DNA from: Paracoccaceae bacterium
Lineage (GTDB): Bacteria > Pseudomonadota > Alphaproteobacteria > Rhodobacterales > Rhodobacteraceae
DNA: 40,646 nucleotides
Assembly: GCA_029242355.1 (NCBI GenBank)
Contig: JAQWUC010000071.1
Span: 1-40,646, forward strand
Direction: 5' to 3'
Shown: piece by piece, positions 1 to 40,646 of the stretch
Position numbering within the stretch: the stretch's first letter is position 1
Layout: each line of letters starts with the position of its first letter
Notes under the pieces: generated by a model
The model's input: the letters and a program-made list of their open reading frames with translations, nothing else
Told to the model about the DNA's origin: nothing
Databases searched by the model: none
Program-made: the position numbers and the translations under genes

Positions 1-79
1 GAAGACTCGATTTAATTGTCATATTCCATGTTGAAAATCAGTTTAAGGCCTTACCTTCAAATTTCTAATTAATCGCTTT

Positions 80-1498
80 TTATGATCCCATAATCGCTTT
101 TACTTCAAGAAACTCTTCTAATCCCCATTCAGCTTTTTCACGGCCATTCCCTGATTTTTTGAAGCCTCCAAAGGGGGCATCAGAACCGCCACTAGCGTAA
201 TTGAGGTGAATTTGACCTGCATTTAAATTACGAGCAAAATACATTAGTTTATCATTATCCTTTCCAGTGACATATGCTGCGAGTCCATATTCGCTATCGT
301 TAGCAATCGATACTGCTTCTTCGTCTGTTTCATAAGGGATTATGGATAGAACAGGACCAAATATTTCTTCTTGGGCAATTTCCATATCATTAGACACATT
401 TCCAAAGATTGTGGGCTTAACAAAATATCCTTTTTCAAGGCCGTCGGGCTTTCCAATTCCACCTGTTACAAGCGTTGCGCCACTTTGTAGTCCTGATTTT
501 AAAAGTTCTTGAACTTTGTTAAATTGAGTTTCGCTCACTAATGGTCCAATATCAGTGCTTTGTAATTTTGGATCTCCAGTTGTCATAGAAGCTACTGCTG
601 ATTTTGCTATTTCTAATGCTTCATCATGTCGATTAGCTGGTACGAGCATTCGAGTTGGGGCATTACAAGACTGCCCCGTGTTGGACATACAACCGGAAAC
701 TCCTCTTGTTACTGACTCGGTAAATGTAGCATCATCTATGATTATATTAGGCGATTTACCTCCAAGTTCTTGGCTCACCCTTTTTACTGTTTTTGCAGAT
801 GCAGTGGCGACAGCAATACCGCCTCGAGTTGAGCCAGTAAATGACATCATATCTATCCCTTTGTGATTTGACATTGCTTCGCCAACAATTGGGCCGTAAC
901 CATGCACCATATTATATATGCCTGCTGGAGCTCCTGCCTCATGAATTATTTCTGAAATAATAATTGCTGATAGTGGGGCTATTTCACTTGGTTTTAAAAC
1001 GGCTGTACAACCAGCTGCGATACATGGAGCCAATTTTGAAACAACTTGATTTATTGGCCAATTCCATGGCGTTATTAAGCCACAAACACCTATTGGTTCT
1101 TTTCTGATGATGATGTTGTTATGAGTATATTCAAATTTTTGTTCTTCGAGTACTCGGATAGCTGTTTTTAAATGAGCCATTCCAACACTTGCTTGAGCCC
1201 CGCTTGCTAAAGTGATTGGCGCTCCCATTTCGGTCATAATAGCGTTTGCAATTTCGGCGAACCTTTTCTTATAAATATTCCTTATCTCTGTAAGAAGCTC
1301 AAGCCGTTCCTTAACGGTTGTTTTGGAAAAGGAGTTGAAAGCTCGGCGCGCTGCGCTTACGGCGTTATCTACATCTTCTGCAGATCCAATACTTATCTTT
1401 CCAATACTTTCTTCGGTAGCGGGATTTATTACATCAAGTGTTTCTGGCTTTACAGGATCTACCCATTCACCATTTATATAAAATTGGGATAAGTTCAT
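80..1498 (-). CDS. NAD(P)-dependent aldehyde dehydrogenase family protein
   Basis: 472-aa ORF; ALDH motifs PWNWPINQ, FTGSTRGG, QELGGKSPNI, catalytic-Cys segment NTGQSCNAPTR, EEIFGPVL; AGGAGAGATCAG-ATG ribosome-binding site. Confidence 0.95.
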   Translation of the reverse strand: MNLSQFYINGEWVDPVKPETLDVINPATEESIGKISIGSAEDVDNAVSAARRAFNSFSKTTVKERLELLTEIRNIYKKRFAEIANAIMTEMGAPITLASGAQASVGMAHLKTAIRVLEEQKFEYTHNNIIIRKEPIGVCGLITPWNWPINQVVSKLAPCIAAGCTAVLKPSEIAPLSAIIISEIIHEAGAPAGIYNMVHGYGPIVGEAMSNHKGIDMMSFTGSTRGGIAVATASAKTVKRVSQELGGKSPNIIIDDATFTESVTRGVSGCMSNTGQSCNAPTRMLVPANRHDEALEIAKSAVASMTTGDPKLQSTDIGPLVSETQFNKVQELLKSGLQSGATLVTGGIGKPDGLEKGYFVKPTIFGNVSNDMEIAQEEIFGPVLSIIPYETDEEAVSIANDSEYGLAAYVTGKDNDKLMYFARNLNAGQIHLNYASGGSDAPFGGFKKSGNGREKAEWGLEEFLEVKAIMGS

Positions 1499-1655
1499 CT
1501 GATCTCTCCTAAATTAGTTATGTGTTTTGAGTTTCAGTATTATTTCTTTTAAATTTAACTTTGTGTATCGCGGTTAATTAAGCTGATGTCTAGTTTAAAT
1601 TAAGTTAACATGCCACTAGCCTTAAAATATTTGGTGATTTAATTTAATTTAGTAA

Positions 1656-2423
1656 TTAATCGGCAGTCCAACCTCCATCAACTATTATCGAGGTGCCCGT
1701 CACAAGATTTGACGTGTCTGATGCTAAGTATACTGCTGCTCCCATAATATCTTCAACTTCTCCGGCTCTGCCAAGCTTAATTTTGTTTAAGATCCATTCT
1801 TTTTTTTCTGGATCATCAAAACTTGGTTTTGTTAATGGAGTTAATATAAAAGTTGGGCATATAGTATTTATTCTGATTTTATTCTTTCCTAGTTCAATAG
1901 CCATTGCTTTAGTAAATCCTTCGACTGCAAATTTTGAGGCGCAATATACAGATCGTTCAAGACCTCCAACATGAGCCATTTGAGATGAAATATTGATAAG
2001 GGACCCACTTTTATTGTTATTAATTAGCCCTTTTGCAATAGCTTGAGTTAGAAAATAGGCACCACGTAGATTCACACTCATTACGGCATCAAAATCACTT
2101 GGAATAGTCTCTAATGAGGAAGTATGTCGCGCCTGTCCTGCACTATTTAACAAAATATCAAAAGGACCGTTTTGTAAAATTTTTTCAGCAGTTTGTTGAA
2201 CATTAGTTATGTCCAATGGTAAAACTTTTGAAGTCCAGCCTTTTGAGGTTATATAGTTACTTACTTCTAAAAGGTCTTTTTTGTTCCTCGCAGCCAAAGT
2301 AACTTCCGCTCCTTTTTCAGCAAAAGCAATTGCGCAACCCAAACCTATGCCTGAAGAGGCTCCAGTCACTAAAGCTCTCTTGCCGTCCAGGCGAAAAGAA
2401 GGTGTTTTAGGGAATAACTTCAT
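1656..2423 (-). CDS. SDR-family oxidoreductase (3-oxoacyl-ACP reductase / gluconate 5-dehydrogenase-like)
   Basis: GASSGIGLG nucleotide-binding motif, YCASK catalytic motif, C-terminal VDGGWTAD; start placed at internal Met (MKLFPKTPSF) because the longer ORF overlaps cysQ. Confidence 0.9.
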   Translation of the reverse strand: MKLFPKTPSFRLDGKRALVTGASSGIGLGCAIAFAEKGAEVTLAARNKKDLLEVSNYITSKGWTSKVLPLDITNVQQTAEKILQNGPFDILLNSAGQARHTSSLETIPSDFDAVMSVNLRGAYFLTQAIAKGLINNNKSGSLINISSQMAHVGGLERSVYCASKFAVEGFTKAMAIELGKNKIRINTICPTFILTPLTKPSFDDPEKKEWILNKIKLGRAGEVEDIMGAAVYLASDTSNLVTGTSIIVDGGWTAD

Positions 2424-2461
2424 GTTTTTCAATTTCTTTCTATTATTACTTTTAATTAGAA

Positions 2462-3229
2462 TTATTCTTGATAAGAACCCCACCCAATGAAAGCTCCATT
2501 TTTGTAAGAGCATTTTCCATAAACAAAATTTGATAAATCAGGATTTGTTGTTTTTCCTCCTGCCGCCCTAAGAATAGCATCTCCTGCCGCAGTGTCCCAT
2601 TCCATTGTTGGACCAAATCTAGGATAAACATCAGCTTGCCCACTTGCAACAAGGCAAAACTTCAGAGACGAACCTATCGAGGTAGTATCAGTTATTTTAT
2701 GTTCTTTTAGCCAATTATTCGTTTCCTTATCTCTATGAGATGCGCTTGCCAACGCAATAATTTCAGAATTTTTTGGTTTTCCAACACAAATTTTTGTTTT
2801 TTCACCATCAGTATATTCCCAGGCCCCAGATGATTTACAACCATAAAACAAACGACCAAGCGCTGGTGCAAAAACAATCCCCATAGTAGGGACATTACTT
2901 TCGATGAGTCCTATATTAACAGTAAAACTACCCAGACCATCTTTTTTCAAAAATTCTTTAGTTCCATCTAAAGGGTCAACCAAGAAAAATTGTCTAGGTG
3001 GAATTTTTGAATGACTAGCAACATTTTCTTCAGAGATAACAGGTATTTCTGGGATTAGTTTTTTAAGTTCTTTAAGTATTATTCTTTCAGCGCCTTTATC
3101 GGCTTCAGTCACAGGAGAGCCATCTTTTTTAAAGTCTTTCTTTGCATCTGATTGATAAATATCCATAATCCTTTTCCCAGCGCGTAGAACGCATGGCGTA
3201 AGATTATTTATGAGTTCCACTAGATTCAT
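2462..3229 (-). CDS. cysQ: 3'(2'),5'-bisphosphate nucleotidase (inositol monophosphatase superfamily)
   Basis: [11 protein letters not shown] and [16 protein letters not shown] signatures; overlaps the end of cysNC by 4 nt. Confidence 0.92.
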
Positions 3230-5100
3230 ATTTTATATTCTAAATAGGATAATATTTGAGTAACGCTCTGGTTTATATTTTTTGTTCTTGTTTTAATGTG
3301 AATTTCAGGTTTATTTGGCTTTTCGTAAGGTGAGTCTATACCTGTAAAGTTCTTTAATTCTCCAGACCGAACTTTTTTATAAAGACCTTTGGGATCCCTC
3401 GCTTCACATATTTCTAAAGAAGTATCAATAAATATTTCAATAAATTCGTCTTCATTAAATAGTGCTCGTGCCATATTACGTTCTGCTTTGAATGGAGAGA
3501 TAAAGCAGGCTAAGACTATGAGGCCTGCATCAACCATTAGATTACCAACTTCGGCGACACGTCGGATGTTTTCAACACGGTCTTGATCGGTAAAACCTAA
3601 ATCTTTGTTGAGACCGTGCCGAAGGTTATCACCATCAAGTAAGTAAGTAAAATTACCACGAGCTACTAATGCTTGTTCTAATTTATCGGCAATTGATGAT
3701 TTTCCTGCACCTGATATTCCGGTAAACCATAAAATAAGTGGCTTCTGTTTAAAACTTTGTGCTCGAATTTCTTTATTAACTTTCATGTTATGCCACTTAA
3801 CATTGGATGCTCTGCGCAGGGGGAAATCAATCATACCTGCTCCAACGGTAGCTTTGCTTTCTCTATCAATTAAAACGAAAGATCCAGTAAACTTATTATT
3901 TATGTAACTATCAAAAGCAACTGACTGTGATAGTGAAAGTTTGCAGTATCCAATCTCATTCATAAAAAGTGTTTTTGCGGCATGCTTATTTAAGGTATTT
4001 ATGTCAATTTTGTGTTCTAAACTGATAATTTGTGCTCTCGTTTGCGATGTAGCAAAACGTATGTCATAGGTTCTTTCTGGGAGTAAATCAGTTCTATCCA
4101 TCCACACAATGTGAGCTGCTAATTTATCTGCTAAGTGTGGTGGATTTATATTTCCTGCAATCATATCACCACGGCTTATATCAACTTCAGGATATAATGT
4201 TATTGTAATCGATTTTCCAGCTTGGGTAGCTTGAACCTTCCCATTTGGTTCATATATCTCGGATATTTTAGTTTTTTCAAGAGATGGAAAAACTGTTACA
4301 TCGTCACCTACGGATATTGAACCTGACTGCAGAAGGCCTGAGAATCCTCGAAAATTTGGGTTTGGTCTGTTGATCCACTGTATTGGAAATCGTGGAGGCT
4401 GCTTTAACAAGACATTGGTAATATTAACGGTTTCCAAGCAGTTTAAAATTGTTGGACCTGAATACCAAGCTATTTTTTTGCTCAATTTAGTTACACCATC
4501 ACCATGAAGTGCTGAAATCGGAATTGTGATAACCTTTAATTCTGAAAGTATTTTAGTGTATGATTCATATTCTCTTTGAATAGATAAAAACTTTTCTTCA
4601 TTGTAATCAAGTAAGTCCATTTTATTAATAGCCAATATAACAGTTTTAATTCCTAATAGATGGATTATTGTCGTATGTCTTTTGGTTTGTTTCGAGATTC
4701 CTCTTTTCGCATCAATGACAATAATAGCTAAATCAACATTAGATGCACCAGTGACCATATTTCGTGTATATTGTTCGTGTCCAGGGGTATCTACAGCAAT
4801 AAATTTCCGGCGCGAAGTTTCAAAAAATCGATAGGCAACGTCAATTGTAATGCCTTGCTCTCGTTCTGCCTGAAGCCCGTCCACTAGAAGAGCAAGATCA
4901 AGATTTTTGCCTTGCGTGCCATAACGATTTGATTCAATTTGTGATTGAGATAGTTGGTCATCCATAATGGATTGAGAATCATAAAGAAGTCGACCAATTA
5001 GTGTTGACTTTCCATCATCTACCGAACCACAAGTTAGAAAGCGAAGTTGAGTCTTTTTGGCGAGAGTTGAAGTTACAACTTTTGGTGATGGCTCAGTCAT
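3226..5100 (-). CDS. cysNC: Bifunctional sulfate adenylyltransferase subunit 1 / adenylylsulfate kinase (CysN-CysC fusion, NodQ-type)
   Basis: N-terminal GTPase [35 protein letters not shown]-terminal APS kinase [27 protein letters not shown]. Confidence 0.96.
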
Positions 5101-6002
5101 TAAAAGTAGCCTTCTTGTTTTTTTCTCTCCATTGCACCAATTTGGTCATGGTCAATTAGTCTGCCTTCTCTTTCTGATTTTTGAGAGTTTTGTAATTCGT
5201 AAATTATTTCGTCAATTGTGGTTGCATTCGACTCAATTGCAGCTGTAAGTGGATAGCAACCGAGTGTTCTAAAACGGACTTTAATATTTTCTATTTTTTC
5301 CTCTGGCTTGATTTGTAAACGGTCATCATCAACCATTATTAATTGTTCATTTTGTCTCACGATTGGTCTCATTGCTGCAAAATATAATGGAACAATTGGA
5401 ATCTCATTTAAACCTATATATTGCCAAATATCTAGTTCTGTCCAATTTGATAGTGGGAAAACTCGAACAGTTTCATCTTTTTTAAGTTGAGTGTTAAAGT
5501 GCAACCAAAGTTCTGGCCTTTGATTTTTTGAGTCCCATGAGTGAGTCCTTGATCGGAAGGAAAATATGCGCTCTTTAGATCTTGATTTTTCTTCATCTCT
5601 TCTTGCCCCACCGATTGCAGCATCAAATCTATGCAATTTTAGCGCTTGTTTCAAAGCCTCTGTTTTCATTATATCAGTGTGCATTTTAGAGCCATGAGTT
5701 TGTGGGTTGATTCTTCTTTTTAAACCGTCCTGATTAACATGAGTTATTAATGATACGTTGAGATCTCTCGCTGTTTTATCACGAAAATGGATCATTTCTT
5801 TAAATTTCCATTTCGTGTCCACATGAAGTAATTTAAAGGGAAGAGATCCAGGCGAAAAGGCTTTTAATGCTAGATTAAGCATCACAGCAGAGTCTTTTCC
5901 TATAGAGTACATCATTACAGGGTTTTCAAAAGAAGCGACGACTTCACGCAAAATATAAATGCTTTCTGCTTCAAGTTTTTCAAGATGAGATATTTCTTTC
6001 AT
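5100..6002 (-). CDS. cysD: Sulfate adenylyltransferase subunit 2
   Basis: PP-loop [41 protein letters not shown]; 1-nt overlap with cysNC. Confidence 0.96.
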
Positions 6003-6187
6003 TTTATTGAGATCACTTGTTTAAAATAATTAATTGGAAATAAATTTAAATACATGTTTACCATATCTCATATCAAGTAATGAATGTCATCTGATAACTG
6101 TTCAAATTGAATGAAGTGTTGGGTGGTATTTTATATTTATTAAAATTCTAAATAATAATATAGGTAAAAAAATTTTATGAGGATTTT

Positions 6188-7729
6188 ATGAAACATAGAG
6201 AGGGTGGTCGGTTAGGTAATATAAATCGTAGAAAACGAAATTTGATTGATCAAATGCCCTGGAGGTTGCCTAGAAATATAGATAAGCCAATAGAACCTTT
6301 AGATCAATCTGGCGTTGAATCTATTCATAATGGCGCAATGAAAATATTAAGTGACATTGGCATTGAATTTCTTAATCCAAAAGCTTTAGAAATATTTAAG
6401 AAAGCTGGTTGTATTATTAACGAACAAAATGTTCGAATTGATAAAGATCTTGTTATGGAGATGGTCGATTTGGCCCCAAGTACTTGGACCATAACACCTC
6501 GTAACAAATCTAAAGAACTAATTGTTGGAGAGAATTTTTTATTATTTGGGAATGTTTCATCACCACCTAACTATTGGGATTATGGAATGAACAAAAAAGT
6601 TTCTGGAACAAGAGAGCAATGTCAAAATCTTTTAAAACTAAGTCAATATTTTAATTGTATACATTTCATTGGGGGATATCCGGTGGAGCCTATTGATCTT
6701 CACCCAAGTATCCGTCACTTGGATGTTCTTTACGATAAATTAACATTAACTGATAAAGTATGTCATGCTTACTCTTTGGGAAAAGAGCGTGTCGAAGATG
6801 TCATGGAAATGGTTCGGATAGCAGGTGGTCACTCGTATAACGAATTTGAGTCAAACCCAAAAATGTATACAAATATTAATTCTACATCACCTCTTAAGCA
6901 TGACTACCCAATGATTGATGGTTGGATAAGATTGGCCAAAAGGAATCAGGGCTTGATAGTAACACCTTTTACCTTAGCTGGTGCTATGGCGCCTGTTACT
7001 ATGGCGGGTGCAGTTGCGCAGTCAATAGCAGAGGCGCTATGTGTTGTTGTTTTGGCGCAACTTGTTCGTCCTGGTGCGCCGTGCGCTGTCGGAACATTTA
7101 CGTCTAATGTAGATATGAAAACGGGCGCGCCAGCCTTTGGAACACCTGAGTATATGCGAGCGACTCAAATGACAGGGCAACTTTGTCGCTTTTATAATCT
7201 ACCTATGCGATCATCAGGTGTGTGTGCGGCAAATGTTCCAGACGGTCAGGCTATGTGGGAAACATCTAATAGTCTTTGGGCGGCTGTGCAATCAGGAACT
7301 AATCTTGTTTATCATGCTGCGGGTTGGCTTGAGGGAGGGCTTATTGCCAGTCCAGAAAAGTTTATTATGGATTGTGAAGTTTTGCAACAGATACAAAGAT
7401 ATATGGAACCTGAGGTGTGTGCAACGACAGTAGATGCAATTGCGTTAGATACAATTAAAGAGGTCGGAAATGATGGTCATTTTTTTGGAGTCCAGCATAC
7501 TCAAGATAGATACACTACGGCATTTTATCAGCCCTTCTTATCAGATTGGACCAACTATGAAGGGTGGGAACTGGGAGGCGGTAAGTGGACAGCAGAACGT
7601 GCACATTTATTGTTTAAGGAAATAGTTTCTGATTTTGAACCACCTTTTTTAGATAATGCCATACATGATGAATTAATAGAGTTCGTAGAACGTAGAAAAA
7701 GAGAAGGAGGAGCTCCTACAGACTTTTAA
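6188..7729 (+). CDS. Trimethylamine methyltransferase (MttB) family protein, non-pyrrolysine form
   Basis: 513-aa COG5598-like protein (AMKILSDIGIEFLNPKAL, GTPEYMRATQMTGQLCRFYNLP, AAGWLEGGL); continuous reading frame with no internal TAG. Confidence 0.85.
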   Translation: MKHREGGRLGNINRRKRNLIDQMPWRLPRNIDKPIEPLDQSGVESIHNGAMKILSDIGIEFLNPKALEIFKKAGCIINEQNVRIDKDLVMEMVDLAPSTWTITPRNKSKELIVGENFLLFGNVSSPPNYWDYGMNKKVSGTREQCQNLLKLSQYFNCIHFIGGYPVEPIDLHPSIRHLDVLYDKLTLTDKVCHAYSLGKERVEDVMEMVRIAGGHSYNEFESNPKMYTNINSTSPLKHDYPMIDGWIRLAKRNQGLIVTPFTLAGAMAPVTMAGAVAQSIAEALCVVVLAQLVRPGAPCAVGTFTSNVDMKTGAPAFGTPEYMRATQMTGQLCRFYNLPMRSSGVCAANVPDGQAMWETSNSLWAAVQSGTNLVYHAAGWLEGGLIASPEKFIMDCEVLQQIQRYMEPEVCATTVDAIALDTIKEVGNDGHFFGVQHTQDRYTTAFYQPFLSDWTNYEGWELGGGKWTAERAHLLFKEIVSDFEPPFLDNAIHDELIEFVERRKREGGAPTDF

Positions 7730-7738
7730 TTTGTTAAA

Positions 7739-8617
7739 TTAGCTTTTATTAAAGTTAATCTGTGTAATTGTAATGCCGCTGATAACAACTATCGCACCAG
7801 CTGCTTGAAGCCAGTTCCACTCATAACCAATTAAAAAAAGTATGAGCATTACGTAAAAAGGATTAATATTTAAATGGAAAGACGCTGTTCCAATGCCAAG
7901 CTCATTTACGCTTTTGATCCATAGTATTTGTGAGATAGCTAATCCAAAGCCTGCGTAAATAATGAATAAATAAATATATTCAATTTTTATTTGGGGTATG
8001 GATGTGGCTCCAAGTTTAAAACTCATACAAAATAGATATATTAAAAAACTAAATCCGACCATTCCGAGCGTTGTTATCGAAGTTCTTGCCAATATGCTTA
8101 TTTCTGGCAAATACTTTACTGTAGCCCTTGATCCCCAAGCAAAGAATGTCACTGCCAATAAACCAATAATTAACCCTAAATTAAATTTTACGTTTGTTAG
8201 AGTCTTTTCTAGAATAACTATGCTGCCGATTATTACGAGTGTTAAACCAAGAATGAATTTTTTTGTAATACGTCTTTTGTCTAAAAGTATTTCAAGGAAA
8301 ATAGCTGCTAAGGGCATTAGGGCGGCTGCAAAGGCGGCAGTAAACGTTGTAGTTAAAACTTGTGTAATCACAAGAAGGACAGAACCAAATCCATATCCAA
8401 TAGCTCCTACCATAAAACCACGCGACCAACTTACCAAAGAAATGGTTTCAAAACCTTCTTTTAAGATCCAAATAGATAAAATTAGAATAAATGCAATTAT
8501 GTTTCTGACCAATACTACAGAAACAAAGCCCCAGTCATTTAAAAGTATTTCTAGGGCTGGAAAGCCTATTGCGAATGAAAGAACAGCTAATGCGCAAGTA
8601 ATATTTGATTTAAGCAT
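7739..8617 (-). CDS. EamA/DMT-family transporter
   Basis: About 10 hydrophobic segments in two repeats; EamA-type ending (WNWLQAAGAIVVISGITI). Confidence 0.85.
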   Translation of the reverse strand: MLKSNITCALAVLSFAIGFPALEILLNDWGFVSVVLVRNIIAFILILSIWILKEGFETISLVSWSRGFMVGAIGYGFGSVLLVITQVLTTTFTAAFAAALMPLAAIFLEILLDKRRITKKFILGLTLVIIGSIVILEKTLTNVKFNLGLIIGLLAVTFFAWGSRATVKYLPEISILARTSITTLGMVGFSFLIYLFCMSFKLGATSIPQIKIEYIYLFIIYAGFGLAISQILWIKSVNELGIGTASFHLNINPFYVMLILFLIGYEWNWLQAAGAIVVISGITITQINFNKS

Positions 8618-8667
8618 TTTTTTAAGGATTCATAATTTTTTTGCAAAATAAAAGTTATCTGATTAAC

Positions 8668-8692
8668 CAATGTTTAAATAAAAATAACATTG
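8668..8692. repeat. Inverted repeat CAATGTT-11nt-AACATTG
   Basis: Exact 7-bp arms in the spacer between the two tandem EamA genes. Confidence 0.35.
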
Positions 8693-8737
8693 TCTTGCAT
8701 ACAAGCGACAAACAAGTCGTATTTGGGCAATTAAGAC

Positions 8738-9640
8738 TTACAGGGGTTTAAATTTTTCGGTAATAAATATTCCACTTAAGACCAATACAAGAGAAAAAAT
8801 ATGAAAGATGAAAATTTGCTCTGATAAAAATATAATTGCCATAAGGGCCGTAAAAACTGGTACTAAATTCACGTAAAGACCAGCTCTGTTTGCGCCAATT
8901 AATTCAACACCACGCATAAAAAACGTCTGAGCTAAAATTGATGGAAAAATTATACAGTAGAGTATTAATGCTCCTCCCCTGATTCCTGGCCAAACTAATT
9001 GACCATTAATAAACTCCACAAAGATTCCAATGCAGAGCGTTAATGAAGCAAAAAATGAGAAGAAAACAAACATAACTGTCGGAGGCATATTTATACGGTT
9101 TGTTAATCCTAAAGTATAACCAGCATAGCAAAAACAACCCATTAACATAATTATATCGCCATAGTTAAATCTTAAATCTAATATTGTTTGTATGGAACCT
9201 TTTGAAATTAGTAATATCGCGCCCAGAAGGGAGAGTAAAAGACCAATGCCTTGTTCTTTTGAAATAGAATTTCCCAGAATCGTTAGACCTAGTATCATAA
9301 CTAAAGCTGGTATAAAGCTTTGGGTAATTCCCAAATTAATTGCAGTTGTATAGTGGGCTGCAATAATCAGGCAAATTGTGAAGCCAGCCAGACCAATACC
9401 GCCCATAACCGAAACCCATGGCAAGCGCTTTTTAACTGAGGGTATATATTTTTGCACGTCTGACCAAAGAAAAATTGTTAGAATGATAAAACAGCCAATC
9501 CAACGAAATCCCATGAGTAACATTGGCGAAATTTCATCAATTGAAAGTTTCAGTGCATTTGCATGACCGGCCCACATAAGAGTAGTCATAGTTAGGAGAC
9601 TATGAGGACGTGACCAAATTAAATTTAATAGTCTTTTCAT
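8738..9640 (-). CDS. EamA/DMT-family transporter
   Basis: Start MWAGHANALKL and FRWIGCFIIL; 10 TM-like segments; C-terminal half FFMRGVELIGANRAGLYVNLVPVFTALMAIIFLSEQ typical of EamA. Confidence 0.9.
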   Translation of the reverse strand: MKRLLNLIWSRPHSLLTMTTLMWAGHANALKLSIDEISPMLLMGFRWIGCFIILTIFLWSDVQKYIPSVKKRLPWVSVMGGIGLAGFTICLIIAAHYTTAINLGITQSFIPALVMILGLTILGNSISKEQGIGLLLSLLGAILLISKGSIQTILDLRFNYGDIIMLMGCFCYAGYTLGLTNRINMPPTVMFVFFSFFASLTLCIGIFVEFINGQLVWPGIRGGALILYCIIFPSILAQTFFMRGVELIGANRAGLYVNLVPVFTALMAIIFLSEQIFIFHIFSLVLVLSGIFITEKFKPL

Positions 9641-9680
9641 TAGGTGCTTTCTAATCTGGTATCAATTCTTCAAATTATGA

Positions 9681-9694
9681 ATATGACGTCATAT
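9681..9694. promoter_or_regulatory. Candidate operator: perfect 14-bp palindrome ATATGACGTCATAT
   Basis: Exact palindrome in the divergent gap between EamA transporter (8738..9640 -) and DUF924 gene (+). Confidence 0.4.
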
Positions 9695-9781
9695 AATTAA
9701 AATTCTTTTGTTACAAGCTCATGCGAGTATTAAAGTTTTTCAACTATTGTTGATTAGCAGTTAAATTTTTTGGGAGAGACA

Positions 9782-10333
9782 ATGCATAATAAAGTTATAA
9801 GATTTTGGTTTGTTGAGACTAGCTTTGATAAGTGGTTTCAAAAAGATGACAATTTTGATCAATTAATTAGGATTAAATTTTGGAATCTTTATAATGATTG
9901 TGTGGATAATCAATTAAATGACTGGCAAAGGTCTGCAATGTCATGTCTTTCACTAATTATAATTTTGGATCAATTTTCGAGAAACTTGTTTAGGAATAGT
10001 GCAAAAGCGTATGATCAAGATTTTAAAGCGTTGAAAATTTGTTACGCAGCGATTGAAAATAATTATATAGAACAATATGATCTCAATCAGACGTTATTTT
10101 CTTTATTACCCCTTGTTCACAGTGAAAATCTTGAGTCTCACTTATTAGCTGAAAAGATGTGCAAGGAGTTTTTAATAAATCATCCCAATTACGATTTTAT
10201 TAGTAAATCTTGGCATGATCATAAGCTTGCTATTGAAAAGTTTGGTCGTTATCCGCATCGTTGTGGGGTTTTTGGTTTAAAAAACACAAAGGAAGAAAAA
10301 TTATATTTGAGTGGCTCTAATTCATCGTGGTAG
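9782..10333 (+). CDS. DUF924 family protein
   Basis: VIRFWF...WFQKDDNFDQLIRIKF, IIILDQFSRNLFRNSAKAYDQD, FGRYPHRCGVFG; ATG at 9782 with GGGAGAG upstream preferred over TTG at 9770. Confidence 0.85.
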   Translation: MHNKVIRFWFVETSFDKWFQKDDNFDQLIRIKFWNLYNDCVDNQLNDWQRSAMSCLSLIIILDQFSRNLFRNSAKAYDQDFKALKICYAAIENNYIEQYDLNQTLFSLLPLVHSENLESHLLAEKMCKEFLINHPNYDFISKSWHDHKLAIEKFGRYPHRCGVFGLKNTKEEKLYLSGSNSSW

Positions 10334-10346
10334 CGTTTGAGGGATT

Positions 10347-11522
10347 TTATTTTGATATTGGCAGTCTTTTTTCAATTATTCTTGATAGAACGGCTGATCC
10401 AACCGTAAGACTTTTGGTGTCAAAGTAAAAATTTGGGCTGTGAAGAGCTATATTTCCTTCATGGCCAAGCTTACAATATGCCCCTGGAGTTATTTTTAAA
10501 AAATCTGCAAAATCCTCTGATCCTGTAGATGGAGGGGCGTTAATGTTTGTGTTCTTTGGTCCAACTATGTCAGCGGCTGCATCAATATAAGCATGTGATA
10601 ATTTAGTATTATTAATAAGAACATCAAAAACTTTTCTAATTTTCAGGTTGATTTTAATATTATAGGATATTTCTAATCCATTACATATTTCTTCTAATCT
10701 TTGTTTAGTCAGTTGAAAAATATCATTTGAAAAATATCGAATTGTTCCAGATATTTGAGCAGTTTCCGGAATAACATTATAAGCTGATCCAGCATGAAAT
10801 TGGGTGACTGATATGACACACGTTTCGAGTGGAGGAACATTGCGACTCACAATATTTTGGATTTGGGTAACCAACGAAGAGGCTATTAACAACGAATCTT
10901 TTGAATTTTGAGGAGCTGCTGCGTGTGAACCTTTTCCTATAAGATTAATGTCAAAAAAAGAAGCCCCAGCCATTGCAGGTCCAACACAAATTTCAACTTT
11001 ATTTGGTGATTGATTTGGCCAATTATGAATTCCATAAATTTCATCACAGGGAAATTTTTTAAATATACCGTCATTAATCATTTTTAAGGCGCCGCCTAGG
11101 CCTTCCTCTGCTGGTTGGAAAATAAGTATAGCTCTACCATCAAATTCTCTAGTCGCAGAAAGGTATTTTGCTGCTCCAAGAAGCATGGTCGTGTGTGCGT
11201 CATGACCGCATGCGTGCATCTTTCCACTGATCTTTGATGCGTAGGGCAAATTTGTTTTTTCATGAATTGGAAGAGCATCCATATCTGCTCTTAATCCAAT
11301 ACAACGATTATTGCTTTTTTTTCCATTAATGACTCCTACGACTCCTGTTATACCTATTCCTGTTTGGACATCATCTACACCAAATTCGTAAAGTTTATCT
11401 TTTACTATTTGGGCAGTTCTATGTTCTTCAAAACCTAATTCTGGGTTTTCATGAAAATCTTTAAATATATCAATTAACTCACTCTCACTTGATGAAATTA
11501 TTTGAGGAATATTTATAGTCAT
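10347..11522 (-). CDS. M20 family amidohydrolase (hippurate hydrolase / N-acyl amino acid hydrolase-like)
   Basis: ADMDALPI, MHACGHDAHTTMLLGAA, FQPAEEGLGGA. Confidence 0.93.
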   Translation of the reverse strand: MTINIPQIISSSESELIDIFKDFHENPELGFEEHRTAQIVKDKLYEFGVDDVQTGIGITGVVGVINGKKSNNRCIGLRADMDALPIHEKTNLPYASKISGKMHACGHDAHTTMLLGAAKYLSATREFDGRAILIFQPAEEGLGGALKMINDGIFKKFPCDEIYGIHNWPNQSPNKVEICVGPAMAGASFFDINLIGKGSHAAAPQNSKDSLLIASSLVTQIQNIVSRNVPPLETCVISVTQFHAGSAYNVIPETAQISGTIRYFSNDIFQLTKQRLEEICNGLEISYNIKINLKIRKVFDVLINNTKLSHAYIDAAADIVGPKNTNINAPPSTGSEDFADFLKITPGAYCKLGHEGNIALHSPNFYFDTKSLTVGSAVLSRIIEKRLPISK

Positions 11523-11621
11523 TTGATTGCTTTCAGGTTGATAAATATGAAATTGGTTTAATAAGCAAGTTCACCGTTTTTTTTGCAATTAATCTTTTGG
11601 TTGTTAACAATCTTATCATTA

Positions 11622-12755
11622 TTAAAGAGCCTTAGATAGTTCGAATACGAAATAATCTAATTCCTCATTATTACTCCATAGGTGAGGAGTAATTCGCAGT
11701 GAATTTGCACGTTTAGATAAATAGATATTCTTAGATTCTAGAATGCTTAATAAGTCAGGGTTTGAATCTGATGGTAATTCTGCACTTACAAAATGAGGGC
11801 CTCTTTGCTGTTCATTGAGAACCGACAATCCAATATTTTTCAATTTATTTGCTAAGGTAGCGTTTTGATTTTGTAGAGTAGCTTCTATTTCTGAAATACT
11901 CCAATTTAATAGCTGTTCAAGAGCTGCTACAACTCCTGGTATTAATGAAAAGTTAGACCTTTCTCCCATATCAAACCTTACAGCTCCAGTTTGGTATTTA
12001 TTTGTATAGTTAACAAGGTTGATAAAATTTTGACTATTTTTACGAGAGATCCAACCCTCTTCCAGAGGTCTGCCTTCGTGATACTTCGGATCAACGTAAA
12101 GAAATCCAGTAGTGTAGGGTCCTAACATCCATTTATAATTAGCAACTACTGCAAAATCAGGCTTTACTTCGCGAAAGTCGATTGACATAGCTCCAACAGA
12201 TTGGGTTAGATCTAATACAAGTGCTGCATTAACAATGTTACATTTTTGCCTTACTTTAACAAGGTCAATTAACTCCCCAGTTGTCCAAAGAACGTTTGGT
12301 AGAGCTACAATTTGACATTTTTCATCAATGGAATTTACGATGAAAGAAGTTAAATCATTTTGTTCCTTATTGGATATCATTCGAATATTTCCATTTTGTT
12401 CTTCTGCTAGACGAATCCAAGGGTAAACATTTGAGGGAAATTGATCTTCTAAAATTAAAATTTCTTTTTGAGATGAAAGCTTCAGATTTTTTGCAGCAGT
12501 TTCAATTCCATAGGAGGCAGATGGAATTATTGCGATAGTGTCGCTTTTGGCATTTACAATTTTCGAAAAAAGAAATCTTGCTTTATTCACGTCTTCGTAG
12601 AAGTCTGGAATCTTTATTTTCCAAGGATTTTCTTTTGCCTGGGTACCTTGATTTATAGCAATCATTACCGACTTCAATAACGGTGACATATATGCGGTAT
12701 TCAAGTAGACGATGTCTGAAGGGATACTGAAAAGTGAGCGTTGAGATAAAAGCAT
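11622..12755 (-). CDS. Class V aminotransferase (cysteine desulfurase/isopenicillin-N epimerase-like fold)
   Basis: VYLNTAYMSPL, LDLTQSVGAM, PLP-lysine segment VVANYKWMLGPYTTGFLYV. Confidence 0.88.
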   Translation of the reverse strand: MLLSQRSLFSIPSDIVYLNTAYMSPLLKSVMIAINQGTQAKENPWKIKIPDFYEDVNKARFLFSKIVNAKSDTIAIIPSASYGIETAAKNLKLSSQKEILILEDQFPSNVYPWIRLAEEQNGNIRMISNKEQNDLTSFIVNSIDEKCQIVALPNVLWTTGELIDLVKVRQKCNIVNAALVLDLTQSVGAMSIDFREVKPDFAVVANYKWMLGPYTTGFLYVDPKYHEGRPLEEGWISRKNSQNFINLVNYTNKYQTGAVRFDMGERSNFSLIPGVVAALEQLLNWSISEIEATLQNQNATLANKLKNIGLSVLNEQQRGPHFVSAELPSDSNPDLLSILESKNIYLSKRANSLRITPHLWSNNEELDYFVFELSKAL

Positions 12756-12789
12756 ATTAATTTTAGGTTAAGGTTTTTTGTGAGTTTTT

Positions 12790-13446
12790 CTATTTGTCCA
12801 AGGTTTTATCCGGCCCTGCAGGAAAAACCCCCGGCATGACAGTAAAATGGGGTATTCTTTTAAACCGGTCGCACCAACGTCTTATTGCAGGATAATTAAT
12901 TCTAGAGATTCCTCCTTCTTCTGATAAAATTATATAAGGAAAACACGCAATATCTGCAATGGTTGGATTTTTTGAATGACAAATCCAAGAATATCCCTGT
13001 TGCTCATTAAAATATAAATGCTCGTCAAGAACTCTAAATAGTTCATGGGCTCTTTTTCTGCATTCTTCGATTCGAATATCTGTATAAAAGAAACCATCAT
13101 GAAGCCTAGCGGCAGAAGATGTTGAAGTAAGATCATTTGCGAAGAAAAGCCATTCTGAAATTTGGGCAATCATTGCTGGATTACGTGTTGGATACCATCT
13201 TTTTTGCCTGTCATATTTTGCTGCTAGATAAATCAGTATGGCTTGCGCATCTCTAACTAATATATCTTGATCAGAGATAACTGGTAATTGGCCTAACGGA
13301 TTTATCTTAAAGAATTCTTGAGACTTATGTTGTTTTGAAGGATAAAATTCGATGAGTATTTGTTTATATGTAAGACCTAAAAACGCCAACATAAGGCGAA
13401 CTTTATAACAATTGCCAGATAATTCGTAATCATATAGTTTTAGCAT
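12790..13446 (-). CDS. Glutathione S-transferase family protein (positional candidate for an NdmE-like partner)
   Basis: Thioredoxin-fold N-terminus LYDYELSGNCYKVRLMLAFLG, NPLGQLPVI, C-terminal NPTIADIACFPYI; 8 nt from the Rieske-reductase gene. Confidence 0.88.
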   Translation of the reverse strand: MLKLYDYELSGNCYKVRLMLAFLGLTYKQILIEFYPSKQHKSQEFFKINPLGQLPVISDQDILVRDAQAILIYLAAKYDRQKRWYPTRNPAMIAQISEWLFFANDLTSTSSAARLHDGFFYTDIRIEECRKRAHELFRVLDEHLYFNEQQGYSWICHSKNPTIADIACFPYIILSEEGGISRINYPAIRRWCDRFKRIPHFTVMPGVFPAGPDKTLDK

Positions 13447-13454
13447 TTTCTATC

Positions 13455-15170
13455 CTAGATATCTAAAATTAATCTATCTGATTTTGCTCTGGAGACGCAT
13501 GTTAGTATCACCTTTCCTTTTCTTTTTTCTGATGAGTTCAGGTATACATCTTGATGATTAATATCACCTTCTAGGACGGATACTTTACATGTTCCGCACG
13601 CTCCTTGTTCACACGAACTTTCTAATTTTATACCGTTTTCAGTTAATACTTCAAGAATACTTTTTCCTGATGGCACGTTAAGACTAATCGCAGATCTGGC
13701 TAATTCTATTTGGAACGTTGAATCGTTATCAATTTTATTATTATTTTTAAAATACTCATATCTTAGGTTTGATTCGTTCCAACCAGAGTCATTTCCAATT
13801 TTGATCGTGTTTTCAATCATTTCTCCAGGTCCGCAAACATAAACCTTATTTAAAGGGCTCGGTGTTTCTAATATCTTTTCAATCTTGGACAGAGTTTGAT
13901 CAATCGTTAAATCAATATACGTATTTGTATTTTTACCTAGCTTATAAATTTCATTTTGAAATGCTGACAGATCTTGTGATTGAGTAAAGTAATGAAATTC
14001 AAAGCTTAGCTTCATTGAGTGCAAAGCTTTTGCCATTGATAGTAATGGCGTTATTCCAATTCCTCCAGCAACAAAAATAGTATGCTTTGAGTTTCTTAAA
14101 AGCGGGAAACTGTTATGTGGTGATGAAATTGCTATTACATCACCAATTGCAATATTTTCACCAATTGTCTTTGAACCACCTCCTCCATTTTTTTCTATTT
14201 TTACGGCAATGCAATAATGGTCTGTTTCTCCAGGTCCATTTGTAAGGGAGTATTGCCTGATTAATCCATTTTGGAGTTGTATATCGATATGGGCTCCCGC
14301 ATGGAATGTGGGGAGCTGTTCTTTGATACTTTTTAATTTTAGTTTGATAATATTATCTGAAATTCTTACTTTTTCAGTCACAGTAACTCGTAGATGAAAT
14401 CGTTGGTTTTGATTTCCATAAACTGGAATCTTTGAAAGTTGATCAGATACTTGTGAGATCTTTGGCTCCAGATCGGGCAATTGGGGACTATCCTGTTTTT
14501 CTAGTTTATCCCTTATCTCAACCATAATGGAGTTATAGTGCTTTAGGATTTTTATTTTCTCTGCACCTTCAATGTGTAAACTATAAATACCTCTCAAAAT
14601 TGAAATATTATTATTTTGAGGTTGGATGAAAAAACTTATTTGAGTACCAGATTCTAATTTAAATTGCCACGCGACGGTGCTTTTAGATTTTACGAATTGA
14701 TGTTTGGGTATCCCTACATTTGTAAGAAAATTTTCAATAGTTTTATATGAGCTATTTATTGGTATTGGGCGTAAAACAGTATACGATCCAAAACCTTCAA
14801 TTTCAGGAACTGTACCATCTGGCGTTTCACATGTCCAAATCATTCCATACTTTTCTTGGCTTTGATAAGTATTATTACAGATAGTTCGAGCAGGAGCATC
14901 AGCTGGGTGAGCAGGTATGTAAGTACAGCCAGCTGTTCGATTGGCATAACGCCAACCATGGTACTGACATTTTAACTCTGAACCTTCATTTATGCCTATT
15001 GAAAGTCTTACTCCTCTGTGAAGGCATCTATTTTCCCAAATATTTACGTGCCCATCATCGGCTCGCCAAATCGCATATTCTCTTCCGAGCAACTGTGCTT
15101 GAAATATATGCCTATAAGGTAAGTCAGAGGTACTAGCTACAGGAAACCATTTAGAAAATTCAATATCCAT
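13455..15170 (-). CDS. Rieske [2Fe-2S] + FNR-type reductase + plant-type ferredoxin fusion (NdmD-like electron-transfer component)
   Basis: Rieske ligands CLH-16aa-CQYH (residues 49-71); FMN/FNR motif RQYSLTNGP, GGIGITPLLSMA, VYVCGPGEM; C-terminal CEQGACGTC...LTC ferredoxin. Confidence 0.93.
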   Translation of the reverse strand: MDIEFSKWFPVASTSDLPYRHIFQAQLLGREYAIWRADDGHVNIWENRCLHRGVRLSIGINEGSELKCQYHGWRYANRTAGCTYIPAHPADAPARTICNNTYQSQEKYGMIWTCETPDGTVPEIEGFGSYTVLRPIPINSSYKTIENFLTNVGIPKHQFVKSKSTVAWQFKLESGTQISFFIQPQNNNISILRGIYSLHIEGAEKIKILKHYNSIMVEIRDKLEKQDSPQLPDLEPKISQVSDQLSKIPVYGNQNQRFHLRVTVTEKVRISDNIIKLKLKSIKEQLPTFHAGAHIDIQLQNGLIRQYSLTNGPGETDHYCIAVKIEKNGGGGSKTIGENIAIGDVIAISSPHNSFPLLRNSKHTIFVAGGIGITPLLSMAKALHSMKLSFEFHYFTQSQDLSAFQNEIYKLGKNTNTYIDLTIDQTLSKIEKILETPSPLNKVYVCGPGEMIENTIKIGNDSGWNESNLRYEYFKNNNKIDNDSTFQIELARSAISLNVPSGKSILEVLTENGIKLESSCEQGACGTCKVSVLEGDINHQDVYLNSSEKRKGKVILTCVSRAKSDRLILDI

Positions 15171-16064
15171 TCAAGTAAACCGAGAAAGATTAATGTCTTT
15201 GCTTGGTATTACACCATAAGTAAGTCCCTTTTGAGATAACCATCTTCTATATGCAATTGCGGATTTATCAGCACGAATTGGAGTTTCTGCTCGCGAATCC
15301 AACGGTAATTTTTTAGGAAGTTGATTTTCTAGTATAGGTTTATCTTGGCCAAATATTGTTTGTTGAAAAAGACGAATATCCGCATCAGCACTTTTGTCAT
15401 CGATTATGCACATTCCAGTGTGAGCTCGCACTTTTTCTGGCCCAACTGGTTGAACAAAAATCACTATAGCATCTTGTCGAGATTCATCAACAGGACTTGA
15501 TTTGTAGAGTATTGCGCAGTTAATATGTGGAACACGATATATGTACTCTACATCGGTACCTTCACTAGAAGCGACTGCTGCCTGAGGTTGATAGAATTGG
15601 CATTTGGTAGCTAATATTTCATCATCATTTTCAGAAATTGAAACGTCATATTCTTTAACTTCTGTATGAGGCTCCTCGCCTAGAATGCCCGTGTGTACGA
15701 ATGGAAAGTGCCCCATATCAAGGAAGTTTTCTATGGCTCTACCAGCAGAGATATTAACACCAAAAGCTCCTGTCGCTACATTTCTGCGATCAATTTCATA
15801 AAATTCTGGAAAAGAAAATAAATCAGGAGCTGGATGCCCTAGGGTAGTCCATAAATATCCATATTTTAATTTAGCTTGAAGTAACTTTTTTGATGGATCG
15901 GCACTTTTCCATATTAGAACTTCTTCATCAGAAATTTTATTAAATGAAAGGTCTTCTTCTAAAAGAATAGTATTTCCTTGTTCGTTGTTTTTTAAATCAT
16001 CAACAGAAGAAATAGGGTGCCATTGGTTTAAAATAACTTTATCTGTGCAAATTGTGGCGCCCAT
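15171..16064 (-). CDS. Rieske-type oxygenase catalytic (mononuclear non-heme iron) subunit lacking a Rieske cluster (NdmC-like)
   Basis: AIENFLDMGHFPFVHTG gives the D-x2-H-x4-H iron motif; FGQDKPILENQ candidate carboxylate segment; no CxH/CxxH pair anywhere; N-terminus NQWHPISSVDDL...YGYLWTTLG resembles a Rieske domain with the cluster loops missing. Confidence 0.88.
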   Translation of the reverse strand: MGATICTDKVILNQWHPISSVDDLKNNEQGNTILLEEDLSFNKISDEEVLIWKSADPSKKLLQAKLKYGYLWTTLGHPAPDLFSFPEFYEIDRRNVATGAFGVNISAGRAIENFLDMGHFPFVHTGILGEEPHTEVKEYDVSISENDDEILATKCQFYQPQAAVASSEGTDVEYIYRVPHINCAILYKSSPVDESRQDAIVIFVQPVGPEKVRAHTGMCIIDDKSADADIRLFQQTIFGQDKPILENQLPKKLPLDSRAETPIRADKSAIAYRRWLSQKGLTYGVIPSKDINLSRFT

Positions 16065-16119
16065 GGTTTACTGGTTCTTTAATAAAATAATCATGAAACA
16101 GTACACCAATTTTTTGTCT

Positions 16120-16136
16120 AAAAGTAAATTACTTTT
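16120..16136. promoter_or_regulatory. Candidate operator: perfect 17-bp inverted repeat AAAAGTAA-A-TTACTTTT
   Basis: Exact 8-bp arms around one base, in the 153-bp divergent gap between the split Rieske operon (-) and the aminotransferase/ALDH pair (+). Confidence 0.4.
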
Positions 16137-16217
16137 CTGGCAGAATTCAAACAAAATTCAAAATTCAGGTAGACCTCAATAAACTTCCATTTTAACGTTC
16201 TGTTTGGAGGAATCAAT

Positions 16218-17084
16218 ATGGCTACTGGAAATAACATTCGTACATATTACAATGGTCAATGGAGTGATGAAGATGTTGCAATCATGCGTGCAGGGGATCA
16301 TGGATCGTGGTTGGGAAGCACGGTTTTTGACGGTGCGCGGTATTTTGATGGTGTGATTCCAGACTTATGGTCTCATTGTGATCGAGTGAATCAGTCAGCA
16401 AATGCGATGATGATTACGCCGACTGTGCCCGCTGACGAAATGGTTGCAATTGTTTGGGAAGGTCTCAAGCTTTTTCCTTCTAATTCAGCAGTCTATATTC
16501 GTCCAATGTATTGGGCACTGGATGGTGGAGATTTAGCAATAATTCCAAAAGAGAATTCGACAGGTTTTGCTATTTGCATGGAAGATATCCCTATGGCTGA
16601 TCAAGCTAGTTCTGCTACCTTAACCACAACATCGTTTAGACGACCGGTGCTAGAAGATAATGTAGTGAATGCTAAGGCTGGCTGTTTATATCCAAATAAT
16701 GCTCGTATGTTAGCAGAAGCCAGAAAAAAGGGATTTAGTAATGCACTTGTTTGTGACGTAATGGGAAATGTCGCCGAAACAGCCACTGCTAATATCTTTT
16801 TAGTAAAGGACGGGGAAGTTTTTACGCCAATACCAAATGGCACTTTTTTGGCCGGCATTACTCGAGATCGACACATATTAAATTTACAAAATAATGGATT
16901 TAATGTTATTGAAAGTGTTCTATCGCTTTCAGATTTTTTGGTGGCGGATGAGGTTTTTATGTCGGGAAATATGATGAAGGTAACAGCCGTTTCAGCGTTT
17001 CAAGATACGTGCTATCAGTTGGGTCCTATCACGCGACAGGTAAGAGAAATGTATTGGGAATGGGCACTGTCAGAAAAAAAGTAG
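16218..17084 (+). CDS. Class IV PLP aminotransferase (branched-chain aminotransferase-like)
   Basis: VFDGARYFDG, YIRPMYWA, NAKAGCLYPNNARMLAEARKKG, NVAETATANIFLV, TFLAGITRDRH; GGAGG upstream of ATG. Confidence 0.92.
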   Translation: MATGNNIRTYYNGQWSDEDVAIMRAGDHGSWLGSTVFDGARYFDGVIPDLWSHCDRVNQSANAMMITPTVPADEMVAIVWEGLKLFPSNSAVYIRPMYWALDGGDLAIIPKENSTGFAICMEDIPMADQASSATLTTTSFRRPVLEDNVVNAKAGCLYPNNARMLAEARKKGFSNALVCDVMGNVAETATANIFLVKDGEVFTPIPNGTFLAGITRDRHILNLQNNGFNVIESVLSLSDFLVADEVFMSGNMMKVTAVSAFQDTCYQLGPITRQVREMYWEWALSEKK

Positions 17085-17143
17085 ATTAAATGTTTTTTTT
17101 GTGCATTGCTAACTTTATATAGTTGTTATGATTGGAGACACTT

Positions 17144-18568
17144 ATGATTGATGTAAGAAAATTTTATCTGAATGGTGAGTGGGTTAAGCCCGTTTCAACA
17201 CAAGAATTTCCAATTTTAAGTCCAGCATCTGAAGAACAAATTGGTGTAACAATATTGGGTAATGAGCAAGACGTTAATAAGGCGGTGGCAGCGGCCGTTG
17301 AAGCTTTTAAATCATTTTCGTTAACAAAAAAAGAAGAGCGGCTTCAGTTGCTTGAGAAAGTTTTAGAAATTACTAAAGATCGATTTGATGATTTGGCTTG
17401 GGCAATGACTAAAGAGATGGGAGCTCCAATTTCAATGGCCCGTGACGCGCAGGCTGACAGCGGTGTAGGTCATTTGGAAGGCTTTATACATTCCTTAAAG
17501 CAGTTAGTGGAGCGTGAAACATTAAGTAATGGAGATATTTTAGTTCGTGAGCCAATAGGTGTATGCGGTCTAATTACCCCGTGGAATTGGCCAATTAACC
17601 AAATAGCTTTAAAGGTAATCCCAGTTTTGGCAACGGGTTGTACCTGTATTTTAAAACCATCAGAACATACACCATTATCTGCACAAATATATGCTGAAAT
17701 AATTGATGAAGCAGGGTGTCCTCCCGGTGTGTTCAATCTTATTCAAGGGGACGGACCAACAGTCGGGGCTGCAATGTCAGCCCACAAAGATATTCAAATG
17801 ATGTCGTTTACTGGTTCAACAAGAGCAGGCACTGATGTTTCTCGAAGAGCTGCAGATACAGTTAAACGGGTAACCTTAGAACTTGGTGGAAAATCTCCTA
17901 ATATTGTATTCTCCGATTGTAATTTAGAAAAACGGGTTACAGAATCTGTTAAAGAGTGTTTTCTTAATTCAGGTCAGTCGTGTGATGCCCCGACGCGCTT
18001 ATTAGTTGAAAAAAGTTGTTATGGTGAGGTTCTTGAAATAGCCAAGCGAGCTGCTTTGTCTCAAAAAGTAGCAGATCCAACTGAAGAAGGTGATCATATT
18101 GGACCACTATTTGACAAGATCCAATTCGACCGAGTTCAAAATATGATTAAGGTAGGTATTGATGAAGGGGCAGAACTTTTAGTTGGAGGGACAGGACGTC
18201 CATCTGGTTTTGATAAAGGGTGGTTTGTAAAGCCAACTATTTTCTCAAATGTGACAAATGAAATGAGGATTGCTCACGAGGAAATATTTGGCCCCGTTTT
18301 AGCTATTATAGCTTTTGATGATGAGGCAGATGCCATAAATATTGCAAATGATACACCTTATGGTTTGGCCGCTTATCTTCAAACTGATGATATGGATCGC
18401 GCGGAACGAGTTGCCAGTAGGCTAAGGGCTGGCGCAGTTCATATTAACGGTGGTGGTTTTAACTATGGATCGCCTTTTGGTGGTTTTAAGCAATCTGGAA
18501 ATGGTAGAGAAGGTGGAAAAATGGGTTTGGAGGACTTTCAGGAAGTTAAGACTTTACATTTTGGCTAA
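17144..18568 (+). CDS. Aldehyde dehydrogenase family protein (paralogue of 80..1498)
   Basis: PWNWPINQ, FTGSTRAGTDV, LELGGKSPNIVF, NSGQSCDAPTR, EEIFGPVL; GGAG 8 nt upstream of ATG at 17144. Confidence 0.95.
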   Translation: MIDVRKFYLNGEWVKPVSTQEFPILSPASEEQIGVTILGNEQDVNKAVAAAVEAFKSFSLTKKEERLQLLEKVLEITKDRFDDLAWAMTKEMGAPISMARDAQADSGVGHLEGFIHSLKQLVERETLSNGDILVREPIGVCGLITPWNWPINQIALKVIPVLATGCTCILKPSEHTPLSAQIYAEIIDEAGCPPGVFNLIQGDGPTVGAAMSAHKDIQMMSFTGSTRAGTDVSRRAADTVKRVTLELGGKSPNIVFSDCNLEKRVTESVKECFLNSGQSCDAPTRLLVEKSCYGEVLEIAKRAALSQKVADPTEEGDHIGPLFDKIQFDRVQNMIKVGIDEGAELLVGGTGRPSGFDKGWFVKPTIFSNVTNEMRIAHEEIFGPVLAIIAFDDEADAINIANDTPYGLAAYLQTDDMDRAERVASRLRAGAVHINGGGFNYGSPFGGFKQSGNGREGGKMGLEDFQEVKTLHFG

Positions 18569-18624
18569 CAAGTCATTTTTCCAATTATATTTTTTATTGC
18601 AACGTGCAATGAGCCTAGTAATTT

Positions 18625-19686
18625 TTAAGAAAAAAACGATCTGAATTTTTCAACGAAGAAATCTATTTTTTCTATAGAAATATCTAAATGTGTTACTAAT
18701 CTTATTGTTTCTGATTCTACGTTTATAAGTATCTCGTTGTCGTGACAATACTTCTGGATCTTATCCTTTGCTTCTATTGGAATTTTTATAAAAACCATGT
18801 TTGTCTCAACATGTTCTGGATTAACAGAAATTTTATCAATTTTATTTAGCTTTTTAGCCAACAAAATGGCATTTTGATGATCATTATCTAAACGGTGGAC
18901 ATTATTATCTAAAGCATAAATTCCAGCTGAAGCAAGTATTCCTGCCTGCCGCATACCTCCACCAACAATTTTACGGACTCTATATGCTTTTCTTATGAAA
19001 TCTTTTGATCCAGCTAATATTGATCCAGCTGGGGCTCCTAGGCCTTTTGAAATGCAAAGTGAAACTGAGTCAATTTTTTCTACTATTATTTTAGCCGGCA
19101 CGCCAAGTTTTAAGGCTGCATTCATTAGGCGGGCTCCATCCATATGGGTTGATAAACCGAATTGCTTTGCACGAGATACGCATTCGTTTATATTTTTTTG
19201 GTTTTGGACTTTACCTCCAACAGTATTTTCCAAACTTAAAAGTCTGCTGATTGGACAATGAGGATCATCTGGTTTGATTGTTTTTTCTATTTCATCAGCT
19301 TTTATACTACCGTCGTATAAAGTTTTTATTGGCGCCATCATTATAGATCCAAGTACTGATGCGCCCCCAGCTTCATCAATATAAATATGATATTTATCAC
19401 CAGTGATAATTTCTTCTCCGCGTTGGCAGTGAGCCAACATAGAGCATAAATTTGATTGTGTTCCACTTGTAACAAATAAACCAGCTTCTTTTCCCAAAAG
19501 GTTAGCGACTTTTTCTTGCAGTTCGTTAACTGTAGGATCGTCACCGTAAACATCATCACCAACTTTTGAATTTGCCATGGCAGCGCGCATACCGTCAGTT
19601 GGTTGTGTTACAGTGTCGCTTCGAAAATCGACAACTTGGTTTTTTTCTTTATGGGAATTTTTCTCTTGAGATATATTGTAGGACAT
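18625..19686 (-). CDS. Low-specificity threonine aldolase (GntG-type PLP lyase)
   Basis: VDFRSDTVTQPTDGMRAAMA, GDDVYGDDPTVNELQ, SGTQSNL, HMDGARLMNAA, SKGLGAPAGS. Confidence 0.94.
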   Translation of the reverse strand: MSYNISQEKNSHKEKNQVVDFRSDTVTQPTDGMRAAMANSKVGDDVYGDDPTVNELQEKVANLLGKEAGLFVTSGTQSNLCSMLAHCQRGEEIITGDKYHIYIDEAGGASVLGSIMMAPIKTLYDGSIKADEIEKTIKPDDPHCPISRLLSLENTVGGKVQNQKNINECVSRAKQFGLSTHMDGARLMNAALKLGVPAKIIVEKIDSVSLCISKGLGAPAGSILAGSKDFIRKAYRVRKIVGGGMRQAGILASAGIYALDNNVHRLDNDHQNAILLAKKLNKIDKISVNPEHVETNMVFIKIPIEAKDKIQKYCHDNEILINVESETIRLVTHLDISIEKIDFFVEKFRSFFS

Positions 19687-19771
19687 AATTTCTGGCTTTT
19701 CTAGAATCAGGTTTTTATATAAGGAAATCTATTTTTTTGGTTATAATTATAAAATTAATTCTTTTGATATA

Positions 19772-20920
19772 CTATATTTTAGCTTTTTGTTTTTTGGGAT
19801 CATAGAATGGTATCTGCACAATTTTAGCCTTTTCTTTTGAACCATCTATATGAACTTTTAGTGATGTGCCTATATGCGCAAAATTGATGTCAATCATTGC
19901 TAGGGCAATATTTTCTTTTAAGCGGGGTGAGTATACTGCAGACGTGACTTTCCCAACAATTTGTTCATCTATTTCAATTGACCAAAATTCTTTATTTGGC
20001 GAATTTAGTGGTTTGGTGTCAATAATCAGACCAATTTGCTTTTTGGAAATACCATTCAGTTTTATATTACTTAATGCCATTTTTCCAATGAACTTTGTCT
20101 TCATATCTAGATTTACAAGTCTTTCAAGGTTCATTTCAAATGGATTGTTTTCAGAGTTCATATCGGCATGATAAGATAACATTCCTCCTTCAATTCGACG
20201 GATGGTTGAAGTATGACCGGGTTTAAGACCAAATGGTTCGCCTGCTTTCATAATTATTTCCCAAAGTTTTGTGCCTTGTGAGCCATCACGTAGGAATATT
20301 TCGTAACCTAACTCACTGGACCATCCTGTTCGAGACACTATCAATGGTATTCCTTCATGGTTCAATTCTATAAACCAATAGTAACGTAGCTGTGATACGC
20401 TTTCTCCAAATAGCGCATTTATTATCTCTCTTGATTTGGGGCCCTGGAGTTGTAATGGCGAAACATCAGGTTCACAGATATTAATATTCATATTGGAATT
20501 TATAGCTATTCCTTTGACCCAAAGAAGAATATCGCTGTCAGCTAAGGATAGCCAAAAATGGTTTTTGCCAAGTCTTAACAAAACTGGATCGTTTAAAATC
20601 CCGCCATTGTTGTCGGTAAGTATAATATATTTGCATTGACCGACGGCGCATTGGGAAATATCTCGCGGAGTTAAAAATTGTACAAATTTTTCTGCGTCTG
20701 GCCCTGTTATTTCTACCTGTCTTTCTACTGAAACATCACAAAGTATTGCTTTATTGATAAGGTTCCAAAAGTTTTCCTCCGGGTCTCCAAAATCACGAGG
20801 GATATACATGTGATTGTAAACAGAAAAGTCTTTAGCTCCCCACTGGACGGTCGCTTTAAAAAATGGAGATTTTCTGATCTGAGTGCCAAATCCAAAATCG
20901 TTTTTGTTCTTGTTTTTCAA
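19772..20920 (-). CDS. GcvT-superfamily aminomethyltransferase, dimethylsulfoniopropionate demethylase (DmdA)-like
   Basis: IRKSPFFKATVQWGAKDFSVYNHMYIP, CDVSVERQVEITGPDA, LNDPVLLRL, RTGWSSELGYEIFL, RRIEGGMLSYHADMNSENNPFEM, AVYSPRLKENIALAMI; true DmdA versus sister clade not resolved. Confidence 0.78.
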   Translation of the reverse strand: MKNKNKNDFGFGTQIRKSPFFKATVQWGAKDFSVYNHMYIPRDFGDPEENFWNLINKAILCDVSVERQVEITGPDAEKFVQFLTPRDISQCAVGQCKYIILTDNNGGILNDPVLLRLGKNHFWLSLADSDILLWVKGIAINSNMNINICEPDVSPLQLQGPKSREIINALFGESVSQLRYYWFIELNHEGIPLIVSRTGWSSELGYEIFLRDGSQGTKLWEIIMKAGEPFGLKPGHTSTIRRIEGGMLSYHADMNSENNPFEMNLERLVNLDMKTKFIGKMALSNIKLNGISKKQIGLIIDTKPLNSPNKEFWSIEIDEQIVGKVTSAVYSPRLKENIALAMIDINFAHIGTSLKVHIDGSKEKAKIVQIPFYDPKKQKAKI

Positions 20921-20968
20921 AATTTATCCAATCGTTTGTAATTAAGTCTGAGAGGACATCTCATCTTT

Positions 20969-21304
20969 TTATCGACCAAAGCCAGCGCTGATAAATGGAT
21001 TTTGGTATAACTGACCATGTGACTCAACTCCATCTTGAATGATACAGTCTTCGGTTGGTCTTGCTACACATAGAAGTATGTAACCCTCTTGTGATTGTCT
21101 TTTATTTATAGCTGTAGCTCCTGGTTGCTTTACTTTACCTGAAACTAGTTTCGCAGCGCACGTGATACAACCTCCATAGTTGCAGCCTATCGGCAATTGA
21201 ATTCCCTTTTCGAGAGCAGCTTCATAAATTGATTGATTATACTTAACGTCGATTTCAATATTGCTGTTTAATAATTTTACTTTGTATGAACTAATTTTAG
21301 GCAT
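20969..21304 (-). CDS. Plant-type [2Fe-2S] ferredoxin
   Basis: GCNYGGCITCAAKL...LLCVARP (C-x4-C-x2-C...C); ATG at 21304 overlaps the upstream stop by 1 nt (TGATG). Confidence 0.92.
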   Translation of the reverse strand: MPKISSYKVKLLNSNIEIDVKYNQSIYEAALEKGIQLPIGCNYGGCITCAAKLVSGKVKQPGATAINKRQSQEGYILLCVARPTEDCIIQDGVESHGQLYQNPFISAGFGR

Positions 21305-21753
21305 CAAATTCCTAAATTTAATTTAGGTTTCCAAAAAGGTCGAAATAATTCAATTTTTGGGCATCTGTCCATAACAACCTTTAAGCCTGCATCTTCCGCT
21401 AATTTTGCTGCTTTTTCATCGAACACACCAATCTGTGCCCATAAAACTTTTGCGCCTACATTTATTGCGTCGTTCGCAATATTATAAAGTGCATTTGAAT
21501 TTCGAAAAACTTGAACCATATCAATTGGCCCATCAATCTTTTTGATTGATGAAAAAACTTTAATACCTCTTATTTCATCTAATCCGGGTCGCGGATTTAT
21601 AGGCATCATGTTGAAACCTTGCTCGTGTAAAACGCGAAGGACCCCATAGCTAAATTTTGTAGGATCTGGACTTGCTCCAACCATTGCAATGTTTTTCACT
21701 GAGGCGAGTATTTCAGATAAATAGTTTTCCGGATATGGTTGATTGTGATTCAT
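21304..21753 (-). CDS. CoA-binding domain protein (YccU/succinyl-CoA synthetase-like Rossmann fold)
   Basis: IAMVGASPDPTKFSYGVLRVL, INPRPGLDEIRG, VLWAQIGVFDEKAAKLAEDAGLKVVMDRCPKIE. Confidence 0.92.
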   Translation of the reverse strand: MNHNQPYPENYLSEILASVKNIAMVGASPDPTKFSYGVLRVLHEQGFNMMPINPRPGLDEIRGIKVFSSIKKIDGPIDMVQVFRNSNALYNIANDAINVGAKVLWAQIGVFDEKAAKLAEDAGLKVVMDRCPKIELFRPFWKPKLNLGI

Positions 21754-21763
21754 AATTTTTCTC

Positions 21764-23116
21764 CTAAATCCAAATATCAGACGTACAATCACCGCCTGGG
21801 TACCGAGTTTCGTGGCATCGTGATGGACCATTGGGTTCTTTTCCAAAATCAACTATAAAGTCAGGATTTATTTTCATTCCGCCGATATCAGTGTTACAGT
21901 CAACCATAATCATTACGCCACCCTTATGTCGTATCTCGGGGTAAAATTGATTATCCCAAGTTGAAAAAAGTGATGTTGTGACATAAAGGCGTTTGCCATC
22001 GAGCGACAACTGTATCATTTGAGGTCCGCCAGCTATCTCAACACCATTAACTATAGGCGCTTTTTCCAACATTCCTCCCATCCACACTTGTCCTGTTAAA
22101 ACAGGATTATGAGGATCAGAAATATCGTATTGCCTTAGGTCGCCATGAAGCCAGTTAGATAGGTAAAGGTATTTGTCATCCATAGATAGAAGAATTACTG
22201 TGATTAGGCCTGGAAGAGGAATTGGCCACTCAGGGTGTCGCTCATTTTCAACATCAATTATTTTCTTTACAATCCATTCATTTCCTTCTTTGTACCAATG
22301 AATAATGTTTGATGACATCGCTGCACCAACAAAACCATGGCTTGAGTCCGGATTATGGTGAAATCGAACCTCAAGAGGAACAAGACCATCTTCTCCTAAA
22401 TAGTGTGTTTTGATAACTTTCTTTTCTTTAAAGTTCCAAAAATGTATTTCCCTTCCATATTTTAATAACCCCACCTCTTCCAAATCAAAGCCAGGCATAA
22501 AAGTATTAGGAGCGGCCCATTCGCTTGAAACCATAACGTTATGGCGTGGCTGATACCAAAAATCATAATTAAATTTCATCCCACCAAGATCGTTTTCCCA
22601 TCGGCCTAGTATTTCAAAATCTTTGTTTAAGTGAAGAAAGCCACCCGGGGCGTTTCCTTTTGCATCGCCAAGCATTGATATTATGATTTCAGACCCTAAG
22701 CAATGGACAGTATGTGGAGCTGATAAATTTGTTTTTCTTTTGATTTCTTCTCCTGAAATAACTTTAGAAATTCTTGGTTCTCTCGGATTTGTTGCACAGT
22801 CAATTATGTGTATGTTGGAGGACCGAACACCTGGAACAATTAAGTATTTTCTCTCCATACTTTCATCATCAAAGCAAGATGAGCAAGCATTCCAGCCCAT
22901 ATGATGTAATTCGTCACCGACACTAGGCATTTCACAGCGGTTTATAACTTGTGAAAAAGTTTTACTTTTAGGATCTGCGTCAACCGTTGCTAAATAATCG
23001 GGCTCTTGAATTCCTGTTCCAACATAGATAGCAATTGTGTAAAGTAGCTTTTCTCTAGGAGCTTGCATTGCATCCATTGGCGATGCGTAACCTGGCCCAC
23101 AACAGCTTTTATTCAT
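21764..23116 (-). CDS. mtoX: Selenium-binding protein SBP56 family / methanethiol oxidase homologue
   Basis: SCCGPGYASPMDAM..PREKLLY, DELHHMGWNACSSC, LSAPHTVHCLG, FHHNPDSSHGFVGAAMSSNI, GDLRQYDISDP, YPGGDCTSDIWI C-terminus. Confidence 0.9.
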   Translation of the reverse strand: MNKSCCGPGYASPMDAMQAPREKLLYTIAIYVGTGIQEPDYLATVDADPKSKTFSQVINRCEMPSVGDELHHMGWNACSSCFDDESMERKYLIVPGVRSSNIHIIDCATNPREPRISKVISGEEIKRKTNLSAPHTVHCLGSEIIISMLGDAKGNAPGGFLHLNKDFEILGRWENDLGGMKFNYDFWYQPRHNVMVSSEWAAPNTFMPGFDLEEVGLLKYGREIHFWNFKEKKVIKTHYLGEDGLVPLEVRFHHNPDSSHGFVGAAMSSNIIHWYKEGNEWIVKKIIDVENERHPEWPIPLPGLITVILLSMDDKYLYLSNWLHGDLRQYDISDPHNPVLTGQVWMGGMLEKAPIVNGVEIAGGPQMIQLSLDGKRLYVTTSLFSTWDNQFYPEIRHKGGVMIMVDCNTDIGGMKINPDFIVDFGKEPNGPSRCHETRYPGGDCTSDIWI

Positions 23117-23236
23117 ATCAGGGGGTCCTATTCTTTGGTGATTATTCTAATTGACTTTAGTAACTGTTTCTAAAGAATGTAGTGTAGAGTTTAAAGTGTA
23201 AAAAATTAGTGCAGTTAGATTGCCAAGTGAGGTTCA

Positions 23237-23869
23237 ATGGTCAAAAGTTTAATAGCGGGATTTACCGATTTTAAAAAGGATTTTTTTGGTAATGATAAAA
23301 GTTTTTATGAAAACTTAGCAAAACGTGGTCAGAAGCCAAAAACAATCATTATATCGTGTTCTGATTCAAGAGTTGATCCAGCAATACTATTCGGCGCACG
23401 ACCTGGTGATTTATTTGTGGTTCGAAATGTTGCTAACCTAGTTCCACCTTATCAGCCTGACGAGAACTATCATGGAATTAGTGCTGCCATCGAATTTGGA
23501 GTTAGGGATCTAGGTGTTCGAGAAATTGTGGTTCTTGGACATGCTTTTTGCGGAGGGATCAAAGCTCTCTGTTCCCATACATTTGGTGACGATAAAAGTG
23601 ATCGTGAGTTCATTACGTCCTGGATTAAAATTGCGATGCCAATTATGAATAAGTTTAATATAAAATCTTCTGAAGAATACGACGTTCACCAAGTAGAAAA
23701 AGACTCAATAGTTAATTCTATGAAAAACTTGAGAACTTTCCCTTGGCTAAGATCCCTTGAAGTTTCTAATGAACTAATAATCCATGGTTGGTGGTTTGAT
23801 ATGGAACACGGTGCGTTGTGGGCCTACAATGAGGATAGTAACACATTTTCAAAATTAGTTGATAATTAA
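23237..23869 (+). CDS. Beta-class carbonic anhydrase
   Basis: ISCSDSRVDPAILFGARPGDLFVVRNVAN and VLGHAFCGGIKAL zinc/active-site motifs. Confidence 0.95.
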   Translation: MVKSLIAGFTDFKKDFFGNDKSFYENLAKRGQKPKTIIISCSDSRVDPAILFGARPGDLFVVRNVANLVPPYQPDENYHGISAAIEFGVRDLGVREIVVLGHAFCGGIKALCSHTFGDDKSDREFITSWIKIAMPIMNKFNIKSSEEYDVHQVEKDSIVNSMKNLRTFPWLRSLEVSNELIIHGWWFDMEHGALWAYNEDSNTFSKLVDN

Positions 23870-23894
23870 ATAATAGAATTGAAAGTTTAAAATT

Positions 23895-24530
23895 TTGCCG
23901 TTTAATGATTGGTGGTCTTTGGCTGTTATATGTGTTTTAGGAGCATTTTCTCCTGGCCCAAGTCTGATGGTAATTTTAACACTAACTGCTTCAGATGGTA
24001 GAGGCGCAGGATATAAAGCATCTTTGGGACATGGTTTGGGGATCTTTTTATACGCGCTTTTTTCGGCGAGCAGTTTGGGTTTAATTTTGACAGTGTATAG
24101 ACAATTATTTGAGACTGTTCAGGTTTGTGGAGCAATTTTTCTATGCTATTTAGGAATTCGTATAATACGTTCGTCTTTTTTAACAAAACTCAATAATGCT
24201 TCTGATGCTGTTCCCAATAAGAAGAGTGCGAATAGTTTTGTTGATGGATTTTTAATTGCTATTTTGAATCCAAAAATAGCAGTTTTTTTTCTATCACTTT
24301 TTAGCCAGTTTCTAAATTCTGAACAGATCGTAGGAACACATTTGGGTATGGCGGTTTTAGCTGGGCTTATTGATACAAGTGCCTATTTAATTATGGTTTC
24401 GTTGATTAGTACCTCAATCATGCAAACATTTTTATCGTCATATAAAAAATCAGTTGAATTTTTCTTTGGTGTAATATTAGTATTCCTTTCAATTTCATTA
24501 TGTTTATCACTCATAATGGATTATTTATAA
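23895..24530 (+). CDS. LysE/RhtB-family exporter (TTG start)
   Basis: SPGPSLMVILTLTASDGRGAGYKASLGHGLGI, YLGIRIIRS, NPKIAVFFLSLFSQF; no in-frame ATG upstream of the conserved N-terminus. Confidence 0.88.
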   Translation: MPFNDWWSLAVICVLGAFSPGPSLMVILTLTASDGRGAGYKASLGHGLGIFLYALFSASSLGLILTVYRQLFETVQVCGAIFLCYLGIRIIRSSFLTKLNNASDAVPNKKSANSFVDGFLIAILNPKIAVFFLSLFSQFLNSEQIVGTHLGMAVLAGLIDTSAYLIMVSLISTSIMQTFLSSYKKSVEFFFGVILVFLSISLCLSLIMDYL

Positions 24531-24578
24531 CTATTTATTAATAGATGTGATTGACGAAATTTTATTAAAGAAGGAGTT

Positions 24579-25205
24579 TTGATGAATTCTGTTCGTTATA
24601 AGATTATAGGTCGGTCTGGGGCTGGATCCTTGATTGCTGAATTTTTGTTAACCGAAATAGGTGTAGATTATGAAGTTATCTTCACTAATCCAAAAGACTT
24701 TAAGACTGGTCAACCGCTTTCAGCTCATCCTCAAGGAAAAATCCCTACGATGATTTGTCCTAATGAAACCCCAATTTTTGAAACTTTAGCTATTATTAAT
24801 CATATAACTGATCGGTTTGGTAAATTAGCGCCCATGCGCTTGACACCAATTTATGATAGATATTGGCAGTTTCTTTCACTTATGGCCACTTCGATTTATC
24901 CCGCTTATCATAGACAGCATCATTCAAAATATTATATCAAAGTGGAATGTTATGAGAGTTTAAGAGAAAATGCTAGAAAAGAACAGGCAGCAATATACGA
25001 TTATATCGAAACGGAGTTAGATCCTTATGTTTGTGGTGAGCTTTTAACAGCAGCAGATCTTTATTTATACATGCTTATGCGATGGGATATTTACAAGGAT
25101 GCTTTATACGATAAGAGACCTAAACTAAAAGCTTTGAATAAAATGATTAGAACCAGACCATCGATCGTTAGAGTTTTAGAGAGTCAACCAAATAGAAAAA
25201 AATAA
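24579..25205 (+). CDS. Glutathione S-transferase family protein
   Basis: HPQGKIPTMI, ETLAIINHI, LLTAADLYLYML. Confidence 0.85.
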   Translation: MMNSVRYKIIGRSGAGSLIAEFLLTEIGVDYEVIFTNPKDFKTGQPLSAHPQGKIPTMICPNETPIFETLAIINHITDRFGKLAPMRLTPIYDRYWQFLSLMATSIYPAYHRQHHSKYYIKVECYESLRENARKEQAAIYDYIETELDPYVCGELLTAADLYLYMLMRWDIYKDALYDKRPKLKALNKMIRTRPSIVRVLESQPNRKK

Positions 25206-25220
25206 ATATAATAAGATTGG

Positions 25221-26093
25221 TTAAGATAGAAAATTATCAAAAAGTGATTGCAACTCCAACTGTCTCTCTGAGGTTGGTTCTCTGAATGGTGGTAAAAGGT
25301 TCCTCCAATCATCATCACCTGTTCTAGTGTAAATTAGGTGCTTGATTGAGGGAATTAAAGATTCCTTTGAAATAGTCTGGCGGATGTATGATATTTTTGA
25401 AATTAATTCATCAATATTTTTACTTCTGCTCGACCAAGCCGCTGAGCTTAAAAATAACGTTTGATTTGCAGTAGCAGAAATGCAGCCAGAAAAATTGGAT
25501 TTATGAGCCTCCAATATTGATACTTCAGAGCTAGGGAAAACTTTAAAGGTTTTATTTTTTGAAAGAACTCGACAATAGGTCAGATCTCCGGATGAGTCTT
25601 TAATACCGCTAAACCTATTGGGCCATTGCTTATGTAGTTTTTCTATTACTTCTATTGGAATAGTTAGCCCAGTCATTTGTGGAAAGTTATAAAAATAAAT
25701 TTTGATTTTACGAGTTCCAAGGTTTTTATGTAAAGCTTTATACCAGACAAAAAGATCTTCGTTCTTAAGTGGTTTGTAGTAAAATGGTGGTAGGACGAGA
25801 GCTACCTTGAAGCCAAGTTCATCTGCAATTTGGGTCAAATGAATGCTTTCAGAGATTGAAGGCGTCCCCGTACCAACCATGAGTTTATCCTTATCGAGGC
25901 CATCAGCAGCACTTTTCATAATTAATTTTCGTTGATGGGAGTTAAAAGAATTAGCTTCTCCTGTTGAGCCAAGAATATTTATTCCATCGCACCCACTTTT
26001 TAGAGCCCATGAGCAATGAGATAGAAAGAGCTCAATGATAGGTTCACCCTTATCATTAATTGGAGTTGGTACTGCTGCTATTACACCAAACAT
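25221..26093 (-). CDS. Dihydrodipicolinate synthase (DapA) family aldolase/lyase
   Basis: AAVPTPIND, NILGSTGEANSF, LVLPPFYYKP, YFYNFPQMTGL, FSGIKDSSGD (Schiff-base Lys); AGGAGAG RBS supports ATG at 26093 rather than 26114. Confidence 0.9.
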   Translation of the reverse strand: MFGVIAAVPTPINDKGEPIIELFLSHCSWALKSGCDGINILGSTGEANSFNSHQRKLIMKSAADGLDKDKLMVGTGTPSISESIHLTQIADELGFKVALVLPPFYYKPLKNEDLFVWYKALHKNLGTRKIKIYFYNFPQMTGLTIPIEVIEKLHKQWPNRFSGIKDSSGDLTYCRVLSKNKTFKVFPSSEVSILEAHKSNFSGCISATANQTLFLSSAAWSSRSKNIDELISKISYIRQTISKESLIPSIKHLIYTRTGDDDWRNLLPPFREPTSERQLELQSLFDNFLS

Positions 26094-26313
26094 GGGTCTC
26101 TCCTGATCGATCATAAAATTTAATATTAGATAAATTATATTTCAACTATAGTTAGTGATATAGTAAATAGTTAGTCCGTTTAAAAGTAGAGAAAACAAGT
26201 TATAATTTTACTTTTTATGAGTATTTGTATAGCACTTACTTTTAAGAATTAAAGTAAATAAAAATATAATTTACAGTGAAAAAATTTTAAAAAATATTAT
26301 ATGAGTACTGTTT

Positions 26314-26979
26314 ATGTGTTGTTTATATCATCTAGCTCTATCTCCATTTTGCAGAAAAGTGCGTCTTATTCTGGCAGAAAAAAAACTAGAAGTTAATTTG
26401 ATTGAAGAACCTATTTTGGAAAAGCGATTTGAGTTCTTTACCCACAGCCCGTCTTCAAAGGTACCTGTTTTGCAAATAAATGGTTTAGTTATTTCAGAAA
26501 GCAATGCAATATTTGAATATCTGGAAGAGATTTATCCAGATCCTCCTTTGTTACCTGAAATAATGGCTGACAAAGTGGAAGCAAGAAGGCTTTCTTGCTG
26601 GTTTGACGATACCTTTCACAGAGAAGTTACGGCTAAACTCTTGTATCAAAGGATTTATAAGAATCTTTCTGGTACCGATCACGTTGATAGTGGTATTATG
26701 AAATCAGGCATGACAGCATTAAAATTGCATTTTCAATCCATTGGCGAAATATTAGAGAAAAGGCGTTGGTTGGCTGGAGACAAGATGACGATAGCTGATT
26801 TTGCTGGTGCAGCGCATATTTCCAGTTTGGATTATATTGGTGATATTGATTGGGAAAAATTTGACTCTATTAAAAATTGGTACGTAAAAATAAAAAGCAG
26901 GCCAGCATTTCGTTCGCTGTTAAAGGATTATCTTCCAGCTTTCGTTCCCCCAGAGCACTATGAGGACCTTGATTTTTAA
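26314..26979 (+). CDS. fzlA: GST-fold cell-division protein FzlA homologue
   Basis: YHLALSPFCRKVRLILAEK, EYLEEIYPDPPLLPE, RRLSCWFDDTFHREVTAKLL, C-terminus FVPPEHYEDLDF; adjacent to queG, an arrangement I associate with alphaproteobacterial FzlA. Confidence 0.8.
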   Translation: MCCLYHLALSPFCRKVRLILAEKKLEVNLIEEPILEKRFEFFTHSPSSKVPVLQINGLVISESNAIFEYLEEIYPDPPLLPEIMADKVEARRLSCWFDDTFHREVTAKLLYQRIYKNLSGTDHVDSGIMKSGMTALKLHFQSIGEILEKRRWLAGDKMTIADFAGAAHISSLDYIGDIDWEKFDSIKNWYVKIKSRPAFRSLLKDYLPAFVPPEHYEDLDF

Positions 26980-26980
26980 C

Positions 26981-28036
26981 ATGGCAAGTTTTTTAACTAC
27001 TAATTTGGAAGAGACAGTAAGGGCTAAAGCCAAAGAATATGGATTTTCATCAGCTATGATTACTTGGCCTGGCTCTATTCCAAAAGCTAAAAAACAACTA
27101 AATAATTTCTTGCAAAGTGGGTTCCATGGTCAGATGGATTGGTTGGAGAAAAGAAGCAATTGGCGTTCGCGTCCAAAAATTTTATGGCCGGATGTACAAT
27201 CAATAATAATGCTTACCGAGAATTATACACCTGAGGATGATGTATTACGAGGGTTAACAAAAAGGGACCGTGGAAATATTTCCGTCTATGCTCATGGATA
27301 TGATTATCACAATGTTATGAAAAAGAGGTTGAAAAGATATGGTGGTTGGTTTGTTAATCGTACAAAGGCTAATATAAAAGTGTTTGTTGATACGGCACCT
27401 GTTATGGAAAAACCGCTTGCTCAAGCGGCGGGGGTGGGTTGGCAGGGCAAACATACCAATTTAGTAAGTCGCGAGTTAGGCAATTGGTTTTTTATAGGAG
27501 TAATCTTTACTGATTTAAAAATGCAGACAGATAAAGGAGAGGTTGATCATTGTGGCAGTTGTAAACGATGTTTAGACGTCTGTCCTACTTCAGCTTTTGT
27601 TGAACCGTATAAATTGGATGCTAGAAAATGTATATCATATTTGACAATTGAACATAAGGGTCCTATCGATTTGGATTTGAGAGGGCAAATCGGTAATAGA
27701 ATTTATGGTTGCGATGACTGTCTTGCAGTATGTCCTTGGAATAAGTTTGCTAAATCAGCAACAGAATTAAAGTATCATTCTAAAAAACATCTTAATCTTC
27801 AGCCACTACAAAATCTTGCTAGTCTTACGGAGGAGCAATTTCGGCAAAAATTTTCAGGATCGCCAATTAAAAGAATTGGAAGAAATCGGTTTGTAAGAAA
27901 TGTTCTTTATGCTATTGGAAATTCTACAAAATCTAAATTTAAAGTGACAGCGCAAGAGTTACTGCACGATGCCGATTTAGGGGTAAGAGATGCAGCCGCA
28001 TGGGCTTTAAAAAAACTGAATGGGTTTAATGACTAA
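26981..28036 (+). CDS. queG: Epoxyqueuosine reductase
   Basis: Two 4Fe-4S motifs CGSCKRCLDVCP and CDDCLAVCPWNKFA, DTAPVMEKPLAQAAGVGWQGKHTNLVS. Confidence 0.96.
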   Translation: MASFLTTNLEETVRAKAKEYGFSSAMITWPGSIPKAKKQLNNFLQSGFHGQMDWLEKRSNWRSRPKILWPDVQSIIMLTENYTPEDDVLRGLTKRDRGNISVYAHGYDYHNVMKKRLKRYGGWFVNRTKANIKVFVDTAPVMEKPLAQAAGVGWQGKHTNLVSRELGNWFFIGVIFTDLKMQTDKGEVDHCGSCKRCLDVCPTSAFVEPYKLDARKCISYLTIEHKGPIDLDLRGQIGNRIYGCDDCLAVCPWNKFAKSATELKYHSKKHLNLQPLQNLASLTEEQFRQKFSGSPIKRIGRNRFVRNVLYAIGNSTKSKFKVTAQELLHDADLGVRDAAAWALKKLNGFND

Positions 28037-28886
28037 ACGATTATTAATTCTTGGCTGTGGTTATAGTGCACAGTTTATTTCCAAAAAGTTAATATCGAAA
28101 GGCTGGAGGGTTTTTGGAACAACTAGATCTAAGGACAATTTTAGAAAATTCCAAGATTTAAAAATCGAGCCAATTTTTTGGGGTGATATGTCTACTTTGA
28201 CTAATGTGTTGGCACATGAATGCTCCATATTGTCGACTATTGCACCATCTGGCTTGGTCGACCAAGGGTTAAATAAGATTATTCCGTTACTGAAACATGA
28301 TAGAGCTAGGGTAAAGTGGCTTGGTTATTTTTCTTCAACTGGCGTTTATGGAGATAGAATGGGTGGATGGGTGAGTGAAGAAAGTGAGGTTGATACGATT
28401 ATTGAGCAAGGGATTGCTAGAGTAGAGGCTGAAAAAAACTGGTCAAAATTAGCTTGCGAACATAATTTACCATTATTCATTTTTCGTGTTGCTGGAATTT
28501 ATGGACCAGGCCGCAATGTTTTTGAGAGAATAAAATCAGGCACAATTCAAAAAATTACCAAACAAAATCAATATTTTAGCAGGATTCATGTAGATGATCT
28601 TGCAGGTGCAGTTTGTATGAGCCTTCAGAAACCAAAGCTAGCGGGAATTTATAATATTTGCGATGATTTGCCAGCATCTAGCGCTGATGTAATAGATGAA
28701 GCTACAAAAATCTTGAGACTACCTAGCTTGCCAGAAGTTAGTTTTAATGATTCTAATTTATCTAGAATGGCGACAAGTTTTTACTTAGAGTCCAAGAGAG
28801 TATCTAATAAAAAGTTAAATCACTTATTGGGATATTCGTTAAAATACCCAACCTATATTTCTGGCCTTAGGTCACTAATAATTTAA
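28029..28886 (+). CDS. NAD(P)-dependent epimerase/dehydratase-like SDR (YeeZ-like)
   Basis: LLILGCGYSAQFISKKLISKGW, YFSSTGVYGDRMGGWVSEES, FRVAGIYGPGRN, RIHVDDLA; ATG overlaps queG. Confidence 0.88.
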   Translation: MTKRLLILGCGYSAQFISKKLISKGWRVFGTTRSKDNFRKFQDLKIEPIFWGDMSTLTNVLAHECSILSTIAPSGLVDQGLNKIIPLLKHDRARVKWLGYFSSTGVYGDRMGGWVSEESEVDTIIEQGIARVEAEKNWSKLACEHNLPLFIFRVAGIYGPGRNVFERIKSGTIQKITKQNQYFSRIHVDDLAGAVCMSLQKPKLAGIYNICDDLPASSADVIDEATKILRLPSLPEVSFNDSNLSRMATSFYLESKRVSNKKLNHLLGYSLKYPTYISGLRSLII

Positions 28887-28897
28887 AAGTTGCAAGT

Positions 28898-29491
28898 TTA
28901 GATTAGTTTAACTTGTGTGCCTATTTGAACCCAATCAAAAAGTTGTTTTATTTGCTCGTTGTATAGTCCGATACAACCGCTGGAGCTCTGCCTTCCAATT
29001 TTTCTTGTATCGCTTGTCCCATGAATTCTATAGCTTGGCCAACCAAGGTAAAGGGCATGTGATCCAAGTGGATTATCTGGGCCTGCGGACATAAATTCCG
29101 GTAGTTGTGGATCCCGTTTTCGCATCGCTTTAGTTGGTCGCCATACAGGACCAACTATTTTTTGCGTAACTTGAGTACTTCCTCTTTTGGTCAATTCTTC
29201 TGTAAGAGGCACAGAGGTTGGGAAAATTTTATAAATTTCTCCGTTTTTATGCCAGAAGTGTAAACATCTGCACTGAATGTCAGCTAGGATTGCACCATGT
29301 CGAAGGTTCTTAAAATGATCTTCCCATTTTTGAGAACGATAAGAGAAAATATTATGGGTAGGCTTTCCATTCGTGTTCAACTTAACAGCCATTTGAGCGT
29401 TTGCTGTTCCCAAACAAAGACACAAATGCCCACTAATGACGGCCGCGCTACTCTTTACAATTAAATCTCGTCTCGATACTTTATGGTTCAT
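28898..29491 (-). CDS. L,D-transpeptidase (YkuD domain) with Tat-like signal
   Basis: IHGTSDTRKIGRQSSSGCIGLYNEQI catalytic region; N-terminus SRRDLIV + hydrophobic stretch. Confidence 0.88.
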   Translation of the reverse strand: MNHKVSRRDLIVKSSAAVISGHLCLCLGTANAQMAVKLNTNGKPTHNIFSYRSQKWEDHFKNLRHGAILADIQCRCLHFWHKNGEIYKIFPTSVPLTEELTKRGSTQVTQKIVGPVWRPTKAMRKRDPQLPEFMSAGPDNPLGSHALYLGWPSYRIHGTSDTRKIGRQSSSGCIGLYNEQIKQLFDWVQIGTQVKLI

Positions 29492-29607
29492 AGGAATGCA
29501 ATCACTTTTAAAAGCGTTATATCTTACTCTTCTTTTAGAGATATTTTGTTGTATTTAAAAGCAAAAAAAGTTAGTGACGAATAGAATTAATTTGAAAAGG
29601 CTCTGGT

Positions 29608-30108
29608 TTGAAATTTTTAAATTCTCTGCTTATCTGTTTAATTTTGATATCTTGTGTAGGAAGTAATTCTAATTTTTATCTAGGTTATAGTAAATCAGGA
29701 ATGATAAAATCATATAATTCCGCAAAAGTACGACTTCGGCATTTAGATGTGGTTAATGCATTAAGATATGAACGTTCTCTAGAAGCACTCTCTTTCTCAA
29801 AGGAATTAAATGCAAGCGCTAGCACTCATGCAATAGATATCTCAAATCAAAAGAGAGCGTGGAATTTTGGATCTGATCATTCGTCACCTCAGGAAAGAGC
29901 AGAATTGTCAGGTTTTAAGGGGATTGTAAGGGGCGAGAATATTTCGGAAACGTTTGAAGGCGAGTTTGAAGTTTTACAGGTCTGGCTTAAAAACAATTTA
30001 TCCTCACAGATAATTTTTGACCCTGAAGCAACTCATATCGGCTTAGGTTGGTTTCAAGAGGAGAATGGGACTATTTGGTGGGTCCAAGATATTGGGCAAA
30101 AGATTTAA
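29608..30108 (+). CDS. CAP (SCP/PR-1) domain putative lipoprotein
   Basis: Lipobox-like LISC after a hydrophobic signal; LNASASTHAIDIS, GENIS, VLQVWLKN, THIGLGWF. Confidence 0.82.
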   Translation: MKFLNSLLICLILISCVGSNSNFYLGYSKSGMIKSYNSAKVRLRHLDVVNALRYERSLEALSFSKELNASASTHAIDISNQKRAWNFGSDHSSPQERAELSGFKGIVRGENISETFEGEFEVLQVWLKNNLSSQIIFDPEATHIGLGWFQEENGTIWWVQDIGQKI

Positions 30109-30112
30109 TAGA

Positions 30113-30637
30113 TCAAGAGTAAATGTAAATCACTGTTCCATCGGGAACTAATTGATATATTTCTTCAATTTCTTTATCCAGAACGGCAATACATCCACCA
30201 GTCCAATCCTTAAAAAAGTGCGTTATGATATTTTGGGGTCCACCATGAATGAAAATGTTATTACCTGGGGGTTCTTTCCGTTTGCGCGCATCAGCTTTAT
30301 CCTTTGCATTCGGATAACTGATTCCTAGACTTTTGTGATAAGCGCTATTGGGATTGTGATGTGTGATAAAGTATCTCCCTTCAGGGGTTTTCCCATCTCC
30401 CTCCTTTTGCTTGTGACCAATTGGATTAAAGCCTAACCTTATGTTATAAGTTTTTATAAGTTCTCTGTTATAGAAAAGTGACATCTTTCTCTTACTTTTC
30501 CATATGATTATCATATTCGCGTTGCGAGTGTGATTACTTGATTGAGCACCTGAAATTTTTATTGATTGTAGCATCCCTGAGAAAACAAATAGTTCTATTG
30601 ATCGCTTTAGTAGATTTCTACGGTTCAGTTTTTTCAT
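30113..30637 (-). CDS. L,D-transpeptidase family (ErfK/YafK-like) with Tat-like signal
   Basis: IFIHGGPQN...DWTGGCIAVLDKEIEEIYQLVPDGTVIYI; N-terminus NRRNLLK + hydrophobic stretch; ATG at 30637 preferred. Confidence 0.87.
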   Translation of the reverse strand: MKKLNRRNLLKRSIELFVFSGMLQSIKISGAQSSNHTRNANMIIIWKSKRKMSLFYNRELIKTYNIRLGFNPIGHKQKEGDGKTPEGRYFITHHNPNSAYHKSLGISYPNAKDKADARKRKEPPGNNIFIHGGPQNIITHFFKDWTGGCIAVLDKEIEEIYQLVPDGTVIYIYS

Positions 30638-30707
30638 CGATAGCAAAACCTTGAATTAGGGTTGCAAATTAGTAAATTTATTTATCAGTCCAATACTTTT
30701 ATATTTT

Positions 30708-31874
30708 TCATATTTTGCAACGAGCGTTTTTTATTTTAAATGATTCTGATTTTAATTGGCCACAAGCTGCCATGATATCCTCACCTCTTGGAGATCGCAC
30801 GGGACTAGCATATCCAGCTCGGTTGACGATTTCAGCAAAGGAAGCAATTCTTTTTTTTGTTGATCTTTCGTAAGGTGAGCCAGGCCAAGGGTTGAACGGA
30901 ATAAGATTAATTTTGGCTGGAATACCAGCGATTAACTTTACGAGTCTTTTAGCATCAGCGTCGCTGTCGTTAACATCTTTCAGCATTACGTATTCGAAGG
31001 TTATTCTTTGGGAATTGCTGAGAGTGGGATAAGTTCTTAGAGCAGTTAGGAGAGTATCAATATTCCACTTTTTATTTATTGGAACGAGAGTGTTTCGAAC
31101 AGCATCCGTGGTTGCGTGAAAACTTATCGCTAAAAGACACCCAATTTCGTTACCGGCTCTCTCTATTTCTGGCACAACACCCGATGTCGATAAAGTTATG
31201 CGCTTTTTAGACAGTGCGATACCTTCGTTATCCATAACAATATGTAAAGCATTACGAACAGAATCGAAATTATATAATGGCTCACCCATACCCATCATTA
31301 CGATATTTGAAATTTTCCTTTTTCTATCTTTTGGCATGCCATTGTATGGCCATTCATTTAGATCGTCGCGGACAACTAAAATTTGGCCTACAATATCTGC
31401 GGCGTCGAGATTACGAACTAACTTTTGAGTGCCCGTAAAACAGAAAGAGCAATTTAACGTGCAACCCACTTGGCTAGAAATACATAAGGTTCCCCTATTT
31501 TTTTCTGGAATGTAAACAGCTTCAATTTGATTTCCATCTTTCAATTGTAGTAAGTATTTACGAGTGCCATCAATGCTAATCTGCTTTTTTTCAATCTTCA
31601 ATCTCTCGATAGCGAATGTTTTTTTCAGATTTTCCCTGTATTCTTTAGATATATTAGTCATATGGTCAAAGGTTTTTATGCCTTTTTGATAAATCCAACT
31701 CCATATTTGATTTTCTCGCATTTTTAGGCTTTTTGGTCTTGGCTCAATATTTTTAAGGGAACGTTGCAATTCGTTTCGTGACATACCCACAATATTATTA
31801 ATTTGCGGGCCCTTTAATTTTTCTAAAGGGGTCAAATCGGGTTTAAGTGCAATATCAGTTTTGATTTCTTCCAC
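30708..31874 (-). CDS. rlmN: Dual-specificity 23S rRNA/tRNA adenine-C2 methyltransferase
   Basis: Radical [52 protein letters not shown]. Confidence 0.97.
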
Positions 31875-31908
31875 TATTTTTCCTTAAGAAATATAATTTT
31901 TGTTAAGG

Positions 31909-32436
31909 TTATTTGCATTTTCTTGTCATAGAATTGAACGCTGCCGTGAAACCTGAAAGAGCGAAAGTATCTTTTATTACTTTTCCAGTATGGGAATTTG
32001 ATTCAACTATTGCTTCACTTCCTTTTTTAAGGGCACTTATTAGGTTTTTGTCATCATTTGGATGGGACCATGCATAAGCTTTTTCTATCGAATTTTGCGG
32101 CTCCGGATGGCTATATAAAAGGAATTTTTGCAAACCGTCTATTCTTAGCACAGCTTGTGATGCTGTTTTTAGTGGAAACCCAGCGAAGTAGGCAACTTCA
32201 AAATCATTTGGATTTTTTTTATCCATCTGAATATAAATTCTTCCTTTGTCTCGAGAGACACTGGATAATTTTTCACCATTCTTAAAAGCTAACATTTTAA
32301 TTGCGCTTGTTGCATTATAACACACAAACGTGCTCCAAGCATTTGATATCTCCACAGGTTTATTTTCTTCAGAGTAAGCGCCTGATAGACTTAGCACCAA
32401 AATAAGACTAGCAGGTAGTAAAAATAATTTTTGCAT
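31909..32436 (-). CDS. Invasion-associated locus B (IalB) family exported protein
   Basis: Signal peptide MQKLFLLPASLILVLSLSGAYS, WSTFVCYN, C-terminal DTFALSGFTAAFNSMTRKCK; adjacent to rlmN; start at internal ATG 32436. Confidence 0.75.
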   Translation of the reverse strand: MQKLFLLPASLILVLSLSGAYSEENKPVEISNAWSTFVCYNATSAIKMLAFKNGEKLSSVSRDKGRIYIQMDKKNPNDFEVAYFAGFPLKTASQAVLRIDGLQKFLLYSHPEPQNSIEKAYAWSHPNDDKNLISALKKGSEAIVESNSHTGKVIKDTFALSGFTAAFNSMTRKCK

Positions 32437-32551
32437 TCTTATCGTCTCTCTCGTAATAGATTTTAGGATCAGTTTCTTAGAGTTCAAATTAATTACTTTT
32501 TTACCAATAATCAAATTGAAGCTAAGTTTATAAAACTCTATAAAGTATCTT

Positions 32552-33163
32552 ATGAGTGAAAAGAAAGAAAAATCTAAAGAAAAGCAGGAACAAAGTTACA
32601 CTTCTTACGAAGATAGTGACTTGATTTTTGAAATTACGAAGAAAAATAATCGAGCGTTTGAAGAGTTTTTTAAGCGGTATGCCAATAAGGTAAAGTTTTT
32701 GATGCTTAAGATGGGTGCAAAAGATTTGGATGCAGAAGAAATTTCACAAGAAGTCATGGCGATCTTATGGCGAAAATCTTATTTGTATGACTCAAATAAA
32801 TCAGCTGTATCATCTTGGGTATATACGATAGCACGCAATTATAGGATTGATTTTCTTAGGAAAGGCAGTCGCTTAATTTTGGATAGCGATGATCCAACAT
32901 TTGTTCCAGACCCACCTTTAAACTCGGTTCAAATTTTAATCAATCTCGAGAAAAAGAATCGTGTTAAAAAAGTTTTGAGAAATTTAAGTTTGGAAAAAAA
33001 ACAGTTACTAACAGCGGCTTTTTTTGAAGGCTTATCTCACTCAGAATTAGCATTTAAATTTGGTAAACCACTTGGTACGATTAAGTCAAGATTACGTTTA
33101 ATTTATGATTCCCTTAGAAACGCTGAAGACCTTAAACCGTTGAGTGGATCTGATGAGTCATAA
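32552..33163 (+). CDS. ECF RNA polymerase sigma factor (ECF11/RpoE-like)
   Basis: EEISQEVMAILWRKS, SSWVYTIARNYRIDFLRKG (sigma2), LSHSELAFKFGKPLGTIKSRLRL (sigma4). Confidence 0.92.
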   Translation: MSEKKEKSKEKQEQSYTSYEDSDLIFEITKKNNRAFEEFFKRYANKVKFLMLKMGAKDLDAEEISQEVMAILWRKSYLYDSNKSAVSSWVYTIARNYRIDFLRKGSRLILDSDDPTFVPDPPLNSVQILINLEKKNRVKKVLRNLSLEKKQLLTAAFFEGLSHSELAFKFGKPLGTIKSRLRLIYDSLRNAEDLKPLSGSDES

Positions 33164-34178
33164 TCCGACCCCTTTCCCAATGATTCAGCTTTTGCGCAAC
33201 AATTTTCCTGAGTCTGTTCATTATGGTAGTGCAGTGGTTGTTGGAGCTGGTAACAAGACCTTAGTTGAATGGGGCGAAGTTGATAAAATGATCTTTCCAA
33301 GATCAGCAATGAAAATTATCCAAGCAATCCCACTAATAGAGTCAGGTGCGGTAGATACTTATAGATTGGGTGCTCAGCAATTAGCTATCGTTTGCTCATC
33401 TCACCAAGGTTCGCCGATACATACGACCATTATAAAAAACTGGCTGAAGGGTATTGGTTTCTCTGAGAAGGACTTAAAATGTGGGATTCAACCGCCATCC
33501 GATCGATTTGAAAGACAGAAGTTAAGGGACAGTGGTGAAAAACCATCAGAACTTCATAATAATTGTTCAGGAAAACATGCTGGTTTTTTGACATTTAGTA
33601 AGCATAAAAATTTAAGCTTTGAATATAATGAAGTTGATCATCCTTTACAGATGAAAATAAGGATGGTTTTAGAGGAATTATCCGGTGAGAAGATTGAAAA
33701 TTATGGAATTGATGGTTGTTCTGCACCAAATTTCATGTGCTCTTTGAGAGGATTAGCTTCGGCCATGCATTCTCTAACAGATAGAAGAAGATTAGGGAAG
33801 ATACGGTCAAAATCTGTAGAAGGGATTTTGCAAGCGATGCAAAGCTATCCTCTTCTTGTGGCAGGAACTGGTCGAGCCTGTTCTGAACTTATGATGGCAA
33901 TGATCTCTCCAGTTATTGTAAAAACAGGTGCGGAGGGTGTATTTGTGGCTGTACTACCTGAAAAGGGAATTGGAGTAGCATTAAAAATTATGGATGGGTC
34001 TATGCGTGCTGCTGAAGCGGCGATAACACTAATTTTGGTTAGATTAGGTGTTTTGAGGGGAGACCATCCCGTCGTAAACAAAAGATTATTCTGTGAAATA
34101 AGAAATTGGAGTGGGAAGCTTACTGGCTATGTTAGTCCAACTGAGAGGTTTTGGGACTTGGGAAAGAAACTAATCTAA
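33153..34178 (+). CDS. Type II/thermolabile (Rhizobium etli AnsA-type) asparaginase
   Basis: FPRSAMKIIQAIPLIESGA, CSSHQGSP, NNCSGKHAGFL, YGIDGCSAPNF; overlaps the sigma gene by 11 nt. Confidence 0.9.
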   Translation: MSHNPTPFPMIQLLRNNFPESVHYGSAVVVGAGNKTLVEWGEVDKMIFPRSAMKIIQAIPLIESGAVDTYRLGAQQLAIVCSSHQGSPIHTTIIKNWLKGIGFSEKDLKCGIQPPSDRFERQKLRDSGEKPSELHNNCSGKHAGFLTFSKHKNLSFEYNEVDHPLQMKIRMVLEELSGEKIENYGIDGCSAPNFMCSLRGLASAMHSLTDRRRLGKIRSKSVEGILQAMQSYPLLVAGTGRACSELMMAMISPVIVKTGAEGVFVAVLPEKGIGVALKIMDGSMRAAEAAITLILVRLGVLRGDHPVVNKRLFCEIRNWSGKLTGYVSPTERFWDLGKKLI

Positions 34179-34236
34179 AAATAGTATTAATAGTTGTAGT
34201 ACCTTGCGAGACTAATTAATTTGTTTTACAAAAGTA

Positions 34237-34265
34237 GTCACAGGTTAACGTCGTCTCACTATAAT
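34237..34265 (+). promoter_or_regulatory. Candidate sigma70-type promoter for the leu operon
   Basis: GTCACA - 17 nt - TATAAT, 82 nt upstream of the leuC ATG at 34348. Confidence 0.4.
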
Positions 34266-34347
34266 ATATTGAATTCCTTTAAGGTATTAATAAGTTCGTG
34301 AGTAGATTGAAATCATTGCTTTGCAGATTAGATTTGAAAGAAATAAT

Positions 34348-35751
34348 ATGAAGATAAAGACGACTCTATACGATAAAATTTGGGACCATCATGTTGTTAG
34401 TCGGCAAAGTGATGGCACTTGTTTGTTATACATTGATCGACACTTAGTGCATGAGGTAACCAGTCCTCAAGCATTTGAAGGTTTGAGAATGTCTGGTAGG
34501 AAGGTAAGAGCGCCTCACAAGACAATAGCTGTTCCAGATCATAATGTGCCCACAACGATTGACCGCACAAAGGGAATTGATAATGAAGAGAGCAGGATTC
34601 AAGTTGAAGCTTTAGATAAAAATGCTAAAGATTTTGGAATTAACTATTATCCGGTAGATGATGTTAGACAGGGTATAGTTCATATTGTGGGGCCAGAGCA
34701 AGGTTGGACGTTACCAGGGATGACAGTTGTGTGCGGTGATAGTCATACCGCAACGCATGGTGCATTTGGTGCCCTTGCTCACGGCATAGGGACTTCTGAA
34801 GTAGAGCATGTACTTGCAACACAAACCTTAATTCAAAAAAAATCGAAAAATATGAAGGTAGAAATTACAGGGGTATTGGGTGCTGGCGTTACGGCAAAAG
34901 ATGTAACACTTTCAGTGATTGGAAGAACTGGAACTGCTGGTGGGACTGGACATGTGATAGAATATTGTGGAGATGTTATAAAAAACTTGTCGATTGAAGG
35001 ACGAATGACTGTTTGTAATATGGCTATAGAAGGTGGTGCTAGGGCTGGTTTAATTGCGCCAGACGATAAAACTTTTGAATATGTCAAAGGTAGGCCACAT
35101 GCACCGGTAGGAAAAAATTGGAAATTAGCAATTGACCACTGGAATACGTTAAAAACTGATGAAGGGGCTGTATTTGATCAGATAGTTCATATTAATGGTT
35201 CTGATATAGAGCCTGTTGTTACTTGGGGGACTAGTCCAGAAGATGTGCTGCCGATTACCGCTAGAATCCCCCAACCTGAAGATTTTGACGGTGGAAAAGT
35301 GGATGCGGTAAGAAGATCGTTGGAATATATGGGACTTAAGCCTGGTGATAACTTACAGGACGTTGCCATTGATACTGTTTTTATTGGGTCGTGTACCAAT
35401 GGACGAATTGAAGATTTAAGACAAGTAGTAGATATTATGAAAGGCCATTCGGTTAAAGATGGTATAAGGGCTATGATTGTTCCAGGATCTGGACTAGTAA
35501 AAAAACAAGCGGAAGAAGAAGGTTTGGCGCAGAAGCTTATTGAAGCTGGTTTCGAATGGCGAATGGCTGGTTGTTCCATGTGTCTAGCTATGAATCCTGA
35601 TCAGTTATCGCCTGGTGAAAGGTGTGCGGCTACGTCAAATAGAAATTTTGAGGGTCGGCAAGGACGCGGGGGACGCACTCATTTAATGAGTCCGGCAATG
35701 GCAGCGGCGGCGGCTATAACGGGTCGTTTGACTGACGTTCGACAGTTTTAA
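34348..35751 (+). CDS. leuC: 3-isopropylmalate dehydratase large subunit
   Basis: [69 protein letters not shown]. Confidence 0.98.
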
Positions 35752-35765
35752 TAAGAGGGACAAAA

Positions 35766-36371
35766 GTGAACAAATTTAAAACTTTAACAGGCGTTGCGGC
35801 ACCACTTCCATTAATTAACATTGATACCGATATGTTAATTCCAAAACAATTTTTGAAAACTATCAAGAGAACTGGTCTTGGTGTTCATTTATTTAGTGAG
35901 ATGCGATACGACGAAATTGGTGAAGAAGTTAAAGACTTTGTATTAAATAAGTCTTCCTACAGAGACGCAGAAATACTGGTGGCTGGTGATAATTTTGGTT
36001 GTGGTTCTAGTCGAGAGCATGCACCTTGGGCTTTGCTAGATTTTGGGATTAAGATAATCATATCGTCCAGTTTTGCCGATATTTTTTACAATAACTGCTT
36101 CAAGAATGGTATTTTACCAATCATAGTGGATAACGATACCAGAGATGATCTTTTAAAAGATGCTGAAAATGGTTCTAATGCTCGGCTTACAGTAAATTTA
36201 GAAGATCAAGAAATTACCCGTCCAGATGGTTCAAAAGTTCCATTTGAAATTGATGAGTATAAGAAGCATTGTTTAATAGAAGGCTTAGATGATATAGCTG
36301 TTACATTAGACAATAGAGAAAAAATTGATATTTTTGAAAGTAATACCTTTCAGAAATTCCCTTGGCTGTAA
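35766..36371 (+). CDS. leuD: 3-isopropylmalate dehydratase small subunit
   Basis: [52 protein letters not shown]. Confidence 0.98.
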
Positions 36372-36401
36372 TTAAGCTATTAAGTTTTAGATGGGAGACG
36401 C

Positions 36402-37508
36402 ATGGGCAAATTTTCACTTTTAATTCTTCCTGGTGACGGTATCGGACCAGAGGTCATGACTGAAGTTAAGAGAGTAATTGATTGGTTCGAACAAAGGCGC
36501 AAAATTATATTTAATGTTGAAGAGGATCTTGTAGGAGGATGTGCCTACGACAAATATGGCACACCGCTTTCAGATTCGACTATGAATAAAGCTCATAAGG
36601 TTGATGCTGTTTTATTGGGAGCTGTTGGTGGCCCGATTTATGAGAAGTTACACTTTGATAAACAACCCGAGCGTGGTCTTTTAAGATTAAGAAAAGAAAT
36701 GGATTTGTATGCAAACTTGAGACCGGCGCAGTGTTTTGACGCTCTAGCAGACTTCTCATCTTTAAAAAAGGATATTGTATCTGGTTTAGATATTATGATT
36801 GTAAGGGAATTAACTTCTGGAATTTATTTTGGAGAACCTAGAGGGATAGAAGGTCATGGTGACAATAGGGTAGGAATTAACACAACGCGATATACGACGA
36901 ACGAAATTCGTCGCGTTGCTCGGTCCGCCTTTGAGTTAGCAAGAAAACGGGACAACAGGCTATGTTCAATGGAAAAAGCGAATGTTATGGAAAGTGGTGT
37001 ATTATGGCGTGAAGAACTAAAGTATGTGCACGAAAACGAGTATCCTGATGTAGAGCTATCACATATGTATGCGGATGCAGGTGCTATGCAGCTCGTGAGA
37101 TGGCCAAAGCAATTTGATGTAATAGTCACGGATAATTTATTTGGTGATATTTTATCTGATTGCGCTGCCATGCTTACAGGGAGTTTGGGAATGTTGCCGT
37201 CAGCGAGCTTAGGAACCCTAATGGATTCAGGACTGCCGAAGGCACTCTATGAACCAGTTCACGGATCGGCACCTGATATTGCAGGTTTAGGACAAGCGAA
37301 TCCTTGCGCATGCATACTTAGTTTTGCGATGGCACTTCGATATTCATTTGATAAAGGCAATGAGGCAACATACTTGGAGCAGGCAGTTCAGAATGTACTT
37401 TCTGAAGGTTTTAGAACAAAAGATTTAATACAAGCATCTAAAGGCAAAGAGGTTTCAACGTCTGAGATGGGCGACGCTATTATTAATAATCTTGAAAAAA
37501 TGAGATGA
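36402..37508 (+). CDS. leuB: 3-isopropylmalate dehydrogenase
   Basis: [74 protein letters not shown]. Confidence 0.98.
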
Positions 37509-37556
37509 CATTTAAATAAATTTTATCAAAAAATATGCAGAGTATAGGAGAGTAGA

Positions 37557-38582
37557 ATGGGTTACCGTGTGGTAGTAGCGGGAGCAACTGGTAATGTTGG
37601 GCGAGAGATTTTAAATATTCTTGCTGAACGATTATTTCCCATCGATGACATTGCAGCTCTTGCGAGCAGAAAATCGTTAGGCACAGATTGTAGTTTTGGT
37701 GACAAAACATTAAAAACTCAGGATTTAGAAACGTTTGATTTCTTTGGTTGGGATATAGCTCTCTTCGCTGTTGGTTCTGAGGCAACTCAAAAGTATGCTC
37801 GCATAGCTGCTAAATCGGGCTGTGTAGTTATCGACAATTCTTCTCTTTTTAGAAATGATCCGCGGGTACCATTAATAGTTCCTGAAGTTAATCCAGATGC
37901 AATTTTAAATTACAAAGAAACAAATATTATTGCTAACCCTAATTGCTCAACAGCTCAGCTTGTTGTTGTGTTAAAACCACTTCATGATAGAGCAAAAATT
38001 AAGAGAGTGGTTGTGTCGACATATCAATCGGTATCTGGATCTGGAAAAGCGGCTATGGATGAGCTTTGGGATCAAACAAAAGGTATTTTTGTTTATGGGG
38101 AAGAAGTTAAACCACAGGAGTACCCAAAACAGATAGCATTTAATGTTATACCACAAATTGATAAATTTATGGATGATGGTCAAACAAAAGAAGAATGGAA
38201 AATGGTCGTCGAAACAAAAAAAATATTAGATAAAAACATCAAGCTAACTGCCACTTGTGTAAGAGTTCCTGTGTTTGTTGGCCATGCAGAGTCAGTCAAT
38301 GTTGAGTTTGATGATTTTGTGGATGATGATGAAGTGCGAACGATACTTCGTGAGGCCCCTGGTGTTCTAGTGATAGATAAAAGAGAACCGGGCGGATATA
38401 CGACTCCTATCGAATGTGTGGGTGATTATGCAACTTTTGTTAGTAGAATAAGACAGGATACAACTATTGAAAATGGTATAAACCTATGGTGTGTTTCTGA
38501 TAATTTGCGAAAGGGTGCTGCGCTAAATGCAGTTCAAATAGCGGAGCTTCTTGGAAGACGATGCTTAAAAAAGGACAATTGA
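37557..38582 (+). CDS. asd: Aspartate-semialdehyde dehydrogenase
   Basis: VAGATGNVGREIL, NPNCSTAQLVVVLKPLHD, YQSVSGSGKAAMDEL, FVGHAESVNVEF. Confidence 0.97.
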   Translation: MGYRVVVAGATGNVGREILNILAERLFPIDDIAALASRKSLGTDCSFGDKTLKTQDLETFDFFGWDIALFAVGSEATQKYARIAAKSGCVVIDNSSLFRNDPRVPLIVPEVNPDAILNYKETNIIANPNCSTAQLVVVLKPLHDRAKIKRVVVSTYQSVSGSGKAAMDELWDQTKGIFVYGEEVKPQEYPKQIAFNVIPQIDKFMDDGQTKEEWKMVVETKKILDKNIKLTATCVRVPVFVGHAESVNVEFDDFVDDDEVRTILREAPGVLVIDKREPGGYTTPIECVGDYATFVSRIRQDTTIENGINLWCVSDNLRKGAALNAVQIAELLGRRCLKKDN

Positions 38583-38584
38583 TA

Positions 38585-40003
38585 GTGAAGCGAGCAATAA
38601 CTGTTAAGGCTCAATTTCAAGTCTATGGTAATGTTATACCCTTGAGTAAAGATATTTCTAATGCAGTTCCAATATTGTTATCTGATGACGAGATATATTT
38701 GTCTCGTTATCTAAATAAAACTGAAAAAAAATATGCGATCTCAGCGGGATATTTTACATCAAAAGTAAATACACTGTTGGTGCCAGATGTGGACGGAAGT
38801 TTAAAGTTAATTTTAATAAAGCCGTCTAGAAAAAAACGATTTTTGATTGGTGATCGAATAGCTCGTTTACCAAGTGGAAAGTACAAAATTAAAAGTGAGT
38901 TGTCTAAAGATTTGGCATTTGAAGTTACTTTAGGGTTTTGTCTTTCGTCTTATAGGTTTCAACAATTCCGAAAAAATAAGGAAAATTGTGATGTTGTGCT
39001 ATGTCTACCGGAGAACGCAGATGAAAAGAAAATAACTACCTTTTCGCAAGCTGAGTTTTTTGCGCGAAATTTAATTAATATGCCAGCCTCACATCTTGGA
39101 CCCGATAATTTAGAAAACATTATAAGATCTTTTGCCAAAGAAAAGGGTGTTTCTTTTAAAACCATAATCGGTGATGATCTTCTAACAAAAAACTTTCCAA
39201 TGATTCATGCGGTGGGAAAAGCTGGAGCTGAATCGCCAAGATTAGTAGAGTTGAACTGGGGTAGTCCTGATCATTATAAGGTTACCCTTGTTGGCAAAGG
39301 GGTTTGTTTTGATACAGGTGGTTTAAATATTAAACCTAGTACATCAATGGGTGCGATGAAGAAAGACATGGGAGGCGCCGCGTCTGTTCTGGGCTTAACA
39401 GAATACATTGTTAAACTGAAGCTGAAAATATCGTTAACGGTATTGATTCCAATTGTAGAAAATTCAATTTCGTCTCAATCTTTTCGGCCTGGGGATGTTT
39501 TAGTAAGTCGTAAAGGATTAAGTGTTGAAGTTAATAATACTGATGCTGAAGGGCGATTGATTTTAGCAGATGCACTGCACTATGCCGATGAAAAAAATCC
39601 AAATTTACTTGTGTGTATGGCAACTCTTACAGGTGCCGCTCGAGTTGCTTTAGGTCCAGATATTGTACCATTTTACAGTAATGATGAGGATTTTTCAAGG
39701 ACTCTAGTGGATTGCGCAGAAGCAACCTGTGATCCAGTTTGGAGGCTTCCTTTTTATTCAGAGTACGAACATATGATTGAATCAATCGTAGCGGATTTGG
39801 ATAATGCACCAAAATCTGGAATGGCGGGCTCAATAACAGCGGCCTTGTTTTTAAAGAGATTTGTTGAAAATTCAGATACTTTTGTTCATTGTGATATTTT
39901 TTCCTGGAGTGTCAATGCCGAGCCTGGGAGATCTGTTGGGGGTTTAATGCAGGGAGTTAGAGCACTTTGTGCTGCATTAGAGTTACGGTTGAATAAGCAC
40001 TGA
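38585..40003 (+). CDS. M17 leucyl aminopeptidase
   Basis: LVGKGVCFDTGGLNIKPSTSMGAMKKDMGGAASVLGL, VNNTDAEGRLILADAL; start uncertain (GTG at 38585 suggested; ORF track starts at 38561 inside asd). Confidence 0.93.
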   Translation: MKRAITVKAQFQVYGNVIPLSKDISNAVPILLSDDEIYLSRYLNKTEKKYAISAGYFTSKVNTLLVPDVDGSLKLILIKPSRKKRFLIGDRIARLPSGKYKIKSELSKDLAFEVTLGFCLSSYRFQQFRKNKENCDVVLCLPENADEKKITTFSQAEFFARNLINMPASHLGPDNLENIIRSFAKEKGVSFKTIIGDDLLTKNFPMIHAVGKAGAESPRLVELNWGSPDHYKVTLVGKGVCFDTGGLNIKPSTSMGAMKKDMGGAASVLGLTEYIVKLKLKISLTVLIPIVENSISSQSFRPGDVLVSRKGLSVEVNNTDAEGRLILADALHYADEKNPNLLVCMATLTGAARVALGPDIVPFYSNDEDFSRTLVDCAEATCDPVWRLPFYSEYEHMIESIVADLDNAPKSGMAGSITAALFLKRFVENSDTFVHCDIFSWSVNAEPGRSVGGLMQGVRALCAALELRLNKH

Positions 40004-40022
40004 ATTTTTTAACCAGAGTAAA

Positions 40023-40646
40023 TTAAAAAGATCGATTTATTACGAATTTTGCTAATTCACGAAGCTGATCAGCCTTTTCGCCAAATTCATTCATTGCGTC
40101 GCATGCTTGAGTAATTAATTGGTCTGCTTTGATTCTTGCACCATCTAATCCCAATAGTGATACGAATGTAGCTTTTCCTGCTTTTGAGTCTTTTCTAAGA
40201 GCTTTTCCTGTTTCCTTAGGGTTTCCAACAATGTCAAGAATATCGTCTTGGATTTGAAAAGCTAAGCCAACAGACTCAGCATATTTAGTGAATGGCTCTA
40301 AAGATTTCCCTGTAAGTCTGGCACCAACTTCTGAAGCCCAAGTAATTAATGCACCAGTCTTTAAATTTTGCAATTCAATTACGGTTTCTAGATCTAAATG
40401 TTTAAATGAGGTTTCAGCTTCAATATCCATGGCTTGACCTCCAACCATACCACGCACACCGCTAGCGACTGCTAAGCTTCTAATCAAATCTAATTTAATT
40501 TGTGCATTATGGTGTGTAGTATCATGTGTTAAAATTTCGAACGCTAAAGATTGCAAACCATCACCAACAAGAATAGCAGTGGCATCATCCCATTTTTTAT
40601 GTACTGTTGGTTTTCCTCTTCTTAAATCGTCGTTATCCATTGCTGG
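40023..40646 (-). CDS. ispA: Polyprenyl (farnesyl/geranyl) diphosphate synthase, 5' part cut by the window edge
   Basis: PAMDNDDLRRGKPTVHKKWDDATAILVGDGLQ (first Asp-rich region runs off the edge), FQIQDDILDIVG second Asp-rich motif. Confidence 0.93.
   Translation of the reverse strand, partial: PAMDNDDLRRGKPTVHKKWDDATAILVGDGLQSLAFEILTHDTTHHNAQIKLDLIRSLAVASGVRGMVGGQAMDIEAETSFKHLDLETVIELQNLKTGALITWASEVGARLTGKSLEPFTKYAESVGLAFQIQDDILDIVGNPKETGKALRKDSKAGKATFVSLLGLDGARIKADQLITQACDAMNEFGEKADQLRELAKFVINRSF

Follow-up and report, generated by a model that had tools for sequence, protein, structure and literature searches.

The stretch of DNA analysed here (40,646 nt, hereafter the window) comes from a marine bacterium of the Paracoccaceae and carries a three-gene oxygenase set on its minus strand, on which all features given with coordinates below are located. 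Pfam matches, homology and AlphaFold models identify the first gene (15171..16064) as encoding an NdmC-like catalytic alpha subunit of 297 aa without a Rieske domain, and the second (13455..15170) as encoding an NdmD-like protein of 571 aa in which a Rieske domain, a relic domain, a flavin/NAD(P)H reductase (FNR) and a ferredoxin are fused. The third gene (12790..13446) encodes a GST-like, NdmE-like protein of 218 aa (GST_N_3 3.5e-11). There is no gap between the alpha and fusion genes and one of 8 nt between the fusion and GST genes; reading frames, strands, protein sizes, gaps and the GST in third place are all as the first-pass annotation of this DNA had given them. Beyond the GST gene the same operon continues with a class-V PLP enzyme or aminotransferase (11622..12755; Aminotran_5 2.5e-28) and, probably, an M20 amidohydrolase (10347..11522; TIGR01891 above its cut-off). 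An independent genome of the same genus (G001) has the three oxygenase genes at 81, 69 and 77% identity, followed by the same two genes in the same order, the aminotransferase gene there overlapping the GST gene. This operon link to the class-V PLP enzyme and the M20 amidohydrolase is specific to the genus. The window also carries MttB and GcvT-like genes. No riboswitch was found at Rfam gathering thresholds in the window or in loci L002, L003 and L152-L156.

The alpha subunit matches only the C-terminal domains of oxygenases in Pfam (VanA_C 1.3e-19; KshA_C), and no Rieske model of Pfam matched it. Its iron motif D116-x2-H119-x4-H124 (DMGHFPFVH, residues 116-124; 15693..15719) is invariant in 59/59 aligned relatives, and so is D241 (15342..15344), the presumed third iron ligand by comparison with known Rieske oxygenases. 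The protein hence has the 2-His-1-carboxylate motif but no Rieske ligands, as in a split oxygenase; an ordinary full-length enzyme would bear both the Rieske cluster and the mononuclear iron. The iron motif and the missing Rieske ligands had already been noted from the sequence. By sequence its closest solved structures are SxtT/GxtA and NdmA/NdmB, which are matched from about residue 56-65 onward; these share its catalytic fold and iron motif but bear the Rieske cluster on the same chain, and NdmA/B are only ∼25-28% identical to it in the catalytic domain. The AlphaFold model of the alpha subunit (pLDDT 89.8) matches full-length SxtT structurally, with a TM score of 0.82 of alpha's own length.

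In the fusion protein an additional Rieske domain at the N-terminus precedes the flavin and NAD domains of a reductase, and a ferredoxin lies at the C-terminus, in agreement with the initial reading of this gene. Its Rieske domain (Pfam Rieske 2.6e-17) has the ligands C49-x-H51 and C68-x2-H71 (CLH...CQYH, residues 49-71; 14958..15026), invariant in 42/42 aligned relatives. A shrunken catalytic domain without iron ligands follows (residues 118-225; 14496..14819), recognised by hhalign, predicted fold and Foldseek. Then come the flavin/NAD(P)H reductase domains (13749..14393; FAD_binding_6 and NAD_binding_1; phthalate dioxygenase reductase 2pia, E 2.5e-56) and a plant-type [2Fe-2S] ferredoxin domain (13458..13715; Fer2 7.9e-16; NdmD ferredoxin 6icm_D, E 2.9e-20). 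Phthalate dioxygenase reductase, Rieske domains and the NdmD ferredoxin domain are by sequence the closest solved structures for this protein, which AlphaFold models with a pLDDT of 87.5.

Conservation and phylogeny of the split family

When one genome was scanned for each species, at least 579 relatives were obtained, of which the best 80 belong to Alphaproteobacteria, Gammaproteobacteria and Actinomycetota. In an order-level sample 19/296 genomes had a match (E 1e-30) and in a phylum-level sample 25/397 (E 1e-40), where the weakest matches are full-length oxygenases. The split family is large, mostly uncharacterised and much wider than the caffeine degraders. The distribution of ligands between the chains is strict: alpha relatives have the iron motif in 142/142 cases and the Rieske motif in 0/142, fusion relatives the Rieske motif in 75/75 and the iron motif in 0/75. 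A full fusion gene is present in 75 loci from Alpha- and Gammaproteobacteria and Actinomycetota. In 71 of these, alpha, fusion and GST adjoin directly in this order; the exceptions are three short contigs (L018, L065, L078) and a Sinorhizobium plasmid (L004) with a frame-broken GST gene.

The first-pass annotation had named two observations that would speak against its own reading, a trio that is not kept together in relatives and an alpha subunit that is an ordinary full-length Rieske subunit whose Rieske domain was lost through a sequencing or assembly deletion. The conserved order disposes of the first. As to the second, nothing beyond the missing domain itself points to a deletion, while the same architecture recurs in the 142 relatives from many genomes and the Rieske-less subunits form one supported clade of their own. 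Since the independent genome of the same genus has the trio as well, a deletion can practically be discounted.

At least two Rieske-less alphas are present in 27 of the 75 loci, with a single fusion gene in the loci inspected; a second locus in S. meliloti, for example, has three Rieske-less alphas and one fusion protein. In P. putida NdmD is reported to work with NdmA and NdmB as well (PMC4408171). This and the multiple catalytic subunits could be taken to mean that the main role of the fusion protein is that of a reductase hub to which other oxygenases connect, and that the Rieske-less subunit is a regulatory remnant. We regard this as very improbable. The iron ligands of the catalytic subunit are all invariant, and the window's genome (G000, ∼61% complete) gave a single match to alpha at E 1e-3, so that no other close partner of the fusion protein is evident there. 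Nor was an NdmA/NdmB homologue seen in this ∼61% complete genome.

In the phylogenetic tree, with NdmA/NdmB as outgroup, the Rieske-less alphas form one clade (99/96) apart from the full-length oxygenases. This is the second tree calculated, without two of the full-length outgroup rows and without two Rieske-less rows that have very long branches. Because all Rieske-less alphas fall into one clade, the Rieske domain was probably lost once, ahead of the whole radiation. Six rows, from Paracoccaceae, Sphingomonadales and the window's own genus, make up the clade (97/95) that contains the window's alpha. A separate clade (100/100), which excludes it, is formed by NdmC of the caffeine degraders, and the group holding NdmC (96/88) also contains the second and third rhizobial alphas and the alphas paired with stand-alone Rieske proteins. 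In a quick tree of the fusion proteins NdmD is likewise apart from the window's protein. Hence the locus is not NdmC in the strict sense: orthology is ruled out by the tree, the window's subunit is a distant cousin, and activity on 7-methylxanthine should not be assumed for it. The nearest full-length oxygenases we found, in a thin sample of such relatives, are five betaproteobacterial proteins (L152-L156; ORFs of 327-387 aa) that are placed beside the Rieske-less clade and are 37-42% identical to the window's alpha in the catalytic domain.

For comparison with the known demethylase we used plasmid pTmex-577K of P. putida MT178, a caffeine-type cluster, as the source of NdmCDE references. Its NdmA homologue shares 92% identity with the aligned query segment, which was taken from the solved NdmA, and NdmB-, NdmC-, NdmD- and NdmE-like genes are located beside it. 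For its NdmD-like protein a match to the solved ferredoxin domain of NdmD was obtained as well. Over their full length the window's proteins are 46% (alpha/NdmC, E 1e-93), 34% (fusion/NdmD) and 58% (GST/NdmE) identical to those of MT178. With NdmCDE, the 7-methylxanthine N7-demethylase of Pseudomonas putida CBB5, the window thus shares a Rieske-less catalytic subunit, a reductase with an extra N-terminal Rieske domain and an adjacent GST-like third protein; it differs in lying outside the NdmC and NdmD clades, in its non-adjacent formaldehyde genes and in its other downstream genes. The assignment to the NdmCDE type, already proposed from the sequence, is now backed by the full-length homology of all three proteins, their domain content, the conserved order and the single Rieske-less clade. 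Homologues of ndmCDE with unknown function in Sinorhizobium and Mesorhizobium are ascribed to Summers et al. 2013, as cited in PMC4408171; looking for them by locus tag brought no useful result. These rhizobial loci have the same trio, a catalytic subunit with 58-60% identity and a place in the same major tree group. The number of their catalytic subunits ranges from one to three, and in most cases a BMP-type transporter adjoins; the window has a single subunit and lacks a transporter of this type in its vicinity. Other split sets (Rhizobium, Rhodobacter-type, Komagataeibacter) share the Rieske-less catalytic subunit, the GST and the relic module, but their Rieske protein stands alone without a fused reductase.

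Relic domains in both chains

Each of the two oxygenase chains retains a remnant of the domain that keeps its metal ligands in the other. In the alpha subunit, residues 8-73 (15846..16043) are the relic of an N-terminal Rieske domain in which the sheet is kept and the cluster-binding part is lost. Residues 1-62 align with the Rieske domain in hhalign (E 3.4e-10, score 51.3; ≤15.9 in 30 shuffles), and AlphaFold predicts a well-formed six-strand stub of the Rieske sheet (pLDDT 95-98 in the strands). In the fusion protein, residues 118-256 match the alpha catalytic domain (score 35.8; ≤21.2 in 30 shuffles), and this direct match is moderate (E 5.5e-5, probability 66%). Alignment of whole profiles (fusion 8-229 against alpha 14-237) gave a probability of 97.7 and an E value of 2.3e-12; in it the alpha subunit lacks the cluster-binding part, and the part with the iron ligands has no counterpart in the fusion. 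A by-eye register places V-x-V-S-A-P-R-A-V-E-N-F-L-D-M-G-H of alpha against V-N-A-P-x-x-x-V-x-x-x-L of the fusion, and in this register the fusion positions matching D116 and H119 vary freely. AlphaFold predicts a reduced beta-alpha-beta4-alpha fold for fusion residues 136-225. Foldseek matches of the fusion model to full-length oxygenases had TM scores of up to 0.59, relative to a target of 311 residues; a Rieske domain, with its roughly 115 residues, would be too small to account for such a score by itself. In rhizobia, Rhodobacter-type genomes and Komagataeibacter, stand-alone Rieske proteins also bear the relic module of the fusion behind the Rieske domain (E 2.2e-12, score 71.4 versus ≤17.7 in shuffles); the module is therefore more than a linker to the reductase.

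Alpha and fusion look like complementary, reciprocally decayed copies of one ordinary two-domain Rieske oxygenase. One copy would have lost the Rieske cluster and the other the iron site, each keeping its emptied domain, perhaps for a head-to-tail packing that fixes the distance of electron transfer. An extended form of this idea, which we hold to be quite possible if short of probable, gives the NdmCDE family a single origin, in which a full-length Rieske oxygenase linked to purines was duplicated and the two copies then decayed reciprocally. The result would be a mixed ring whose packing is preserved by the empty domains, and a single Rieske chain would serve several catalytic chains that are interchangeable and differ in specificity. 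We did not find the reciprocal-relic reading in the openly readable literature, and according to a paper from 2026 the structure of the NdmCDE complex had yet to be solved (PMC13237722). Three features seem to be new: the architecture of reciprocal relics, the donor shared between catalytic subunits in many loci, and the full-length relatives in the same purine-type setting.

Neighbouring genes, substrate and proposed reaction

Among 55 loci of at least 15 kb, a BMP-family binding protein is encoded in 27 and an ABC ATPase of the BMP-transporter kind in 33. The background density of BMP proteins is ∼1.2 per Mb, as counted in a small sample of four genomes; at this density an 18-kb stretch would carry one in about 2% of cases. 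The comparison also rests on related genomes. Further family neighbours above NCBIfam cut-offs are S-(hydroxymethyl)glutathione dehydrogenase, S-formylglutathione hydrolase, guanine deaminase and xanthine permease, and xanthine dehydrogenase is also found near related loci. Genes for formaldehyde oxidation adjoin several trios; in the second S. meliloti locus the fusion gene is followed by a GST gene and then by a gene resembling class III alcohol (formaldehyde) dehydrogenase. The five full-length relatives L152-L156 have the same purine-type neighbourhood as the split family (adjacent BMP-type transporters, and guanine deaminase or adenosine-deaminase-like genes in several), although their Rieske domain is intact and no fusion partner or GST was matched within the stretches taken. 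Taken together these neighbours support purine substrates and release of formaldehyde for the family, and methylated purines are the most likely substrate class. Possible links to cytokinin degradation and trigonelline found no useful support in the literature.

This support is not directly transferable to the window. Neither purine nor formaldehyde genes are located next to the trio in the window or in the loci of its sub-clade (L014, L016, L021, L123), and the same is true of the Devosia loci; the neighbours in the window's sub-clade are ribosomal-protein, sugar, polyamine-type or amino-acid-type genes. The formaldehyde genes frmA/frmB are present in the window's genome on another contig, and so not adjacent as they would be for NdmC. 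Since other contigs of this genome also encode a related BMP transporter and xanthine dehydrogenase, a purine route is possible for the window, but methylated purines as substrate of its own sub-clade are only a guess. The first-pass annotation had expected some other N- or O-methyl compound; across the family the neighbourhoods point to purines, but the window's sub-clade is without such neighbours, and for it a compound of this sort is only a candidate.

It is possible, if on the doubtful side, that the same split oxygenase acts in the window's sub-clade on a non-purine methylated amine or amino acid, with the class-V PLP enzyme and the M20 amidohydrolase taking over thereafter. Purine genes are absent nearby, MttB and GcvT-like genes occur in the window, and in the two genomes of the genus the genes behind the trio are those for the aminotransferase and the amidohydrolase. 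Moreover, a relative of the aminotransferase (56%) in another genome of the family is located beside an MttB-type methyltransferase and a DMGDH/GcvT-like fusion. The link to the two enzymes is, however, limited to one genus, another relative of the aminotransferase is found in an unrelated setting, and among solved structures the window's aminotransferase comes closest to cysteine desulfurases and lyases.

A structural role of the GST-like protein had also been considered on the grounds that its glutathione-binding serine is lost. This argument was dropped because the loss is not general among GST relatives (residue 67 is Ala in 51/92 and Ser in 36/92).

In Rieske oxygenases electrons pass from the cluster of one subunit to the iron of the adjacent one, ∼12 angstrom away (PMC12445004), and NdmC, NdmD and NdmE are reported to form one complex, with a structural role proposed for the GST-like protein (PMC4408171; PMC13237722). 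From these reports we propose a two-chain electron route with N-demethylation. On the 571-aa protein electrons would pass from NAD(P)H to the flavin, the ferredoxin and the Rieske cluster. From there they would cross between the subunits to reach the mononuclear iron, and the 297-aa protein that holds it would oxidise an N-methyl group with release of formaldehyde; the GST-like protein would hold the complex together. We hence think that the locus encodes a split Rieske oxygenase of the NdmCDE kind, with oxidative N-demethylation as its probable reaction. Guanine deaminase and xanthine dehydrogenase in family neighbourhoods, and adenosine-deaminase-like genes beside the full-length relatives, would also suit a purine hydroxylase like HpxD, whose substrate has no methyl group. 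HpxD belongs to the Rieske oxygenase family and has a purine link: HpxDE-like oxygenases have been connected to the oxidation of hypoxanthine and xanthine, and some purine-pathway Rieske oxygenases are reported as hydroxylases (PMC7373994). HpxD differs, however, in being full-length and in being reported as a hydroxylase system. With genes for formaldehyde oxidation beside several trios and characterised relatives that are demethylases (PMC4408171), we consider a hydroxylase unlikely.

If the two chains of a demethylase of this kind are complementary relics, this hints at how the complex assembles and why two empty domains persist. It also suggests a way in which several catalytic subunits could draw on one Rieske donor. 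The family neighbourhoods, in turn, suggest that the use of methylated purines may be a general bacterial trait.

Split and full-length Rieske oxygenases in other hosts

In Sinorhizobium meliloti 1021 we found on pSymA a split Rieske set (locus L003, 823-12550) in which three Rieske-less catalytic subunits share one Rieske-reductase and one GST, adjoining a BMP transporter and a formaldehyde-dehydrogenase-like gene. BMP transporters also adjoin full-length Rieske oxygenases in five betaproteobacterial loci (L152-L156), and in at least two of these adenosine-deaminase-like genes lie near the oxygenase.

A Komagataeibacter from kombucha tea (L122) encodes an oxygenase like NdmA of the caffeine pathway (74%), beside which stand a stand-alone Rieske protein, a Rieske-less subunit, a GST and a separate reductase. 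The Rieske-less NdmC of Paraburkholderia caffeinilytica (L119, 5881-6564) is annotated at 227 aa and lacks the N-terminal part of its relatives; this may reflect either a wrongly annotated start or a truncated gene.

Methyltransferase-like genes in the window and in a related genome

A relative (56%) of the window's class-V PLP enzyme (11622-12755, minus strand) occurs in a different genome from the same family, where genes for an MttB-type methyltransferase and for a DMGDH/GcvT-like fusion adjoin it (L163, 3242-8336). The window itself encodes an MttB-family (trimethylamine methyltransferase-like) protein of 513 aa in a single unbroken ORF (6188-7729). At 19772-23116, CoA-binding, [2Fe-2S] ferredoxin and GcvT-like genes lie together with an SBP56 gene, all on the minus strand; the latter belongs to the selenium-binding/methanethiol-oxidase family.

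Follow-up and report, generated by a model that had tools for sequence, protein, structure and literature searches.

Reciprocal domain remnants in the two chains of an NdmCDE-type split Rieske oxygenase suggest duplication followed by complementary loss

Analysis of a 40,646-nucleotide stretch of DNA from a Paracoccaceae bacterium (contig JAQWUC010000071.1, hereafter the window) indicated that three adjoining genes on the minus strand, here designated C, D and E, encode what is, judging by sequence, a split Rieske oxygenase of the NdmCDE type. We consider it probable (about 0.7) that this enzyme arose by duplication of an alpha subunit and complementary loss, that the remnants left in the two chains act as folding or assembly surfaces, and that the subunits associate as three C.D pairs. 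Since the C-D-E gene set is that of NdmCDE, a split of this kind had been described before, and the contribution is an evolutionary explanation for a known enzyme type and not a new type. The original prediction of reciprocal degeneration, which had been made by eye, appears from the comparisons given below to be largely right and better founded than first argued, with one of its motif pairs dropped.

Gene C (15171-16064) encodes a 297 aa NdmC-like catalytic (mononuclear iron) subunit, gene D (13455-15170) a 571 aa NdmD-like Rieske-reductase fusion, and gene E (12790-13446), located directly downstream of D, a 218 aa glutathione-S-transferase-like protein that resembles NdmE and gave GST Pfam matches. 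The stop codon TGA of C lies at 15171-15173 and is followed immediately, and in frame, by the ATG of D. Pfam searches placed a vanillate-demethylase-type (VanA) catalytic domain in C (VanA_C match), where the working catalytic domain covers residues 77-285 (15210-15836), and found no Rieske domain in this protein. The matches in D comprised a Rieske domain at residues 7-89 (PF00355, E 2.6e-17), an FNR-type domain at 262-468 and Fer2 at 490-563. The working Rieske [2Fe-2S] domain was delimited to residues 1-120 (14811-15170), and the FMN/NAD reductase with the plant-type ferredoxin (Pfam FAD_binding_6 and Fer2) to residues 259-571 (13458-14396); this stretch matched phthalate dioxygenase reductase (2pia) with E 2.5e-56. 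Residues from about 120 to 256 of D were without a Pfam match, and when 43 mid regions were compared with Pfam no family was hit by more than one member.

When an alignment of C was scanned against 84,980 species genomes, 79 loci were recovered, which span Paracoccaceae, Rhizobiales, Rhodospirillales, Granulosicoccaceae, Acidimicrobiia, Pseudonocardia and Streptomyces. The scan loci, together with plasmid loci and the loci of relatives, provided 68 D proteins of the fused type and 126 C proteins, along with nine Rieske proteins that stand alone (about 215 aa) and 13 full-length oxygenases. A homologue of E was present in 63 of the 64 loci that hold D.

The metal ligands of C and D proved to be complementary. 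Residues N113, D116, H124 and D241 were conserved in 127 of 127 C proteins and H119 in 126 of them; all five are present in the C protein of the window, in which the 2-His-1-carboxylate site is thus intact. The CxH...CxxH Rieske motif was found in none of the 127 C proteins and in all 69 D proteins. Conversely, the D..H....H iron-ligand motif was absent from the mid region of every D protein (0/69), and the column corresponding to Asp241 of C, the third iron ligand, was hydrophobic in 69/69 (L60, I4, V3, F1, M1). Assignment as a canonical Rieske oxygenase alpha subunit was also considered and rejected, as both metal sites are found in C and D jointly and not on one polypeptide.

Alignment of C residues 1-76 (15837-16064) with the D Rieske profile by HHalign gave a score of 71.3 against 11.3+-2.6 for shuffled columns, with none of 100 shuffles as good. 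The segment on the far side of the cluster loops behaved in the same way: C 55-90 against D 95-135 scored 35.1 over a null of 8.6+-2.3, again with 0/100 shuffles as good. Aligned with full-length oxygenases, C matched from end to end (E 3e-64), save for a gap where the cluster-binding part would be. C therefore keeps the start and the end of a Rieske domain from which the cluster-binding loops have been deleted, as had been proposed for the N-terminus of the partner protein; the interval originally assigned to the feature, 14421-15719, nevertheless leaves out this remnant, which is located at about 15837-16064.

The mid region of D (residues 122-230; 14481-14807) was identified as a catalytic-domain remnant without iron ligands. 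Comparison of D 122-256 with the C profile revealed an ungapped match of 52 columns, in which D 176-227 (14490-14645; FFIQPQNNNISILRGIYSL) corresponds to C 198-249 (IFVQPVGPEKVRAHTGMCI) with E 1.1e-5; the score was 40.5, and 300 column shuffles reached at most 25.4 (mean 13.9, sd 2.9). In a segment test D 170-230, which matches the C-terminal part of the catalytic domain of C, scored 39.2 against 11.2+-2.3. Specificity was assessed by comparing the mid region with 40 protein-family profiles made from the same loci; its own family scored 253, the C family 42.4 and the next best 17.7, so that C outranked 38 unrelated families. The D profile also placed the stretch 176-227 in register on the solved structures of SxtT, SxtDIOX and NdmA, although the match was weak in each of them alone. 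D 1-256 aligned with full-length oxygenases as one collinear chain, residues 4-228 onto 19-304 (E 5e-34), in which the central 65 or so residues of the catalytic domain, iron ligands included, are absent.

The first half of the mid region behaved differently. D 122-165 matched C at or near the level of chance, with 4 of 100 shuffles as good when the register was fixed and 49 of 100 when compared with the whole of C, and a PDB search with the mid-region profile alone retrieved no Rieske oxygenase, only a chance match. The alignment of a 120-140-residue insert of D to the catalytic domain, as first drawn, accordingly holds for about 52 columns (176-227) and is not confirmed for 122-165. The second of the two motif pairs offered for it (ISFFIQPQNNNISILRGIY and VIFVQPVGPEKVRAHTGM) lies inside the 52-column match, for which E is 1.1e-5 and 0/300 shuffles were as good. 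The first pair (YKTIENFL and RAIENFLDM) falls in the near-chance segment, and within the D family its IENFL is not conserved at E, N or F; the two motifs agree at most in position. Because the remnant in D amounts to some 80-100 of the approximately 220 residues of a catalytic domain, a complete helix-grip fold is impossible.

The two chains thus contain overlapping ancestral segments, namely C 11-54 with D 4-47 and C 198-249 with D 176-227. This overlap bears on a simpler history, in which a single alpha gene broke, a reductase was joined to its Rieske part, and D has in its middle an unrelated module for linking or docking. Such a history would suit a mid region without a Pfam match, whose first half has no significant similarity to C, but it is quite improbable, since one simple fission cannot produce the same ancestral segments in both chains: C retains the start and end of the Rieske domain and D retains catalytic sequence. 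The standalone Rieske proteins also argue against it. Rhizobium and several genomes from the family of the window have a Rieske protein that is unfused to a reductase and yet includes a homologue of the mid region; the whole-chain alignment with D gave E 3e-48, and the two mid regions aligned with E 5e-9 and 0/100 shuffles as good, while direct comparison of the standalone mid region with C remained at chance level (14.2 vs 11.7+-2.2). As the mid region is kept where there is no reductase to link, it is not merely a linker. It is likewise carried by the near-NdmD proteins of Pseudomonas fulva and Klebsiella plasmids (L027 and L028), so that, for these plasmid proteins, the question whether NdmD homologues carry the same vestigial domain has a positive answer.

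Separate phylogenetic trees of the Rieske and catalytic domains showed that the same three full-length groups (L105/L102, L022/L023 and L106/L111) adjoin the split proteins and are separated from the remaining oxygenases in the sample, with SH support of 0.92 and 0.999. The simplest reading, and the one that best fits the overlapping segments and the concordant trees, is that one alpha gene was duplicated and the copies underwent complementary loss; of the scheme as originally put forward, one motif pair in D failed and the remnant proved to be partial. Alternatively, the Rieske and mid regions of D could come from another lineage of Rieske oxygenases than C, the two having been brought together later. 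Rieske domains are often shuffled between systems, long branches separate the split from the full-length proteins and several deep nodes are weak, all of which would favour a dual origin; on the other hand, the Rieske and catalytic trees agree on the three nearest full-length groups, and SxtT/SxtDIOX are the best solved relatives among oxygenases for both C and D, so we judge it unlikely. The data do not distinguish duplication of a single gene from a history in which two related alpha genes were recruited.

Under duplication and complementary loss, the ancestor would have been a complete alpha subunit belonging to the subfamily that lies closest to SxtT and to the full-length proteins of L105, L111 and L022. 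After its gene was duplicated, one copy, C, would have retained the iron site while the part of its Rieske domain that binds the cluster was lost, and the other would have kept the Rieske domain and lost the middle and end of the catalytic domain with all iron ligands; in this lineage the second copy would then have been joined to an FMN/NADH/ferredoxin reductase to form D. Degenerate full-length intermediates were not found, the nearest full-length relatives (L105, L106, L111 and L022) keeping both motifs intact. Two contigs in the viral collection IMG/VR (L022, 1947-2903, and L023, 4683-5639) encode a 319 aa full-length Rieske oxygenase that is among the nearest full-length relatives of C.

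In both chains the remnants diverge faster than the working domains. Across 68 loci the mean pairwise identity in D was 74% for the Rieske domain but 41% for the mid region, and in C 41% for the remnant but 69% for the catalytic domain; in the same order, comparison of the window with its sister species (G001) gave dN values of 0.075, 0.35, 0.29 and 0.073. A neutral interpretation, by which the remnants are functionless leftovers in slow decay, would accommodate this several-fold faster evolution as well as the shorter D mid region of the Devosia lineage. It is rendered improbable by the conservation that remains: the mid region is retained from Alphaproteobacteria to Actinomycetota, as are the remnants generally, and within the D family L133, R134, L149, Q183, P184, D186, R193, L209, R220 and E224 are near-invariant, of which Q183, P184, R193, L209, R220 and E224 in particular speak against decay (the D protein of the window has N186 at the D186 position). 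The dN values of 0.35 and 0.29 compare with a dS of about 1.5, a value near or beyond saturation, and with that limit the remnants look to be under constraint, that is, purifying selection.

In the enzyme as we picture it, all Rieske centres are proposed to come from D and all iron centres from C. Electrons would pass from NADH to FMN, to the ferredoxin and to the Rieske cluster, all of them on D, and then cross the C-D interface via Asp116 to reach the iron in C, at which O2 would be activated for the oxidation, probably N-demethylation, of a small substrate. The remnants would have been retained as folding or assembly surfaces that allow C to pack against D as alpha subunits pack against their neighbours, and E would hold the complex together. 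Such a path would resemble that of known Rieske oxygenases, in which electron transfer from a cluster to the iron of the neighbouring subunit runs through a conserved bridging acid (PMC12445004); in CntA the centres are 12.2 A apart between subunits and 44 A within one (PMC7948474). Characterised Rieske oxygenases are C3-symmetric (PMC12445004), and NdmCDE is a 3:3:3 complex of about 360 kDa, NdmC being insoluble alone (PMC10380055). Strict alternation of C and D in a three-membered ring is impossible by parity, so that either three C.D pairs or a six-membered ring would be needed; three C.D pairs with C3 symmetry are the most likely assembly.

NdmCDE removes the N7-methyl group of 7-methylxanthine in caffeine-degrading Pseudomonas, with the Rieske domain on the reductase and a required GST-like protein, and homologues in Sinorhizobium and Mesorhizobium were noted earlier (PMC4408171). 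The window genes share with the enzyme of P. putida CBB5 the cluster-less catalytic subunit, the Rieske-FMN/NADH/ferredoxin reductase fusion, the GST-like subunit and the adjacency of the genes. They differ in that the host is an AT-rich relative of Paracoccaceae with no caffeine or purine genes alongside, and in that the ferredoxin part of D, to which this comparison is confined, is distant from that of NdmD (chain 6icm_D), with E 2.9e-20 vs 3e-33 for L027. The standalone-Rieske variants of Rhizobium and the window's family (L025, L030 and L007, for example) likewise combine C with a GST and with a Rieske protein whose mid region is homologous, but the Rieske protein of about 215 aa is unfused and the reductase must come from elsewhere. 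SxtT/SxtDIOX, NdmA, NdmB and CntA have the same two domains and iron ligands, and each of the two window proteins C and D aligns with a portion of SxtT/SxtDIOX and of NdmA; in these enzymes, however, both metal sites are on one polypeptide, in alpha3 or alpha3alpha'3 assemblies.

A parallel, drawn from the literature only, is the two-chain chlorophyllide a oxygenase of Micromonas (MpCAO), in which a single Rieske oxygenase is also borne on two polypeptides; Kunugi and co-workers reportedly found in 2013 that the Rieske motif is on one chain and that of the mononuclear iron on the other. MpCAO differs in being eukaryotic and in its chlorophyllide substrate, and to our knowledge a fused reductase or a GST-like subunit is not part of it. 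A trimer of dimers has been proposed for this enzyme (PMC9615114).

NdmCDE has so far been described as an oddity with its Rieske domain split off. Matching remnants in both chains, in Alphaproteobacteria, Gammaproteobacteria and Actinomycetota, shift the account to duplication and complementary loss, which would make sense of the mutual dependence of the subunits in folding and gives a testable account of how obligate inter-subunit electron transfer lets one subunit type become two. More tentatively, one Rieske or Rieske-reductase chain built by reciprocal loss might serve as a hub whose remnant is an assembly surface and which feeds interchangeable catalytic subunits in a heteromeric ring, an idea that we hold as possible but rather doubtful; if true, such a layout of one Rieske chain and many catalytic subunits would be useful for engineering oxygenases with a common electron supply.

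Examination of the neighbouring genes showed that a BMP-type (nucleoside/purine-class) ABC substrate-binding protein is encoded within the same locus in 40 of 79 relatives, and that guanine-deaminase-like or NCS2 genes occur at a few relatives' loci. On the strength of these neighbours, methylated purines are the likely substrate for much of the family. No purine-type transporter and no caffeine or purine genes were found beside the C-D-E locus of the window; a BMP-type transporter is present, unlinked, in the same genome, which is 61% complete and gave no match to xanthine dehydrogenase. The neighbours in the window resemble DMSP demethylase, methanethiol oxidase, MttB, aldehyde dehydrogenase and class V aminotransferase. 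This neighbourhood is syntenic in the sister species, and beyond C-D-E the part tested recurs in no other genera, bar one M20 match. Positions 19772-23116 hold a row of genes for a DMSP-demethylase-like GcvT protein, a small 2Fe-2S ferredoxin, a CoA-binding protein and a methanethiol-oxidase-like protein; their scores are under the NCBIfam cut-offs, and the functions are therefore uncertain.

The number and arrangement of C genes varied among the loci. At least two C genes were found in 22 of the 64 loci with D (for example L029, 6162-7973, L038, L040 and L056), and because the upstream C forms its own clade these are old paralogues with one D in common. C genes without a nearby D were found at L100, L096, L097 and L105, in assemblies that hold a complete C-D-E elsewhere (with L040, L103, L102 and L091 coming from these assemblies), which suggests that D may serve such solitary C proteins in trans. 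At L135 and L136, both from the window's family, two divergent C genes flank one pair of standalone Rieske and GST genes. In Acidimicrobiia (L111, 6344-8888, and L106, 1133-3074) the gene immediately downstream of C encodes a full-length Rieske oxygenase in which both metal motifs are intact, and the two may form a mixed assembly. On the P. putida plasmid pPp1290 (L133, 9859-11614) D is broken into three annotated frames (Rieske, reductase and ferredoxin) and the adjacent C is shortened; related plasmids carry intact copies. An extra C paralogue, 50% identical to C, is located on pSymA of Sinorhizobium meliloti 1021 (L024, 1799-2869), about 5 kb upstream of a C-C-D-E cluster.
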